A stretch of 64,000 nt of DNA from Flexibacter flexilis DSM 6793 (GTDB lineage: Bacteria; Bacteroidota; Bacteroidia; Cytophagales; Flexibacteraceae). Every line of letters starts with the position of its first letter. Within the stretch, counting starts at the first letter, position 1. Positions 1 through 64,000 of this stretch are shown one piece after another. A program made the position numbers and the translations under genes. The notes under the pieces are model-generated. The model was given only the letters and a program-made list of their open reading frames with translations, was not told the DNA's origin and ran no database searches. Location of the stretch: contig NZ_FOLE01000003.1 in the NCBI RefSeq assembly GCF_900112255.1, positions 248,001 to 312,000 of the forward strand, written 5' to 3'.

Positions 1-834
1 GTACAATTCAAAAATCACGTTGTTGCCTTCGCGTTTGAGTACTTCGTCTTCGGCTTCTTCAATGACGATGAGCAAATCGCCAGCCACGCCACCGCGCGGC
101 GGTACGTTGCCTTTGCCAGCCATCGACAGTTGCATTCCGTCGCCAACGCCCGCAGGAACTGGGATAGAAATTACTTCTTCGGTGAGTGTACGGCCATCGC
201 CATGACAAGATTCGCAACGCGTCGTAATGGTTTTGCCTTCGCCGTTACACACGGGGCAAGGCGATGACGAGACCATTTGTCCCAACATGGTATTGACCAC
301 GCGGCGCACTTGGCCAGTGCCGTTACAGTTGCCGCAATTTTGTACGGCAGTTCCGTTTTTAGAACCATTGCCACCGCACGACTGACAAGTTACGTGGCGT
401 TTTACTTTTACTTTTTTCTCTACACCGCCCGCGATTTCTTGCAAATTGAGTTTGAGCTTAATGCGCAAGTTGGGGCCTTTGCGCACGCCACGACGACCGC
501 CGCCGCCAAAACCATCTTCAAAGCCGCCGAATCCACCGCCGAAAATATCGCCAAAGCGCGAGAAAATGTCGTTCATGTCGTGGAAACCGCCGCCTCCACC
601 GCCGCCCATTTGCTCGGCCTGATGTCCGAAACGGTCGTAACGTGCGCGTTTGTCGGCATCGCTCAACACTTCGTAGGCTTCGGCAGCTTCCTTAAATTTG
701 TCTTCGGCTGCTGGGTTGTCGGGGTTTTTGTCGGGGTGATATTTGATGGCCAATTGTCTGTAAGCCTTCTTTATTTCTTCGGGTGTGGCCGTTTTGGCAA
801 CGCCTAACACCTCGTAGTAATCTCTTTTTGCCAT
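1..834 (-). CDS. dnaJ: Chaperone protein DnaJ (Hsp40), 3' end beyond window
   Basis: Co-chaperone that stimulates the ATPase of DnaK and delivers unfolded clients to it. All 278 visible codons are open from the ATG at 834 to the window edge; the C-terminal part is missing. Order seen: J domain (about 1-70) with the HPD motif at residues 33-35, a Gly/Phe-rich stretch (about 75-115), then four CxxCxGxG zinc repeats ([32 protein letters not shown], about 150-214) and the start of the substrate-binding domain. This is a full type I DnaJ. It lies 86 bp downstream of grpE on the same strand and is probably cotranscribed with it. Confidence 0.97.
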
Positions 835-920
835 TTTCGTTTGTATAAAGAAACTTTCCGCCGCTTTCACAAGGGGCGATTTTGCTATAAAATCAAAATA
901 TTGCTTTCAGAATGAGGAGA

Positions 921-1478
921 TTATGCACCAATAATCACTTTAGCAAAGCGAATCGGTTTTTCGTGCAAATAATACCCTTTTTCTACCTCGTCGATTACTT
1001 TGCCTTTCAGCTCGTCGGTTGGGGCAGGGATTTGGGTAATGGCCTCATGCAAATCGGCATCGAATGGCGTGCCGTTGGCGTTCATGGGTTTTAGGCCGTT
1101 GCTTTCTAAGGTTTTGAATAATTTACCGAAAACCAATTGCAAACCTTCGCGCAATGCTTCGATGTCTTGGCTTGATTCTACGGCTTTTTGGGCGCGTTGG
1201 GCATCGTCCAAAACAGGCAATAAAGCCTTCATAAGGTCTTCGGTTGCGGTTTTGACAAGTTCGCTTTTTTCTTTGGCCGTGCGGCGACGGAAGTTGTCGA
1301 ACTCAGAATACAAACGGATATACTTCTCTTTTTGCTCGCCTAATTCCTGTTGCAACTGAACCACAGGGTCGCTGTCGGTTTGTGCTGCGGTGTTGTCAGT
1401 GGCTGTTGCCTCTTGTTGGTTGTTTTCTGCCATTTCGTCGGGCGTAGGAGTATATTCTTTTTCGTTGTTATTGTCCAT
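921..1478 (-). CDS. grpE: GrpE, nucleotide exchange factor for DnaK
   Basis: Releases ADP from DnaK so that the Hsp70 cycle can turn over. The 185-residue protein has an acidic, Gln-rich disordered N terminus (about 1-40), a long helix with the family's conserved stretch around YSEFDNFRRRTAKE (about 57-70), and the C-terminal beta-wing ending in the typical GYYLHEKPIRFAKVIIGA. Length is normal. It is the first gene of a grpE-dnaJ operon; dnaK is not in the window. A -7-like box and dyad repeats lie just upstream (1536-1576). Confidence 0.97.
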   Translation of the reverse strand: MDNNNEKEYTPTPDEMAENNQQEATATDNTAAQTDSDPVVQLQQELGEQKEKYIRLYSEFDNFRRRTAKEKSELVKTATEDLMKALLPVLDDAQRAQKAVESSQDIEALREGLQLVFGKLFKTLESNGLKPMNANGTPFDADLHEAITQIPAPTDELKGKVIDEVEKGYYLHEKPIRFAKVIIGA

Positions 1479-1535
1479 TGCTCAAATTTTTTGAATAATA
1501 TTCTTATGGAGTGATTGCGCAATTTCTTTGCCACA

Positions 1536-1576
1536 GACACTGCGCGTGTCATTATGGCAGAAATCCTACAAAAGTA
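1536..1576 (-). promoter_or_regulatory. grpE promoter -7 box with overlapping dyads
   Basis: On the minus strand TACTTTTG (1569-1576) fits the Bacteroidota -7 consensus TAnnTTTG. Just downstream, where transcription should begin, lie two dyads: GACAC-N5-GTGTC (1536-1550) and TGTCA-TTA-TGGCA (1547-1559, one mismatch). Their position suggests a repressor site or a 5' UTR hairpin. No clear -33 TTTG is present at the normal distance. Confidence 0.5.
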
Positions 1577-1604
1577 AGCGTTTGTTTTGGATTTATAAAA
1601 ATAG

Positions 1605-1775
1605 AAATCGCAGGCCTACGGCTTAGCTTTTGGTCGCAAAAAACAATGCCCTACAAAGATGCCAAGCCCAAAGGTTTTTGTAGTAATGAGCAAATCCGTT
1701 AGGATTAAAATCTTTGTAGGAACACCAAAACAAGCCATCACAAACGCCGTAGGTGTGGCATATTGAACATCATAT
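1605..1775. repeat. REP-like inverted repeat in intergenic DNA
   Basis: CCTACAAAGAT (1650-1660) is matched perfectly in inverse by ATCTTTGTAGG (1710-1720). Inside lie TTTTTGTAG (1674-1682), which can also pair with the left arm, and a small AATCC-GTTA-GGATT dyad (1693-1706). Flanking words such as GGCCTACGGC and GCCGTAGG resemble palindromic intergenic repeats common in Bacteroidota. No reading frame here looks like a gene. The stretch 1577-1807 holds nothing else recognisable. Confidence 0.5.
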
Positions 1776-1807
1776 TCAAATCATTTTCAACAAGAAAGGC
1801 TTTTTCT

Positions 1808-3424
1808 TTACGCAAACTCAGGGCTTTTTCCGCCTTTGTTCTTTTTGTTTTTATCCTGAAAACTAAACGTAATGCGTGCGCAAGCCTCCCGCAAAAAATC
1901 AATGGTCGTTTGTTCGGGCATTTTCATGTACGCAATTTCCAGCACCCCGATACTTTTGTATTCGTTCTGAATCGGGACAATCAGGACGGCAGCGGGAGCA
2001 GTTTCACCCAAACCCGATGAAATACTATAAAATCCTTTGGGCAAATTGGTCAGGATAATCGGCTCGCGGTCTTGCAACACTTGCCCATACATTCCGTCCA
2101 GTGGCATGGTGGTTTGTTTGGGTTCGATGGCGTAAGTGCCTTGCACCGTAAGCATGGGTTCGGGCTTTTTCTCAATTACATAAATGGCCGCCAAATGTGC
2201 CTCTGTTTGTTTGCAAAGTACCGTAATTACTTGGTCTATTGGATTTTTGTCTTGGTGCAACATGGCTCTTGAAACCTGCTCCAAGCCTTGCAAATGCTGG
2301 TGACGGATAGTTTCTTCTTGGCGAGCCACCGCAATTTCGGCGGCTTGTGTTTCGGCTTGGTTCATGTAGTGCCGAATGTTGCCAACCATTTCGTTGAAGT
2401 TGCGCGTAAGCTGGCCTATTTCGTCGTTGGAAGTGTTGCGCACCGCTCGAATATCTTCGCTAAAAGAGGTCTCGATGGCTTGGCGCATCCGTTGCGAAAG
2501 TGTCAGAATTGGGCGCGTAAACAAATAAGCCGTGTAAAAACTACCCACTACTGTACAAACCAATAGTACGGAAAGTAGCACCCAAAAACTGGCTTGAAAT
2601 TGTTCTTGTAGAATAGCAGTGCGTTTGTCGGCGTATTGGCGTATTTTGGTGAGTTCTGCTTGGATTTGGCGTGCATTGTTATTGGCTTGGCCTCGCAAGC
2701 CCGCTTTGTTGTGTACACCAATCACTTCGTCGGTATTGACCAATGTCATAAAACTATCGTGATAATATTCCAGCAAAGCCAAAATGGTTTTATTCTGCCG
2801 ATTTTCGATGATAAGTTCCTGATATTCTTCATTTAACTTATCAATATATTTTTTGTCGCGGCGCAAAAGATAGTCTTTTTCGTGGCGGCGCATCATCAGC
2901 AAACGCACTTGGTTGATGTGAAATTGGCTGTTTTCGAGGGCATGGACGGAGGCACGCATACGGCCTTCTAAGCCAAAATCTTTAAAGCCTCTTTCCTTGA
3001 TTTTATTGACCAACCACAAAAAATTATGATGCCGTGAGTCGCTCAAGTGCTTGAGTCGCACGAGCATAGACCTGAATTGTTCGTCTGCTTCGGCATCTTG
3101 TTTGTTTTCGGTAATCATATCTTGCAGCAGATGTTGCACCGAATCGGTGATAGTTTTATGCTGGCGTATGTAGCGGCTTTGGCCAGTTTTGAAAAATTCG
3201 GGGTTAATGCTCTCTTCCGAAATCCAATCTTGTTCTGTTACCTCGCTTTCGAGCGTGAGGATTTGCAGCACTTTGACGTTTTGGGAAAGATTGTTGAGTT
3301 GGGTTGTATTCCGCACGTATTGGCGGTAGAGCAGCCCAAAACCACCACCGATAAGAAAGGCCAAGAGCAGAAACGCAATCAGTAGTTTCTGTCTGATATT
3401 GATAGAAATCATATGTCTGAACAT
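1808..3424 (-). CDS. Membrane sensor protein: periplasmic helical domain, HAMP, GAF, no output domain
   Basis: 538 residues. An N-terminal membrane helix (about 12-32) is followed by a helical extracytoplasmic region, a second membrane helix (about 275-298), a HAMP segment ending near NDEIGQLTRNFNEMVGNI, a coiled coil and a C-terminal GAF-type domain (about 390-520). The protein then stops in a short Lys-rich tail. I see no histidine kinase, cyclase, GGDEF or methyl-accepting domain, so it probably signals through a partner. Start chosen at the first ATG (3424); an internal Met at 3412 is equally possible. It stands alone, with an inverted repeat across its putative promoter. Confidence 0.8.
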   Translation of the reverse strand: MFRHMISINIRQKLLIAFLLLAFLIGGGFGLLYRQYVRNTTQLNNLSQNVKVLQILTLESEVTEQDWISEESINPEFFKTGQSRYIRQHKTITDSVQHLLQDMITENKQDAEADEQFRSMLVRLKHLSDSRHHNFLWLVNKIKERGFKDFGLEGRMRASVHALENSQFHINQVRLLMMRRHEKDYLLRRDKKYIDKLNEEYQELIIENRQNKTILALLEYYHDSFMTLVNTDEVIGVHNKAGLRGQANNNARQIQAELTKIRQYADKRTAILQEQFQASFWVLLSVLLVCTVVGSFYTAYLFTRPILTLSQRMRQAIETSFSEDIRAVRNTSNDEIGQLTRNFNEMVGNIRHYMNQAETQAAEIAVARQEETIRHQHLQGLEQVSRAMLHQDKNPIDQVITVLCKQTEAHLAAIYVIEKKPEPMLTVQGTYAIEPKQTTMPLDGMYGQVLQDREPIILTNLPKGFYSISSGLGETAPAAVLIVPIQNEYKSIGVLEIAYMKMPEQTTIDFLREACARITFSFQDKNKKNKGGKSPEFA

Positions 3425-3432
3425 TTGTACTT

Positions 3433-3473
3433 ACTTTGGATAGGTTGCTGCAAAGGTAGTACCTATCCAAAGT
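3433..3473 (-). promoter_or_regulatory. Putative promoter of the HAMP-GAF gene framed by a 13-bp inverted repeat
   Basis: ACTTTGGATAGGT (3433-3445) and its exact inverse ACCTATCCAAAGT (3461-3473) flank a minus-strand TACCTTTG (3451-3458) that fits the -7 consensus. The repeat lies 9 bp before the start codon. It could be an operator or form a hairpin in the 5' end of the transcript. Confidence 0.5.
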
Positions 3474-3651
3474 TTTTATGTTAAGCAAAAATGAATTTTT
3501 AAAGAACTCAATAAAAGCTATTATTCTGATTGTTAAATACTTATATTTTTTGCCTTTAGTGTGTTAAACTATTGCTTTTGGTTTATGAAAAACAATAGTT
3601 TAATTTAGTACCCTTTATTTACTTTTTTTCAAAACCTAAAATTTTAGCACT

Positions 3652-4398
3652 ATGTATTTTCACAACAATTGGGCTGTAGTCATTCCCTTGGCTAACGAGG
3701 AGAGTGAATTTTTTGATTTAATATCGTTTGTGTCCACAACTTTAGACAGATTAGCATCAGGAACGGTATATTTAGTGGTAGATAAAGCAAGTAAAGACAA
3801 AACCCTTGAATTATCTCAAAGTTTATCTGAGCGGGACAGTCGCTTCATAACGGTATGGTCTCCCGAAAATAAAAATGTGGTTGATGCCTATCTAAAGGGC
3901 TACAGAGTGGCATACGATGCGGGGCATGAGTTCATTATAGAGATGGATGCGGGCTTGTCGCACGATCCGCGTGCAATTCCTATGTTTCTTCGGGTGCTAA
4001 ATGAAGGGAATGAATGCGCATTTGGTAGCCGATTTATCAATGGAGGTTCTACGGCAGATTCGGCATGGAAACGGCGTTTTTTGTCAAAGTTTGGAACTAC
4101 TTTAGCCAATGTGATGCTCGGAACTCATATGAAAGATATGACCAGCGGGTATCAGGGTTTTCATCGTTCTATTGTTAAGAAATTTTTAGAATATCCGCTA
4201 AAATCCAAAGCCCATTTTTATCAAACAGAGTTACGTTATTTGTTGCGATATAGTAGATATATGGAGGTTCCTATTCATTACAGAGCACCATCTCCGTCTG
4301 TTTCCAATAAAGCAATTAAAAACTCTATTGATTGTCTATTTTTTTACTTCTTTAAAAGATTAAATAATAAACCTGTTTTTCTTATAGATAAACACTAA
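3652..4398 (+). CDS. Family 2 glycosyltransferase, dolichyl-phosphate-mannose-synthase-like
   Basis: Probably transfers a sugar from a nucleotide sugar to a polyprenyl phosphate, making a lipid-linked donor for a membrane transferase. The 248-residue protein has a GT-A fold: VVIPLANEE near the N terminus, VVDKASKDKT as the first acidic motif, and EMDAGLSHDP (about 98-107) as the DxD-like metal site. GSRFINGGS follows, as in DPM1-type enzymes. No C-terminal membrane helices are seen. It sits 4 bp before a GT-C-type gene, which fits a donor synthase plus user pair. Sugar and acceptor are unknown. Strongly AT-rich compared with the flanking genes. Confidence 0.82.
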   Translation: MYFHNNWAVVIPLANEESEFFDLISFVSTTLDRLASGTVYLVVDKASKDKTLELSQSLSERDSRFITVWSPENKNVVDAYLKGYRVAYDAGHEFIIEMDAGLSHDPRAIPMFLRVLNEGNECAFGSRFINGGSTADSAWKRRFLSKFGTTLANVMLGTHMKDMTSGYQGFHRSIVKKFLEYPLKSKAHFYQTELRYLLRYSRYMEVPIHYRAPSPSVSNKAIKNSIDCLFFYFFKRLNNKPVFLIDKH

Positions 4399-4402
4399 AA
4401 AT

Positions 4403-7102
4403 ATGCTGAAAAATTTAAATTTTAACACATTTTTATCTAAGATAAAAGAAAGAAAATTATATTATTTATTCTTATTTTTTTCAGGCTTATTTTTTGCTTT
4501 TAGCGTACATCATTGGGGATATCAATTATTTACAGACCCAAAGATTTATTCCTATGTTGATGATGGAATGATTACATATTCGCATGCTAAAAACTTATAC
4601 GAGTATGGTTTTATTGGTGTTTCACCATCTGGCGGGATTGTGGAAGGATATTCTACTCCATTTTTATTCATCAATCACGTAATTGCTTATGGATTAGGTA
4701 TATCTTACCAGCAATATACAGATTTTCAAACATACATATCTTTGTTTTTTTTAGGTTGTTTGTTCTTTTACATTAGTGAGGGAATATCTTTTTGGGCAAG
4801 AGGTGTATTAGTAGGATTCTCTGTATTTATCTTTTGTAATTCTCAAATATTTTTAGAATGGCATGGGTCTGGTATGGAAAATGCACTTACTAATTTATTC
4901 ATTCCGTGGGCTATTGTCGTTTTGTACAATTATATCAAAACTAATAAAGTAACTATAGTAGGGATTATTGTAGTAGGATTGGCTTCTATTACTCGTGTTG
5001 ATTCACTATATTATATTGTTCCTTTACTTTTTATTTCCTTGTTATTTGTGTATAAACAAGGAAATAGTACATTTAAAAATATAGGAATAGACGGGGTTAA
5101 ATTTATGAGTATTCCTATATTTTCTTTGGTTACTCGTTATATTTATTTTTCTCATATTTTTCCTGACTCATCAAGAGCACAAGAAATTAGTATTGGCAAA
5201 CAACTTTATTTATTGTTTACTTTAGATACTTCTTATATAAAAAGCTCAATGAATTTGCTGCAATCAATATTTTATGTTAATGCAGCATACCTTATTATTC
5301 CAGCACTGGTTTTATTTGCTTTTGTGAAGTTATCAGATAATGAAAATGCTTTTATTTTCTTATTATTAATAGCTACTGTATTAATATTTTTTCATCCATT
5401 TATATTTCATGCCTCTAGGTTAGATCCCTCGAGGTATGGCTCGCAAGTACTGCCTATTGCTATTATGGTAGTTATTATTGCTGCCAAGCAAATTTTTGTT
5501 TGGAGTTATGACTTGAAAAAAATATTAATAATACCAGCCTTTGTGATGACTTCTTTGGTTACATTCAAACAATTGAGTCATGAACCTTATTATATTTGTT
5601 GTAATATGGACTGGATTGATGCATTTACTGCAAGGTTTAAGGGATGGGCTGATGAAAATAGAATCTATCGTGCTACAATTTCAAACCCTGATTTGGGAAT
5701 AGTAAGTTATAAAAAATGGTATAATATTGTTGATTTAGGTTGTTTGGGAAGTCCTGACTTAGGGCTTATTAATACCAATAGAGCCTTACAAGGTTTTTAT
5801 TTGGGGCAATTAAGACGACCTGATTTTATTCAAGCTCACTCAGAATGGGCGCAAATGTATCGTCATTTCTTGAATCATCCTGACTTTTTCAATTATTATA
5901 AACCCAATGAAGTTAATTATTCTCAAGTATCTAAAGATCGTTTACAAGGTGCACCTGAAATGATTTATGCTTCTGCTAGAGAAATAATTGATGTTAACAA
6001 TCCTGTCAAAAAATTTGATTTGAGCTTACAAGACAATCTTAAAAACCCTGATGTCCTGCTCAAATTAATTAACGAACAAGTAGCATTAGTTTTAAATAAA
6101 CAAAACTATAAACCATCTGATTGGGCGTATATTTCTAGACAAGTATTTCGTTATGTGCCTGAATTTAGAAAGTTAAACATTTTGGATAAGGTAGTAGAAA
6201 CATTATCTAAAATAGATGATAATGGTTATCATAAAACATTATTCTATTCATATAAAAACTCCCGATGGGATGAGAATATGTTTGAAATAACTAAACAATT
6301 ATGGCTCAAAGAATATTTTCAAACAACAGATTTTAATAATGCATTAAAAGACAATGCTATTAAGATATTTGATGCAAATGATTATCAATTATATATTAGC
6401 AAAAATAATGGAGCTGGTATAATATTTTCAAAGAAAAAACTTGATGAAGATGCAAATATATTCGTGCGCTTCATGCCTAAACAAGAACGACTTATTCCTG
6501 CCCCTTGGGTTATAACAGACAAGTATGAATATAATATGAACGCAATAAAAGAAGCGTATTTTGGCGAGCATGATGGCCTATATGTGTACTCATTCTATTA
6601 TACTACACATGATATTATGGACATTAAAGTTGCTCTTTCTACAAAAGATGGGGAGGTTATCAATATTCAACATTCTAATTATTTGATAAATCCACAAGAT
6701 AGCTTGTCTTATAATTTATTAAATAACCATACTGAAACTGGTAATCATAAAACAAATTATTATTCGGATGATAGTTTTAATGGCTATTTGGAAGTAAATG
6801 CTAGCACTGATAAATATGCACTGTATGGGCCTTATATTCGGATGAAAGCAGGTAATTATAAAATAAAACTTAATTACTTGGCTGATGATTATACAGATAA
6901 ATTCTATGCAGATATATTTTCTTCCGAGAAAGGAATTATTGCTCAAAATGACGGATTTAAACCTGCTCAATTGGGCGATAAAAAATGGCAAATAGTATAT
7001 AACGTCTCACTCAAAGAAGATGTTGAAAACTTTGAATTTAGGGTTAAATACAAAGGAGAAAAAATGGCTTCTTTAGAAAAAGTAACCATCATTCGCCAAT
7101 AA
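4403..7102 (+). CDS. Large polytopic GT-C-type glycosyltransferase (AftB/ZomB-like N-terminal motif)
   Basis: 899 residues. The N-terminal half has roughly ten or more hydrophobic helices. The C-terminal half (about 410-899) is soluble and presumably periplasmic. The segment after the first helix reads DDGMITYSHAKNLYEYG, followed by VEGYSTPF; this matches the DDAYI..YARNL....VEGYT pattern of GT89/AftB-like and ZomB-like GT-C enzymes, with the paired Asp as likely catalytic or metal site. It probably uses a polyprenyl-phospho-sugar made by the GT2 gene just upstream. Very AT-rich, suggesting acquisition or relaxed composition. Acceptor unknown; the assignment rests on this motif and topology only. 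Confidence 0.65.
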   Translation: MLKNLNFNTFLSKIKERKLYYLFLFFSGLFFAFSVHHWGYQLFTDPKIYSYVDDGMITYSHAKNLYEYGFIGVSPSGGIVEGYSTPFLFINHVIAYGLGISYQQYTDFQTYISLFFLGCLFFYISEGISFWARGVLVGFSVFIFCNSQIFLEWHGSGMENALTNLFIPWAIVVLYNYIKTNKVTIVGIIVVGLASITRVDSLYYIVPLLFISLLFVYKQGNSTFKNIGIDGVKFMSIPIFSLVTRYIYFSHIFPDSSRAQEISIGKQLYLLFTLDTSYIKSSMNLLQSIFYVNAAYLIIPALVLFAFVKLSDNENAFIFLLLIATVLIFFHPFIFHASRLDPSRYGSQVLPIAIMVVIIAAKQIFVWSYDLKKILIIPAFVMTSLVTFKQLSHEPYYICCNMDWIDAFTARFKGWADENRIYRATISNPDLGIVSYKKWYNIVDLGCLGSPDLGLINTNRALQGFYLGQLRRPDFIQAHSEWAQMYRHFLNHPDFFNYYKPNEVNYSQVSKDRLQGAPEMIYASAREIIDVNNPVKKFDLSLQDNLKNPDVLLKLINEQVALVLNKQNYKPSDWAYISRQVFRYVPEFRKLNILDKVVETLSKIDDNGYHKTLFYSYKNSRWDENMFEITKQLWLKEYFQTTDFNNALKDNAIKIFDANDYQLYISKNNGAGIIFSKKKLDEDANIFVRFMPKQERLIPAPWVITDKYEYNMNAIKEAYFGEHDGLYVYSFYYTTHDIMDIKVALSTKDGEVINIQHSNYLINPQDSLSYNLLNNHTETGNHKTNYYSDDSFNGYLEVNASTDKYALYGPYIRMKAGNYKIKLNYLADDYTDKFYADIFSSEKGIIAQNDGFKPAQLGDKKWQIVYNVSLKEDVENFEFRVKYKGEKMASLEKVTIIRQ

Positions 7103-7105
7103 AAC

Positions 7106-7141
7106 AAAAAGAGCTACCTAATATTATAGGTAGCTCTTTTT
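7106..7141. terminator. Bidirectional intrinsic terminator
   Basis: AAAAAGAGCTACCTA (7106-7120) pairs perfectly with TAGGTAGCTCTTTTT (7127-7141) around a 6-nt loop. T-runs on both strands serve the convergent genes on each side. Confidence 0.9.
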
Positions 7142-7147
7142 GTTAGT

Positions 7148-7729
7148 TTACGAACCGACTGGATAAATTTTGGAAAGGTCGGGACGCGTAATGCTCAATA
7201 GCTGAAATTCAGGCAACGAAAACATTTTTCGCATTCCGATTTTGTGTAAAAGCTCAATCTCGCCTACATAAATAGGATACAGCCCAAACAGCGCAACGCG
7301 GTCGTTTTCACCTAATTCGATATTCAAAAAATCTTCGGGCTTGGTGGTTGCCGAATTGAAAACCACAAAACCTTCCATTTCGGATTCGGGGTGAATCGTG
7401 CCACCAATGTCGAAAAGGCTACCAATCGCAAAATTATTGCTGTGGCGATGTGCTTCTATCAGGTGCGCCATCGCCAACGGCCATTCGATTTGCGCCGAAG
7501 GTACGGTAAGCATCAGTTCGGGTTTTAAACCCGCCTCGTCCCATTCGGGGTGCGAGGCTTCCGAAAGGCCGTAAGTGATAGCTGTAACAAAGCCTTTGTT
7601 AGGATAATTTAGGCATTGCGCCACCAAAATAACGTCGCCGTCTTCCGTTTCGATGCCTAATACTTCTGCCCTGATCCCCAATTTTTCGTTTAGGTATTCT
7701 AAAAATTTCTCTGCTCGCGCATTATTCAT
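7148..7729 (-). CDS. Suppressor-of-fused (SUFU) domain protein
   Basis: 193 residues, no signal peptide or membrane helix, so cytoplasmic. The pattern of a TYGLSEASHPEW segment, a central WPLAMAHLIEAHRH helix, and a late LYPIYVGEIELLHKIG segment matches bacterial SUFU-fold proteins. Some members of this family act as immunity proteins in polymorphic toxin systems, but no toxin gene lies nearby, so the role here is open. It is 53 bp downstream of nadV on the same strand and could be read through from that operon. Confidence 0.65.
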   Translation of the reverse strand: MNNARAEKFLEYLNEKLGIRAEVLGIETEDGDVILVAQCLNYPNKGFVTAITYGLSEASHPEWDEAGLKPELMLTVPSAQIEWPLAMAHLIEAHRHSNNFAIGSLFDIGGTIHPESEMEGFVVFNSATTKPEDFLNIELGENDRVALFGLYPIYVGEIELLHKIGMRKMFSLPEFQLLSITRPDLSKIYPVGS

Positions 7730-7782
7730 AACTGTTTGTTGTTTTGAGTTTATGCCAAAACCTTATCGGTTCGATTCGTAAT

Positions 7783-9243
7783 TTATTTGGTACTTTGTTT
7801 TACTCTTGCCCTGATTTCGCTCAAAGACATATCTACTAGCAACTTACCATCGCGGAAAACTTCTTTTAACTCGCCTGTTTTCTCGATTTCCCAAGTTACT
7901 TGGTCTTTGAGCACATACGAACCATTTTCGGCTACTACGCACATGAGGCCTTTGGCCGATTTTTTAGTACCGTCGTCGGTTATGGGGTCTTTAAAAATCT
8001 CGCGACCTACGCTGTTCACCTCGCCGTAAGTGGCTTTCATGGCAAAGCCAAACGTGTCTCTGGTGTTATATTGGTAAGTGTACGAACCAACGCCAAATAC
8101 TACATTTGTGGAAGCAAAACCTTTGATTTTCAGCCGTTCACAAATTTGCGTAGCTCTTTCCAGCGTGATGCTGTCGCCATAAATCGCACCAATTTGCGGA
8201 ATCAATTCTTTAAATCCTTTGTCGTTTACGCGGCCACCAAACACGTCCCAAAGCAATTCGACTACGCCTTTTTTCTCGTTTTCATTTTTGCCGTTCGGGT
8301 TGCCGCAAATAATGTCCACAGGGTCGCCGCTGTCAGGGCGAATCACGACTTTGCCGTCTCTTGTCGCAATTTCAGTTTTGAGTTTGGGCAAATATTCGGT
8401 CAGCACTTTCCACAAATCCCACGTATCCGACACAATGGAAACTATGCCTTTCGGATAAACTTCCGTAATGAGTCGTTTGAACGTTCCCAATTCATCGTCT
8501 AGTGTTCCCATACACATCACCGAATGTTCGGTAGCAGCCACTGAGCCGCCAACCAGTTCTTTGTCCGAATTGGCATTGTAGTATTTTTCCAAAAAGTCGA
8601 TGGAGGGAACTGTATCCGTGCCTGTAAAACTCAACAAATGTGCGCTTGCCGAAGTAAAAGCAGCATCAATGCCGCCCATGCCGCGCATCGAAAAATCGTG
8701 GCACTGCCAGTCCACAAACTCAGGTACAGAGGAGGTTTGCGCGGCGTACTTATCCAAAATTTTGCGATATTGGCGGGCAACAGTAGCCGACGTACAAGGC
8801 TGCCAAACTACCGCCGAAACCAAGGTTTCAAAATAATTGGTAAGCCAAAAAAATTCTGGCAAAGTATTGTACATCGTAAACATTGGTACACGCACTGGCA
8901 CGCTTGCACCTTCTGGCAATGCCTTGATTACCATCGGAATATAACCCAAATCGTGCAAGGCCTCAATGTGCGCCGTACCTACTTGGTTTTCGCCCAAATA
9001 GTTGTTGATGCGGCGACGATATTCAGCCACTACTTTTTCTTTGGGTTGTTTGAAAAAGTAGGTTTCGAAATCTTCCAGAATATATTTTTTGATAAAATAT
9101 TGTAGCCCAAACAAAACGATTTCGTTTACACCTTCCAACCTGCTTTTGCGTGGTGTCCAGTTAGAATACACTAATGTAGTACCGTTGGGATATTGTCTGC
9201 GATGGTCCACTTTGTAGCCATCAGTTAATAACAAAGGATTCAT
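7783..9243 (-). CDS. nadV: Nicotinamide phosphoribosyltransferase (NAMPT)
   Basis: Makes nicotinamide mononucleotide from nicotinamide and PRPP, the first step of one-branch NAD salvage. 486 residues, the normal length. Active-site segments line up with human NAMPT: TGTDTVPS (equivalent to D219), ATEHSVM (H247) and VIRPDSGDPVD (D313). An early DGYKVDHRRQYP is also typical. It is the last gene of an nrtR-prs-nadV operon, so PRPP synthase and the enzyme that uses PRPP are made together. About 130 bp separate it from prs. Confidence 0.96.
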   Translation of the reverse strand: MNPLLLTDGYKVDHRRQYPNGTTLVYSNWTPRKSRLEGVNEIVLFGLQYFIKKYILEDFETYFFKQPKEKVVAEYRRRINNYLGENQVGTAHIEALHDLGYIPMVIKALPEGASVPVRVPMFTMYNTLPEFFWLTNYFETLVSAVVWQPCTSATVARQYRKILDKYAAQTSSVPEFVDWQCHDFSMRGMGGIDAAFTSASAHLLSFTGTDTVPSIDFLEKYYNANSDKELVGGSVAATEHSVMCMGTLDDELGTFKRLITEVYPKGIVSIVSDTWDLWKVLTEYLPKLKTEIATRDGKVVIRPDSGDPVDIICGNPNGKNENEKKGVVELLWDVFGGRVNDKGFKELIPQIGAIYGDSITLERATQICERLKIKGFASTNVVFGVGSYTYQYNTRDTFGFAMKATYGEVNSVGREIFKDPITDDGTKKSAKGLMCVVAENGSYVLKDQVTWEIEKTGELKEVFRDGKLLVDMSLSEIRARVKQSTK

Positions 9244-9371
9244 TTTGTGGAATGTTTTATGGTTGAGAAATGAAATTGGTAAGTTTTAAACAAAGTATTT
9301 CCATTGTCCTGCGTTTGGCGCAAGAGGTGTGTTCTAAAGAATATGGCAAAAAGTTGTAGGTTGATTTTTTT

Positions 9372-10214
9372 CTACGACAACAAGTCTTTGTCTAAAGTAA
9401 TTTGTGTCAATTGCTTGTGGCTCAACTCCCGAAACGAGTTGGTGGTAAAAATATGGGTAAAATATTGCGCCAAATTGTCAAACCCATTCGTGAAAATTCC
9501 GTGTGTAACGGCCAAATAAAGTTTGCCTGCGTTTTTCTTTTGTAGCGCGTCGGCCAAGCCCAAAAACGTACCGCCTCCGTCGCAAATATCATCGACAATC
9601 AAACAATTTCGGCCTGCCAAATCGTCCGCAAAAACCTTAAAACCTGTGAGTTGTCCAGTCTTTACGTTGCGGCTTTTGCTGCATTCTATCACTTCCGCGC
9701 CACCCAAAAACTCCGACACTTTATAGATTTTTTTGAGTGCGCCACCGTCGGGCGAAATCAATGTTACGTTTCCGCCGATTTGCTCCATTACGCGTTGCAC
9801 AAATTTGTGATTGCTGGCCACTCGGCAGTTGTGCAACAAAGCGGGCGTAACTTCCGAATGCGCATCCAATACCACTACTTTTTTAAAACCCAACGCATTG
9901 ATAATGTCGGCATACACTTTCACGGAAAGCGGCTCGCCCGCCACCATGACGCGGTCTTGACGCGCCGCTGGAAAATATGGGACAATCAATTTGCTAACAG
10001 AAGCGTCCATGCGGTGCAGAGCATCCACTGCCAAACACAACACACCCAAATCTTGGAAAGAGTTAAGGCGATGCGTAATCGTAACTTCTGCCGCCGTGTC
10101 AAATGCTGGATTTATTTTGATGTGTGGCTCACCACCCGAAAACGTGAACACTTCAAATTGTATTTCTTCACCTTCTAAAGGCTTAAAATTCTTGTCTAAA
10201 TTGAGAATCATCAT
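9372..10214 (-). CDS. prs: Ribose-phosphate pyrophosphokinase of the NAD-salvage type
   Basis: Makes PRPP from ribose 5-phosphate and ATP. At 280 residues it is shorter than housekeeping Prs (about 310). It keeps PYFPAARQDR, the catalytic-loop region, LDAHSE in place of the usual LDLHA, and the PRPP-binding loop CLIVDDICDGGGTF. Divergent Prs copies of this type are often paired with nadV, where they supply PRPP locally. Start is at either of two adjacent ATGs (10214 or 10211). Confidence 0.9.
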   Translation of the reverse strand: MMILNLDKNFKPLEGEEIQFEVFTFSGGEPHIKINPAFDTAAEVTITHRLNSFQDLGVLCLAVDALHRMDASVSKLIVPYFPAARQDRVMVAGEPLSVKVYADIINALGFKKVVVLDAHSEVTPALLHNCRVASNHKFVQRVMEQIGGNVTLISPDGGALKKIYKVSEFLGGAEVIECSKSRNVKTGQLTGFKVFADDLAGRNCLIVDDICDGGGTFLGLADALQKKNAGKLYLAVTHGIFTNGFDNLAQYFTHIFTTNSFRELSHKQLTQITLDKDLLS

Positions 10215-10269
10215 GCTTTTGCTGTGTGATTATAATTCAAAGTTAAATGCGTTAAATCAAAAAACAAAC

Positions 10270-10294
10270 AATTTGCGTATTTTTTACGCAAATT
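10270..10294. promoter_or_regulatory. Palindrome at the nrtR/prs junction
   Basis: AATTTGCGTA (10270-10279) and TACGCAAATT (10285-10294) form a perfect 10-bp inverted repeat around TTTTT. It overlaps the stop codon of nrtR and lies upstream of prs. It could be an NrtR operator or a weak terminator/attenuator; the minus strand continues into GTTTGTTTTTT. Confidence 0.45.
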
Positions 10295-10988
10295 TAATTT
10301 CAAATACAAAGCCTTCTTCGTACAACTGACTGTATTTCTGCTTGTTAAACCTATAAAATTTGGCTGGGCGACCCACTTTTTTAAGGGCAGGTTTTTCGGA
10401 TTCTTCTATTATGCCAAAACTGTCTATCTTTTTGTGGAAGTTTCGGCGGTCTATTTCTTTCTCCAAAATGGTACAATAAAGATTTTCCAACTCCGAAAAC
10501 AAAAACTCGTCGGGCAGCAAATCAAAACCAATCGGCTGATACGTGAGTTTGGCTTTGAGGCGTTGGTGTGCTTTTTGGAGTATAGCCAAATGGTCAAAAG
10601 CCAGCGGCGGCAATTCATTGATAGCAAACCATTTTGCTTCGTCTGCGTCGGTGTCGGCCACAGGTTTTAGGTTTTGGGAATTGACCAAGGCAAAATACGC
10701 CACCGAAATCACACGGAAACGTGGGTCGCGTTGCAGCTCGTCGCCGAAGGTGTAGAGCTGTTCCAGATAATTAACTTTTAGACCTGCTTCTTCTTCCAGC
10801 TCACGGTTTACTGCCTGCAAAAGTGTTTCGTTGTCTTTGACAAAGCCGCCCACCAAAGCCCATTGATTTTTCATTTCTCCAAATTTTTGCTTGATAAGCA
10901 GCACATTAAGCGTATCATGCGCGTAACCAAAAACGATAGCGTCCACCGCAACTTTAATATTTTGTTTGATTGGCATTGTGTTGGGCAA
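10284..10988 (-). CDS. nrtR: NrtR-type Nudix-related transcriptional regulator of NAD metabolism
   Basis: Repressor with an N-terminal Nudix-like domain that senses ADP-ribose or related NAD products, and a C-terminal winged helix that binds operators. 234 residues: Nudix domain about 8-145, winged helix about 150-234. The Nudix box (about 48-70, GGFVKDNETL then RELEEEAGL) is complete, so it may retain hydrolase activity, which many NrtRs have lost. The neighbours prs and nadV are classic NrtR targets, making local autoregulation likely. A second Met at 10976 is an alternative start. Confidence 0.9.
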   Translation of the reverse strand: MPNTMPIKQNIKVAVDAIVFGYAHDTLNVLLIKQKFGEMKNQWALVGGFVKDNETLLQAVNRELEEEAGLKVNYLEQLYTFGDELQRDPRFRVISVAYFALVNSQNLKPVADTDADEAKWFAINELPPLAFDHLAILQKAHQRLKAKLTYQPIGFDLLPDEFLFSELENLYCTILEKEIDRRNFHKKIDSFGIIEESEKPALKKVGRPAKFYRFNKQKYSQLYEEGFVFEIKFA

Positions 10989-11038
10989 TAGGGTATCTGA
11001 TGGCTAAAAATATCAAAATTTATCACCAAAAACATTTT

Positions 11039-11053
11039 TTTATCCAAGATAAA
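11039..11053. promoter_or_regulatory. Candidate operator upstream of nrtR
   Basis: TTTATC-CAA-GATAAA is a perfect 6-bp dyad 50-65 bp upstream of the nrtR start codon, where a promoter is expected. GATAAA recurs once closer to the gene (in GGTGATAAATTTT). Assignment to NrtR is by position only. Confidence 0.35.
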
Positions 11054-11069
11054 TGCACGAAGGCATAAA

Positions 11070-11094
11070 AAAAGCGACCTTGTTCAGGCCGCTG
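11070..11094 (-). terminator. Intrinsic terminator of the PAS-PP2C gene
   Basis: On the minus strand AGCGGCC and GGTCGCT pair (one mismatch) around TGAACAA, followed by seven T. Confidence 0.8.
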
Positions 11095-11102
11095 GGTAAT
11101 AT

Positions 11103-12881
11103 TTATACTTCAAATCCGAGTAGAAGAATGTCGTCTATTTGTCGATTTCTGCCCAGCCAATCCATAATAATTTTGGACAAAGCATCGCCTTGCTCATGAA
11201 TTGGGGTTTCTTGTACAGAAGCTAATACCTGATGTAGTCGCTTGGCCGAAAAACGGCGATTATTTGGTCCGCCAAATTGGTCTTGGTAGCCATCGGAAGC
11301 CAAATAAAAACGGTCTCCTTCCTGAATTTGGATCATATGCTTGGTGAATTTTTTGCCTGCGTATCGCCAGCCACCAATCGGAATGGCATTGCCTTTTATT
11401 TCATTAAAAATACCATCGCGAATCCAATACAGCGGCCTATTCGCTCCCGCAAACTCCAATGTTTTGGTTTGGTGATGGATAATGCAAAGCCCCAAATCCA
11501 TGCCATCGTGTGGCTGGCCATCAGGTTCGGTTTGGCGTAGTGTGCGAATTACTTTTTCCAACAACATATCCAGCACCAAGTCAGGCGACGTAATGTTGCG
11601 GTCAATGATAATTTCGCTAATTAAGCTATTGGCCATCACGGACATAAAAGCCCCAGGTACGCCGTGTCCCGTACAATCAATGGCGGCCACCGCCGTAAAG
11701 TCGGGTTGCGTATGAAACCAATAAAAGTCACCGCTTACAATATCTTTGGCTTTGTATAGAATAAACGATTTTGGGAAACGCTTGTGTATCAAATCACTTT
11801 GCGGAAGCAATGCTTCTTGTATGCGCTTGGCGTAATTGATACTATCCGTAATTTGCTTTTTGTGTCGTAGCTCCTCGCGGTTGCGGATAAGCTCGGCGTT
11901 TTGGGCTTCGGTCTCTCGCAAAAGTTCTTGTACGGCTTCTTGCTGCAACACTTGTTCGGTAATATCGAAGCGTACACCGATGTAACGCACAGGCTCGCCT
12001 GTTTCATCGAGTACTGGCGCGATGGTTACTTGTACCCAATAGGGTTCACCATCTTTACGCTGATTCTTGATAGTCCCCTGAAAAATGCCACCAGCTTTAA
12101 TAGTAGCCCACATTTTCCGAAAAATAGCAGAAGGAGTCTCTGGATGTCGGACGATACTATGCGGCTGCCCCATGAGCTCTTCGCGCGAATAGCCCGATAT
12201 TTTGCAAAAATGGTCGTTTACAAAAGTAATCGTGCCAAACGCATCTGTTTCAGACACCAAAGCCGCATGATTTAACACACCAACTCGTGCATCTAATTCG
12301 CTACGAATCTGCTCACTTTCACGGTATTTTTCCTTCAGACTTTCCTGAATGGCTCGTATTTCCTCGATATTTTGCACCAATTCTTCTTGGTGCATCAACA
12401 ACTGTTGGTTATGCTCTTCAGCTTCAGCCAGCAAATCAGCAATAATTTGACGTTGCTGCATTTGCTCGGTAATGTCAAAATTTACGCCAATATATTTAAC
12501 AGGCTCTCCGTTTTCGTCCAATACTGGTGCGATAGTAAGTTGTACCCAATATGTTTGCCCTTCTTTGGTACGGTTGCGCAACGTACCTTTCCATACCTGC
12601 CCACTCTTTATTGTTGTCCACATTTCCCTAAACACAATTTCTGGTGTTTCGGGGTGGCGCAATAGATTTTGTGGTTTACCCAAAAGCTCGTCTTGCGTAT
12701 AGCCAGATACTCGGCACAGTTGTTCATTTACGTAGGTAATATTCCCGTACTTGTCGGTTTCGGATACTAAAGAAGTTTCGGCTAGCACTTTCATTCGTGC
12801 ATCTAGTTCGCTATGAATTTTATGCGAAACCTCGTACAGTTGTTCAAATAATTGGTTAAGGCCTTTATAAGAATTTTCCAT
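11103..12881 (-). CDS. PAS-PAS-PP2C (SpoIIE-type) serine phosphatase
   Basis: 592-residue soluble signalling protein. Two PAS domains (about 30-140 and 205-315) are near copies of each other; each has a sensor core and a PAC segment ending in YIGVxFDITEQ. Both carry RHPETP after the helix, the motif of Aer-like PAS domains that often bind FAD or haem-like cofactors. Coiled coils link them to a C-terminal SpoIIE-type PP2C phosphatase (about 375-592) with VSGDFYW, AIDCTGHGVPGAFMS and ASDGYQDQFGG, which hold the metal-binding Asp residues. It likely dephosphorylates an anti-anti-sigma-type partner in response to redox or ligand. No such partner gene is adjacent. Confidence 0.9.
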   Translation of the reverse strand: MENSYKGLNQLFEQLYEVSHKIHSELDARMKVLAETSLVSETDKYGNITYVNEQLCRVSGYTQDELLGKPQNLLRHPETPEIVFREMWTTIKSGQVWKGTLRNRTKEGQTYWVQLTIAPVLDENGEPVKYIGVNFDITEQMQQRQIIADLLAEAEEHNQQLLMHQEELVQNIEEIRAIQESLKEKYRESEQIRSELDARVGVLNHAALVSETDAFGTITFVNDHFCKISGYSREELMGQPHSIVRHPETPSAIFRKMWATIKAGGIFQGTIKNQRKDGEPYWVQVTIAPVLDETGEPVRYIGVRFDITEQVLQQEAVQELLRETEAQNAELIRNREELRHKKQITDSINYAKRIQEALLPQSDLIHKRFPKSFILYKAKDIVSGDFYWFHTQPDFTAVAAIDCTGHGVPGAFMSVMANSLISEIIIDRNITSPDLVLDMLLEKVIRTLRQTEPDGQPHDGMDLGLCIIHHQTKTLEFAGANRPLYWIRDGIFNEIKGNAIPIGGWRYAGKKFTKHMIQIQEGDRFYLASDGYQDQFGGPNNRRFSAKRLHQVLASVQETPIHEQGDALSKIIMDWLGRNRQIDDILLLGFEV

Positions 12882-13238
12882 TTATAGTTAGCTTACACAG
12901 AATAAAATGAGAATTGATAGAATTTGGTGTTTTTATTACTTATGTCAAGACATGAGCAAGGTTTGTTTGTTTGTTGAATGTGTGTAGCTGTGGGGTATTT
13001 GGGCAAAGCTAATCAAAAAAAGTAACCTTTATGGATATTATTATTATCATAAAAGCTGGTGACTTTTGTTATAATTTGTCATTACTATAATACACTATGT
13101 GTTTTTTATTTTTTTTACCAAAAATTTAATTATCATAATCCTATTACAATAATATTTATTTACAATATAAATGTGTTTATTTTGTTATAATTTCATTTTT
13201 TTTGTATTTGCAGCAAGAAAATATATTTCCCAAATTCT
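12882..13238. other. AT-rich intergenic region between divergent genes
   Basis: 357 bp separating the phosphatase gene from the glycosidase gene. It is very AT-rich, especially 13020-13215, with TTTTGTTATAATTT-like words occurring twice. It must hold both divergent promoters, but I find no full TTTG-N19-TAnnTTTG match and no hairpin. Confidence 0.5.
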
Positions 13239-15848
13239 ATGAAACAATTACTAAAGTCTATAGCATTGGCAATAGCTTTTCCGACAGCAGCTATGGCACA
13301 ACAAAGTACACCAATTTTTCAATCCGAACATTTTTCGCTTTACGCAAACAAAATAGTACAAGAAAAAAATGAGGCGAAGGCTATTTCGCCGTTGCAACTT
13401 AACTCCAACTATAAAAGCCCGCTTGAAGGCCGAATGAGCCGCCGCATTTCATTCAAATTTGCTATCAATGGCCTTGATAATGAGCAAGGTTTTGGCATAG
13501 ACCATCATTTGGTACTTTTACCCAAAAACAACAAAGTAGAATCCATTGTTTATATTTTTGGAGAAAAAGACAGCCAAAAAGCTGTAATTCCTGCGGGGGT
13601 TTCGGACGTGCTCGAACCCAACACCGAACTAACCTTGCGTTTGGATATGCGTCACGTGTTGGCCTCATTCAAAGAAAAAGGATTTTACCAAACCCATGAC
13701 GGCAGCCAAATAGCAGCTTCCGATTTTAAAGGCGTTTGGGTAGCAGGCAATGCGCAACCGCTCAACTGGGATTTTGGGCAACCCGAATTACAAAAACATT
13801 TGCAGTTGCAAGACCCTGACGGCGATGGCATTTATCAAATCAAATTGGTTTTTAATAAAGTAGAAAAGCCGCTTAAACCGCTACCCATTCCGTCGCGCAC
13901 GGTAAAGGCAGATTTGAGCAAGTTCCCGCAATATCAGTCGCCACAACTGCTTTCGGATGCGCTGTACAATATGTCGTTGGAAGAAATGCAACAAAATATT
14001 CGGGCAGATGGCGCGCTGATGGCTGGTGCAAAATGGGAAGGAGTTTGGACGCGCGATGTGAGTTACAGCATCATTTTGGCACTGGCCATTGCCGACCCAG
14101 AAGCCGCCAAACGCAGCCTCATGCAAAAGCTTACTGCTGACTGGCGCATTATCCAAGACACAGGAACGGGCGGCTCGTGGCCAATATCTTCCGACCGCAT
14201 GATTTGGGCTTTGGCCGCTTGGGAGATATACAAAGTAACGGGTGATAAGGCTTGGCTTTCGCAGGCATATAGTATTATTCAAAATTCTGTAAAGGCTGAC
14301 TTGGCAACACTAGCGAATCCTCAAACAGGTTTGTTTTATGGCGAATCCTCGTTTATGGACTGGCGCGAACAAAGCTATCCTGCATGGGCAGATCCTCGCG
14401 ACATTTACAAGTCACAATGCTTGAGTACCAATATTATTCACTATCAGACCTATAAAGTATTGGCTTCTATTGCTTTTGAAAAAGGTGATACACTTTTGAA
14501 TCAATACAATAAAATAGCCGATAGCCTTCAGCGCAGTATTAACACACATCTCTGGAATCCGAAAACTGGTTATTACGGACAATATTTGTATGGCCGCAAT
14601 TATCTGAGCCTTTCGCCACGTTCGGAGGCTTTGGGCGAAGCCCTAGCCATTTTGTCGGGCGTTGCGCCACAAGACAAGCAAGCAAGCATTATCCAAAACA
14701 CGCCCGTAATGGAATATGGCGTGCCGTGTATGTATCCGCAAGTAGCCGAACAATCGCCCTACCACAATGATGCAGTTTGGCCATTTGTGCAAGCGTATTA
14801 TATGTGGGCCGCCGCCGACCTCAAGCAAGGCAAAGCCGTAGAGCACAGCATCGCCAGTATTTACAGGCAAGCCGCTTTATTTTTGACCAACAAAGAAAAT
14901 TTGGTGGCTTCGACGGGAGACTACTTAGGCACAGCCATCAACTCTGACCGCCAACTCTGGAGCGTAGCCGCCAACTTGTCTGTAGTCTATCGCGTATTTT
15001 TCGGTTTACGATTTAATAGCGACCAATTGTATTTTGCACCTATTGTACCTAAAGCATGGGCAGGAACACGTACACTAAAAGGCTTAAAATACTGTAAATC
15101 AACTTTGAATATCACCGTCAAAGGCTTTGGTTCAAAAATCAAAACCATTACGATGGACGGAAAATCTCTCCCTCGTCCAGAACTTGACAACACGCTACAA
15201 GGTACGCACAACATCGTCATTGAGTTGGATAATACGGACGTACCCAAAGGCAGTCAAAACATTGTAAAACCGCTAACCTCTCCCGCTACACCTCACGTAC
15301 TACGCAATGGCAAACAAATCGTGTGGGCTGCCGTACCAGAAGCAACCGAATATCAGGTATTTATTAACGGGAAAAAAGTAGCGACCCAAACCCAAACCAG
15401 CTATAATCTTGACGGCGATGGCGAGTATCAAGTTTTGGCAGTGGCTAAAGGCGCAGACTCATTTTTGAGCGAACCCATCAGCAACTACGAAGCTCGAAAT
15501 TTCTTTGTACAGAAATACGCGGGCGGAGCTTTGGACATTCAGTTTAAAGTAGAAAAGGACGGAATTTATTGGCTTGATTTCTTTTATGCCAACGGAAACG
15601 GCCCTATCAATACGGACAATAAATGTGCGATTCGGTCGGTGTTAGTAGATGGAGCACGACAAGGTGCAGCAGTATTTCCGCAACGCGGCTCAAATGATTG
15701 GACAAGCAAAGGCTTTAGCAACGCACTTCCCGTGAAACTTACAGAAGGCCAACATACACTTCGTTTGGAGTTGCAATTAACAGATGCCAATATGAACGAA
15801 AGCCAAATTAATGAAGCACACATCGAATATTTGCGCGTTTCGCAATAA
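13239..15848 (+). CDS. Secreted six-hairpin (alpha/alpha)6 glycosidase-like protein
   Basis: 869 residues with a Sec signal peptide (MKQLLKS to MAQQ). An N-terminal beta domain contains a CBM-like stretch (WVAGNAQPLNWDFG). The catalytic-looking region (about 220-600) has GVWTRDVSYSI, SDRMIWALAAWEIY and EQSPYHNDAVWPFVQAY, typical of six-hairpin glycosidases such as trehalases, rhamnosidases and glycogen debranchers. Two beta modules follow: a fibronectin-like segment (about 690-750) and a carbohydrate-binding-like domain (about 755-869). No T9SS sorting domain is seen, so it may be periplasmic. The exact GH family and substrate cannot be fixed from the sequence. Confidence 0.75.
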   Translation: MKQLLKSIALAIAFPTAAMAQQSTPIFQSEHFSLYANKIVQEKNEAKAISPLQLNSNYKSPLEGRMSRRISFKFAINGLDNEQGFGIDHHLVLLPKNNKVESIVYIFGEKDSQKAVIPAGVSDVLEPNTELTLRLDMRHVLASFKEKGFYQTHDGSQIAASDFKGVWVAGNAQPLNWDFGQPELQKHLQLQDPDGDGIYQIKLVFNKVEKPLKPLPIPSRTVKADLSKFPQYQSPQLLSDALYNMSLEEMQQNIRADGALMAGAKWEGVWTRDVSYSIILALAIADPEAAKRSLMQKLTADWRIIQDTGTGGSWPISSDRMIWALAAWEIYKVTGDKAWLSQAYSIIQNSVKADLATLANPQTGLFYGESSFMDWREQSYPAWADPRDIYKSQCLSTNIIHYQTYKVLASIAFEKGDTLLNQYNKIADSLQRSINTHLWNPKTGYYGQYLYGRNYLSLSPRSEALGEALAILSGVAPQDKQASIIQNTPVMEYGVPCMYPQVAEQSPYHNDAVWPFVQAYYMWAAADLKQGKAVEHSIASIYRQAALFLTNKENLVASTGDYLGTAINSDRQLWSVAANLSVVYRVFFGLRFNSDQLYFAPIVPKAWAGTRTLKGLKYCKSTLNITVKGFGSKIKTITMDGKSLPRPELDNTLQGTHNIVIELDNTDVPKGSQNIVKPLTSPATPHVLRNGKQIVWAAVPEATEYQVFINGKKVATQTQTSYNLDGDGEYQVLAVAKGADSFLSEPISNYEARNFFVQKYAGGALDIQFKVEKDGIYWLDFFYANGNGPINTDNKCAIRSVLVDGARQGAAVFPQRGSNDWTSKGFSNALPVKLTEGQHTLRLELQLTDANMNESQINEAHIEYLRVSQ

Positions 15849-15860
15849 TTAATTCTATCT

Positions 15861-15922
15861 TTTACATCAAACAATGCAATTAAAATACAATACAATATTT
15901 TATTAGTATTGTTTGATGTAAA
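15861..15922. repeat. Long inverted repeat, possible terminator
   Basis: TTTACATCAAACAAT (15861-15875) is matched exactly in inverse at 15908-15922. The 32-bp centre is AT-rich and partly self-complementary (AATAC/GTATT). It follows the glycosidase gene by 12 bp and may end its transcript, but lacks a good T-run. Confidence 0.5.
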
Positions 15923-15987
15923 TTTTCAAAGTGTTTCGGCAGCTTGCCCACCAAAGTATTTGAAATTGAGAATTTAATCTCTGATAT

Positions 15988-17325
15988 TTGCCGTTAAACA
16001 TCTTTTTTTCAAGAATGGTCTTAGACATCATTTTTACGCTTTTCCTTGTCTTTTTGAATGGCTTTTTCGTGGCAGCCGAATTTGCCATCGTGAAAGTAAG
16101 AGCATCGCAAGTAGAACTTATGGCCAAAACGGGCAGCAGTGCCGCCCTTATGAGCAAACAAATCCTCTCTCATCTCGACGCGTATCTATCTGCAACTCAA
16201 CTTGGTATTACTTTGGCTAGTTTGGCCTTAGGCTGGATTGGTGAAAGTGTAGTAGCTGAAATGGTGCTCAATATCGTGCATTTGCTCGGCCTCAATATTA
16301 CGGACGCATTGGCGCATCAAATTGCTGTGCCGATTGCTTTTGCCGTCATCACTATTTTACATATTGTTTTTGGGGAGCTTGCGCCTAAGTCTTTGGCGAT
16401 TCAACGTCCCGAAAATATTACGATGCTTGTGGCCTATCCGCTACGCGGCTTTTACATTGTGTTCAAACCGTTTATCTGGATGCTCAATGGCTTAGCCAAT
16501 ACCGTTCTGAAAATTTTTGGGATTACGCCCATACACGGCGAAGAAAATCACAGCCCCGAAGAGCTGCGCTATTTGGTGGAGCAAGGCAAAGAAAGTGGCT
16601 CTATCGAAACGGCTAACTACGAAATTATCCGAAATGCCTTTGCTTTCTCTGACCGCATGGCCAAACAAATAATGGTGCCGCGTATGCGCGTGGTGGCCAT
16701 CAATGCCGCGTTGCCAGACGAGACCATTATCGAAAAAATGTTGGAAGAAGGTTATTCACGTATTCCCGTGTATCGCGATTCGTTGGATAATATTATCGGT
16801 ATTTTGTACGTGAAAGACGTGTTGGCCATGATGCGCCGCGAAGAAAAACGCCCTATCATTGAGCTAATACGCCCCGCAACTTTTATTCCTCCTTACCAAA
16901 AAATAACCAAGCTATTGCGCCAGTTTCAACGCGACCATTTGCACATTGCCATCGTAACGGACGAATACGGCGGCACGGAAGGCATTATCACGATGGAAGA
17001 TATTGTAGAGGAATTGGTAGGCGAAATACAGGACGAATACGACAACGAAACGCCAATTATCGAGAATGTGGGCGAGGCTATTTACCGCATTTTGGCTGAT
17101 GCTGCCGTAAGCGACATCAACAAGCACATAGACCGACCACTTTCGGAAAATCCTGAATATGATACGATTGGCGGGTTGCTGACTTATCATTTTGGGAGGC
17201 TGCCGAACGTAAACGAGAAGATAGAAGTAGAAGATTATGAGTTTGTAGTCTTGAAGAAATCGAAAAGCAATATTATTCTGGTGCAAATGCGCGACACGCT
17301 CCCGCCCGAAGACAAAGAAGAATAA
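15988..17325 (+). CDS. CNNM/CBS-domain membrane protein (HlyC/CorC family)
   Basis: Integral membrane protein of the CNNM family, linked to Mg2+/Co2+ transport in its relatives. Up to 445 residues: DUF21/CNNM domain with four hydrophobic segments (about 10-190), a pair of CBS domains (about 215-335; IMVPRMRVVAIN, then ITMEDIVEELVGEI), and a C-terminal CorC_HlyC domain (about 355-435). The 15988 ATG gives MPLNIFFSR; the Met at 16015 (MVLDIIFTLFLVFLNG) may be the true start, since relatives begin close to this helix. It stands alone and ends at a strong terminator. Confidence 0.92.
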   Translation: MPLNIFFSRMVLDIIFTLFLVFLNGFFVAAEFAIVKVRASQVELMAKTGSSAALMSKQILSHLDAYLSATQLGITLASLALGWIGESVVAEMVLNIVHLLGLNITDALAHQIAVPIAFAVITILHIVFGELAPKSLAIQRPENITMLVAYPLRGFYIVFKPFIWMLNGLANTVLKIFGITPIHGEENHSPEELRYLVEQGKESGSIETANYEIIRNAFAFSDRMAKQIMVPRMRVVAINAALPDETIIEKMLEEGYSRIPVYRDSLDNIIGILYVKDVLAMMRREEKRPIIELIRPATFIPPYQKITKLLRQFQRDHLHIAIVTDEYGGTEGIITMEDIVEELVGEIQDEYDNETPIIENVGEAIYRILADAAVSDINKHIDRPLSENPEYDTIGGLLTYHFGRLPNVNEKIEVEDYEFVVLKKSKSNIILVQMRDTLPPEDKEE

Positions 17326-17337
17326 ACAAGTTCCTCG

Positions 17338-17375
17338 ACACCCACAAGCAGCCATGTTTGTGGGTGTTTTTTTTT
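17338..17375 (+). terminator. Intrinsic terminator after the CorC-like gene
   Basis: ACACCCACAA (17338-17347) pairs perfectly with TTGTGGGTGT (17358-17367), followed by a run of T. Confidence 0.93.
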
Positions 17376-17388
17376 ATGGCCATACAAA

Positions 17389-17735
17389 AGAATACGTACA
17401 GCCCGTGCGTATCTACAGACAATGCGGAAGGCATATTCCTTTTTACCCATAGAATAAATTAAATGCGTCATGGCATATTTCTTTTTACCTATAGAATAAA
17501 TTAAATGTGTCATGACATAATTCTTTTTACCCATAGAATAAATTAAATGCGTCATGACATATTTCTTTTTACCCATAGAATAAATTAAATGCGTCATGAC
17601 ATATTTCTTTTTACCCATAGAATAAATTAAATGCGTCATGACATAATTCTTTTTTACCCATAGAATAAATTAAATGCGTCATGGCATATTTCTTTTTATC
17701 TATAGTATTAGATACGCACGGCCGTGTGTATCTAC
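17389..17735. repeat. 42-bp tandem repeat array bracketed by REP-like hairpins
   Basis: The word ATAGAATAAATTAAAT recurs at 17449, 17491, 17533, 17575, 17617 and 17660: a 42-bp period with one 43-bp step caused by an extra T. A degenerate seventh unit starts at 17702. Units differ by a few substitutions. The array lies between two related dyads: ATACGTAC/GTGCGTAT (17392-17412) and AGATACGCAC/GTGTGTATCT (17710-17733). No unique spacers are present, so this is not CRISPR. It fills the space between the CorC-like terminator and the end of pabB. Confidence 0.9.
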
Positions 17736-17751
17736 CAATGGATGAGGCTAT

Positions 17752-19029
17752 TTATTGAAACAAACTGAAAATGGCTTTGGCTTTGAGCATACATTCGGCG
17801 TATTCTGCCGCGCCGATGGCATCGGAAGTAATGGCACTGCCTACCTGAAGGTTAAGCCGTTGGGTGTGCGTGTCGGCGAACAAGGAGCGAATCACCACAT
17901 TAAAATCAAAATCGCCTTCGGGCGTGATATAGCCCACCGCCCCCGAAAACAAACCGCGTTGGGTGTCCTCGTACTGCTCGATGAGTTGCATGGCTCGGAT
18001 TTTGGGCGCACCCGTCATGCTGCCCATCGGGAAGGCATCGGCCAAGGCTTTTGCCCACGAAACCTCAGGGCGCAAGGTGGCCGCCACGGTCGAAATCATT
18101 TGATGCACAAACCGAAAACTATAAATGCCGAAGAGTTCGGGGACGTGCGTAGAGCCAATCAGGGCGTTGCGCGCCAAATCGTTGCGCACCAAATCGACAA
18201 TCATCAGGTTTTCGGCGCGTTCCTTTGGGCTATTGCGCAAAAAATGTTTGTTGGCCTCGTCTTGTTCGGGGGTTTTGCCGCGTGCCGCCGTGCCTTTGAT
18301 GGGTTGGGAAATGAGATTTTGCCCTTGTTTTTTGATGAAGCGTTCGGGGGAAGCGCAAAGCAACCAACGGTTTTGTTGCTTATGCAGGGCGGCGAAAGGC
18401 ATGGGCGAAAGGTGGTTGAGTTGCTGGAAAATGGCCAGCGGTTGGAGGGGCTGGGGGGATTGTGCCGTAAACTCAATGCAATAATTTATCTCGTAAATAT
18501 CGCCCGCCAAAATGTGTTGTTGGAGTGCTTCGACGGTGTGTAAATATTTTAGCTCGGCGGTTTGGGCTTGCCATTGGAGGGCGGGCAAAGTTTGGGGTAA
18601 GTGGGTTTGTTGCAGAAGAATATGTTGAAAAATGCGTTCGGGTTGGGGGGCAAAAATCTGCACGTTTTGGCCGTCGTCGGCGAAAAGGAAGAGGTATTGG
18701 GGTTTGTAGAAAAAGAAATTCGGCCAGCCTTTTAGGTCAGAATTTTGGGAGTGTAAGTCTTCGGTTTCGTTTTTGAGGTCGTACCCGACATAGCCAATGC
18801 ACCATTGGCCGCCGTGCCATTGTGCGAGTTTGTCCCAGCAAGTGCCGTGTGTGGCAGGGCTAAATGTTTCGGTAGCCCCGACAGCCAAGATTTTGTTAAA
18901 GCCGCGGTTCGGATAGGGAATATCGTTGTCGGTAAGCCAAGAAAAATGGTCAAAGTGTTGGGCCCATAGCAAGGCCTTTGTCTGAAAATCAGGGATTTTG
19001 TTCAGGGAAAAAGTAAAAGTGTTTTGCAA
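17752..19029 (-). CDS. pabB: Aminodeoxychorismate synthase component I
   Basis: Converts chorismate and ammonia or glutamine to 4-amino-4-deoxychorismate in folate synthesis. 425 residues; the C-terminal chorismate-binding domain carries IKGTAARG, ENLMIVDLVRNDL and GSMTGAPKIRAMQLIEQYE, the signature of the anthranilate/PabB family. The short, divergent N terminus favours PabB over TrpE. No glutamine amidotransferase or lyase gene is adjacent. The start is TTG at 19027-19029, chosen because a clear Shine-Dalgarno GGAGG (19036-19040) lies 6 nt upstream, which is unusual in this window. Confidence 0.88.
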   Translation of the reverse strand: MQNTFTFSLNKIPDFQTKALLWAQHFDHFSWLTDNDIPYPNRGFNKILAVGATETFSPATHGTCWDKLAQWHGGQWCIGYVGYDLKNETEDLHSQNSDLKGWPNFFFYKPQYLFLFADDGQNVQIFAPQPERIFQHILLQQTHLPQTLPALQWQAQTAELKYLHTVEALQQHILAGDIYEINYCIEFTAQSPQPLQPLAIFQQLNHLSPMPFAALHKQQNRWLLCASPERFIKKQGQNLISQPIKGTAARGKTPEQDEANKHFLRNSPKERAENLMIVDLVRNDLARNALIGSTHVPELFGIYSFRFVHQMISTVAATLRPEVSWAKALADAFPMGSMTGAPKIRAMQLIEQYEDTQRGLFSGAVGYITPEGDFDFNVVIRSLFADTHTQRLNLQVGSAITSDAIGAAEYAECMLKAKAIFSLFQ

Positions 19030-19093
19030 AATAAACCTCCGCTATAATGAAAGGCGCAAGATATACCTTTTTGGGGTTTGGGGGAAATAAGAA

Positions 19094-19125
19094 AAAAACA
19101 CTCACTTTCGAGAGCGAGTGTTTTT
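19094..19125. terminator. Terminator-like hairpin
   Basis: AAAAACACTC (19094-19103) and GAGTGTTTTT (19116-19125) form a stem that continues inward with one mismatch and one wobble. It lies between the divergent pabB and metallophosphoesterase genes, so what it terminates is unclear. Confidence 0.6.
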
Positions 19126-19192
19126 CTACTATCAAAACAAATAAATCAGAAATTATTTATGGCATATAAAAACACACTGATTTTCTGTATTT

Positions 19193-19200
19193 TACTTTTG
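19193..19200 (+). promoter_or_regulatory. Possible -7 box for the metallophosphoesterase gene
   Basis: TACTTTTG fits TAnnTTTG, but no -33 TTTG lies at the expected distance, and the start codon is about 260 bp further on. Confidence 0.3.
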
Positions 19201-19462
19201 TGCAAGATTGTTGATGAAGATTTGTGCGATGTTTGCTAAAAACAAATCTAAGGTCGCTTGCTTACTTTCATTTTTCTGTAACAATTGTTACACAAGCTCA
19301 TTTTTCGTTATTTTATTTACGTTTAAATCTCATAACATTGCTTTTCGCCGTGTGATATTGCGTTTTTGGGTAAAAATGAACCCAAGACTCAACGCGATTT
19401 TATTTCTTTGTAAAACGGCATGGCAATGTCATTATGGATATTTTACTAAATCATCACTTAAA

Positions 19463-20761
19463 ATGAATCGTATTGTAATTCTGCTGCTTGTAGTGGCTTC
19501 TGTTATTTTTTTGGATTGGTACGCCTACCAAACCATCAAAGTTGCGGTGCAAAATTGGACTGGCGTGGGTCGGTTGGTGGTGCAACGTGGCTATTGGGTA
19601 TTGTCGGCTTTGTTGATTGTGTTTCTGGCTCTCATTACGCTTACGCGTGTGGGTGTGCTGGGGCAGGCAAGCGAAATCACGCGTAACATTGTCGCAACGG
19701 CTTTTTTCGGTATTTTATTAACCAAAATTTTCTTGGTTTTATTCTCGGCTATCAGCGACGTTTGGCGCGTGACGCAATACGCTTTCGAGATGGTGCAAGG
19801 CTGGATAAGCACACCAACCAAAGCTGCCACGGACGTGGCAGAAGCGACACCCGCCGCCACCGACAACACGATTACGCGTTCCGAATTTTTGGCCAAAACG
19901 GGTGCGGTGGTTTCGGCTATGCCGTTGGTAACGATGGGTTACGGCATTTTGTCGGGGGCGCACGACTATCGCGTACATCGCCAAAAAATTTATTTACCCA
20001 ACCTGCCCAAAGAGTTTCACGGCTTGCGCGTGGGGCAACTTTCGGACATTCATAGCGGTAGTTTTTTTAATAAAACAGCCGTAAAAGGTGGCGTGGAAAT
20101 GCTCCTGAACGAAAAGCCTGATGTTATCTTTTTTACGGGTGATTTGGTGAACAATTACGCCAAAGAAGTAGAAGATTATATCCGAATTTTTGATAAAGTA
20201 AAAGCTCCGTTGGGCGTGTATTCGGTGTTGGGTAACCACGATTATTCGGATTATGTGGCATGGGACAGCGCAGAGGCCAAACGCCGCAACCTGCAAGACC
20301 TCATGCACGCGCATAAGCTCATGGGCTGGCATTTGCTCAACGACGAACATATTTTCTTGGAACAAAATAAAGAAAAACTCGCCGTGATTGGGATTCAGAA
20401 CTGGGGTGCAAAAGGTAATTTTCCGAAATACGGCAACTTACACAAAGCGCACGCAGGCACGGAGGAAGCTCCCGTAAAACTTTTGTTATCGCACGACCCC
20501 AGCCACTGGGACGCGCAGGTTCGCAAGGAGTTCAAGGACATTGATTTGATGATGGCAGGCCACACGCACGGTATGCAGTTTGGCATCGAAACGGAGTTTT
20601 TCAAGTGGTCGCCTGTGCAATATATGTACAAACAATGGGCAGGGCTTTACACGGAAGGCAACCAACATTTGTACGTGAACAGAGGTTTTGGCTACTTGGG
20701 TTTTCCTGGTCGCATTGGCATTTTGCCCGAAATTACGGTATTTGAGCTTTGCAAAGCCTAA
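19463..20761 (+). CDS. Membrane-anchored calcineurin-like metallophosphoesterase (YkuE/YaeI type)
   Basis: 432 residues from the ATG at 19463. An upstream in-frame ATG at 19208 exists, but its 85-residue extension is unlike the family, whereas MNRIVILLLV starts straight into a membrane helix. Three N-terminal helices (about 5-22, 45-62, 78-100) and a linker precede the catalytic domain with all metal motifs: LSDIHSG (D195, H197), FTGDLVNN, LGNHDY, LLSHDP and AGHTHGMQ. Relatives act on lipid-linked phosphates such as UDP-diacylglucosamine or phospholipids at the membrane; the substrate here is unknown. Confidence 0.88.
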   Translation: MNRIVILLLVVASVIFLDWYAYQTIKVAVQNWTGVGRLVVQRGYWVLSALLIVFLALITLTRVGVLGQASEITRNIVATAFFGILLTKIFLVLFSAISDVWRVTQYAFEMVQGWISTPTKAATDVAEATPAATDNTITRSEFLAKTGAVVSAMPLVTMGYGILSGAHDYRVHRQKIYLPNLPKEFHGLRVGQLSDIHSGSFFNKTAVKGGVEMLLNEKPDVIFFTGDLVNNYAKEVEDYIRIFDKVKAPLGVYSVLGNHDYSDYVAWDSAEAKRRNLQDLMHAHKLMGWHLLNDEHIFLEQNKEKLAVIGIQNWGAKGNFPKYGNLHKAHAGTEEAPVKLLLSHDPSHWDAQVRKEFKDIDLMMAGHTHGMQFGIETEFFKWSPVQYMYKQWAGLYTEGNQHLYVNRGFGYLGFPGRIGILPEITVFELCKA

Positions 20762-20780
20762 GTTTTGGAGTAGTGATATA

Positions 20781-20818
20781 AACAAAAAACGCAGCTCGTA
20801 AGAGTTGCGTTTTTTGTT
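20781..20818. terminator. Bidirectional intrinsic terminator
   Basis: AACAAAAAACGCA and TGCGTTTTTTGTT pair with a further GCTC/GAGT inner stem around GTAA. It serves the convergent phosphoesterase and BspA-like genes. Confidence 0.9.
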
Positions 20819-20834
20819 TATAGGTGATAATCAA

Positions 20835-23800
20835 TTATTGGCTGATACTCACTTTTTGGGTTTGCGTGCCGCCGTCGGAAATGAGCCTTACCAAATAAAT
20901 TCCGCTGCCATAGCCCGACAAATCCAGTTTGGTGTTTGCTTCGTTGGTGGTGCTCGTTTCCAAAATCATTTTGCCCAATGCGTCCGTTACCAAAATGCGG
21001 CCATTGGTGGCGGTGCTGTTTACATGGAAAATTCCATTCGTCGAAGGGTTGGGGTACACCTCAAAAACGTCTGCACCCTTGCCGCCGCAATTGCTCATAG
21101 CCGTTGGCGAATAGCTGTATTTTCCATCAAAATCTGTTTGCTTTAAGCGATAATAGGCCGTTTCGGAAAGCGGATTTTTATCTACAAAAGCATATTGCTG
21201 CCTTTCGTTGGAATTGCCGTAGCCTTTTAGCGTACCGACTACTTCCCAATTTTTAGCATCTGTGCTGCGCTCAATGGCAAAAGATTCGTTGTTCGTTTCG
21301 GAAGCCGTAGCCCAACGAAGTGTTACGTTATCTTGCTGACAGTCAGCTTTAAATGAAATGAGCTTGATGGGCAAAATGGTAGTAGCTTGGCTGTAATAAC
21401 CAAAGGTACTAAAACTGGTGACCGTAAATTCCACGTAACTAACGCCCGACTCCGTGCCTGTGGCGGTTGGGGTGATAAATTCCACGTTGCTAAGGCCAGT
21501 AGGTGCCATATCGTTGAGTACGTCTTGCGCCGAACTGCCCGAATGTTTGAACCACCCCGACGTAACCGACGGGCTGCTGATTGGCCAAGCTGTAGCGGTC
21601 ATATTATTGTTTTCGGTGGGATTGTAATACACGCGCACGATTACGCCGCCGTTGGTGGTGTGGCTACCTGTTGCCACAACCGTATGTAGGCGTTTGCTTA
21701 CGCGCAACGTATTGCTGGCATCTGTACTTTGATAATAGCCCGAACCAGCCGCCGAGAACGTACCAGAACCGCCCGTTAGGTTGCCTTGATTGTTGAGGAC
21801 TACGGACGTAGGCGCGAAACTGGCATTGCCATTGGCATTAAGGCCAATGAGTTTTTGGGTAGAAACAGAAGGGTTGGTGTAAATGGCCGATTCGCAAGAC
21901 TGCGTGGCGGTAATGGCTTGGCTGCTGGCCACTAATGCAGGCGTAGTAGTATAAGCGGCATCTCCTATAATAGTCCAACCTTTGCCACCCGAAGCCGTAG
22001 CCAATACCAAATTGGCACGAGCTGCCGCTGCATTGGTGCTATACCTGCGATTCATTGCCCCCAAAATTCGGGTTGTGGGCGGAAGTGGATTGCTATTCCA
22101 GCCTATGAGTGTAGCCGAATAATTACTACAATTCATACCACAGTTATCCAGCATATTATTCATGTTTACAGCAGTGTTGAATGTCCATGCCCCTATATTT
22201 TGATTAAAAGAGGTGGCATTCCAAAACATACCAGACATATTGGTAACCTTGCTTATATTCCAATTCCCAATATCTTGATTAAAGATATTGGCGTTTTGAA
22301 ACATATATGACATATCGGTAACATTAGCAGTATTCCACGCCCCAATATTTTGATTGAAAGCTTTAGCATTTTGAAACATATATGACATATTGCTAACATT
22401 GCTTGTATTCCAATTTCCAATATTTTGGTTAAAAGCCATAGCATATAGAAACATACTACTCATATTGGTAACATTGGCTGTATTCCAAGCACCAATATTT
22501 TGATTAAACGCGTCAGCATTAGAAAACATACCACCCATATTTTTAACATTGGTGGTATTCCAATTTCCAATATTTTGGTTAAAAGCAGTAGCATTATAAA
22601 ACATACCACCTATTTCGGTAACATTACTTGTATTCCAAGTGCCTATGTCTTGGTTAAAAGCAGTAGCATTATAAAACATACTATTCATATTGGTAACATT
22701 ACTTGTATTCCAATTTCCAATATTTTGGTTGAAAGCTGTTGCGTTTTGAAACATACTATTCATAATGGTAACATTACTTGTATTCCAATTGCCAATATTT
22801 TGATTGAAAGAAGTGGCATTTCGAAACATATATGACATAATGGTAACATTATTTGTATTCCAATTTCCAATATTTTGGTTAAAAGCAGTAGCATTATAAA
22901 ACATACCATACGTATTGATAGTATTACTTGTATTCCAATTTCCAATATCTTGATTGAAGGCTGTTGCATTTTGAAACATACTATTCATATTAGTAACATT
23001 AGTGGTATTCCAAGCACCAATATTTTGGTTGAAAGCAGTAGCATTTACAAACATACTACTCATATTAGTAACATTAGTGGTATTCCAAGCACCAATATTT
23101 TGGTTAAAAGCAGTAGCATTATAAAACATATATGACATATTGGTAACATTGCTTGTATTCCAGTTTCCAATATTTTGGTTGAAAGCAGTAGCATTATAAA
23201 ACATATATGACATATTGGTAACATTACTTGTATTCCAATTGCTAATATTTTGGTTGAAAGCAGTAGCATTATAAAACATATATGACATATTGGTAACATT
23301 ACTTGTATTCCAATTGCTAATATTTTGGTTAAAAACCGTGGCATTTTGAAACATATATGACATATTAGTTATATTACTTGTATTCCATGTGCCTATATTG
23401 CTGGGCGAATTTAGATTGGTACAGTTCGCAAACATATAACTCATGTTCATAACTCCCCCCAAATTAGGCACGTCGATAGCCGTTACTTGCATATTGGCAC
23501 AGCCATAAAATGCAGTCTGCATACTTGTCCAAGCCACGCCGCCCCATTGTGCTACCTCCAGTAGCCTATTGCGGTCTGTGCCGTAGCTTATATTAATTCG
23601 TTGAAAGTTGGTGGGAGCTATCTCAAGCTGAATAGTTGCGCCTGTGGGCAGCCCTGTGATGGTAAGTGTAGCACCACTCCATGAGCCGCTACCCGAAGCC
23701 GTACCGGGGGAAAGTTCTTGCCAAGTATAGTTTACTGTGCCGCTGGTGACAGTGCCTATGCTCAGTTGCGTAGTGCCAGAACCCGCCGTGGCTAAGTTCC

Positions 23801-23888
23801 ATTTCGTAATAAAGTTTTGGGCGGTTGCCGCCGTTTGCCAAAGGCAGAGCATTACTACAAAAACGATTAATTTGTAGGTGTTTTTCAT
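20835..23888 (-). CDS. BspA-like surface protein with DUF285 repeats and T9SS sorting domain
   Basis: 1017 residues, exported by Sec (signal peptide about 1-23) and then by T9SS. Residues about 164-580 are some 16-17 near-identical 25-residue repeats of the form [22 protein letters not shown], the DUF285 'surface protein 26-residue repeat' type. Then follow a beta-rich region, a fibronectin-like segment ([16 protein letters not shown] and on), and a C-terminal T9SS sorting domain ([12 protein letters not shown] to QKVSISQ). Likely an adhesin or cell-surface binding protein. The repeat block is much more AT-rich than the rest of the gene. It stands alone between two terminators. Confidence 0.9.
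22150..23400 (-). repeat. 75-bp in-frame tandem repeats inside the BspA-like gene
   Basis: Each 25-residue DUF285 unit is a 75-bp DNA unit. Several neighbours are nearly identical at DNA level (for example 23060-23340), so copy number may change by recombination or slippage and may be misassembled from short reads. Confidence 0.85.
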
Positions 23889-24160
23889 ATTGCGTAAGGT
23901 TTCTATGTTTTGTTGTCAAAAAAACGTACAAATATAGAATAGATTATTGTGTTTTTATTCTAAATACAGAATAATACCAAATTTTAATTGACTTTTTTCT
24001 GATAAAAATAAAGAGAGATTTTGTAATGTAATTACCAATAGAGGCAAATAATGCACCTTTTTTAGCAAAAAATCATGAAAACTAATGTGAAGTTATGCTA
24101 CTTTTGGGGCTGCCTTACGAAGTGTTTTTGTTCGGAGTGCTGTGGCCTTTACCCACAAAA

Positions 24161-24213
24161 AAACACCAAACCCGCAGCAAGATGTTAGAATCCTACTGCG
24201 GGTTTGGCGTTTT
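24161..24213 (-). terminator. Intrinsic terminator of the GreA/B-like gene
   Basis: CCAAACCCGCAG (about 24166-24177) pairs with CTGCGGGTTTGG (24196-24207). On the minus strand the hairpin is followed by GTGTTTTTTT. The region 23889-24160 upstream holds no gene that I can support. Confidence 0.85.
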
Positions 24214-24234
24214 CTAAAAAATATGTTCAGGGCA

Positions 24235-24699
24235 TTAAAACACGTCCAGAACTTTTACGGGTTTGTCGCGAAACGAAAAAGATTCGCCTTTGCGCATTCC
24301 GTTTACGGCCTTGAAAAGTGGCGCAGACGGCGAAATCGCGAAATATACTTTGCCATCTATTTTGATTTGGCCTAAGCTAATCGAAATAAAAAGCGATTGC
24401 GCTTCCGTGATAATCACCGTACCGAAAGAGGCCGTATCGTATTCTTTTTGCGGGTCCACTTTGTTGAGCAAAGCCAATTCTTCCAATGACTTTTCGTATT
24501 GTTTGGCGAACATATCGCGTTTGTTTTGCATTTCCTCGCGGTACGAATCGAACAATTTTTCTTCGGTGTTATCGTCGTGTTCGTTGGCACTTTCTTGCGC
24601 GTCGAGCATGGCGTTACGGGCATTGTTCACAATGTCGCGTTGCATCTTGAAGCATTCGGCCAACAACTTCTTTTTCAGTTCGATATGTGGGTTTTCCAT
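24235..24699 (-). CDS. GreA/GreB-like C-terminal domain protein
   Basis: 154 residues: an N-terminal coiled coil (about 1-85) rich in charged residues and a C-terminal beta domain (about 95-154) with FGTVIITEAQSLFISISLG and ISPSAPLFKAVNGMRKGES. This matches the FKBP-like domain of Gre transcription factors (the '..SP.A.AL.G...GD' pattern). Bacteroidota homologues are often mislabelled '3-oxoacyl-ACP synthase'; nothing here resembles that enzyme. It probably binds RNA polymerase, but I cannot confirm the acidic tip residues needed for transcript cleavage. Start at the first ATG. Confidence 0.75.
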   Translation of the reverse strand: MENPHIELKKKLLAECFKMQRDIVNNARNAMLDAQESANEHDDNTEEKLFDSYREEMQNKRDMFAKQYEKSLEELALLNKVDPQKEYDTASFGTVIITEAQSLFISISLGQIKIDGKVYFAISPSAPLFKAVNGMRKGESFSFRDKPVKVLDVF

Positions 24700-24751
24700 T
24701 GTCTATTGTATTATAGAGTAAATCAATTTGGAGAGGTATCCTTTTGGGCAT

Positions 24752-24804
24752 TAAAGTCCAAAATAAGGCTGCAAAGCTACAAAAAACTCTGATTTTGGAC
24801 TTTA
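24752..24804. promoter_or_regulatory. 13-bp inverted repeat framing a -7-like box
   Basis: TAAAGTCCAAAAT (24752-24764) and ATTTTGGACTTTA (24792-24804) are exact inverses. Between them a minus-strand TAGCTTTG (24772-24779) fits the -7 consensus for the GreA/B-like gene. It also lies just after the end of uvrD, so a role in RNA processing is possible. Confidence 0.45.
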
Positions 24805-24819
24805 TTTTTCAGAAAGAAT

Positions 24820-27072
24820 TTATTCAATAATCATGAGTTTGGCAAAACTCAACAGCAAGGTTTTGTCGCCGAGCAAATCAAAATGCACTAAGGCTTTTTT
24901 GTCGGGGCTGGCCATGTCCACGGTTTTGACCGTCCCAAACCCAAATTTTTGATGCTCTACGCGCATTCCGTCGCGCAAACGTCTCAAATCCGACGGCACA
25001 AAATTCTCCGACGGCACATAAGCCGCAGGGCGGCTCACGGGGTTAGTTGCGATTTTGGTAACGCCACCGCGCACGCTGCTCAGGTTGCGACTGGAGGCCG
25101 TGCGGTCTAAACTCGTCGGCAAGCTGCGTTGCTGAATTTTGAGATATTGACGGTCTATTTCTTCCAAAAAACGACTTGGCTCGCAGGACTGCAAATTCCC
25201 GTAGCGATAACGCGACGTGGCAAACGACAACGTAAGTTTGTGTTCGGCACGTGTTACGGCCACATAAAACAAACGGCGTTCTTCCTCCAAATCTTGGCGG
25301 CTGCCTATCATCATACTGGACGGAAACAAACCTTCTTCCATGCCCACCACATATACATTCTTGAACTCCAGTCCTTTAGCCGAGTGAATCGTCATGAGCG
25401 TTACGCGGTCTTTGTCTTCGTCGTTGTCCGTGTCTGCGTCCGTAATTAAGGCCACTTCCTGCAAAAATGAACCCAAACGTGTGTCTTCGCGCTCTGGATT
25501 GGCCGTAAATTCCTTGATGGCGTTGAGCAATTCTTGTACGTTTTCGTAACGCGAAAGCCCTTCTACGGTTTTGTCTTCGTATAATTCGCGTAACATTCCA
25601 GATTCTTTGGCTACTTGTGCGGCCACTTCGTAAGCGTCGCGGGCTTCTGCCGAAATGCGGAAAGCTTTTATCAAATCCACAAAACCTTGTATGGCTGAGG
25701 CCGTACGGCCTTGCAATACTTTATCCACTTCGCTCAGCACCGTCCAAAGTGTAACGTCGTTTTCGTTGGCAATGACGATGAGTTTGGCCAGCGTCGTGTC
25801 GCCGATGCCGCGTTTGGGCAAATTAATGACGCGTTTGAGAGCTTCTTCGTCGTTGTGGTTGATAATCAGGCGCAAATACGCAATCAGGTCTTTAATTTCT
25901 TTGCGTTGATAGAAAGACAAACCACCCACAATGCGGTATTTGATATTCAAGCGGCGCAAAGCCTCTTCCATCGAACGGGATTGGGCATTGGTGCGGTACA
26001 AAATCGCAAAATCGCGGTTGCGAAGGTTGTGTTGTGCTTTTTCTTCAAAAATAGCGTTGGCGATGAGCTTGCCTTCTTCCGTATCCGAACTGGCCTTGAT
26101 TACGTCAATTTTCGTGCCTTCGGGATTGCTCGTCCACACGTTTTTGCGCAACTGCTTGGTATTGTGTTTGATAATGGAATTGGCTGCTTCTACGATGGTT
26201 TGCGTAGAACGATAATTTTGTTCCAACCTAAAAATTTTGAGGTCGGGATAATCGTTCTCGAAATTGAGAATGTTCTGAATATCAGCCCCCCGAAACGCAT
26301 AAATACTTTGCGCGTCGTCGCCTACCACACAAATATTCTGATGGACTGCCGCCAGTTTTTTGGTAATCAAATATTGCGAAACGTTCGTGTCTTGGTACTC
26401 GTCCACCATCACGTACTGAAACTTTTGTTGATATTTATTCAGCACGTCTAAGTGATTGCGAAACAGTACGTTTGTATTGAAAAGTAAATCGTCAAAATCC
26501 ATTGCACCCGCTTTAAAGCAACGTTCGGCATAGATTTTATAAATACGTCCCATTTCTGGCCGCCCAGAGGCGATGTCATCTTCTTTGTAAATGGGATTGC
26601 TCAAATATTCGTTTACAGAAACCAAACGGTTTTTGGCTGCCGAAATTCGCGCCAACACCATAGACGGCTTGTAAACTTTATCGTCCAAATGCAGCTCTTT
26701 GACAATGCTTTTGAGCAAAGATTTAGAGTCTTCCGAGTCGTAAATCGTAAAATCGGAAGGGTAATTGATTTTGTCGGCTTCGATGCGCAGAATTTTGGAA
26801 AAAACCGAGTGAAACGTTCCCATCCAAATATTACGCGCCTCCGTGCCAACTACTTTTTCGATGCGTTGGCGCATTTCGCTGGCGGCCTTGTTGGTAAAAG
26901 TAAGGGCTAAAATATGGAAAGGTTCTACACCTTTAGCTATCAGATGCGCAATGCGATAGGTCAGTACGCGGGTTTTGCCCGACCCAGCTCCCGCAATAAT
27001 CATGGTAGGGCCTTCGGTATTGACTACGGCTTCGCTTTGTGCCTCGTTGAGTCCGTCCAAAAAATCGCTCAT
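24820..27072 (-). CDS. ATP-dependent 3'-5' DNA helicase, UvrD/PcrA family
   Basis: Unwinds DNA in repair and replication-conflict resolution. 750 residues from the Met at 27072; the open frame extends 17 codons further, but MSDFLDGLNEAQSEAV matches the family's start. All SF1A motifs are visible: Q motif LNEAQ, Walker A AGAGSGKTR (about 27-35), Walker B VMVDEYQDTN, motif III GDDAQSIYAFRGAD, motif IV LEQNYRST, VTLMTIHSAKGLEF and VAVTRAEHKLTL. The C-terminal region has the PcrA/UvrD-type DGMRVEHQKFGFGTV Tudor-like segment that contacts RNA polymerase. A minus-strand TAATTTTG (27149-27156) is a possible -7 box. Confidence 0.95.
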   Translation of the reverse strand: MSDFLDGLNEAQSEAVVNTEGPTMIIAGAGSGKTRVLTYRIAHLIAKGVEPFHILALTFTNKAASEMRQRIEKVVGTEARNIWMGTFHSVFSKILRIEADKINYPSDFTIYDSEDSKSLLKSIVKELHLDDKVYKPSMVLARISAAKNRLVSVNEYLSNPIYKEDDIASGRPEMGRIYKIYAERCFKAGAMDFDDLLFNTNVLFRNHLDVLNKYQQKFQYVMVDEYQDTNVSQYLITKKLAAVHQNICVVGDDAQSIYAFRGADIQNILNFENDYPDLKIFRLEQNYRSTQTIVEAANSIIKHNTKQLRKNVWTSNPEGTKIDVIKASSDTEEGKLIANAIFEEKAQHNLRNRDFAILYRTNAQSRSMEEALRRLNIKYRIVGGLSFYQRKEIKDLIAYLRLIINHNDEEALKRVINLPKRGIGDTTLAKLIVIANENDVTLWTVLSEVDKVLQGRTASAIQGFVDLIKAFRISAEARDAYEVAAQVAKESGMLRELYEDKTVEGLSRYENVQELLNAIKEFTANPEREDTRLGSFLQEVALITDADTDNDEDKDRVTLMTIHSAKGLEFKNVYVVGMEEGLFPSSMMIGSRQDLEEERRLFYVAVTRAEHKLTLSFATSRYRYGNLQSCEPSRFLEEIDRQYLKIQQRSLPTSLDRTASSRNLSSVRGGVTKIATNPVSRPAAYVPSENFVPSDLRRLRDGMRVEHQKFGFGTVKTVDMASPDKKALVHFDLLGDKTLLLSFAKLMIIE

Positions 27073-27210
27073 AGCGGATTTGTTGTTTATTTTGATGAAT
27101 TGAAAATAGTTGCTTGAATCCAAGGCAACCCGCCCGAAAACGGTTTGGCAAAATTAGGAAATATAAACGCAATAATGGTTAGAAGTGTTCATTACATCTG
27201 GAAAGCAAGC

Positions 27211-27336
27211 TGTATAGTTAATAAATTAACCAATAATTTGATTTGCTAAAATCAACTTTATAGTTTTATTATAACTGTATTGTTGCTATATTTAAAATTG
27301 TATAGTTGTTTTTTATTTTAAAGCATTCTACCTTTG
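27211..27336 (+). promoter_or_regulatory. Promoter and candidate operators of the toxin-antitoxin operon
   Basis: TTG (27306-27308), 20 bp, then TACCTTTG (27329-27336) forms a plausible promoter 26 bp before the toxin gene. TATAGTT recurs in direct orientation at 27213, 27259 and 27301 (twice as TGTATAGTT), and AACTGTAT lies in inverse at 27273-27280. These may be autoregulatory binding sites for the HTH antitoxin. Confidence 0.5.
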
Positions 27337-27361
27337 TGTACAGTTAATCAAAGAAAAGAGA

Positions 27362-27757
27362 ATGGTGACAGAAGAAGATGTTAATTGTTTTTTGAGAGAA
27401 TTTAAAGAAAAGATGAAGATTTATGAAGTGTTATTTATTAATAGGGAGAAGAACACTAATACGTTATTAGCCTTAGAAATTACACCTAATAAACGAATAG
27501 AAATACTAAAAGCATTACAAGCTAAAGATTATAGCGAGGGCCCAAAGCCAGAAATATTGTATAATGGGGCTGATATGTGGGTATTTGGCTACTTGCTAAA
27601 AAAGAAAGAAATTTATATTAAGATTACTATGGGACAGACCAATAACCCAGTAATCTGTATTTCATTTCATATAGCTGAGCATAAAATGTCTTATCCTTTT
27701 AAAACCAATAAGCACAATGAAAAGTCCAATCACAGGCAAAGAAATGACATTGATTAA
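27362..27757 (+). CDS. MqsR-like toxin of a type II toxin-antitoxin pair
   Basis: 131 residues, cytoplasmic. The core DYSEGPKPE, then ADMWVFGYLL, EIYIKI and CISFHIAEHKMSYPF follow the beta-strand pattern of Bacteroidota MqsR-like toxins, which are RelE-fold ribonucleases that cut mRNA. The Tyr of EIYIKI corresponds by position to the functionally important Tyr of E. coli MqsR; the other E. coli catalytic residues are not obviously kept. The last 41 bp overlap the antitoxin gene, the tight coupling expected of a toxin-first pair. The tail (NEKSNHRQRNDID) is an effect of this overlap. Confidence 0.7.
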   Translation: MVTEEDVNCFLREFKEKMKIYEVLFINREKNTNTLLALEITPNKRIEILKALQAKDYSEGPKPEILYNGADMWVFGYLLKKKEIYIKITMGQTNNPVICISFHIAEHKMSYPFKTNKHNEKSNHRQRNDID

Positions 27758-28718
27758 GGAGAAAAAGTCAATGAATTTCAGGAAAGAAACCTTTGAGGTT
27801 ATTTTCCATTATTATAAATGTGAAGACAGTGGAGAAACATTCACAACCACGGCATTAGATAATTTGAATATAAGTCAAGTATACAATCAGTATAGAGACA
27901 AACATAATATTCCATTTCCTGAAGAAATAAAAAAAATCAGAGAAAAATATGGTGTTTCGGCAACTAAAATGTCTGAAATCTTAGGGTTTGGAGTAAACAC
28001 ATACAGGCAATATGAAGCAGGTGAGATACCAAGTTCCGCCAATGCAAGATTGATACAAGTGGTGAATGAGCCAGAACAGTTTATTTCTATGCTAAAATTA
28101 TGTGATACATTCGATGACAAACAAAAAGAAAAATATATCAATAAAGCGTTGTCTTTGCTTGAATATCAGAATAGAGAAAGTTTTGCCAGTCTTAAAAACT
28201 ATCTGCTCGGAGAGCATTTAGCCGATATTTATTCTGGATATAAAAATCCTAATCTTAATAAGTTTGCAGAGATGGTGATTTATTTTGCGGATAAGACTCA
28301 GCCATTTAAAACAAAGATGAACAAGCTCTTATTTTATGCAGATTTTTTAATGTTCAAACAAACATGCTTTTCGATTAGTGGTATAAGATACAAAGCGAGA
28401 GAGATGGGGCCAGTTCCTTATAACTTTCAAAGTATATTTGAATACTTAACCACTAATGGATACCTTGATATTTCTTATGTTCAGTTTAATCAAGGATATG
28501 TTGGCGAGCAATTTAGTTGTAGAAAGGATAGAAAATTTAATGCAGATTTATTCTCAGAAGAAGAGTTAAATGTCTTGGAAAAAGTTGCGTCATTTTTTAA
28601 ATCCACAAAAACTAACGAAATTATAGAGTTTAGTCATAAAGAAAAAGCATGGATTAATAATATAAAAAACAAAGATATTATTAGCTATGAGTACGCCTTT
28701 GAGCTTTCAGAAATTTAA
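27717..28718 (+). CDS. Antitoxin: degenerate MqsA-type N terminus, HTH and Panacea (DUF4065/SocA-like) domain
   Basis: 333 residues. Residues 1-50 look like an MqsA zinc-binding domain (SPITGKEM to KCEDSGETFTTTALD) but keep only one Cys, so zinc binding is probably lost. An HTH_XRE-like domain (about 65-115) contains VSATKMSEILGFGVNTYRQYEAGEIPS. The C-terminal part (about 165-310) has KMNKLLFYADFL and AREMGPVPYNFQSIFEYL, hallmarks of the Panacea/DUF4065 domain, which neutralises many unrelated toxins. Likely binds the upstream toxin and represses the operon through the HTH. Confidence 0.85.
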   Translation: MKSPITGKEMTLIKEKKSMNFRKETFEVIFHYYKCEDSGETFTTTALDNLNISQVYNQYRDKHNIPFPEEIKKIREKYGVSATKMSEILGFGVNTYRQYEAGEIPSSANARLIQVVNEPEQFISMLKLCDTFDDKQKEKYINKALSLLEYQNRESFASLKNYLLGEHLADIYSGYKNPNLNKFAEMVIYFADKTQPFKTKMNKLLFYADFLMFKQTCFSISGIRYKAREMGPVPYNFQSIFEYLTTNGYLDISYVQFNQGYVGEQFSCRKDRKFNADLFSEEELNVLEKVASFFKSTKTNEIIEFSHKEKAWINNIKNKDIISYEYAFELSEI

Positions 28719-28777
28719 CTATCTTCGCAACATACAGCTATTTTGTTGTTTATATAAATATTTGATATTCAATACAA

Positions 28778-29644
28778 ATGGAAGCATTTTACATCATGTT
28801 GGCGGGTTCTTTGGTGGCCGTATCGTGTGCGCTGTTGGGCTGCTTTTTGGTGTTGCGCCGTATGGCCATGATTGGCGATGCTATTTCTCACGCGATTTTG
28901 CCAGGCATTGTGGCGGCTTTTTTGCTTTCTGGCCACCGCGATTCTATCACGATGCTGTTGGGTGCGGGACTTATCGGAATTTTCAGTACGTTTCTGATAG
29001 AATTTTTTCATAACACAGCCAAACTACAAACCGATGCTGCCATTGGCGTTACGTTTACGTGGCTTTTTGCGGCGGGGGTTATCCTGATTTCGGTTTTTGC
29101 GGGACAAATTGATTTGGATCAAGACTGCGTCCTGTACGGCGAAATCGCGTATATCCCGCTGGATTTGTGGTGGCTCGATCCCCAGACGCACATGGGGCCG
29201 CGTGTGGTTTGGGTGATGGCTGGGCTGCTGGCTTTGATTATTGCTTTTGTTTATTTTTTCTACAAACAATTGTTTATCACCACTTTTGACCCTGCGTACG
29301 CTGTGGCGATGGGCATTTCGGCTACACTTTGGCATTATCTTTTGATGGGGGCGGTTTCGCTGACGACGGTGGTAGCGTTTGAAGCGGTCGGGGCGATTCT
29401 GGTGGTGGCTTTGCTGGTCGTGCCTGCGGCAAGTGCTTATTTGCTTACCGAAAGTTTGCCCAAAATGCTTTGGTTGGCTGCTTTTTTTGGGGTGGTTTCG
29501 GCGGTTGGCGGTTACTACTTGGCCGTTTGGATAGATGGCTCTATTGCGGGGGCGATGTCGGTGGTGGCTGGGCTGTGTTTTGTGGCGGCTTTTGGCCTGA
29601 GCAAACTACAACGCCAACAGGCAACCCAAGCGCAAGTGGCCTAA
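28778..29644 (+). CDS. Metal ABC transporter permease (ZnuB/MntB type)
   Basis: 288-residue integral membrane protein with eight or so hydrophobic helices. It has the ABC-3 family segments LGCFLVLRRMAMIGDAISHAILPG and DPAYAVAMGI, and the late VVAFEAVGAILVVALLVVPAASAYLL. Transports Zn2+, Mn2+ or Fe2+ together with an ATPase and a binding protein, but neither is encoded next to it. Codon 1 is the ATG at 28778. It lies 59 bp after the antitoxin gene and converges on the OmpA gene with only 6 bp between stops, with no hairpin between them. Confidence 0.88.
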   Translation: MEAFYIMLAGSLVAVSCALLGCFLVLRRMAMIGDAISHAILPGIVAAFLLSGHRDSITMLLGAGLIGIFSTFLIEFFHNTAKLQTDAAIGVTFTWLFAAGVILISVFAGQIDLDQDCVLYGEIAYIPLDLWWLDPQTHMGPRVVWVMAGLLALIIAFVYFFYKQLFITTFDPAYAVAMGISATLWHYLLMGAVSLTTVVAFEAVGAILVVALLVVPAASAYLLTESLPKMLWLAAFFGVVSAVGGYYLAVWIDGSIAGAMSVVAGLCFVAAFGLSKLQRQQATQAQVA

Positions 29645-29650
29645 TTCATT

Positions 29651-31189
29651 TTACAATTTTCTAATAACAAAATTTACACGCCTGTTTTTGGCTCGGCCTT
29701 CTTCTGTGCTGTTTGGCGCGATGGGTTGGCTGCTGCCCGCACCGCGTGCGGCTACTTTTTCGGCAGGAATTTGTTTTTGTTGGATTAAAAAATCTGCAAC
29801 GGCTTTGGCTCTTTTATCCGCCAAAATTAAATTATCGGATACATTTCCTGTACTGTCTGTATGTCCAATTATTTCTATATGAATAGCTGAATTAGTGCGA
29901 AACAGCGCGGCCAAACGCTCCAGTGCTGGCAAAGAACTTGGCAAAATATCAGATTTATTTACCTCAAAAAATAAATTGTCAATAGTCAAATCGCTGCCTT
30001 TTTGCAATGGCGTGAGTTCCAGATTTTTTTCAATAAAAGAATGGCTGCGCATTTCTACTTTAGTCAAATCCAAATGCGCCGACGAAGCCCAAAAATTTGG
30101 CTTTTGTGCCCAAATCGCATATTCGTAGCCATAAGCCATCGCAATGTTATAAGAGCCGTCCGCCGCCGCAGGTACTTGTATGTGAGAGCCATCGGGCAAA
30201 ATTTGGTAAAAAATTTGCGCTGCTACAGATTCTTTGGTTTGGGAGTTGAGCACCTTGCCCGAAACGGTCAGCACGGCGGTAGGTTTTGCCCAATCGGGTA
30301 GCCAAACTTGCACAATGTCGCTGGTGTGGCCTTCGTCTGGGCGGTACACGGACATATACGCGTAGTCGGTGGTGGTGGTTGGCATCGAAAAAAATAATTC
30401 GCTGGCCGCCGAGTTGATGCGCTTGCCTAAATTTTGGGGTTTGCTCCAGTGCTGCCACGTGTTGTCTTTGCGTTGGCTCATGTAAATATCCAGTTGCCCG
30501 AAACCGTTGGGGCGGTTGCTGGCAAAATACAACGTCTGTTCGTCGGCGGCCAAAAAGGGCGTATCTTCCACAAAATCAGGCGTATTAATGTCTTCTCCCA
30601 AGCTGATGGGTTTTGTCCAATGCCCCGTAGTGTCTTTGAAAGTTACATACAAATCAGCGTCGCCCGCGCCCGCGCCCGCTTTTTCACTAAAACCCATTAC
30701 TAATATAGTGCCGTCTGCCGACAGTGAAGCCGAACTATGTTGGCCGCGTTGCAAATGGGTGTAATCAGGAATTTGGAGCATTTCGGTGACACCCCAGCCG
30801 TCGGGGGTGCGTTTGGCTACTGACCAACCTACACCAATATATTTCCCATTTTGATACGCGCCTCTGACCAAAATCTGTTTGCCTTGCGGAAATACAGCCT
30901 GCACGCTGTTTGCCCATTCGTCGTTGAGGGGTGCGGCGGCGTGCTTTGCTTTCGTCCAAGTGCCTTGTGCATTTTTGGTCGAAAACCAAATGTCCATGTC
31001 GGTTTCGCCTGTGGCAATATTGTCGGGGTGGTGGGTTCGGGAAAAAAATAGTGTATTATCGTCGGGACTGATGCAAGGAGTAAGTTCTGGATAGGAAGTG
31101 TTGATTTTATTCGATAATAACTCAACTCTTTGAGAATAGGAATGTATTGTTATTAAAATAAAAAAACAGAGCAATGTTTTTATTTTCAT
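29651..31189 (-). CDS. OmpA-family outer membrane protein with PD40 propeller
   Basis: 512 residues with a Sec signal peptide (about 1-19). The N-terminal two thirds hold WD40-like PD40 beta-propeller blades (PELTPCISPDDNTLFFSR, DTPFLAADEQTLYFASNR). A short carboxypeptidase-regulatory-like segment follows (about 315-385). The C-terminal OmpA domain (about 400-512) has IEIIGHTDSTG and GAGSSQPIAPN..EEGRAKNRRV, which bind peptidoglycan. Proteins of this build are common in Bacteroidota envelopes and sometimes gliding or T9SS-related; no such neighbours are seen here. Confidence 0.9.
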   Translation of the reverse strand: MKIKTLLCFFILITIHSYSQRVELLSNKINTSYPELTPCISPDDNTLFFSRTHHPDNIATGETDMDIWFSTKNAQGTWTKAKHAAAPLNDEWANSVQAVFPQGKQILVRGAYQNGKYIGVGWSVAKRTPDGWGVTEMLQIPDYTHLQRGQHSSASLSADGTILVMGFSEKAGAGAGDADLYVTFKDTTGHWTKPISLGEDINTPDFVEDTPFLAADEQTLYFASNRPNGFGQLDIYMSQRKDNTWQHWSKPQNLGKRINSAASELFFSMPTTTTDYAYMSVYRPDEGHTSDIVQVWLPDWAKPTAVLTVSGKVLNSQTKESVAAQIFYQILPDGSHIQVPAAADGSYNIAMAYGYEYAIWAQKPNFWASSAHLDLTKVEMRSHSFIEKNLELTPLQKGSDLTIDNLFFEVNKSDILPSSLPALERLAALFRTNSAIHIEIIGHTDSTGNVSDNLILADKRAKAVADFLIQQKQIPAEKVAARGAGSSQPIAPNSTEEGRAKNRRVNFVIRKL

Positions 31190-31394
31190 ATGGATCTAGC
31201 TAATAGTATGTGTTTGAATGATTGCCTTTTTTTAGATAAAATCACTGTTTTTTCATGAAAAATAAATAATAACATGGATTAGCAAAAAGCACGCCAATAA
31301 TTATCAAATATATACATTTTTTCGATAAAAAATATTTGAAAACCAAATAAAGTAGTTGTTAATTAAAAAAATACCAAATAAAAAAGGTGTAAAA

Positions 31395-31425
31395 TTTGCG
31401 TTTTTGAAAGATACGCTTAATTTTG
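31395..31425 (+). promoter_or_regulatory. susC promoter
   Basis: TTTG (31395-31398), 19 bp, TAATTTTG (31418-31425): an exact fit to the Bacteroidota sigma-A-type -33/-7 promoter, 36 bp before the susC start. Confidence 0.8.
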
Positions 31426-31461
31426 TTGACTAAGTTTAACCTTTAATTTTATTTGTTCATT

Positions 31462-34400
31462 ATGAAAAAAACTCTACTCATTAGCTTTGTGCTGATGGTT
31501 GCGGTGCTAACCAGTGTGCTAGCACAAGTGACCAAAACGGTTACGGGTAAGGTTACGTCGGCTCTTGACGGGTCGCCGCTACCTGGCGTAAATGTAGTGG
31601 TAAAAGGTACAACACAAGGTGTTATATCTGATGTCGATGGTAAGTATTCTATTGAAGTACCAAGTGTGGGTGGGACACTGGTATTCTCCTTTGTGGGGAT
31701 GAATACGTCTGAAGTTGCTGTTGGAGACAACGCAACCATTAATTTGGCAATGGAAACAGACATTGCTCAATTATCAGAAGTTGTAGTAACGGCTTTAGGC
31801 ATAGAGCGCGAAAAACGCTCAGTAGGCTATGCTGTTACACAAGTAGGAGGCTCACAACTTACCAATTCCCGTGAAACCAATATGGTGCAAGCCCTTGCTG
31901 GTAAAGTGGCAGGCGTACAAGTAATGGGTGGCGGTGGTACGCCAGGTGCATCGAGTAAAATCATTTTGCGTGGTAATAAATCGTTCGGAGATAATCAACC
32001 ATTATTTGTAATTGACGGTATACCAATGGATAATAGTACTGATGCATCTAATGCAGGAGATAATCCTTACGAGCCAACGTTAGAGCAAGTAAACTATTCA
32101 AACCGCGCTGTTGATATCAACCCTAATGACATCGAAAGCATGACCGTATTGAAAGGGCCTGCTGCCGCAGCTCTTTATGGTGTACGTGGCGGTAATGGTG
32201 TCATTATGATTACTACTAAAAAAGGTAAATTTGGCCAAAAAACACGCGTAGATATTAACTCAAGCATAGATTTTAGCCAAGTAAATAAGCTGCCTGATTT
32301 GCAAACTACTTATGGACAATCAGATGGTTCTCCACAATCGTGGGGGGCTAAGAATACCCAAGCTGGTGTAAATAATGCTGAAAAATTCTTTAAAACAGGT
32401 GTTACAACTTCTAATGATGTTGCCATTACATCTGGTACGGAGAAAAATTCATATCGTCTGTCGGTAGGGCATTTACATCAGGATGGTATCATTCCTACAA
32501 CAAACTTTAGCCGTTTTACTGCACGTCTAACTGCACAATCAGAATTAAGAAAAGATTTGACAGCCTCTACTACAGTTTCCTTCACCAATTCTGGCGGTCG
32601 TCGTGCACAACAAGGCAGTAATGCATCAGGTGTGATGCTAAGTTTACTTCGTGCGCCAAGTAGCTTTGATTTACTAGATGCTTACAATCATCCTAATGCA
32701 GATGGGTCTCAAAATAATTACTGGGCTGGTTATGATAATACATATTGGAGTTTACATCATAATCCATTTAAAGATAATAACAAGCGCTTAATTGGTAATA
32801 TCTCTTTAAATTATACTCCAATGGATTGGTTAAAAGTTACTTATCGTCTTGGGCTTGATAATTATACTGATTATCGCCGTGGTATTTATGACATTGGTGC
32901 GCATAACAGTGCTGAAGTTGCAAATGGCCAAATAACAGAAAACTATAAACGGCACTTAGAGATATATTCTGATTTGATTATTTCTGCTAATAAGGAGTTT
33001 ACTGAAAAAATACATGGATCTCTTTCCTTGGGTAATAACATCAACCAAAGAGAAAATTCGGATTTGTATTCAAGGGGCAGAGGTTTTTCTATTGATAACT
33101 TCTTTAATATGAATAATGCTGCCAGTTTTTATTCTTCACAATATGATGAACGTATAAGAAGTGCTGCATTCTTTTATGATGGTAATATTTCTTATAATAA
33201 TATGTTATTCATAGGTTCTACTGGTCGTCAGGAATATTCTTCAACATTTGGCCCTAACCGTCGCCATTTCTTCTTTGCTTCTGCAACAGGTTCATTTGTT
33301 TTTACAGAGTTAGAGGCAATTAAAAATTCTAATATTACTAATTTTGGTAAACTACGTCTATCGTATGCGCGTTCTGCTAATACGCCAAGTGCATATGATT
33401 GGATTAAGTATCCATACAAGCAACCAAGTTTTGCTGATGGTTATACAAATGGATTTTCATTGCCTTACTTGGGTACAAATGGCTATGGTCATTCAAATAC
33501 TATTGGTAACCCTGATTTGAAGCCAGAGTTTACGGCAGGTCCAGAAGTAGGTTTAGAAGTCAATTTCTTAAAAGATCGCATCAAAGCGGATGTTACATAC
33601 TACAACCAAAAAACAACAGATATTATTTTAGAGAGTCCAGCATCTCCAAGTTCTGGTTATACTGCTAAGTTAAGCAATGCTGCTACTATTGTAAACAAGG
33701 GTTGGGAAATTTCGCTTTCAGGTACTCCTGTGAAAACTAAGGATTTTGACTGGACAATTGATGTAAACTATACGCGTAATAGAAATGAAGTAACTGCTTT
33801 AGCTAAAGGTGTTTCTGAGCAAGAACTTGCTTCTGGTTTTGAAGATGCTCGTATTTTTGCTATTGTGGGTAAACCTTATGGTTCAATCTATGGTACTAAA
33901 TGGCAACGTGATAGCAATGGCAAAATCATTGTAGGTGCAAATGGACGCCCTTTGAAGACTACTACTCTATATGACTTAGGGAATCCTTATCCTGATTTTA
34001 TCATGGGTATCCGTAATACATTCACTTACAAAGATTTTAAACTTTCTGCACTTCTAGATATTCACCAAGGCGGTAAAATGTGGAATGGTACAAATGCTCG
34101 CTTGAACCGTTTTGGCGTTTCTGCTGCTTCTGCATCAGTTGACCGTAGCCAAATGATGGTAGTAGATGGAGTGAAAGAAGATGGTAGTAAAAACGATATC
34201 CAAATTACTCCACAAGAGTACTATACTTATTATAAAGGTGATTTGGGTGCGGTAGAGGAGAACGTACAAGATATTTCTTGGGTTCGTTTGCGTGAAGTGT
34301 CTTTAGGATATACTATCAGAAAAATCAAGTATGTACAAGCAGTTGATATTACTTTCACTGGTCGGAACTTGTGGTTGAAGTCTAATTATGTAGGTATGGA

Positions 34401-34506
34401 TCCTGAAACAAGCCTTACTGGTGCTGGTTCTAACTACAACGGTATTGACTGGTTTGGTATGCCAAATACTAAATCATACAATATAGCACTTCATATTACC
34501 TTATAA
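31462..34506 (+). CDS. SusC/RagA-family TonB-dependent outer membrane transporter
   Basis: 1014 residues. Signal peptide (MKKTLLISFVLMVAVLTSVLA), carboxypeptidase-regulatory-like domain (about 25-105, VTGKVTSALDGSPLPGVNVVVKG), TonB plug (about 110-235, SVGYAVTQV, PLFVIDGIPMDN, AAALYGVRGGNGVIMITTKKG), then a 22-strand barrel ending in an aromatic-rich last strand. Start set at 31462 because MKKT begins a clean signal peptide; the frame opens 9 bp earlier. Forms a complex with the SusD-like lipoprotein encoded 31 bp downstream to import a ligand. No glycosidase, sulfatase or regulator is attached to the pair, so the substrate is unknown and need not be a glycan. Confidence 0.95.
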   Translation: MKKTLLISFVLMVAVLTSVLAQVTKTVTGKVTSALDGSPLPGVNVVVKGTTQGVISDVDGKYSIEVPSVGGTLVFSFVGMNTSEVAVGDNATINLAMETDIAQLSEVVVTALGIEREKRSVGYAVTQVGGSQLTNSRETNMVQALAGKVAGVQVMGGGGTPGASSKIILRGNKSFGDNQPLFVIDGIPMDNSTDASNAGDNPYEPTLEQVNYSNRAVDINPNDIESMTVLKGPAAAALYGVRGGNGVIMITTKKGKFGQKTRVDINSSIDFSQVNKLPDLQTTYGQSDGSPQSWGAKNTQAGVNNAEKFFKTGVTTSNDVAITSGTEKNSYRLSVGHLHQDGIIPTTNFSRFTARLTAQSELRKDLTASTTVSFTNSGGRRAQQGSNASGVMLSLLRAPSSFDLLDAYNHPNADGSQNNYWAGYDNTYWSLHHNPFKDNNKRLIGNISLNYTPMDWLKVTYRLGLDNYTDYRRGIYDIGAHNSAEVANGQITENYKRHLEIYSDLIISANKEFTEKIHGSLSLGNNINQRENSDLYSRGRGFSIDNFFNMNNAASFYSSQYDERIRSAAFFYDGNISYNNMLFIGSTGRQEYSSTFGPNRRHFFFASATGSFVFTELEAIKNSNITNFGKLRLSYARSANTPSAYDWIKYPYKQPSFADGYTNGFSLPYLGTNGYGHSNTIGNPDLKPEFTAGPEVGLEVNFLKDRIKADVTYYNQKTTDIILESPASPSSGYTAKLSNAATIVNKGWEISLSGTPVKTKDFDWTIDVNYTRNRNEVTALAKGVSEQELASGFEDARIFAIVGKPYGSIYGTKWQRDSNGKIIVGANGRPLKTTTLYDLGNPYPDFIMGIRNTFTYKDFKLSALLDIHQGGKMWNGTNARLNRFGVSAASASVDRSQMMVVDGVKEDGSKNDIQITPQEYYTYYKGDLGAVEENVQDISWVRLREVSLGYTIRKIKYVQAVDITFTGRNLWLKSNYVGMDPETSLTGAGSNYNGIDWFGMPNTKSYNIALHITL

Positions 34507-34537
34507 TTTATTGTTGAATTCATAATCTTAATATAAT

Positions 34538-35914
34538 ATGAAAAAAATATCATTATTCCTATTGGCTGCTGGGCTAATTGGTATGCAAAGTTGTAATGAC
34601 TTTGTGAGCAAAGATGACATAAGCCCAAATACGCCAACTCACGCTACTTTAGCGACACTTACCCCTGTATGCGAACTGTCTATATTTGCTGTTTATACAG
34701 GTCAGTTGACGCGTAGTGCTTCTATGTTTGTACAACACACAGAAGGTACAGATGGTCAAATGGTGGATTTTGCTCGTTATCAAATATCTGAATCAGATAT
34801 TACCAACGACTGGAATACAATTTATTCTTCTGGTATCGTGAACACCAAACAATTGATTCTGGACGCAACTGCTCAAAAAGCACCTTATTATGCTGGTATA
34901 GGCAAGGTGCTACAAGCGATGCTTTATGGTGTTGCTACGGATTATTGGGGTGATATACCAACTACAGAAGCAGGTTTAGGTTTAGAAAATTTACAACCTA
35001 AATACGAAAAACAAGAAGTTGTTATTCAACAAATTCAGGATTTGCTCTCTGATGCGATAAAGGATTTTAAAACAAGCGAAGATGAAAATGCTTTATTGCC
35101 AGGTGGTGAGGACTATATGCACAAAGGTGATCCTGAAGCTTGGAAAAAAGCCGCATGGTTATTGAAAGCTCGTTATGCCAATAGATTAAGTAAAAAGGAT
35201 AAAGTAGGCTCTGCTACTAATGCTTTAGCTTATCTTGATAGTGCTGCTGCTATTAGTGCTACTTATGAAACAAAGGCTATATTTAGTGAGGATGGTAATT
35301 CTTTAAATCCTTGGTATGCTTTTGATGAAAATAGAACAGGTTATATTAGTGCAAGTGCAACATTGGTTGATACATTAAAAGGACTTAGCGATCCTCGTTT
35401 GCCTTTCTATTTTAGCAAAAATAAAGATGATGTTTATATTGGAGCTCCTGTAGGTATTGCAAAAGCAGGAAAATATTCTACAGTTGGTGATTTTTATAAA
35501 GGCAACTCACTTCCGCTCATTACTGAAGAAGAGGCTTTGTTTATTGAGGCAGAGGCCGCACTTCGTCAAAATGATGATGCCACTGCACAAAGTGCTTATT
35601 CAAGTGCTATTGTTACAGCTCTAAATCGTTTCGGAATTTCGGATGCTGCCTATGTAGCTGCTCACGGAACATTGTCTGGAACTACTGATGAGAAAAAAGC
35701 TCAAATCATGTTCCAAAAATGGATTGCAATGTACACCCAACCTGAAGTTTGGGCCGATTGGCGTAGAACAGGATTGCCTGCAATTACTCCAAATCCAAAG
35801 GCTGATAAAGCAATTCCTCGTAGATACCCGACCACTGTTGATGAACGTGTATATAATCCATATGCAACAGTGGTATCTAATAGTACTGATCCCGTTTGGT
35901 GGGACGCTCAATAA
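34538..35914 (+). CDS. SusD/RagB-family outer-membrane lipoprotein
   Basis: 458 residues. The lipobox GMQSC puts the acylated Cys at residue 19. The helical, TPR-rich body fits the SusD-like_2 group: LQAMLYGVATDYWGDIP, ARYANRLSK, LITEEEALFIEAEAALR and near the end QPEVWADWRRTGLP. It caps the SusC-like barrel and binds the imported ligand. Cotranscribed with susC; the pair ends at an intrinsic terminator. Confidence 0.93.
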   Translation: MKKISLFLLAAGLIGMQSCNDFVSKDDISPNTPTHATLATLTPVCELSIFAVYTGQLTRSASMFVQHTEGTDGQMVDFARYQISESDITNDWNTIYSSGIVNTKQLILDATAQKAPYYAGIGKVLQAMLYGVATDYWGDIPTTEAGLGLENLQPKYEKQEVVIQQIQDLLSDAIKDFKTSEDENALLPGGEDYMHKGDPEAWKKAAWLLKARYANRLSKKDKVGSATNALAYLDSAAAISATYETKAIFSEDGNSLNPWYAFDENRTGYISASATLVDTLKGLSDPRLPFYFSKNKDDVYIGAPVGIAKAGKYSTVGDFYKGNSLPLITEEEALFIEAEAALRQNDDATAQSAYSSAIVTALNRFGISDAAYVAAHGTLSGTTDEKKAQIMFQKWIAMYTQPEVWADWRRTGLPAITPNPKADKAIPRRYPTTVDERVYNPYATVVSNSTDPVWWDAQ

Positions 35915-35936
35915 TCTACTGATGTAGTTGAACTAT

Positions 35937-35975
35937 AAAAAAAACCTGCTTCTCTACGGAGAGGCAGGTTTTTTT
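35937..35975 (+). terminator. Intrinsic terminator of susCD
   Basis: AAAAAACCTGC and GCAGGTTTTTT pair with an inner TCTC/GAGA stem around TACG, followed by a T-run. Confidence 0.92.
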
Positions 35976-36052
35976 TATTTTCTAAAAATATATAAGATTC
36001 TTTATACAGAAATTTCGCGGCAATCTTTCGCGCGATTCATTCCCACAACATA

Positions 36053-36083
36053 TTTGGTATGTACGCTAATTTAGGTAATTTTG
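36053..36083 (+). promoter_or_regulatory. gcvP promoter
   Basis: TTTG (36053-36056), 19 bp, TAATTTTG (36076-36083), identical in sequence and spacing to the susC promoter. The 5' UTR is only about 85 nt, too short for a glycine riboswitch. Confidence 0.75.
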
Positions 36084-36173
36084 TAGGGCATTACAGCAAG
36101 CTGATACACCAAAACCAAAGGCTGTTTTGTGTCGCAAAACCTATCAACATTTTTCCTACATTCATAAGTAGTT

Positions 36174-39071
36174 ATGAAACTCAACATTCACAATCGAGAA
36201 AAATTTGTGCAGAGGCACATCGGGGCAGAACCCGAAAAAATCCAACAAATGTTAGCCACCATTGGCGCGGCTTCGGTAGATGAGCTTATTTCGCAAACCG
36301 TTCCTGCCAACATTAGGTTGCCCAAAGCTCTCAACTTACCCGCCCCACAGAGCGAGTTTGAGTTTCTGAAAAATTTTAAGGCCATTACCTCCCAAAATCA
36401 AATTTTCAAATCCTACATCGGAATGGGCTACTACGGTACGATTGTGCCGCCTGTTATTCTTCGGAATATTTTGGAAAATCCAGGTTGGTACACGGCTTAC
36501 ACGCCGTATCAGGCCGAAATCGCACAAGGTCGCCTCGAAGCCCTTCTCAACTACCAAACCGCTGTCATTGACCTTACGGGAATGGAAATCGCAAACGCTT
36601 CGCTTCTGGATGAAGCCACCGCCGCCGCCGAAGCCATGACCATGCTCCACAGCCTTCGTAAACCTTCCAAAAAAACTGCTGATACTTTCTTTGTTTCAGA
36701 ACTTTGCCTTCCTCAAACCATAGACGTACTGCTCACTCGTGCCACGCCTCTGGGAATCAAACTAAAAGTTGGCAATCACCTTACCCAAGACCTTACAGAT
36801 GCTACACTTTTCGGCGTAATGCTTCAGTATCCAGCCGCCGACGGTCAGGTATTTGATTATACAGATTTTATTGCTGCTGCCCACGAACAAGATTTGTTTG
36901 TGGCTGTTGCTGCCGATTTGCTTTCGCTTACTTTGCTCAAATCACCAGGCGAAATGAACGCCGACGTGGTGGTGGGCAGTTCGCAACGTTTTGGCGTGCC
37001 AATGGGCTTTGGTGGCCCACACGCGGCATTTTTTGCTACGCGCGACGAGTTCAAACGCAATATTCCAGGCCGTATCATTGGTATTTCGATAGATGCCGAA
37101 GGCAACAAGGCGTACCGTATGGCTTTGCAAACGCGTGAACAACATATTCGCCGCGAAAAAGCTACTTCTAACATTTGTACGGCGCAAGTATTGTTGTCGG
37201 TAATGGCAGGTAGTTATGCGGTTTATCATGGTGCTAAAGGCCTAAAAGCCATTGCCGAACGCATACACGGACTTACGCAAGTGTTGGCGCAAGGTCTTGC
37301 CAAATTGGGTTACAAACAAGAAAATGGCGTAGCTTTCGATACGCTAAAAGTAGCCGTAACGCGTCAAGATACCATTAAAACATTGGCAGAAGCTGCCGAA
37401 ATTAATTTGCGTTATTTCCAAGAAAGCGCACACGTAGGCATTTCTTTGGACGAAACGACAAGCCTCGAAGAAGTAAAAGCTTTGTTGGCGGTTTTTGCTA
37501 AAGCTGCCGAACGTGCCGTTAATTTTTCGGTAGAAGAATTGGCCGAAAATGTGGAATTGGCTATTCCTGCAGCTTTGGTGCGTGAGTCGGCTTACCTGAC
37601 ACACCCCGTTTTCAATAGCTACCATACCGAACACGAGATGTTGCGCTATATCAAACATCTGGAAAACAAAGATTTATCAATGGTTCATTCCATGATTTCT
37701 TTGGGTTCGTGTACCATGAAGCTCAACGCTACTACAGAAATGATTCCTGTTACTTGGGCTGAAATCGGTAATATTCACCCGTTCGCGCCAACGTCTCAGA
37801 CCAAAGGTTTCCAACAAATCGTTACGAATTTGGAAAAATGGTTGTCGGAAATTACAGGTTTTGCGGGCGTTTCGGTGCAACCTAATTCAGGCGCACAAGG
37901 CGAATACGCTGGCTTGATGGTAATCCGCGCGTATCACGAAAGTAGGGGAGATGCGCACCGCAATGTTTCGCTTATTCCTTCTTCTGCACACGGCACAAAC
38001 CCAGCTTCGGCGGTAATGGCAGGCATGAAAGTAGTGGTAGTAAAATGCGACGAAAAAGGCAATATTGATGTGGCCGATTTGAAAGCGAAAGCCGAACAAT
38101 ACAGCCAAAATCTTTCTTGCTTAATGGTTACTTATCCATCTACGCACGGCGTTTTTGAGGAAAGTATCCGCGAAATTTGTGAGACAATTCACCAACACGG
38201 CGGCCAAGTGTATATGGACGGCGCAAACATGAACGCGCAAGTTGGCCTTACAAGTCCAGGCTTTATTGGTGCGGACGTTTGCCACTTGAATTTACACAAA
38301 ACCTTCTGTATTCCGCACGGTGGCGGTGGTCCGGGTGTTGGCCCAATTGGTGTAGCAGCGCATTTAGTACCGTTTTTGCCAAGCCACGCCGTTGTAAAAA
38401 CAGGCGGAGACAATGGCATTCATGCGGTTTCGGCTGCACCTTATGGCAGTGCCAGCATTTTGGTAATTTCGTATGCGTACATCGCCATGATGGGCACGGA
38501 AGGACTTACTAATTCTACGCGTCATGCCATTCTGAATGCGAACTATATCAAAGCACGTTTGGAACAACATTATCCGATTTTGTACACGGGCAGCAATGGC
38601 CGTTGTGCGCACGAAATGATTGTGGATTTCCGCCAGTTCAAACATACATTGGGCGTAGAGGTGGAAGATGTGGCCAAACGCCTAATGGATTATGGCTATC
38701 ATGCGCCTACCGTATCGTTCCCTGTGGCGGGTACGCTTATGATTGAGCCAACCGAAAGCGAAAGCAAGGAAGAATTAGATCGTTTCTGCGATGCCCTTAT
38801 TTCGATTCGTCAGGAAATACAAGAAATCGAAGACGGCGCAGCCGACAAGCAAAACAACGTGTTGAAAAACGCGCCGCATACGGCTTCTTCGGTGTTGTCG
38901 GAGCAATGGAACAGACCATACAGCCGCGAAAAGGCCGTTTATCCGTTGCCTTACGTGCGTGCCTCTAAGTTCTGGCCAAGCGTTAGCCGCATTGATAGTG
39001 CTTACGGCGACCGCAATTTGGTTTGTGCTTGTGTGCCTACGGAAGAATACGAACAAGCTGCAAACGTTTAA
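36174..39071 (+). CDS. gcvP: Glycine dehydrogenase (decarboxylating), P-protein of the glycine cleavage system
   Basis: Decarboxylates glycine on PLP and passes the aminomethyl group to lipoyl-H protein. 965 residues, the fused single-chain form. N-terminal [17 protein letters not shown] and [17 protein letters not shown] are typical; the PLP lysine lies in [22 protein letters not shown] in the C-terminal half. gcvT and gcvH are not adjacent, as is common in Bacteroidota. Monocistronic with its own promoter and terminator. Confidence 0.97.
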
Positions 39072-39092
39072 GTTTTCTTTGATTAAACAAAA

Positions 39093-39133
39093 GCGAAGGC
39101 TGCTCTACTAATGTGGGGCAGTCTTTTCTTTTA
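39093..39133 (+). terminator. Intrinsic terminator of gcvP
   Basis: AAGGCTGC and GCAGTCTT form a stem with one wobble around a loop of about ten bases, followed by TTCTTTT. Confidence 0.75.
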
Positions 39134-39223
39134 ATGACGTATTGGGTATTTCACTCCCTAAAATTCAATGGCCATTCAATATTTGTTTGCAGTGTTTTCG
39201 CATGTGTGGTCTTCTTGTCATCT

Positions 39224-39247
39224 GTACATTTTTTGTAAAAAATGTAC
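39224..39247. repeat. AT-rich perfect palindrome
   Basis: GTACATTTTTT (39224-39234) and AAAAAATGTAC (39237-39247) are exact inverses around GT. It lies 8 bp past the stop of the GNAT gene and may act as its terminator hairpin. Confidence 0.5.
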
Positions 39248-39255
39248 GGTAATTC

Positions 39256-40086
39256 TTATAATGACAACATCATCTCGTATTGCGCAATAAAGCGTTTCAG
39301 ACCAATGCCAGACAAAAATTGGTCTGTTGTGCGGTCGGCTTTATCGGCATTAATCATGGCCGTTTGCTTGTTGATTTGCTTGGCCAAATGGCTAAACAAA
39401 TACGTGGCCGCGCCTTTGTGCCGATGCGCTGGGTGCGTGGCAAACTGCTGTATTCGGTTGCTTTGTTGGTTATAAATCAGATACGAAATGAGACTTCCTT
39501 CTGGCGTGCACAAAGCCCATATTTGTATATTTTCTTGCTGATTTCCGATGGTTTGAATGCTGTTTTGCCACGTGGGCGGCCAATCCCAAAAAGTTTGGGC
39601 AAGCGGCCAGTCCAGTGCATCAAGTCGCTGAAGTTGCCACGCAATCGGCTGGTATTTCGGCTGAATCATGCCCTTGTAGCTTTGCAAAACGCGCACCGTT
39701 TCAAAACCAATTTTTTGGTATGCCCGAATCGCTTTTTCGTTGGCTTCTATCACTTCCAACTGCACCGACTCAAAATGATTGGCTTTTAGTTTAGGTAAAA
39801 TAAAATCATACAATTGCCTCGTAATCTGCTGTTTGCGATGGCTCGGCACAACGCCTGTGCCTGCGTTGTAAACAGCCGTTTTATTCGTGCCGTGCAACAC
39901 AAAACCGACAAGCTGGCCGCCGTCGAAAGCTCCTACCGACCAAGACAAGTCTATATTTTCCGCATGGATTTTGGCAGCAAGCACAGGCTCGGTCAAGTGC
40001 ATGGGAATCAGATAATCCGAAAAAGCCAAATTAAAAGCCTGCGTCAGTTCGGGCAGACTGATATTTTCTAAGGTGTTGATTTCCAT
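39256..40086 (-). CDS. GNAT-family N-acetyltransferase
   Basis: 276 residues. The acetyl-CoA loop is seen in AGTGVVPSHRKQQITRQLYD (about 75-95), followed by EVIEANEKAIRAYQKIGFE, the canonical motif B. A second, weaker GNAT-like half (about 150-276, including FATHPAHRHKGAATYLFSHL) suggests a tandem-domain enzyme. Target unknown. Stop lies close to an AT-rich palindrome; upstream, the SIMPL gene ends 18 bp before it, so the two are probably cotranscribed. Confidence 0.88.
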   Translation of the reverse strand: MEINTLENISLPELTQAFNLAFSDYLIPMHLTEPVLAAKIHAENIDLSWSVGAFDGGQLVGFVLHGTNKTAVYNAGTGVVPSHRKQQITRQLYDFILPKLKANHFESVQLEVIEANEKAIRAYQKIGFETVRVLQSYKGMIQPKYQPIAWQLQRLDALDWPLAQTFWDWPPTWQNSIQTIGNQQENIQIWALCTPEGSLISYLIYNQQSNRIQQFATHPAHRHKGAATYLFSHLAKQINKQTAMINADKADRTTDQFLSGIGLKRFIAQYEMMLSL

Positions 40087-40104
40087 TTTATTAAATTAAA
40101 CTCC

Positions 40105-40998
40105 TTACTTTTTGCGTTCCAAGCGGTACATTTGTCTGAGCAGCAAGATGTATTGTATGCCTACTTCGGGGCTGTCGGCATTGATTACTTTATCAAAACC
40201 GCTGCGGTCGATACCTTCATAATAAAAGGTTTTGCTTTTGCGTGCGATTTGCTTGGCGTAGTTGCTATTTTGGCTATAATCCTGAAAATCACCACTTTCA
40301 AAAGCGGTATATTCCTTGTATTGTTGGTTGGGATACACATAAGTAAACCGTTCGGAAAGACTCGGATTGCCCACAGGCTTAATGGCAAATAATTTCTGGT
40401 AATTTTCCACACGCTTTGCCGTGATTTTGAGGGCTTCGGCCAACAAATTTTGATGAATTTCTTCGGTGTTATCGTTGATGTAATCCACTTTGATAATGTC
40501 ATAAATCCCGAACTCCGCCGCAAATTCAATGATTTTGTCTATGTCCGCAAACTTGCTGGTAGTTACGATTACGTTCTTTTTTAGCTCAAAACCTTTTTCG
40601 ATTTGGGTCGCTTTTCTTTCAGAAACCACATAATCATAAATCTTATTTTGCGCGATAAAATCCACGAAAACAGCTTCTTTTTTTAGCCCAATGCCTTTTA
40701 ATTTTTGCAAAAAGCCGTTGATGCGTTCTGAGATTTTCGCGTTACATTCTTTGGGCGTAACGGCCTCCTGATTCAGCCCCAACGTGAGTACATATTTATC
40801 GGCTGTTTTCTGTAACAATATTTTTACGTTCATGGCCAGCGTCGAATCTGTGACCACATAGCCATACAAATCGTCTCCCGCCAACACGTCGTCGGTGCGA
40901 TGATTGCGCCCAAACGACTGATTCCCGCTAATTTGTGCCCAAGCCGAACCGCTGCCCAGTAGCAGACCAGCCGCCAGTATCCAATGTATTTTTTTCAT
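40105..40998 (-). CDS. SIMPL-domain (DUF541-like) exported protein
   Basis: 297 residues from the ATG at 40998, which begins a clear signal peptide (MKKIHWILAAGLLLGSGSAWAQ). A longer open frame from 41091 is rejected because it would start upstream of the phaC terminator (41022-41053). The body has the SIMPL pattern of a conserved beta-rich repeat (YDYVVSERKATQIEKGF, later ALKITAKRVENYQKLF). SIMPL proteins are periplasmic or outer-membrane-associated and of uncertain function. No C-terminal sorting domain. Confidence 0.7.
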   Translation of the reverse strand: MKKIHWILAAGLLLGSGSAWAQISGNQSFGRNHRTDDVLAGDDLYGYVVTDSTLAMNVKILLQKTADKYVLTLGLNQEAVTPKECNAKISERINGFLQKLKGIGLKKEAVFVDFIAQNKIYDYVVSERKATQIEKGFELKKNVIVTTSKFADIDKIIEFAAEFGIYDIIKVDYINDNTEEIHQNLLAEALKITAKRVENYQKLFAIKPVGNPSLSERFTYVYPNQQYKEYTAFESGDFQDYSQNSNYAKQIARKSKTFYYEGIDRSGFDKVINADSPEVGIQYILLLRQMYRLERKK

Positions 40999-41021
40999 TT
41001 TCGTAAAAGCAATGTGATTGT

Positions 41022-41053
41022 ACAAAAACGGGCTTACATTGCTGCAAGCCCGT
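41022..41053 (-). terminator. Intrinsic terminator of phaC
   Basis: ACGGGCTT (41028-41035) and AAGCCCGT (41046-41053) pair; on the minus strand the stem runs into TTTTTG. Confidence 0.85.
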
Positions 41054-41069
41054 CGGTTTATCTGTCCAA

Positions 41070-42122
41070 TTAGTCTCTTTCTTTGAGCCATTTGGTAATG
41101 GTTGGCGCGAGTTCTTTTTGCGAACGATTTCCCACAAAAACCCCAATATGTCCACCAGGGAACTCGTACATGGTTTTGTCCGTTGAGCTTACCAAATCGT
41201 TGAGCGGCTTAGAAGCCGTCGGCGGAACAAGATGGTCTTCGGCTGCAAAAATATTTAGCAAAGGCATATTGATATTTTTCAAATTCACTTTTTTGCCAAC
41301 CACCAACTCGCCGCGCATGAGCTTATTTTGTTGGTATAAGTCCTTGAGGAACTGACGATAACATTCGCCTGCTTGGTCGGGGCTGTCGGCTACCCATTTT
41401 TCCATACGCAAAAAATTCAGGAGCTTGTCTTTGTCCTGAAGCATATCTACCAAGCCGTTCATTTTGCGAACTTTGCTCATTGGTTTGAGCATATCAAATC
41501 CGAAATTCAAGAAATCACCTGGCACAACACCGCCATAACCGTCCACGATAGCATCCACATCCAGCCCACGCGACCAACGGAACAACAAGCCTTCTTCAAT
41601 GGAGAAGTCCACAGGCGTAACCATGGTAATCAAATTTTTGATTTTTTCGGGATAATGCGAAGCAAAAATCGTACTGAATGTTCCGCCCTGACACACACCC
41701 AACAAATTGATTTTGTCGTGGCCTGTGGTTTTGCGTACATAATCCGCACAATCGAGCATGAACCCGTTAATATAGTCGTCCATGGTGTTGTAGCGGTCGG
41801 CACGCGTAGCATAACCCCAGTCAATCAGGTACACGTCCACACCCGAAGCCACCAAATTGCGGATAAGACTGCGGTCAGGTTGCAAGTCCATCATGTCGGC
41901 GCGATTCACCAACGCATAAGCAATCAACAAAGGCGTTTTGAGCGTTACTTTTTCGCTTTTGTAGCGATAGAGCTTTATTTTGCCCGACTGCCAAACCACC
42001 TCGCGCGGCGCAGTAGCTACATCAACTTCATCAATTTGGGCTAAATTTTCATAGCCTCTTACCACTTTACTGGCACTGTCTGCAACTTCTTGCAACAGAT
42101 TAGAAATAGGCTCGGTTGTCAT
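41070..42122 (-). CDS. phaC: Class III poly(3-hydroxyalkanoate) synthase, PhaC subunit
   Basis: Polymerises hydroxyacyl-CoA into PHA granules. 350 residues, the short PhaC of the class III/IV type. Alpha/beta-hydrolase fold with the lipase-like box GVCQGG (nucleophile C144), D296 in AAEDHLVP and H325 in GGHIGVF forming the catalytic triad. Class III enzymes need a PhaE partner and class IV a PhaR partner; neither is seen next to it, nor are phaA or phaB. It is monocistronic with its own terminator. Confidence 0.9.
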   Translation of the reverse strand: MTTEPISNLLQEVADSASKVVRGYENLAQIDEVDVATAPREVVWQSGKIKLYRYKSEKVTLKTPLLIAYALVNRADMMDLQPDRSLIRNLVASGVDVYLIDWGYATRADRYNTMDDYINGFMLDCADYVRKTTGHDKINLLGVCQGGTFSTIFASHYPEKIKNLITMVTPVDFSIEEGLLFRWSRGLDVDAIVDGYGGVVPGDFLNFGFDMLKPMSKVRKMNGLVDMLQDKDKLLNFLRMEKWVADSPDQAGECYRQFLKDLYQQNKLMRGELVVGKKVNLKNINMPLLNIFAAEDHLVPPTASKPLNDLVSSTDKTMYEFPGGHIGVFVGNRSQKELAPTITKWLKERD

Positions 42123-42370
42123 CGGAGAAATGTTTTTGGGGTTGGATAATTCAATAGGACATACGGCAAAGTTTTTATGGTTTCCTTGCCTACATCACAA
42201 ATATACCTTCCCTTATTATAATTCCAAGCCCCAACCAAGTTTTATTTATGCACGAATAAATTATCTTTAATCTATAACTTTTATCACAAAAAACACTTAC
42301 AAAAGTCAATTAAAATACTGCTAAATCCTTTCCGAACTGGATTATTATCGGTAAGTTTGTCTCTATTGTC

Positions 42371-42378
42371 TATTTTTG
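42371..42378 (+). promoter_or_regulatory. Possible -7 box of maf
   Basis: TATTTTTG fits TAnnTTTG, 31 bp before the start. The -33 element is not clear. The rest of the 287-bp phaC-maf interval shows nothing else. Confidence 0.35.
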
Positions 42379-42409
42379 CAGCGCACTTACCAAAATCATA
42401 AAAATATAC

Positions 42410-42976
42410 ATGAAACTCATCTTAGCTTCTGGCTCACCACGTCGCAAACAATTGTTACAAGAATTGGGCTACTCGTTTTCTGTCCAAACCAAAGACGTAG
42501 CCGAAGATTTTCCCGCTTCGCTGCCAGCCGCCGAAGTCCCCGTATTTTTGGCTTACAAAAAAGCAAAGGCTTTTGCCTCCGAAGAACTTGCAGATAAAGT
42601 AGTTCTGACCGCCGATACCGTCGTAATCTTGGACGGAAAAGTGCTTAACAAACCAGAATCTGAAGCGCAAGCCTTCGAGATGCTCTCGGCACTTTCGGGG
42701 CGTGTGCATGAGGTCGTTACGGGTGTGTGTGTGCGTACCGAACATTCCGTACATACTTTTTCAGACCAAACCAACGTATATTTCAAACCATTGAGCGAAG
42801 AAGAAATCATTTTTTATATTCGCCAGTACAAACCCTTCGACAAGGCAGGAGCTTACGGCGCACAAGAATGGCTTGGCATGATTGCTGTAGAGCGTATCGA
42901 AGGTTCTTATTTTAATGTTATGGGCTTGCCTGTGCATAAAGTGTATGAAGCATTGCGCAGTTTTCATTTGGAGTAA
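42410..42976 (+). CDS. maf: Maf-family nucleoside triphosphate pyrophosphatase
   Basis: House-cleaning enzyme that hydrolyses dTTP/UTP or modified nucleotides to monophosphates. 188 residues with the family motifs LASGSPRRKQLL (residues 3-14), VFLAYKKAKAF, LTADTVVILDGKVLNKP (catalytic Asp) and GAYGAQEWLGMIAVERIEGSYFNVMGLP. Length and motifs are normal. The next gene starts 24 bp downstream on the same strand. Confidence 0.95.
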   Translation: MKLILASGSPRRKQLLQELGYSFSVQTKDVAEDFPASLPAAEVPVFLAYKKAKAFASEELADKVVLTADTVVILDGKVLNKPESEAQAFEMLSALSGRVHEVVTGVCVRTEHSVHTFSDQTNVYFKPLSEEEIIFYIRQYKPFDKAGAYGAQEWLGMIAVERIEGSYFNVMGLPVHKVYEALRSFHLE

Positions 42977-43000
42977 AGTGTTACTTTTTCTTTTTTAGTT

Positions 43001-43927
43001 ATGGTAAAGAAAATATTTTTATTTGTATTGATAATCTGTGGGTTACAAGTGGTTTATGCCCAAAAAAAACCAATCAAACAGCCCAAAAAGGTTTTGGAAA
43101 CTGTCTATATTCGGGATAATTTTTATGCCGACGAAATAGAAATAAGTGTAGAAGATTGGGTTTATTTTATTGGCTACAAATTGCACGTAGAAGGTGGCGA
43201 TTCTGCTCGTAAAATGCTTCCAGATTTGCGGCTACTTGCCCCACAAGCCTACCAATTGCTCAACATTGTGCGCGACCTTTGCCAGCGCGAGCCAGGCGAT
43301 GCTGTCATGTTGGCCACCAATAATTTAGGCGAAATATTACAGCCACTTACTTTTGTGGAACAAGTAAACAAAAGCAAAGAGTCTTTACTTCCTGCTACTG
43401 AATTTCCGATTACGGGCATTAGCTACGAGCAAGCGAAGGCATTTTGTGCGTGGCGTACCAACCAAATTACTGAATTGTTGAATAGTGGGAGCAAAAAAGC
43501 TAAGAAATTAGGTTTACAAAAAGCGATTTTCAGATTGCCGACTCCCGCCGAAGCAGATTCGCTGCTTGCCTTGTGCCAAGACCCCAACCAAGACGGTCAA
43601 GTCGATTCTGTTTTTATCAAAACAGGTTGCCGCCTCTGGAATTATAGCCGTAGCATTGGTTGCCCCGATGATGGCCTGAAAGTTCAGACCTACGGAAAGC
43701 AAGCCATGATGCGCTACCGAACCTACGACCCCATTCCGCAAGGTTTTTTTGACGTGTTGGGGAATGTGGCCGAACTGACTAATCAAAAATATATCTGTAA
43801 AGGTGGCAGCTTTCGGCAACCCGCTCAAGACGGACTCAGTGGCGCATATATTCGCTATTCTCAGCCCGAACAATGGATAGGGTTTCGGTGTTTTGCCGAA
43901 TATGTTTTTACACCCAAAGAAAAATAA
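43001..43927 (+). CDS. Exported SUMF1/FGE-like domain protein
   Basis: 308 residues with a signal peptide (about 1-20). The fold of formylglycine-generating enzymes is seen in FPITGISYEQAKAFCAWRTNQ, FRLPTPAEADS, GFFDVLGNVAELT and KGGSF...WIGFRCFAE. The copper-binding Cys pair of true FGE is not apparent, so an enzyme role is doubtful. In Bacteroidota such domains also occur in the gliding/T9SS lipoproteins GldJ/GldK, but this one lacks a lipobox. Follows maf in the same direction and ends before a terminator. Confidence 0.82.
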   Translation: MVKKIFLFVLIICGLQVVYAQKKPIKQPKKVLETVYIRDNFYADEIEISVEDWVYFIGYKLHVEGGDSARKMLPDLRLLAPQAYQLLNIVRDLCQREPGDAVMLATNNLGEILQPLTFVEQVNKSKESLLPATEFPITGISYEQAKAFCAWRTNQITELLNSGSKKAKKLGLQKAIFRLPTPAEADSLLALCQDPNQDGQVDSVFIKTGCRLWNYSRSIGCPDDGLKVQTYGKQAMMRYRTYDPIPQGFFDVLGNVAELTNQKYICKGGSFRQPAQDGLSGAYIRYSQPEQWIGFRCFAEYVFTPKEK

Positions 43928-44064
43928 AGAATGTTGTTCGTCCGCGATATTTTAAAGGATTTTCTTTTTAATATTTTGATAGTCAGTGGATAGTCGATGC
44001 TTACAGGGTGCGCATGGCGTATCATCGAAAAAATATAGCGAGGGAAAATAATTTTTTGATACCG

Positions 44065-44093
44065 AAAAGCGGCTTGTAAAGGCCGCTTTTTTT
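44065..44093 (+). terminator. Intrinsic terminator after the FGE-like gene
   Basis: AAAAGCGGC and GCCGCTTTT pair around a short loop, followed by TTTTT. Confidence 0.85.
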
Positions 44094-44199
44094 ATGCGTT
44101 AGCTTGAATGAAAAAATAAAGGTTGGTAACAAAATTATATTTACTGGCGTTAAACTTATACGTTACGAACGCATCTTACTACCAAAAATTTTCGGAGCT

Positions 44200-45588
44200 A
44201 TGAAACAAGAAGTATTATGGTCTTTGCGCTTGGGATTTTCGCGCAAGCAGGCCGAGCAAATCAAGACATTAGGCATAGAAACATTCTTGGAAAAATCTTT
44301 TGCGGCTGACTGGCAGGTGCAAGAACCTGCGTGTTTTGAGGGCGTAGCCAAAACGCAAGAAGAATTAAAGAAAGAGGTTTTAGCCGCGAAAGAGGCCGCC
44401 AAAGAAGGAAAAAAATTGATTCGGAAAGAATATAAAAAAGTAGAATTGGAGTTTAAGGCATGGTGGCTACAGCGCATGAGTGAAGCGGAATTTCCGTTGC
44501 ATGAGAAAATGAATTTATTTTGGCATAATCATTTTGTTTCTACATTTAAATCCGTCAAATTTCCTTATTGGATTTATCAACAATATCTTATCATTAATCA
44601 ACATTCTTTAGGTAATTTTAAAGAAATGACTAAAGCAATGATGTATTCAAATGCTATGCTAAAATATTTGAGTAATAACAAAAATAAGAATGGGAAAATA
44701 AATGAAAATTTGGGTAGAGAATTGCTTGAATTATTCACATTAGGCGAGGGACATTATACAGAATCTGACATTAAAAATACAGCTTTATCATTAGCTGGAC
44801 TTACAACAAGCAATCAAAAAGGAGAATACAAGTCAAAACAAAAAAATAATGACATTAAAAGTGTATTTTGGAAAAAAGGTAATTTTATTATTGATGATGT
44901 AATTGATATTATTTTTGAGCAAAAAAATGTTCAATATTTTGTTACAGAAAAAATATTAAAATGGTTTGTATATGACAACCAAAGCAAAGATTTAGTAAAA
45001 AAATATGGTGATAAATTCCGAGAATATAATTTTGAAATAAAACCATTTTTAGCATTTATTTTCAAAAATGAATATACTAAAAATACAGCAGGAAGCCAAA
45101 TAAAAAGTCCATTGATTTATGCTTTTCAGGTTTGTAATGAGCTAAATATTAATAATATTTCTTATGTGAATTTAGCTTCTTTTATTAAGAATCAAGGCAT
45201 GGATTTGTTTGACCAACCTAGTGTAAAAGGCTGGGAAGGAGGTAAAACATGGCTAAGTACACAAATTTATTTGTCCCGCAATCAACTGGCCAATATACTT
45301 ACTTCTCAGAGTGCTGCCAGCCAACAACAACTAATCAATTCACTGCGCAAGGCAGACCCAGAAGCAACTCCTTATCAGCCGCATATTCAATTTGATACGC
45401 AGCATAAAGCAAAAGAAATCATTAAAGAAATGGCTGATAATCTGATATTTGAGTGTGACGATGCGCTTAAAAATGACATGAGTAACATACTCAAATACGA
45501 TTTCAATCCGAAGGACGAAAACGCCGAAGCAAGTGTATTTCGTTTGTTTAATTTTTTGATAAAAACACCTGAATTTCAACTGATTTAG
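44200..45588 (+). CDS. DUF1800 family protein
   Basis: 462 residues from the ATG at 44200; the frame is open to 44104 but that start lies 10 bp after a terminator, leaving no room for a promoter. Motifs of DUF1800: NLFWHNHFVS, NENLGRELLELFTLGEGHYTESDI and WEGGKTWLST. Function is not known, but it is nearly always paired with a DUF1501 protein, as here (4 bp gap). Relatives are found in heterotroph envelopes. The middle of the gene (about 44550-45200) is markedly AT-rich. No obvious signal peptide. Confidence 0.85.
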   Translation: MKQEVLWSLRLGFSRKQAEQIKTLGIETFLEKSFAADWQVQEPACFEGVAKTQEELKKEVLAAKEAAKEGKKLIRKEYKKVELEFKAWWLQRMSEAEFPLHEKMNLFWHNHFVSTFKSVKFPYWIYQQYLIINQHSLGNFKEMTKAMMYSNAMLKYLSNNKNKNGKINENLGRELLELFTLGEGHYTESDIKNTALSLAGLTTSNQKGEYKSKQKNNDIKSVFWKKGNFIIDDVIDIIFEQKNVQYFVTEKILKWFVYDNQSKDLVKKYGDKFREYNFEIKPFLAFIFKNEYTKNTAGSQIKSPLIYAFQVCNELNINNISYVNLASFIKNQGMDLFDQPSVKGWEGGKTWLSTQIYLSRNQLANILTSQSAASQQQLINSLRKADPEATPYQPHIQFDTQHKAKEIIKEMADNLIFECDDALKNDMSNILKYDFNPKDENAEASVFRLFNFLIKTPEFQLI

Positions 45589-45592
45589 AGCG

Positions 45593-46774
45593 ATGGAAAG
45601 ACGTAAATTTTTGCAAATGGCCACCACTTATACGGGTGGATTGCTATTACTACCAGATTTTTTGTCGGCAGCAGGTAATTTGTCTTCCGAAAATATGGAT
45701 TTGGCTAATGACAATATTGTTGTTTTCGTGCAACTTACAGGCGGAAATGATGGCCTTAATACATTTGTTCCTTACGAAAATAGTTTGTATTATGATTACA
45801 GACCAAATATCGGAATTTCAGCAGACCAACTAATCAATAAAAGTAATGGTTTAGGCTGGAATCCTGCGTTGGAAGGGCTGGCACAAATTACGCAAAATGG
45901 CCATTTTAGTTTAATACAAAATGTGGGTTATCCGAACCCTAATCGCTCGCATTTTAGAAGCATGGAAATTTGGCAAACGGCCTCCGATGCCAAACAAAAT
46001 TTATCGCGTGGTTGGTTGGGTAGATTTCTGGAAATACACGACCATGACAACCCAATTTCTGCGATTAATGTTGCTTCTACCGACAATTTGGCTCTGGCTT
46101 CTGATGCCGTAAATTCAATTACCATAAAAGACCCAAGAGTTCTTGCAAAAAATAAAATTGCTGCATCTAATTTAGTGCTTTCAGAGAATCCACAGTTAGA
46201 TTTTGCAAGAAAAATAGCGTATTCGTCCACACACGGAATGGCCGAAATTCAAGCGGCATTAAATAAAAGTAAAAATACATTATTTCATTACGAAAATAAT
46301 TATATTTCTAAGAATTTGAAGTGGATTTCGCGCATGATAAAAGGCGGTTTGGCTGCGAAAGTTTATTATACTTCTTTGGGAGGTTTTGACACGCACGAAA
46401 ATCAAAGAGAAGTACATCAAAGAGTATTAAAAGGAGTAAATGATGGCATTTTTTCTTTTTATTCTGACCTGAAAAATGCTAATCTTTTAGACCGTGTAAC
46501 TATCGTCGTATTTTCGGAATTTGGGCGAAGGGTAAAAGACAACGGCTCTGGCACAGACCACGGCACAGCCGCGCCGCTGATGGTTATTGGCGGAAAGAAT
46601 CAAGGAAAAATCATCGGCAAAAATCCTGATTTAGCTAATTTGGATAGCGGTGGCGACTTGATTTATGACATAGATTTCAGGTCGGTGTATGCCAGTATTT
46701 TGGAAGATAAATTTGGTTTTGATGCGCGAAAAATTGGTATCAAACAGCCCAAGTTATCAGGGCTTTTTGTCTGA
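45593..46774 (+). CDS. DUF1501 family protein
   Basis: 393 residues with a Tat-like N terminus (MERRKFLQMATTY then a hydrophobic stretch). Family motifs: VVFVQLTGGNDGLNTFVPYEN, RSHFRSMEIWQTA, LGGFDTHENQ and VVFSEFGRRVKDNGSGTDHGTAAP. The last is alkaline-phosphatase/sulfatase-like, and many relatives are annotated as putative sulfatases, though activity is unproven. Cotranscribed with the DUF1800 gene and presumably works with it outside the inner membrane. Confidence 0.88.
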   Translation: MERRKFLQMATTYTGGLLLLPDFLSAAGNLSSENMDLANDNIVVFVQLTGGNDGLNTFVPYENSLYYDYRPNIGISADQLINKSNGLGWNPALEGLAQITQNGHFSLIQNVGYPNPNRSHFRSMEIWQTASDAKQNLSRGWLGRFLEIHDHDNPISAINVASTDNLALASDAVNSITIKDPRVLAKNKIAASNLVLSENPQLDFARKIAYSSTHGMAEIQAALNKSKNTLFHYENNYISKNLKWISRMIKGGLAAKVYYTSLGGFDTHENQREVHQRVLKGVNDGIFSFYSDLKNANLLDRVTIVVFSEFGRRVKDNGSGTDHGTAAPLMVIGGKNQGKIIGKNPDLANLDSGGDLIYDIDFRSVYASILEDKFGFDARKIGIKQPKLSGLFV

Positions 46775-46871
46775 AATTCATTGTTTTCTAATTCTTCTTA
46801 CAAAAATAATGAGGCAAGAGTTAAACCTTTTGCCTTTTTTTATATCAATAGACAAACAAAAACTGGAAGAT

Positions 46872-48188
46872 ATGATGAAATTAAAACTGTTATTCACTGT
46901 ACTATTTCTGTCTTTTTTAGCCAATACAAAAGCTCAAAACCTGTATTTTCCGCCAGTAGTGGGCAGCACTTGGGACACACTGTCGCCTACCTCGCTCAAC
47001 TGGTGTCCCGCGCGTATTGATAGCCTTTATAACTTCTTGGATACCAACAATACAAAGGCTTTTATTATACTGAAAGACGGCAAAATTGTGCTTGAAAAAT
47101 ACTTCGGGACGCAAACCCAAACGTCGAGTTGGTATTGGGCTTCGGCGGGCAAAACGCTGACTTCTTTCATGGTCGGCATTGCGCAACAGGAAGGCCATTT
47201 GTCTATTTCGGATACAACGTCGCAGTATTTGGGGCAAGGTTGGACGAGCTGTACGCCTGCACAAGAGCAAAAAATTACGATTCGCCACGAACTCACCATG
47301 ACCACTGGTCTCGACGACGGCGTTCCCAACGAAGGTTGTATGCAAGACACTTGTTTGATTTATAAATCTGATGCGGGAACGCGTTGGGCGTATCATAATG
47401 CCCCGTACACGTTGCTGGATAGTGTCATTTATTATTCGACTGGCCTGACATTAAACACGTACATGAACCAAAAACTAAAGCAGCCAATCGGCATGACGGG
47501 TACGTTTAGTTACGTGGACAACAACAATGTTTTTTTTAGTACGGCGCGTAGCATGGCACGCTTCGGGCTGCTTATTCTCAACAAAGGAAAATGGAATAAC
47601 ACGCCCGTAATGACCGACACAAGTTATTATAAATCAATGGTTAATACCTCGCAAAGCCTCAATAAAAGCTATGGTTATTTGTGGTGGCTCAACGGCAAAG
47701 AATCGTACATGATTCCTAACTCGCAACTGGTTTTCCCTGGCAAATTGTTGCCCAACGCGCCCGATGATATGATTGCCGCGATGGGAAAAAATGGGCAATT
47801 CCTTAATATCATTCCCAGCCAAAAAATTGTTATGATAAGAATGGGCGAAGCTCCAGACGCGGCAGATGTTCCATTTTTGTTAAACGACCAGATTTGGGCG
47901 CACCTCAACGCCTTGCCGTGTGCTGTAACGGCGGCCAAACCTGTGCAGAGCAAACCAAAAGTAATGGTTTATCCTAATCCTGCCGCCGATTTTCTGACCG
48001 TAAAATCAGATAAAAACCTTCAAAAAATCGAGATTTGGTCGATAGACGGAAAAATAATGCAAAGCCTACAAGTTGCTGACCAACAAGAAATTAATATCAA
48101 TACAAATAAATTAAAAACGGGTTTGTATTTGCTCAAAATCACGGACGTAAACGGCGGTTTGGTGGTGCAAAAAATTGAGAAGCAGTAA
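46872..48188 (+). CDS. Secreted class C beta-lactamase-like serine hydrolase with T9SS sorting domain
   Basis: 438 residues from 46872 (MMKLKLLFTVLFLSFLANTKA, a signal peptide); the open frame begins earlier inside the DUF1501 gene but that part is a shadow. Active-site S91-x-x-K94 (SAGK), Y174-x-N176 (YHN) and a late MGKNGQFLNIIP are those of the serine beta-lactamase/esterase superfamily. A T9SS type A sorting domain (about 360-438; VMVYPNPAADFLTV, GLYLLKI) directs it to the surface. Substrate unknown: esterase, peptidase or amidase. Confidence 0.9.
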   Translation: MMKLKLLFTVLFLSFLANTKAQNLYFPPVVGSTWDTLSPTSLNWCPARIDSLYNFLDTNNTKAFIILKDGKIVLEKYFGTQTQTSSWYWASAGKTLTSFMVGIAQQEGHLSISDTTSQYLGQGWTSCTPAQEQKITIRHELTMTTGLDDGVPNEGCMQDTCLIYKSDAGTRWAYHNAPYTLLDSVIYYSTGLTLNTYMNQKLKQPIGMTGTFSYVDNNNVFFSTARSMARFGLLILNKGKWNNTPVMTDTSYYKSMVNTSQSLNKSYGYLWWLNGKESYMIPNSQLVFPGKLLPNAPDDMIAAMGKNGQFLNIIPSQKIVMIRMGEAPDAADVPFLLNDQIWAHLNALPCAVTAAKPVQSKPKVMVYPNPAADFLTVKSDKNLQKIEIWSIDGKIMQSLQVADQQEININTNKLKTGLYLLKITDVNGGLVVQKIEKQ

Positions 48189-48315
48189 TTTGATTTTTCT
48201 GTAAAAAAGAATTGGCTCATTTTAGAAAAAGCGATTTGATAACAACTACACGAAACTTTCCTATAAAGCCGTAGTGTTATTATATCAGATTTATTTATTT
48301 CTAATTCAAATTGCT

Positions 48316-49266
48316 ATGGAAAAAAGAGTCATTAAAAACACGACATTGGAGGTTGCGCCCATCAATTTTGGCGGCAACGTATTCGGCTGGACACTCGACG
48401 AGGCGCAATCTTTCGGCATACTCGACGCGTTTGCGGCACAAGGGTTCAACTTCATTGATACGGCGGATACTTACGCTTGGTGGGTAAACGGAAAAGGCGG
48501 CCAATCGGAAACTATTATTGGTAACTGGCTCAAAGCCAAAGGCCAACGCGATAAATTCGTAATTGCCACGAAGGTCGGGTCGCAAACCAAAGAACACCCG
48601 AACGACGTGAGTAAAAAACATATTCTCAAATCGGTGGATGAGTCGTTGGCGCGATTACAAACCGACTACATCGACTTGTATTACACGCACTTCGACGACG
48701 AGGTAACGCCCATCGAAGAGACCATGTCGGCCTACGAGCAAATCGTAAAAGCGGGCAAAGTGCGTTATATCGCCGCTTCCAATGTGTCGCCAAGTCGTCT
48801 GAAAGAGTCTTTCGCGGTAGCCGAGCAAAACGGTTGGGCAAAATATGTGGCCTTGCAACCGCATTACAATTTGCTCGAAAGAGAAAAATTTGAAACCGAG
48901 TACGCGTCTTTGGCACAGCAATACAACTTGTCGGTTTTCCCTTATTGGTCGTTGGCGGCTGGCTTCCTGACGGGCAAATACCGTTCGCAAGAGGATTTGG
49001 CCAAAAGTGTAAGAGGCGGCGGCGTGAGCAAATATCTTACGCCACAAGGTTTTGCGGTGTTGGCGGCACTCGACCAAGTGGCCGAAAAACACCAAACACA
49101 ACCTGCTACGGTGGCTTTGGCTTGGCTGTTGGCGCAACCGCTGGTAACTGCTCCGATTGTGAGTGCGACGAGTCAGAATCAACTCAAAACGCTTTTTGAT
49201 GCGCCGTTACTTCGCTTGGATGCGCAAGATTTGGCCTTGCTGGACGGCGCAAGTCAAACAAAATAA
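48316..49266 (+). CDS. Aldo/keto reductase
   Basis: 316 residues from the ATG at 48316 (MEKRVIKNTTLEVAP); 14 codons of upstream open frame are unlike the family. NADPH-dependent TIM-barrel oxidoreductase: FIDTADTYAWW (catalytic Asp and Tyr), FVIATKVGS (Lys), IDLYYTHFDDE (His) and APIVSATSQNQL in the cofactor site. Sugar or aldehyde substrate cannot be told. Ends 165 bp before the first cysteine leader ORF, with no clear terminator in between. Confidence 0.92.
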   Translation: MEKRVIKNTTLEVAPINFGGNVFGWTLDEAQSFGILDAFAAQGFNFIDTADTYAWWVNGKGGQSETIIGNWLKAKGQRDKFVIATKVGSQTKEHPNDVSKKHILKSVDESLARLQTDYIDLYYTHFDDEVTPIEETMSAYEQIVKAGKVRYIAASNVSPSRLKESFAVAEQNGWAKYVALQPHYNLLEREKFETEYASLAQQYNLSVFPYWSLAAGFLTGKYRSQEDLAKSVRGGGVSKYLTPQGFAVLAALDQVAEKHQTQPATVALAWLLAQPLVTAPIVSATSQNQLKTLFDAPLLRLDAQDLALLDGASQTK

Positions 49267-49373
49267 TAAATTTTCGTTTTTGCAAAATAGCTTTTTAATT
49301 ACTGATTATCTGTTGATTATAAAACTATTTTCTTTTTGTGAAGAAATCTTTTTTCAAAAATTTTCCGAAAAGA

Positions 49374-49407
49374 TTTTGTTTTTACGAAAAGCGTCCGCGT
49401 ACTTTGC
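49374..49407 (+). promoter_or_regulatory. Candidate promoter of the cysteine operon
   Basis: TTTTG (49374-49378), 21 bp, then TACTTTGC (49400-49407). The -7 box is one base short of TAnnTTTG. It would place transcription start near 49413, about 18 nt before the first leader ORF. Confidence 0.5.
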
Positions 49408-49430
49408 AAAAGTATTAAGGTCATATCGCA

Positions 49431-49556
49431 ATGGCTTTATCAAATATCAGACAAATGACAAAGAACGTTAACTTTTACAATCAAATCGCTGCTGCAACAA
49501 TGTGTTGTTGTTGTTGCTGTATGGCTATGCCATACTTGGAAGATTGTATCGGTTAA
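49431..49556 (+). CDS. Cysteine leader peptide 1 (41 aa, six consecutive Cys)
   Basis: Short ORF starting ATGGCTTTATCA and ending GGTTAA. The 41-residue product contains MCCCCCCMAM at residues 24-33: six Cys codons in a row (five TGT, one TGC) with Met before and after. Nine of these ten residues contain sulfur. A further Cys lies three codons from the end. It resembles no protein I know and has no role after translation that I can infer. Its position before an intrinsic terminator and a cysteine synthase gene marks it as an attenuation leader whose ribosome stalls when Cys-tRNA is scarce. A GTATGGC-TAT-GCCATAC hairpin (49519-49535) follows the Cys run and may pause polymerase. Confidence 0.82.
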   Translation: MALSNIRQMTKNVNFYNQIAAATMCCCCCCMAMPYLEDCIG

Positions 49557-49626
49557 AAGATGACCATAAACTTATACCCAACTTTAGGGATAGGCTCTCC
49601 GATACAACATCGAAGAGCCTTTTTTT
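49544..49626 (+). terminator. Attenuator 1: terminator with competing antiterminator
   Basis: Terminator: AGGCTCTCCGAT (49592-49603) pairs with ATCGAAGAGCCT (49609-49620), one mismatch, loop ACAAC, then six T. Antiterminator: TTGTATCGG (49544-49552), inside the last leader codons, is exactly complementary over 9 bp to CCGATACAA (49599-49607), which includes the end of the terminator's left arm. Ribosomes stalled on the Cys run leave 49544-49552 free; ribosomes at the stop codon (49554) cover it. Confidence 0.8.
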
Positions 49627-49653
49627 ATGCCTTTATTTCATTTCCCAAACACA

Positions 49654-49764
49654 ATGACTCAAGATTTTAACATAGCGGTATCGGTACAAAACAACGCAAA
49701 CAGCCTTTGCGCCATGATGGCGTGTTGTTGTTGTTTCGCTGCGTCCCGACGATGCCGTATGTAA
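49654..49764 (+). CDS. Cysteine leader peptide 2 (36 aa, four consecutive Cys)
   Basis: Second short ORF, ATGACTCAAGAT to ATGTAA, 27 bp past the first terminator. The 36-residue product contains CAMMACCCC at residues 19-27 and one more Cys near the end; the run is four TGT codons. It shares no sequence with leader 1 outside the Cys/Met cluster, so it is not a simple duplication. No promoter is visible between the two units, so it should be reached only by polymerase that escaped terminator 1. Confidence 0.8.
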   Translation: MTQDFNIAVSVQNNANSLCAMMACCCCFAASRRCRM

Positions 49765-49827
49765 ACTCCTATCCAGTTGCTTATACACACAAGGAAGGTC
49801 TTACGGAACATCGTAAGACCTTTTTTT
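49752..49827 (+). terminator. Attenuator 2: terminator with possible antiterminator
   Basis: Terminator: AAGGTCTTACG (49795-49805) pairs perfectly over 11 bp with CGTAAGACCTT (49812-49822), loop GAACAT, T-run to 49827. Antiterminator candidate: ATGCCGTA (49752-49759), in the last leader codons, pairs with TACGG..CAT (49802-49811) with a 2-nt bulge, again the end of the left arm plus the loop. Confidence 0.72.
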
Positions 49828-49871
49828 ATTGCCCAAATATTTGTTTTCCAACGATTTATATTTTACTCCCA

Positions 49872-50804
49872 ATGGCACACGAAGTAGAAACATACCCGAC
49901 AATTGAGGCAAGAATCGGCCTGATAGCGCGCCAAATCGGCAATACGCCACTGCTGCCAATCAGGTATTTGCACGCCAATCCGAAAGTGAAAATTTATGCA
50001 AAAGCGGAGTGGTCGCAACTGTCGGGCAGCGTGAAAGCAAGAGCCGCCTTCAACATCATCAGGCAGGCCGTTGCGCAAGGTCATTTGCACGAAAACAAAA
50101 CCTTGCTTGATGCTACAAGCGGTAACACTGGCATTGCGTATGCCACGATTGCCAGAGAATTAGGGATTTCGGTGGCTTTGTGTTTGCCCGAAAATGCCAG
50201 CATCGAACGCAAGCAAATACTCGAATCGTTGGGCGTGAATATTATCTATACTTCAAAGTTTGGGGGAACGGACGAGGCGCAAGAAGTGGCCAAAGAATTA
50301 GCCGAAAAATACCCAGAACGCTATTTCTACGCCGGCCAGTACACCAACGACAACAATTGGAAAGCGCATTATTACGGCACAGCCGAAGAAATACTCAAAC
50401 GCCAACCCGACCTTAACTACTTCGTGGCGGGGCTGGGAACTACGGGGACTTTCGTGGGTACGTCGCGCCGCCTGAAAGAAGTAAATCCTGACATACAAGT
50501 AGTTGCCTTGCAGCCCGATTTTGCACTACACGGCCTTGAGGGTTGGAAGCATCTGGAAACGGCCATTGTCCCGCAAATCTACGATGCAAGCGTGGCAGAC
50601 CGCCATTTGGAAATAAGCACGCCACGCGCCTACGAGCTTATCAAACTTTTGTACGAAAAAGAAGGCTTGCTGGTCAGTCCTTCGTCGGCGGCCAACATCG
50701 CGGGAGCTTTGCAACTGGCCAACGAAATCACGGAAGGCACTATCGTAACCGTTTTGCCCGACAACGCCGACAAATATTCTGAAGTCATTAAGAAAATATT
50801 ATAA
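49872..50804 (+). CDS. cysM: Cysteine synthase of the CysM type
   Basis: PLP enzyme that makes cysteine by beta-replacement. 310 residues from the ATG at 49872; the open frame runs back through leader 2 and its terminator in another frame and is not real there. K55 in SGSVKAR binds PLP; TSGNTG (82-87) holds the substrate; GLGTTGTFVGT binds the phosphate. The segment HGLEGWKHLETAIVPQIYD places a Lys where mycobacterial CysM has Arg220, which selects O-phosphoserine. With a JAMM peptidase and a CysO-like domain next door, the sulfur donor is probably the carrier's thiocarboxylate rather than free sulfide. Regulated by the two upstream attenuators. Confidence 0.88.
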   Translation: MAHEVETYPTIEARIGLIARQIGNTPLLPIRYLHANPKVKIYAKAEWSQLSGSVKARAAFNIIRQAVAQGHLHENKTLLDATSGNTGIAYATIARELGISVALCLPENASIERKQILESLGVNIIYTSKFGGTDEAQEVAKELAEKYPERYFYAGQYTNDNNWKAHYYGTAEEILKRQPDLNYFVAGLGTTGTFVGTSRRLKEVNPDIQVVALQPDFALHGLEGWKHLETAIVPQIYDASVADRHLEISTPRAYELIKLLYEKEGLLVSPSSAANIAGALQLANEITEGTIVTVLPDNADKYSEVIKKIL

Positions 50805-50815
50805 CCCAAAAAGCA

Positions 50816-51250
50816 ATGTTACATTTTAAGGACAATACCGAAGCTCAAGTAATTGCCGACGCGCTACATACATTTCCTGACGAATGTTGCGGCTTTTTGC
50901 TCGGCCACGAAACCGAAAACGACCGCTTTATTACGGAAATTATTGTGGTGGAAAATGCTAAAGATGGCGACAAACGCCGCCGTTTTGAAATTACGCCACT
51001 GGATTATCTGAAAGCCGAACGTTATGCCGAAGACAAAAAACTTACGCTGTTGGGCGTGTATCATTCGCACCCCAATCACCCATCTGTTCCCAGCGAACAC
51101 GACCGCGTAGTAGCGCAGCCCTTTTTCTCGTATGTGATTGTGGCCGTGAGCGAAAAAACGTTTGTTTCGTTGCAATCTTGGCGACTCAACGAGGATTTTC
51201 AGTTTGAAGAAGAGGCCGTACATCTGGCCAATTTCGCTACTTCACTTTAA
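50816..51250 (+). CDS. JAMM/MPN+ metallopeptidase, Mec-like
   Basis: 144 residues, cytoplasmic. Complete zinc site: E23 in PDECCGFLLG, H83 and H85 in YHSHP, S93 and D96 in SEHD. Bacterial JAMM proteins of this size cut after the terminal Gly-Gly of ubiquitin-like sulfur carriers; mycobacterial Mec releases cysteine from the CysO-Cys adduct, and QbsD- or HcyD-type enzymes trim carrier precursors. Lying 11 bp after cysM and just before the carrier fusion, it likely does one or both jobs here. Confident of fold and metal site; the exact reaction is inferred. Confidence 0.88.
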   Translation: MLHFKDNTEAQVIADALHTFPDECCGFLLGHETENDRFITEIIVVENAKDGDKRRRFEITPLDYLKAERYAEDKKLTLLGVYHSHPNHPSVPSEHDRVVAQPFFSYVIVAVSEKTFVSLQSWRLNEDFQFEEEAVHLANFATSL

Positions 51251-51317
51251 TATAAAATATTAAAAATCAAGCATTTAACGTACTTCCTTTTCAAACAATA
51301 TTAAATCTTACAAAAAC

Positions 51318-52736
51318 ATGGCTACGATAATCATTCCTACCCCGCTTAGAAAATTTACGAACCAACAATCACGCGTAGAAGTGGGCGGCAACACCATTCA
51401 GGAAACATTAGCAGAGCTTACGCTCAATTTTCCTGATTTGAAGAAAAATCTTTTTGACGAAAACGGCCAGATTAGAGGCTATGTAAATATTTTCGCAGGC
51501 GACGAAGACATTCGCAACCTTCAGCAAGAAAACACACCCGTAAACGGCCAAACAACCATTAGCATTATCCCCGCCATTGCGGGCGGAAGCGGTGCGCTGG
51601 ACGATATTACTTTTTCTAAAGAAGAATATGCGCGTTATAACCGCCACATCATTATTCCTGACTTTGGCTTGGAAGCACAAAAAAAATTAAAAGCTGCTAA
51701 AGTGCTGGTGATTGGTTCGGGTGGTTTGGGAAGTCCGTTGCTGTTGTATTTGGCGGCGGCTGGTGTGGGCAATATTGGTATTGTGGATTTCGATACGGTG
51801 GACGACAGCAATTTGCAACGCCAAGTGCTTTTCGGAACAGAAGATATTGGCAAGCCAAAAGCCGAAGCCGCCCAAAAGCGTTTGCAAAGCCTGAATCCGT
51901 ATATCAACATAGAAATTTACAAAACACAGCTTACGTCCCAAAACACATTGGAACTTATCAGCCAATACGATGTTGTAGCAGACGGGACGGACAATTTTCC
52001 GATACGCTATTTAGTGAATGATGCCGCCGTTTTGGCAGGCAAACCCAACGTTTACGCCTCCATTTTTCAGTTTGAAGGCCAAGTTTCGGTATTCAACTAC
52101 ACAGATGCCAACGGCGTAACGGGGCCAAATTACCGCGACTTGTACCCGACACCTCCCGAACCTGGCTTAATTCCGAATTGCGCGGAAGGTGGCGTGTTGG
52201 GCGTGCTGCCTGGTATTATTGGCAGCTTGCAAGCCAACGAAGTAATCAAGGTTATTACGGGCGTGGGCGAACCGCTTAGCGGGCGTTTCTTTGTATTTGA
52301 TGCGCTTACGTTCCAGACCCGAACACTGAAAATTACCAAACGCGCCGACGCGCCCGCCATCACTGGCCTGATAGATTATGAGCAATTTTGCGGCGTAAAA
52401 GCCGTTGAAAGAAAGCTAAAGGAAATCAGTGTGGAAGAGTTTGCACAATGGCAGAACAACGGCGAAGACATCCAAGTAATTGATGTGCGCGAGCCTGCCG
52501 AATACGAGCAAATCAATATTGGGGCACTGCTTATCCCGTTGGGAACGGTAGCGCAACGCGCCGACGAAATTAGCCGAAACAAAAAAGTAGTAGTGCATTG
52601 CAAATTGGGCGGCAGAAGTGCCAAAGCCATTCGGACATTAGAAGACGAGTTTGGTTTTGATAACTTGTACAACCTCAAAGGCGGCATTACGGCAATCGAG
52701 CAATCGGAATTATTTGCAAAATCAATTCATATTTAA
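51318..52736 (+). CDS. CysO-like sulfur carrier fused to MoeZ-type E1 enzyme and rhodanese
   Basis: 472 residues in three parts. Residues 1-90 are a ubiquitin-like carrier resembling mycobacterial CysO (start IPTPLRKFT, middle GYVNIFAGDEDIR, end ISIIPAIAGG with Gly89-Gly90). After a short linker, residues 98-345 are an adenylating ThiF/MoeB domain: nucleotide loop VIGSGGLGSP (131-140), DFDTVDDSNLQRQ, and C288 in PNCAEGGVLGVLPG. The zinc CxxC pairs of MoeB are absent. Residues about 366-472 are a rhodanese with active C428 in VHCKLGGRS. The protein could charge the carrier with sulfur taken by the rhodanese. Gly90 is internal, so cleavage before Ser91 is required first. Confidence 0.9.
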   Translation: MATIIIPTPLRKFTNQQSRVEVGGNTIQETLAELTLNFPDLKKNLFDENGQIRGYVNIFAGDEDIRNLQQENTPVNGQTTISIIPAIAGGSGALDDITFSKEEYARYNRHIIIPDFGLEAQKKLKAAKVLVIGSGGLGSPLLLYLAAAGVGNIGIVDFDTVDDSNLQRQVLFGTEDIGKPKAEAAQKRLQSLNPYINIEIYKTQLTSQNTLELISQYDVVADGTDNFPIRYLVNDAAVLAGKPNVYASIFQFEGQVSVFNYTDANGVTGPNYRDLYPTPPEPGLIPNCAEGGVLGVLPGIIGSLQANEVIKVITGVGEPLSGRFFVFDALTFQTRTLKITKRADAPAITGLIDYEQFCGVKAVERKLKEISVEEFAQWQNNGEDIQVIDVREPAEYEQINIGALLIPLGTVAQRADEISRNKKVVVHCKLGGRSAKAIRTLEDEFGFDNLYNLKGGITAIEQSELFAKSIHI

Positions 52737-52780
52737 TCTTAATTTATTTTTATTTTATAAAACAAAAAATCAGAATTATT

Positions 52781-53419
52781 ATGGCAACATTGCGTTTAGG
52801 GGACATTGCTCCCAACTTCACGGCAGAAACAACAGAAGGTACAATTGATTTTTATAATTATTTGGGCGACGGTTGGGGCGTTTTGTTCTCGCATCCCGCT
52901 GACTTTACGCCAGTTTGCACGACCGAATTGGGCGCAACTGCCAAACTTGGTGAAGAATTTAAGAAAAGAAATGTAAAAGTGTTGGCATTGAGCGTGGACC
53001 CGTTGGGTAAGCACCAAGAATGGATTAACGACATTAACGAAACTCAAAACACGGTGGTTAATTTCCCGATTATCGCCGATGCTGACCGCAAAGTTTCGGA
53101 GCTTTATGATTTGATTCACCCAAATGCCAGCGAAACTTTTACGGTTCGTTCGGTATTTGTGATTGGGCCAGACCACAAAGTAAAGCTGATTATCACTTAT
53201 CCAGCTTCTACGGGTCGTAACTTTAACGAACTTTTGCGCGTGATAGACAGCTTGCAACTTACGGCCAACTATCAGGTAGCCACGCCAGCCAACTGGCAAA
53301 GCGGCGAGAAAGTGGTAATCGCTACGTCGGTGAAAGACGAAGAAATCGAAGCGAAATTCCCGAAAGGTTACGAACGCGTAAAACCATATTTGCGTCTTAC
53401 GCCTCAGCCGAATCTATAA
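52781..53419 (+). CDS. 1-Cys peroxiredoxin (Prx6 type)
   Basis: Reduces hydroperoxides. 212 residues with the peroxidatic Cys46 in HPADFTPVCTTEL, the Prx6-like GKHQEWINDI, and a C-terminal domain that ends KPYLRLTPQPN. No resolving Cys is apparent, so it is the 1-Cys kind and needs an external thiol. It is 44 bp downstream of the sulfur-transfer gene and precedes the operon's terminator. Its place in a cysteine operon suggests protection of thiol or thiocarboxylate intermediates, but this is inference. Confidence 0.93.
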   Translation: MATLRLGDIAPNFTAETTEGTIDFYNYLGDGWGVLFSHPADFTPVCTTELGATAKLGEEFKKRNVKVLALSVDPLGKHQEWINDINETQNTVVNFPIIADADRKVSELYDLIHPNASETFTVRSVFVIGPDHKVKLIITYPASTGRNFNELLRVIDSLQLTANYQVATPANWQSGEKVVIATSVKDEEIEAKFPKGYERVKPYLRLTPQPNL

Positions 53420-53432
53420 TCTATTGATTCCC

Positions 53433-53467
53433 TTAACCTTATAGGTATAAAAAGCCTATAAGGTTAA
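53433..53467. repeat. Hairpin repeat, AACCTTATAGG family, copy 1
   Basis: TTAACCTTATAGG (53433-53445) and CCTATAAGGTTAA (53455-53467) pair perfectly over 13 bp around a 9-nt loop, just after the peroxiredoxin gene. Confidence 0.85.
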
Positions 53468-53507
53468 AACTAACATCCTTTCCTTAATCTTTATTATGGC
53501 AACTAAA

Positions 53508-53556
53508 AACCCGCAACCCCGTTGGTATTGGGATTGCGGGTTGGGTTTATTTTTTT
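53508..53556 (+). terminator. Intrinsic terminator of the cysteine operon
   Basis: CCCGCAACCCC (53510-53520) pairs with GGGATTGCGGG (53530-53540), one mismatch, followed by TTTATTTTTTT. Confidence 0.88.
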
Positions 53557-53560
53557 GCTC

Positions 53561-53593
53561 AAACCTATAAGGTTTTCAAAACCTTATAGGTTT
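53561..53593. repeat. Hairpin repeat, AACCTTATAGG family, copy 2
   Basis: AAACCTATAAGGTTTT-C-AAAACCTTATAGGTTT is a perfect 33-bp palindrome with the same core word as the repeat at 53433. Such hairpins are common intergenic elements in Bacteroidota. Confidence 0.85.
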
Positions 53594-53636
53594 AAAAGCC
53601 AGATATTTCTTTAAATATAGTTTTCATCGTCGTTTA

Positions 53637-54098
53637 CTACCCTTCTTCTCTAGCTCCAGTTACGTGAAGTAATTGAAAGTCATGACTTAAAACCTTATAT
53701 TGTCCGTCGTTAGATAGTTCTATATAAGATGCTTTTACACTATAAATGAGTTTTTGCATACGCCCTCTATGGTTTATAGGGGTGCTGCATAAGGCTACCT
53801 CTCCATTCCAGTTTACAGGAAATTTTAAAAAAACAGAAGAGTCTGTTTGCTCTATACTTATATTAAGTTCTGGAAAAAGTGGCTCAATTTTATCTACTTC
53901 AAAATCCTTCTTAATAATGATATTGTCTATTTTTGGTCTTATTATAGGCTTTTCCTTGTATTGTAAGGCGCATTCCTCCTTCATTAATTGCGGTATTATT
54001 GTGTCTGAAAGAATTCGGTCTAATTTTTTATTTATCAGCGTTATATCTGATGATATAAATTTAAATCGAGTAAATGCTCGATATTGTTCATTTTCCAT
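53637..54098 (-). CDS. Hypothetical protein, 153 aa
   Basis: Not recognised. No signal peptide or membrane helix; an amphipathic N-terminal helix (about 1-45) followed by a beta-rich body (IIIKKDFEVDKIEPLFPELNI, KLIYSVKASYIELSND). The start MENEQYRAF is the first ATG after an AT-rich gap. Base composition is more AT-rich than groEL and the cysteine operon that flank it. Could be SecB-like or a small accessory protein, but no motif supports a function. Confidence 0.6.
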   Translation of the reverse strand: MENEQYRAFTRFKFISSDITLINKKLDRILSDTIIPQLMKEECALQYKEKPIIRPKIDNIIIKKDFEVDKIEPLFPELNISIEQTDSSVFLKFPVNWNGEVALCSTPINHRGRMQKLIYSVKASYIELSNDGQYKVLSHDFQLLHVTGAREEG

Positions 54099-54138
54099 AA
54101 TATTTATTTGTTAAAAGTTAAAAATTCTACCTAAAAAA

Positions 54139-54172
54139 TACCGCCTCCAAGCTCTGTGCTTATGAGGCGGTA
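54139..54172 (-). terminator. Intrinsic terminator of groEL
   Basis: TACCGCCTC (54139-54147) and GAGGCGGTA (54164-54172) pair; on the minus strand the hairpin is followed by TTTTTT. Confidence 0.9.
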
Positions 54173-54207
54173 CATATCTACTTTTTTCAGTTCTGAAAAA
54201 TCGGCTA

Positions 54208-55929
<1,722 letters not shown>

Positions 55930-55950
55930 CTATTTCTATCCAAAAAAATA

Positions 55951-56229
55951 TTAAAGGATAGCAAAAATATCAGACTCGCGCATGATGAGGTATTCGCCAC
56001 CTTCTACGCTGATTTCAGTACCAGCATATTTGCCATACAATACCGTATCGCCCACTTTTACTGTCAATGGCTCGTCTTTTTTGCCTGCGCCCACTGCCAC
56101 TACTTCGCCACGTTGTGGTTTTTCTTTGGCTGTGTCAGGGATGAAAAGACCAGAGGCTGTTTTTTCTTCGGCTGGAGCTGGTTTTACCAAAACTCTGTCT
56201 GCCAACGGTTTGATACTCAAGTTTGACAT
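55951..56229 (-). CDS. groS: Co-chaperonin GroES (Hsp10)
   Basis: Lid of the GroEL chamber. 92 residues from the ATG at 56229 ([22 protein letters not shown]); a 36-residue upstream extension of the frame is not like the family. Mobile loop around [18 protein letters not shown], then [15 protein letters not shown]. 114 bp before groEL. No CIRCE element is visible upstream; TGACA-type dyads lie further up. Confidence 0.97.
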
Positions 56230-56337
56230 TGTTGTTATAATTTTTTTAATTTTTGGGAAAGTTAAAAACAAATGAAGCGAGCAAGCCACACACAAAGTAG
56301 GCTTTGCACAGCCAAGCCTCTGCATTAGTTGTGCCAA

Positions 56338-56634
56338 AGTGTGCGCACTCTGCCAAGTTTGCAGGTTTTACCCTCATAACCATCATTCTTTAGGCATTGA
56401 AAATCAGCAATAAATCTTACGCATTGGCAATGGCAGACAGCCTCTGCCCAATACTTCTTTTAAAACAAGAAAAACAGACAATTTGTCCGAAAAAGTGACA
56501 TTTGTGTCAGGGTTTCAGTTTTTTTGAATACAATCCATTACTTTTGTACTTGTCCGAGTAGCCGAACTTTTCGCAAAGCATTGGCGTTTGGATAGCAGAA
56601 ACGTAATAGACTCAAAACATTACTCAGCACGACA
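56338..56634. promoter_or_regulatory. Divergent regulatory region between groES and the A-type Fe-S carrier gene
   Basis: Two dyads stand out: GACAA-T-TTGTC (56477-56487) and TGACA-TTTG-TGTCA (56496-56509). TACTTTTG (56539-56546) on the plus strand is a possible -7 box for the Fe-S gene, and minus-strand TACTTTG (56293-56299) a weak one for groES. The TGACA words resemble those in front of grpE. Confidence 0.45.
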
Positions 56635-56961
56635 ATGATTAACATCACAGATAAAGCCAAAGATAAAATCATCGAATTGCGCAGCCAAGAAGGGCGTGGC
56701 GCAAGTTATAGTATTCGGGTGTCCGTAAAAGGTGGCGGCTGTTCGGGGCTAATGTACGATTTGGCCTTTGATAATGAAGTGGCCGCAACCGACCAAGTAA
56801 TTGAAGATAAAGGAATTGAGATTCGTGTGGACAAGAAAAGCGTGTTGTACCTTATTGGCACGACGCTCGACTATTCCGACGGACTCAACGGCAAAGGTTT
56901 TCAGTTCATCAACCCCAACGCGACACGCACTTGCGGTTGTGGCGAGAGCTTCGCTGTATAA
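56635..56961 (+). CDS. A-type iron-sulfur carrier protein (IscA/ErpA/SufA family)
   Basis: 108 residues. The three cluster-binding Cys are present: C36 in KGGGCSG, and C100 and C102 in TRTCGCGESF. Receives Fe-S clusters from a scaffold and delivers them to target enzymes; the adjacent radical SAM protein could be one, though the two are separated by a terminator. Which of IscA, SufA or ErpA it is cannot be told from the sequence. Confidence 0.94.
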   Translation: MINITDKAKDKIIELRSQEGRGASYSIRVSVKGGGCSGLMYDLAFDNEVAATDQVIEDKGIEIRVDKKSVLYLIGTTLDYSDGLNGKGFQFINPNATRTCGCGESFAV

Positions 56962-56989
56962 TCTTTTTATACAATAACATTCTTTTGCA

Positions 56990-57024
56990 AACGCTACGGA
57001 CTGCGCAAGTCTGTGGCGTTTTTT
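56990..57024 (+). terminator. Intrinsic terminator of the Fe-S carrier gene
   Basis: AACGCTACGGACT (56990-57002) pairs with AGTCTGTGGCGTT (57008-57020), with wobbles only, followed by a T-run. Confidence 0.88.
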
Positions 57025-57069
57025 GTTTATCTTCACGTTTTCTTCTAACAAGCAAAAAACTGTAAACGA

Positions 57070-58107
57070 TTGGCACGCCTCAGCCCCCAACAGACCCAAC
57101 GTCTCAGCGATTTTCGGACGAATGCCGCGCCGCTTCTTGGCCCTGAAAGCGTGGGAATCGTGCCGACGAATGCTTGCAACCTGAATTGTATTACGTGTTG
57201 GAGCTACTCGCCCTTGCTCAACGTCCGACCCAATACGCAATGGAAACGCAAACAACTTGATTGGCCAGTGTTGCGGCAGTTGCTCGACGACTTGGCGGCA
57301 CTGCAAACCCAACGCATCATCCTGACGGGTGGTGGTGACCCGCTGGTTTATCCGCAATTTGATGAGACCGTGCGCCACGCCAAAAACTTGGGGCTAAAAG
57401 TAACGCTGATTTCTAACCTGACGCTTATCAAAGATTTAGATACTTTTTTGAGTTTGGGAATAGACACGATTCAGGCCAATTTCTCGGCCGCCGACGCGCA
57501 GAGTTATGTGGCTTTTCACCCCAACCGTAAGGCTTCGGACTACGAGCATTTTCTTCATAAAATCCAAAAAATAGCGGCTTGCACTCCAGACCTAAAGCTC
57601 GTGTGCGTCATTTGCCAAACCAACGCGCATTTGCTGGCGCAGATGCTGGAACTTGCTGCGAGTTTTGGCACAAAAATTCAGTTTAAACTCATGAGCATCG
57701 GCGACGGCACGGAGCAAGTAGCCATTACGCCCACGCAACACACCCAACTTTTGGAACAAGAAACGGCGGTTTTGGCTTTGGCCGAGCGGCTTGGCGTACA
57801 GACGAATCTAACGTTTTTTTATCAGCAATTGCGCGGCGAGTCGGCCACGAGTTTCCCGATAGAAGCGATTGGTTGTTTTGTAGGATATTGGTATTCAAGA
57901 GTTTGGGCAGACGGAAGCGTACATTTTTGTTGTAACCCCGAAAGCAGTTTGGCGGTGGGGAGTTTGCACGAAAACTCATTTTTAGAACTTTGGCAAGGCG
58001 AAAAGTACGCAGAATTGCGCCAGAAACTACACGGCGGCCAGTTGGTAAATGGCTGCGACCGTTGCGGCAAATTTGATTTGAATTGTAAGCTCCAAAAGCA
58101 GATTTAG
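57070..58107 (+). CDS. Radical SAM protein with SPASM-like C terminus
   Basis: 345 residues. The CNLNCITC motif (C36, C40, C43) binds the SAM-cleaving 4Fe-4S cluster, and LTGGGDPLVYP follows as the GGE-like SAM-binding segment. A Cys-rich C terminus (GCFVGYWYSRVWADGSVHFCCN, then CDRCGKFDLNC) suggests SPASM-type auxiliary clusters, as in peptide- or protein-modifying enzymes. No precursor peptide gene is visible nearby. The only start in frame after the stop at 57046 is TTG at 57070, so the start is uncertain. It ends before a strong hairpin. Confidence 0.85.
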   Translation: MARLSPQQTQRLSDFRTNAAPLLGPESVGIVPTNACNLNCITCWSYSPLLNVRPNTQWKRKQLDWPVLRQLLDDLAALQTQRIILTGGGDPLVYPQFDETVRHAKNLGLKVTLISNLTLIKDLDTFLSLGIDTIQANFSAADAQSYVAFHPNRKASDYEHFLHKIQKIAACTPDLKLVCVICQTNAHLLAQMLELAASFGTKIQFKLMSIGDGTEQVAITPTQHTQLLEQETAVLALAERLGVQTNLTFFYQQLRGESATSFPIEAIGCFVGYWYSRVWADGSVHFCCNPESSLAVGSLHENSFLELWQGEKYAELRQKLHGGQLVNGCDRCGKFDLNCKLQKQI

Positions 58108-58213
58108 TGTTCGGCATTGTGGAACAATATCGAAATACTTGCTTTTTTATTACAAGAACTCTTTCTAAGGATTTTTATAGAACAAACGCTTTGTTATTGC
58201 CTATTCGCCGAGT

Positions 58214-58250
58214 AAAAGCAGTGTTTCAACGAAATATTGCTGCTTTTTTT
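58214..58250 (+). terminator. Intrinsic terminator of the radical SAM gene
   Basis: AAAAGCAG (58214-58221) and CTGCTTTT pair with a partial inner stem, followed by a long T-run. The rest of 58108-58449 shows nothing else recognisable. Confidence 0.8.
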
Positions 58251-58449
58251 TGTTTTTTGAACTGATTTTTTGCAGAAAAATAAGATACATTACGTGGCGC
58301 GTATTGAGAAGCAAACATTTGCATTGTCTTTATAACTAACTTGTTGATGTTATAGGATTCAGAGCATTATTATACAAAACATTTTCACCAGCGAACTCGA
58401 TTCCTTTTTCATTAATTACTGATTTTACTACATTATTATTCTTGTATTT

Positions 58450-58881
58450 ATGACGACTAAAAAGCAAAATGCCATCCTTTGGGCTTCACAAGTTACCGCT
58501 TCGGTGATACTGTTGCAGGTGGTCGTATTAAAATTGTTGGCAGTACCAGAAGCCGTATTCTTATTTGATAAATTAGGGTTAGAACCTGCGGGGCGTATCG
58601 GTTCGGGCGCATTAGAGTTAATCGCCGCGATTTGCTTGCTCAGTTCCAGACTTTCTGTTATTGGTGCATTAATTTCTTTGAGCGTAATGCTTGCGGCTAT
58701 TTATGCGCATATAACCAAACTCGGCATCGTATTGATGGACTCACAACTTCAGCTCAACGATGGTGGAAGTTTGTTCGCTTTGTCGGTTACAGTAGCAGTT
58801 TGCAGTGTTATTACGATTATATTAAGAAAAAAAGTAATAGATTTTTCTTCTCCTATTGTAGGGAAGCAAAAGTTAGCTTAA
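58450..58881 (+). CDS. DoxX-like small membrane protein
   Basis: 143 residues with four hydrophobic helices (about 8-30, 50-68, 70-90, 108-128). The layout (helix, LFDKLGLEPAGRIGSGALELIAAICLL, then two more helices) fits the DoxX-like family of unknown or quinone-related function. No catalytic motif. It stands alone. Confidence 0.65.
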   Translation: MTTKKQNAILWASQVTASVILLQVVVLKLLAVPEAVFLFDKLGLEPAGRIGSGALELIAAICLLSSRLSVIGALISLSVMLAAIYAHITKLGIVLMDSQLQLNDGGSLFALSVTVAVCSVITIILRKKVIDFSSPIVGKQKLA

Positions 58882-58938
58882 AACACATATTCTAATTGTT
58901 GCAATCGAGTGTGTACCTTGTTGCAAGAGGTGCTCTTG

Positions 58939-58970
58939 GCCAACAGCAAATACTGCTGTTGGCTTTTTTA
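58939..58970 (+). terminator. Intrinsic terminator of the DoxX-like gene
   Basis: GCCAACAGCA (58939-58948) and TGCTGTTGGC (58954-58963) pair perfectly, then TTTTTTATTTT. Confidence 0.93.
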
Positions 58971-59045
58971 TTTTCCTTACAAGCAAATTACATTCGTGGG
59001 GTTGCTTTGCTCTAAAGCATTATCTTTGGGCAAACTATATACCCT

Positions 59046-61280
59046 ATGAAACTTTCATTTCTTCAAACAAAAAAACTGATAACCAGTGTGTTATTAGCCA
59101 TTTCGGGCGTGTCTATGGCACAGAGTCCCGTCAGTATCCAACCTGCTACATTTAGTCCCGACGACAGCATTACCATCACTTACGATGCGTCTAAAGGCAA
59201 TGCCGCACTTGCCAACTACAGCGGCGATGTGTATATGTACGGCGGAGTGATTACCAGTCAAAGTGCTTTCGCGACCCAATGGCAACACACCACGCCAGCG
59301 AGTTGGAGCAGCTACCCAGCCGCCACCAAGCTCACGAGTTTGGGCAACAATTTGTATCGTATCAAAATCGTGCCGCGCAACTATTACAGCATGGGAGCAA
59401 CCGAAACGCTTCGTAGTTTGGTGTGTTTGTTCCGCAACAGTAGCGGCACTATTGTAGGCCGCGAAGTGGGCGGTGCAGATATTTATTATCAATTGCCCAA
59501 CCCATTCGGCAACAATATGTATTGGTGGAATGATGTTACTTTCTATCAAATTTTTGTGCGCAGCTTCAAAGATAGCAACGGCGACGGTATTGGCGATTTT
59601 CAGGGAATTATCAGCAAATTGGGTTATTTGCAGGATTTGGGCGTAAAAGCCATTTGGTTGATGCCGATTCACCCTTCGCCGAGCTATCACGGCTACGACG
59701 TAAACAATTACAAGGCCGTAAATCCACAATACGGCACGATGCAGGATTTTAGAGCTCTCGTAGATTCGGCGCATAATCGTGGTATCAAAATCGTGATTGA
59801 CTGGGTCGTCAATCATACGTCCACACAACACCCTTGGTTTGTGCAATCTGCGGCAAACAATCCGCAATACAGCAATTTTTATCGTTGGTCACCGACAGCA
59901 CCTACTTATCTGGGGCCTTGGGGACAAAGTGTTTGGGCTTACAATAATGTTCGCGCTCAATATTATTACTCAATATTTTGGTCAGGAATGCCTGATTTGA
60001 ATTATCAGACGCCAGCGGTAAAAGACAGTATTTTTAGTGCGGCTAAATTCTGGCTTCAGAGTACCAATATCGACGGTTTCCGCTGCGATGGAGCGATGTA
60101 CATTGCCGAAGATGGTTCTAATCTCATGAACATTCCAGCCAATCACACGTATTGGAGCGATTTTAAAAATTATTACAAAAGCATCAATCCGAATGCGATG
60201 AGCGTGGGCGAAATCTGGACAAACTCCAGTACAGTAGCCAGTTACAACAACGAATTAGATTTTTGTTTTGAATTTGATTTGGCCGAAAATATTCTGAATG
60301 CGGTCAATTCGGGCAGCGTGGCCAACCTCAAAAACCAAATCGAAGCCGTGCAGTTTTTGTATGCCAATTCGCAATACGGAACGTTTCTGACCAACCACGA
60401 CCAAAACCGCGTGATTGATGTGTTGGGCGGAAACCGCGAAAAAGCCAAAGCCGCCGCAGGTATTTTGTTTACCTTGTCAGGAGTGCCGTTTGTGTATTAT
60501 GGCGAAGAAGTAAGCATGAAAGGTAGCAAGCCAGATGAAAACATCCGTCTGCCGATGCAATGGACGAATGGCACAAACGCAGGTTTCACGACGGGAACGC
60601 CTTGGCGCGCGCTCAACAACGACGCGAGCACGTACAACGTGCAGACCTTGGCCGCCGACCCTAATTCGATTTATAATCTGTACAAAAAATTGATTGCGTT
60701 GCGCAACCAAGAAGCGGCTTTGCGCAAAGGTTCGTACCAAACCGTAAGCAATAGTACCAGTTCGGTGATTTCGTATGTGCGCAAGTTGGGCAACGATTAT
60801 TTGTTGGTGCTTACCAACGCTTCGGCCAATCCCGTAAATACCATGACCGTGAATTTGGCGACAACAGGCATTAGCAGCCAAGCCACTACCACTTGGACGG
60901 AGCTACTCTCGGACAGCACACAAAACTACACGCTGAACAGTACGCAAGTGCTTTCGGGTGTGCGTTTGGGCGCGTACCAAACCAAGGTGTTTAAGTTACA
61001 GAATTTTGTGTCGGTGAGCGAAGAAACCAGCTTGCCAACGCATTGGCAACTGTGGCCAAACCCGAACAACGGTGTTTTTTACCTGAAAAATACGGCGATG
61101 GCCAACGAAGCCAAAGCCACCGTACAACTTTACGACACGACGGGCAAAGTGTTGCATTCGCAGGCGCATGCGCTACAAAATGGACAAATGCAACTCAATA
61201 TCAGTCATTTGCCGAGTGCGGTGTATATCCTCAAAATCACGACCAAAAAGCAAAGCTCGACTTTGCGTGTGATTAAGTAA
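59046..61280 (+). CDS. Secreted GH13 alpha-amylase with T9SS sorting domain
   Basis: 744 residues. Signal peptide (about 1-25), an N-terminal beta domain (about 27-150, CBM-like or starch-associated), GH13 catalytic barrel (about 155-560) and T9SS sorting domain (about 670-744; WQLWPNPNNGVFYL, SAVYILKI). Catalytic residues are in place: D348 in GFRCDGAMY, E389 in GEIWT, H451-D452 in LTNHDQNR, with DWVVNHTS as region I and DSNGDGIGD (176-184) as a likely calcium site. Probably degrades starch or other alpha-glucans outside the cell. No neighbouring starch-use genes. Confidence 0.95.
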   Translation: MKLSFLQTKKLITSVLLAISGVSMAQSPVSIQPATFSPDDSITITYDASKGNAALANYSGDVYMYGGVITSQSAFATQWQHTTPASWSSYPAATKLTSLGNNLYRIKIVPRNYYSMGATETLRSLVCLFRNSSGTIVGREVGGADIYYQLPNPFGNNMYWWNDVTFYQIFVRSFKDSNGDGIGDFQGIISKLGYLQDLGVKAIWLMPIHPSPSYHGYDVNNYKAVNPQYGTMQDFRALVDSAHNRGIKIVIDWVVNHTSTQHPWFVQSAANNPQYSNFYRWSPTAPTYLGPWGQSVWAYNNVRAQYYYSIFWSGMPDLNYQTPAVKDSIFSAAKFWLQSTNIDGFRCDGAMYIAEDGSNLMNIPANHTYWSDFKNYYKSINPNAMSVGEIWTNSSTVASYNNELDFCFEFDLAENILNAVNSGSVANLKNQIEAVQFLYANSQYGTFLTNHDQNRVIDVLGGNREKAKAAAGILFTLSGVPFVYYGEEVSMKGSKPDENIRLPMQWTNGTNAGFTTGTPWRALNNDASTYNVQTLAADPNSIYNLYKKLIALRNQEAALRKGSYQTVSNSTSSVISYVRKLGNDYLLVLTNASANPVNTMTVNLATTGISSQATTTWTELLSDSTQNYTLNSTQVLSGVRLGAYQTKVFKLQNFVSVSEETSLPTHWQLWPNPNNGVFYLKNTAMANEAKATVQLYDTTGKVLHSQAHALQNGQMQLNISHLPSAVYILKITTKKQSSTLRVIK

Positions 61281-61295
61281 TTTTTGATTACCTAC

Positions 61296-61344
61296 AAATC
61301 GAGTTGGGCCTCCAAAATTAGATTTTGGAGGCCCAACTCGATTT
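61296..61344. terminator. Strong bidirectional terminator
   Basis: A perfect 23-bp stem (61296-61318 with 61322-61344) around a 3-nt loop separates the convergent amylase and hypothetical genes. Its right arm touches the stop codon of the latter. Confidence 0.93.
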
Positions 61345-62135
61345 TATTTTAGCTTTCGGAGATAATCAAAATATGCTCTAATAGATGCAGGAACTTCTTT
61401 GTCATGCTCTGCTTCTGTAATGTGAAAAGCATGAAAAGTGTTTTGTGTTACGTTGTCTTTAGGAAAAATTATATATGTATTGCGTTCTTTATCAAAGTAA
61501 TAATGAAATTTTTCCTTTTCCCTTTTATCAAAAATTGCTGAATTTAATAGAGATTGAGCCTCAATATCAGATGCTAATAATTGAGAAACTTTATACCCGT
61601 TATTAGATGAATGAGCAGGCGTATTATTATTTCCATGTTTCTTATGAAAGTGATATATTCTTTCGGGTAATTTAGAAATAATATATTTCCAAACCTCTTC
61701 GGCAGAGTTGGAAATTTTAATATCAATTGCCCAAAATTCTTTATCAGATTTTATAACTAACACTTTTTTTTCTTCATTTAATGTAGGTGATAGAATGATG
61801 ATATTATTCTGTATGATATTTTCCTCTGAAATGCCTATATTAAAATGTGTTATAGATGATTGCTCTTTGTTATAAACAATATCAAATAGATGTAGCGAAG
61901 ATTTGAGGGGTTTGAAATCTGTTTTAAAATTTATTAGATAATGTTCCTGACTTGTGGGAAAATATTTTTCTGACTTAATTAAGTCAAATAGTTGATTAAA
62001 TGCAGTTTTGTTATAATAAGTATCAGCACTTAACTGTCTGGGTATTTCAGTTAAAATACGAAAATCTTTGATATATCTTAATTCTATATCATCAAAGAAA
62101 GCGTCATGAATATAAAAGCAGAAGTTATGTTCCAT
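61344..62135 (-). CDS. Hypothetical protein, 263 aa, third gene of the DUF262/ATPase operon
   Basis: Not recognised. Soluble, mixed alpha/beta, no signal peptide. It starts 1 bp after the stop of the DUF3696 ATPase gene, so translation is likely coupled. Visible features: FLTEIP-like N terminus and a central DLIKSEKYFPTSQEHYLINF segment; nothing resembles a nuclease, phospholipase or NADase motif. Cotranscribed with an ATPase and a DUF262 protein, it may be the effector or a target-recognition part of that set. Strongly AT-rich like the two genes before it. Confidence 0.65.
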   Translation of the reverse strand: MEHNFCFYIHDAFFDDIELRYIKDFRILTEIPRQLSADTYYNKTAFNQLFDLIKSEKYFPTSQEHYLINFKTDFKPLKSSLHLFDIVYNKEQSSITHFNIGISEENIIQNNIIILSPTLNEEKKVLVIKSDKEFWAIDIKISNSAEEVWKYIISKLPERIYHFHKKHGNNNTPAHSSNNGYKVSQLLASDIEAQSLLNSAIFDKREKEKFHYYFDKERNTYIIFPKDNVTQNTFHAFHITEAEHDKEVPASIRAYFDYLRKLK

Positions 62136-62136
62136 T

Positions 62137-63318
62137 TTAACTTATTAAATAACGGCTATCAATTCTTATTTGGTCAAAAAAACCTTTTGGAGCAAATCTA
62201 ATTACGCCATCTTCTTCTACTTTTATTTCAGTAGAAATAGTACAATGTTCGCTTATATCTCTGTCAAACTGATATATTTTGATATTGTTTCTGTTTATTC
62301 CAGACCCATTTTCTTCGTTTTTCTTAGATTGAACTAAAACGCCATTAATAATATGGTCGGAATGTGTTTCGATAATAATTTGAATACCAGCCTGTGCTGC
62401 GATACAAATTAATTCACAAAGTCTTGAAATCCCGTTAGGATGTAAATGAGCTTCTGGGTTTTCAATTATAATTAAAGAGTCGGGCTTTGCTGAAAGAATA
62501 GCAACTAATATTGGGAGTGTATAAGATAAGCCAAACCCAACATTTTTTGCATCAAAATTTAGTGTTTTTCCTACATGAGAATATTCTTTATCAAATGAAT
62601 ATTTTAGGGAATAACCAAGTTTTCCATTGTTTTCAATTACAGTATTTGCTCCATTAAATATATATTTTTCCCATAAAACTACTTGAGATAATAAATCATT
62701 ATTTTTACTATCTCTTTTGCATAACTCTTTGATTACTTCTTGGGTTTGATATTTATCAAGAAAGTGAACAAAATACTCTGCTTTGCCTTCTTTTTCAGAT
62801 ATTTGCTTGCGAATATCTACGATTATATCATCTTTTTCATAAATATCTAATGGGCCACTACGTGCCGCACTAATATACTGAAAATGAGTATTAAATAAAC
62901 TAAATTTACTGAATTGTGATTCGACTTCATGCAACTGAGAAAAGTTAATAACTGGATTAGCATTAGACTTCTCTGGATTTAATTTTATAAAAGATTTAGT
63001 TTTTTCATCTTCTGTTTTGGCTTCATAAAAAAAGTTTGTATCAAACCCTGAACTAAAACTAAGAGAACACTCAAAACCGTCTATATTACTCTCCTCATAA
63101 ACTGCATCATTCACAGTGCCAATTTTAACAGCATCAGATTTTAAATTGAGAATTTCAAATGATTTATCTTTTAAAAAAACATCTCTTAAAAGAAGTAATA
63201 TTTGAATAATAGATGATTTTCCCACACCATTAGAGCCGCATAAAATGGTTAAATTACCGAACTCAATAGGTGTATTTTTGTGGGATTTAAAGTTTTTTAA
63301 TATTATTTTTTTTAGCAT
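62137..63318 (-). CDS. AAA/ABC-type ATPase with DUF3696-like C terminus
   Basis: 393 residues. Walker A GSNGVGKS (28-35), Walker B LIIENPEAHLHP and the H-loop ETHSDHII place it among SMC/RecF/OLD-like ATPases without long coiled coils. The C terminus (EEDGVIRFAPKGFFDQ) fits DUF3696. Related ATPases are found in several defence systems (for example with OLD or Retron partners), but no TOPRIM nuclease domain is seen here. It overlaps the DUF262 gene by 32 bp and is followed 1 bp later by the 263-residue gene. Confidence 0.85.
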   Translation of the reverse strand: MLKKIILKNFKSHKNTPIEFGNLTILCGSNGVGKSSIIQILLLLRDVFLKDKSFEILNLKSDAVKIGTVNDAVYEESNIDGFECSLSFSSGFDTNFFYEAKTEDEKTKSFIKLNPEKSNANPVINFSQLHEVESQFSKFSLFNTHFQYISAARSGPLDIYEKDDIIVDIRKQISEKEGKAEYFVHFLDKYQTQEVIKELCKRDSKNNDLLSQVVLWEKYIFNGANTVIENNGKLGYSLKYSFDKEYSHVGKTLNFDAKNVGFGLSYTLPILVAILSAKPDSLIIIENPEAHLHPNGISRLCELICIAAQAGIQIIIETHSDHIINGVLVQSKKNEENGSGINRNNIKIYQFDRDISEHCTISTEIKVEEDGVIRFAPKGFFDQIRIDSRYLIS

Positions 63319-64000
63319 ATATAGATATAAATTTAGTAATAAAATCTCTAAACTCTTTATGTCTTATTTGTACACTTTCTTTCGTTGCTGTACCTGTGGT
63401 AATAGCAGCTCCAAATTTGCCATTACTCCGCATAAATTCAATAAAACTATTTCTGAAATCTTCTCTACTATTTAGTAATATATTTTTATTTTCTAATTTA
63501 GAAAATACAGTAGATAGCACTTCAAAAATAGGTTTATTGATAGGTTTACGAGATTCTTTCATATTAACTCGTTTTCTAAAAGAATCTTCTCCAAAAATTT
63601 CAAATGATAATTCTAAAGCATTTTTAAAGTTTTCTAAAATTTTATTTTGCTCAGTTTCATCTTCAGGAATAAGTTTGGTACCTGTGGTAATAAATCTATC
63701 CATATCAGGTTCGTAGGTTGTATAATCTTGAAGATAAAAAGCAATAAATCTTGAAGCAAAATCTAAATCTTCTTGTCTTTTTGATTTAATAGAATTGCCA
63801 GTAACCTTATGAAATAGCTGTCCAATTTCGTTGTCTCGGCTAACCATTTTTTCTAAAAAATCAACTTTATATCCTTGAAATAAGGCTGTCCTAATTTCCT
63901 GCGGTTTGAGGGGAATATCTCCCTGATTAATTCTACTAAATATAGTATATTTTACTTCATCAGGAGTTCCTTTTCCAATCAAGTTAATGGTAACCTGATT
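63287..64000 (-). CDS. DUF262 family protein, 5' end beyond window
   Basis: 237 residues visible; the N-terminal part is cut by the window end and the frame is open to base 64000. KYTIFSRINQGDIPLKPQEIRTALFQG is the hallmark of the DUF262 (ParB/GmrS-like) domain, whose relatives in GmrSD-type modification-dependent restriction use NTP and sense modified DNA. The DGQxR motif and any HNH (DUF1524) domain would lie in the missing part or be absent; none is seen in the C terminus. First visible gene of a three-gene operon. Confidence 0.85.
   Translation of the reverse strand, partial: NQVTINLIGKGTPDEVKYTIFSRINQGDIPLKPQEIRTALFQGYKVDFLEKMVSRDNEIGQLFHKVTGNSIKSKRQEDLDFASRFIAFYLQDYTTYEPDMDRFITTGTKLIPEDETEQNKILENFKNALELSFEIFGEDSFRKRVNMKESRKPINKPIFEVLSTVFSKLENKNILLNSREDFRNSFIEFMRSNGKFGAAITTGTATKESVQIRHKEFRDFITKFISIYAKKNNIKKL

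Follow-up and report, generated by a model that had tools for sequence, protein, structure and literature searches.

Two leader units before a cysteine operon

The window analysed here, a 64,000-nucleotide stretch of the Flexibacter flexilis DSM 6793 genome, contains adjacent cysM-, mec- and cysO/moeZ-like genes, which together are the predicted gene set of a CysO-dependent cysteine biosynthesis operon. Two short ORFs in tandem precede them, each with a run of Cys codons and an intrinsic terminator behind it, and the ORFs, runs and terminators all lie where the initial annotation of this DNA had placed them (Table 1). This arrangement raises the question of whether the two units are cysteine-responsive regulatory devices and, if so, whether they act in series. 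Attenuators of the trp, his and leu type combine regulatory codons, an antiterminator, a terminator and an operon for the sensed amino acid. The window shares this architecture, the level at which the comparison was made, and differs by having cysteine as the sensed amino acid and by its serial duplication. Its leaders are short ORFs rich in codons for the operon's amino acid, and in both units an intrinsic terminator is situated between the leader ORF and the first gene. By every feature that can be tested on the sequence the design is that of a trp-type attenuator, and regulation is predicted. We propose, with a probability of about 85%, that these are two ribosome-mediated, cysteine-sensing transcription attenuators placed in series before the cysM-mec-cysO/moeZ operon.

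Table 1. Leader units and operon genes, in window coordinates
Feature	Position	Strand	Remarks
Leader ORF1	49431-49556	+	41 codons, six consecutive Cys codons; product MALSNIRQMTKNVNFYNQIAAATMCCCCCCMAMPYLEDCIG, then stop
Cys run 1	49503-49520	+	TGT TGT TGT TGT TGC TGT; putative ribosome stall site
Small hairpin GTATGGC-TAT-GCCATAC	49519-49535	+	between run 1 and the antiterminator strand; possible pause hairpin
Antiterminator strand, unit 1	49544-49552	+	TTGTATCGG; directly 5' of the stop codon (49554-49556); partner CCGATACAA at 49599-49607
Intrinsic terminator 1	49592-49626	+	stem-loop 49592-49620, T-run up to 49626
Leader ORF2	49654-49764	+	36 codons, four consecutive Cys codons; product MTQDFNIAVSVQNNANSLCAMMACCCCFAASRRCRM, then stop; additional in-frame ATG at 49627
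Cys run 2	49723-49734	+	TGT x4; putative ribosome stall site
Antiterminator strand, unit 2	49750-49759	+	CGATGCCGTA; partner TACGGAACATCG at 49802-49813
Intrinsic terminator 2	49791-49826	+	from folding
cysM-like PLP-dependent cysteine synthase (PALP)	49872-50804	+	from gene family
mec-like JAMM/JAB peptidase	50816-51250	+	from gene family
Fusion of ThiS/MoaD-like sulfur carrier (CysO-like), MoeZ/ThiF-like adenylyltransferase and rhodanese	51318-52736	+	from gene family
1-Cys peroxiredoxin	52781-53419	+	possible last gene of the operon

Terminators and specificity of the design

Both terminators had been described as perfect, which holds for terminator 2, whereas in terminator 1 an inner 4-bp helix is flanked on either side by one mismatch. 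The two fold at -14.7 kcal/mol (terminator 1, z -4.0) and -19.3 kcal/mol (terminator 2, z -7.3), and no shuffled sequence equals either value. An automated promoter and terminator scan of the window listed neither sense terminator, both of which are visible from their folds and T-runs. A search of the window against Rfam gave no match at the gathering score, and the leader peptides had none in NCBIfam. As had been observed earlier, the two peptides share no sequence, the products of ORF1 and ORF2 failing to align (E=53).

Counting both strands, there are 59 distinct runs of at least four Cys codons in the genome. The combination of a short ORF, such a run and a hairpin within 150 nt, where a hairpin had to be terminator-like and stronger than about -13 kcal/mol, is found at both window units and nowhere else among the 59 runs. 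Upstream of cysM the combination of leader and terminator occurs on the sense strand in 57 of 118 loci and on the antisense strand in 1 of 118, these loci being not fully independent because some represent the same genome entered twice (L003 and L105, L081 and L165, identical on the tree). None of 27 paralogous cysK/CBS-type loci has the combination upstream.

Antiterminators beside the leader stop codons

Folding indicates an alternative helix in both units, formed between RNA beside the leader stop codon and the terminator's 5' side; classical ribosome-mediated attenuation uses the same arrangement. The initial annotation, which suggested that the leaders are kept by selection for their Cys/Met feature, missed this antiterminator just 3' of the Cys run. 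We modelled stalling by setting the ribosome edge at the stalled Cys codons, with the RNA made to just before the 3' arm of the terminator. The antiterminator helix is then the minimum free energy structure for unit 1 at each of the five stall positions modelled and for unit 2 at Cys 3 and 4, a competing hairpin being favoured in unit 2 when the stall is modelled at Cys 1-2. When the ribosome is instead placed at the stop codon, the terminator is the one helix left to form in either unit. The completed terminator is a more stable fold than the antiterminator, and the switch must therefore be kinetic.

In the window alone this complementarity is within chance: pairing of the post-run segment with the terminator arm and its loop gave p-values against shuffles of 0.11 for unit 1 and 0.28 for unit 2, and a longer segment gave 0.02 and 0.45 respectively. 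Across 84 related units, the post-run RNA pairs with the 5' arm of its own terminator better than dinucleotide shuffles do at p<=0.05 in 61 and at p<=0.01 in 32, and the units' own terminator arms outrank the arms of other units (median rank 0.08, 80 units); as the shuffle and rank tests both count related loci as independent, p-values combined from them are overstatements. The distance from leader stop to terminator varies little, with a median of 30 nt (IQR 27-35). The terminator class varies by lineage (CCTTTCC, CTCCAC, GCCCCTCC or CTCACC) and the antiterminator strand varies to match. Folding and family statistics together thus point to the trp-type relation, in which the antiterminator excludes the terminator and is itself covered once a ribosome reaches the stop codon.

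Related loci across Bacteroidota

Orthologues of cysM were sought in 59 relatives, in 391 genomes of the order, 396 of the phylum and 395 of the class, and in the genome_contigs collection. They are rare and patchy in the order (10 of 391 genomes, that of F. flexilis included), and none of the ten genomes sampled from the window's own family yielded a CysM of the window type, a distribution suggestive of transfer or repeated loss. Horizontal transfer of the operon together with its leader is possible. The survey of Cytophagales and their relatives for poly-Cys ORFs upstream of cysM, which the initial annotation had recommended, reveals a design that recurs throughout the phylum. In many Chitinophagales, Saprospiraceae, Flavobacteriales, Cytophagales and Rhodothermales-like genomes the orthologous operon has a poly-Cys leader and a terminator upstream; leader and terminator are present in Chitinophagaceae, Saprospiraceae, Flavobacteriales, Microscilla, Reichenbachiella and in genomes that we tentatively assign as Rhodothermales-like and Ignavibacteria-like. 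Acidobacteriota with the same operon have no poly-Cys leaders. Upstream matches in L146 and L175 (Acidobacteriota and Chloroflexota) were dismissed as probable chance. On a quick tree the window CysM clusters with sequences from Flavobacteriales/Crocinitomicaceae.

The cysM-mec-cysO/moeZ synteny is conserved in most loci, and L072, L100, L122, L130, L163 and L250 likewise have a peroxiredoxin next to the operon. In L072, L122, L163 and L100, where cysM comes after a peroxiredoxin or EamA transporter gene, the leader is still found at the first gene of the operon. For example, in Taishania pollutisoli (L100:2361-3478) it is found before an EamA-type transporter gene, which precedes cysM and whose product is possibly a cysteine or O-acetylserine exporter. 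Among 12 further loci gathered after the criteria were fixed, six have the leader and the other six have cysM close behind another gene; in the three of these scanned with Pfam that gene is of the sirohaem-synthase type (two) or encodes a peroxiredoxin (one). A contig labelled Rhodopirellula (L140, a Planctomycetota MAG) carries a Flavobacteriales-like cysM with leader, and its placement is probably a binning error.

A terminator-less form

The same genome encodes a third poly-Cys leader (L178:598-741, G000:C4:38597-38740), in which six Cys codons are followed by the stop and which precedes an O-acetylhomoserine sulfhydrylase-type (metY-like) gene. Of 30 metY loci, taken from 30 genomes of the order including that of F. 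flexilis, 19 have a similar leader whose run lies at or close to the stop. No T-run terminators were seen in the metY leaders read for them, so their mechanism would differ. In the cysM leaders of Balneolales (Fodinibius, family f43), too, the Cys run is right at the stop codon and a T-run terminator is lacking. Leaders of this Balneolales type in L070, L071, L073, L074, L076, L077, L124, L129, L133 and L138 end in CCCCCC(S/R/K) and a stop. At several such loci a long-loop hairpin comes next (TTACCGG...CCGGTAA type, the sequence varying and the pairing being kept), in a region of C/U-rich RNA without a T-run.

A broader reading, for and against which we find the balance even, is that Bacteroidota possess a phylum-wide cysteine-attenuation regulon based on poly-Cys leaders. 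In this regulon the CysM-Mec-CysO operon would be controlled by leaders that terminate transcription and have repeatedly been duplicated in series, and metY, like the cysM of Balneolales, by leaders that have no terminator and act through Rho or on translation. The recurring doubling would then have evolved as a serial gate: with two sensors for one amino acid, repression would be multiplied and the response made sharper.

Methionine and the promoter

The Met codons of the leaders had been taken as a hint that methionine might be sensed as well. Across 80 leaders the frequency of Met is 0.046 beside the runs and 0.051 elsewhere in the leaders, which argues against this as a general property, although Met does flank the runs in the closest relatives of the window. 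Methionine is accordingly best regarded as a possible, lineage-specific lead only, general sensing not being supported. Met codons flank both Cys runs of the window and otherwise only those of L097, L098 and L100.

The Bacteroidota promoter consensus is TTTG-N17-23-TANNTTTG. It is absent at the leader, and the window has six matches to it, a chance-level number. A candidate formed by TTTG at 49375 and TACTTTG at 49400 is one base short of the consensus and is not claimed as a promoter.

Proposed mechanism and alternative explanations

When Cys-tRNA is ample, the leader ribosome would pass the Cys codons and reach the leader stop, where it would cover the antiterminator strand; with that strand covered the terminator would form and RNA polymerase would stop. 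When Cys-tRNA is scarce, the ribosome would stall in the run, and the strand beside the stop codon would stay free to pair with the emerging 5' side of the terminator, allowing the polymerase to continue. Having passed unit 1, the polymerase would meet a second, independent copy of the device, and full expression would therefore need a stall twice; a steep response from the two gates is a plausible prediction. Translation of the leaders, stalling, termination in vivo, one transcript through both units and the response to cysteine itself are what we infer from the design. The original prediction of Cys-responsive attenuation by two units in series in a member of Bacteroidota is, as a prediction, supported, and it is strengthened by the antiterminators at the leader stops and by the phylum-wide conservation.

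It is unlikely that only one unit is functional and the other a decaying or newly arising copy, leaving an ordinary single attenuator. Most related loci do carry one unit, as in the cultured Pseudoflavitalea rhizosphaerae KACC 18655 (L112) and Reichenbachiella agariperforans DSM 26134 (L114), unit 2 of the window has the weaker antiterminator and the shorter Cys run, and the tandem state changes about 10 times on the quick CysM tree, with 3 changes forced by starred branches. Nevertheless, both window units retain the full set of parts, and two units are kept before the operon in at least 16 loci, including family f12, several Saprospiraceae and some Flavobacteriales (L075 and L147 being completed by eye for this count). 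L097, from the window's smallest supported group, has two recognisable units in the same order, with products MMVCCVCMQSRNCCIG and MKSKINNITAKICCMEKTIPIFCV, each ending in a stop and followed by a terminator (read by eye). In its unit 1 the antiterminator TTGTATCGG and the partner CCGATAC are identical to those of the window, while the outer terminator stem is changed. The C-run filter scored this locus as having none, its Cys clusters being interrupted, and with both of its units missed, the numbers given for tandem and for positive loci are minimum values.

The remaining alternatives concern the transcript, the output and the peptide. Two separate transcripts, each with its own promoter and one attenuator, would give no serial gating, and the promoter consensus was indeed not found upstream of ORF1; such an arrangement is nonetheless quite improbable, with about 28 nt from T-run 1 to the start codon of ORF2 and about 4-82 nt between the units of other tandem loci leaving little promoter room. 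Control of Rho-dependent termination or of cysM translation by the leader, as proposed for mycobacteria, would suit the Balneolales cysM leaders and the metY leaders, whose runs are at the stop codon and are followed by no T-run terminator. For the window it is a highly improbable mode, since here and in most Bacteroidota cysM units there are strong intrinsic terminators, T-runs and antiterminators. Cysteine-rich peptides that act in trans, through metal or redox binding, next to ordinary terminators are hardly credible: six adjacent cysteines could bind metal and the peTrpL leader peptide does act in trans (PMC7298713), but the Cys cluster is the sole feature common to the peptides, the conserved feature 3' of the run is complementarity to the terminator, and the position of the leaders is fixed to sulfur operons.

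Relation to known systems

The proposed serial attenuators have partial counterparts elsewhere. In Actinobacteria, leaders with Cys runs and without obvious terminators were reported by Seliverstov et al. (PMC1262725). The polycysteine leaderless uORFs of mycobacteria are cysteine-responsive according to Canestrari et al. 2020 (doi 10.1111/mmi.14498) as related in PMC9094748 and PMC13236596 (also PMC4633059), and PMC13236596, citing the same work, refers to them as translation attenuation. Like these uORFs, the window ORFs are short, contain a run of Cys codons and lie upstream of cysteine genes. In the mycobacterial leaders, however, the run is near the stop and no obvious terminator is present (PMC1262725), whereas in the window it is well 5' of the stop and comes with an intrinsic terminator and an antiterminator in each of two units. 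The mycobacterial precedent invoked by the initial annotation thus stands for the input, the Cys runs, and not for the output mechanism, since those leaders are without obvious terminators and are cited as translation attenuation. The uORFC-8-2 motif upstream of cysS in Rhodobacterales (PMC8632094) has been predicted to act, like the window units, as a ribosome-mediated transcription attenuator with Cys codons and an intrinsic terminator; it differs in having two Cys codons and a single unit, before a tRNA synthetase gene of Alphaproteobacteria.

Two leader-ORF attenuators in one transcript are known from Salmonella mgtCBR (PMC3641672), where they respond to different signals (ATP and proline) and are additive, in contrast to the Cys runs in both window units. 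With regard to the operon, the Mycobacterium tuberculosis CysM-CysO-Mec-MoeZ cysteine pathway (PMC3227635) likewise has a cysteine synthase, a JAMM peptidase, a sulfur carrier and a MoeZ with rhodanese; in the window CysO, MoeZ and rhodanese are fused in one predicted protein. Within Bacteroidota, leader-peptide attenuation of amino-acid operons has been mentioned in general terms for Flavobacterium psychrophilum (PMC9723704), and short ORFs have been reported from 5' UTRs of Bacteroides thetaiotaomicron (PMC7366714). Our literature search (main texts, mostly of open-access journals) found no cysteine case in Bacteroidota, in agreement with the initial annotation, and no same-signal tandem of leader ORFs. 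The tandem pair, which had been thought new, is not unique to this locus, recurring as described above, though it has no such counterpart in that literature. The single or double poly-Cys design recurs across Bacteroidota, and we found no earlier description of it there.

Implications

In the literature found, cysteine-specific attenuation is confined to mycobacteria and other Actinobacteria and to the predicted cysS motif of Rhodobacterales. If our proposal is true, it would extend cysteine attenuation to a large environmental phylum and connect it with cysteine synthesis by way of a sulfur carrier. Many small ORFs that have been missed would be explained as well, and many natural single and double pairs would be available for direct tests of how attenuator duplication affects gain and leakiness.
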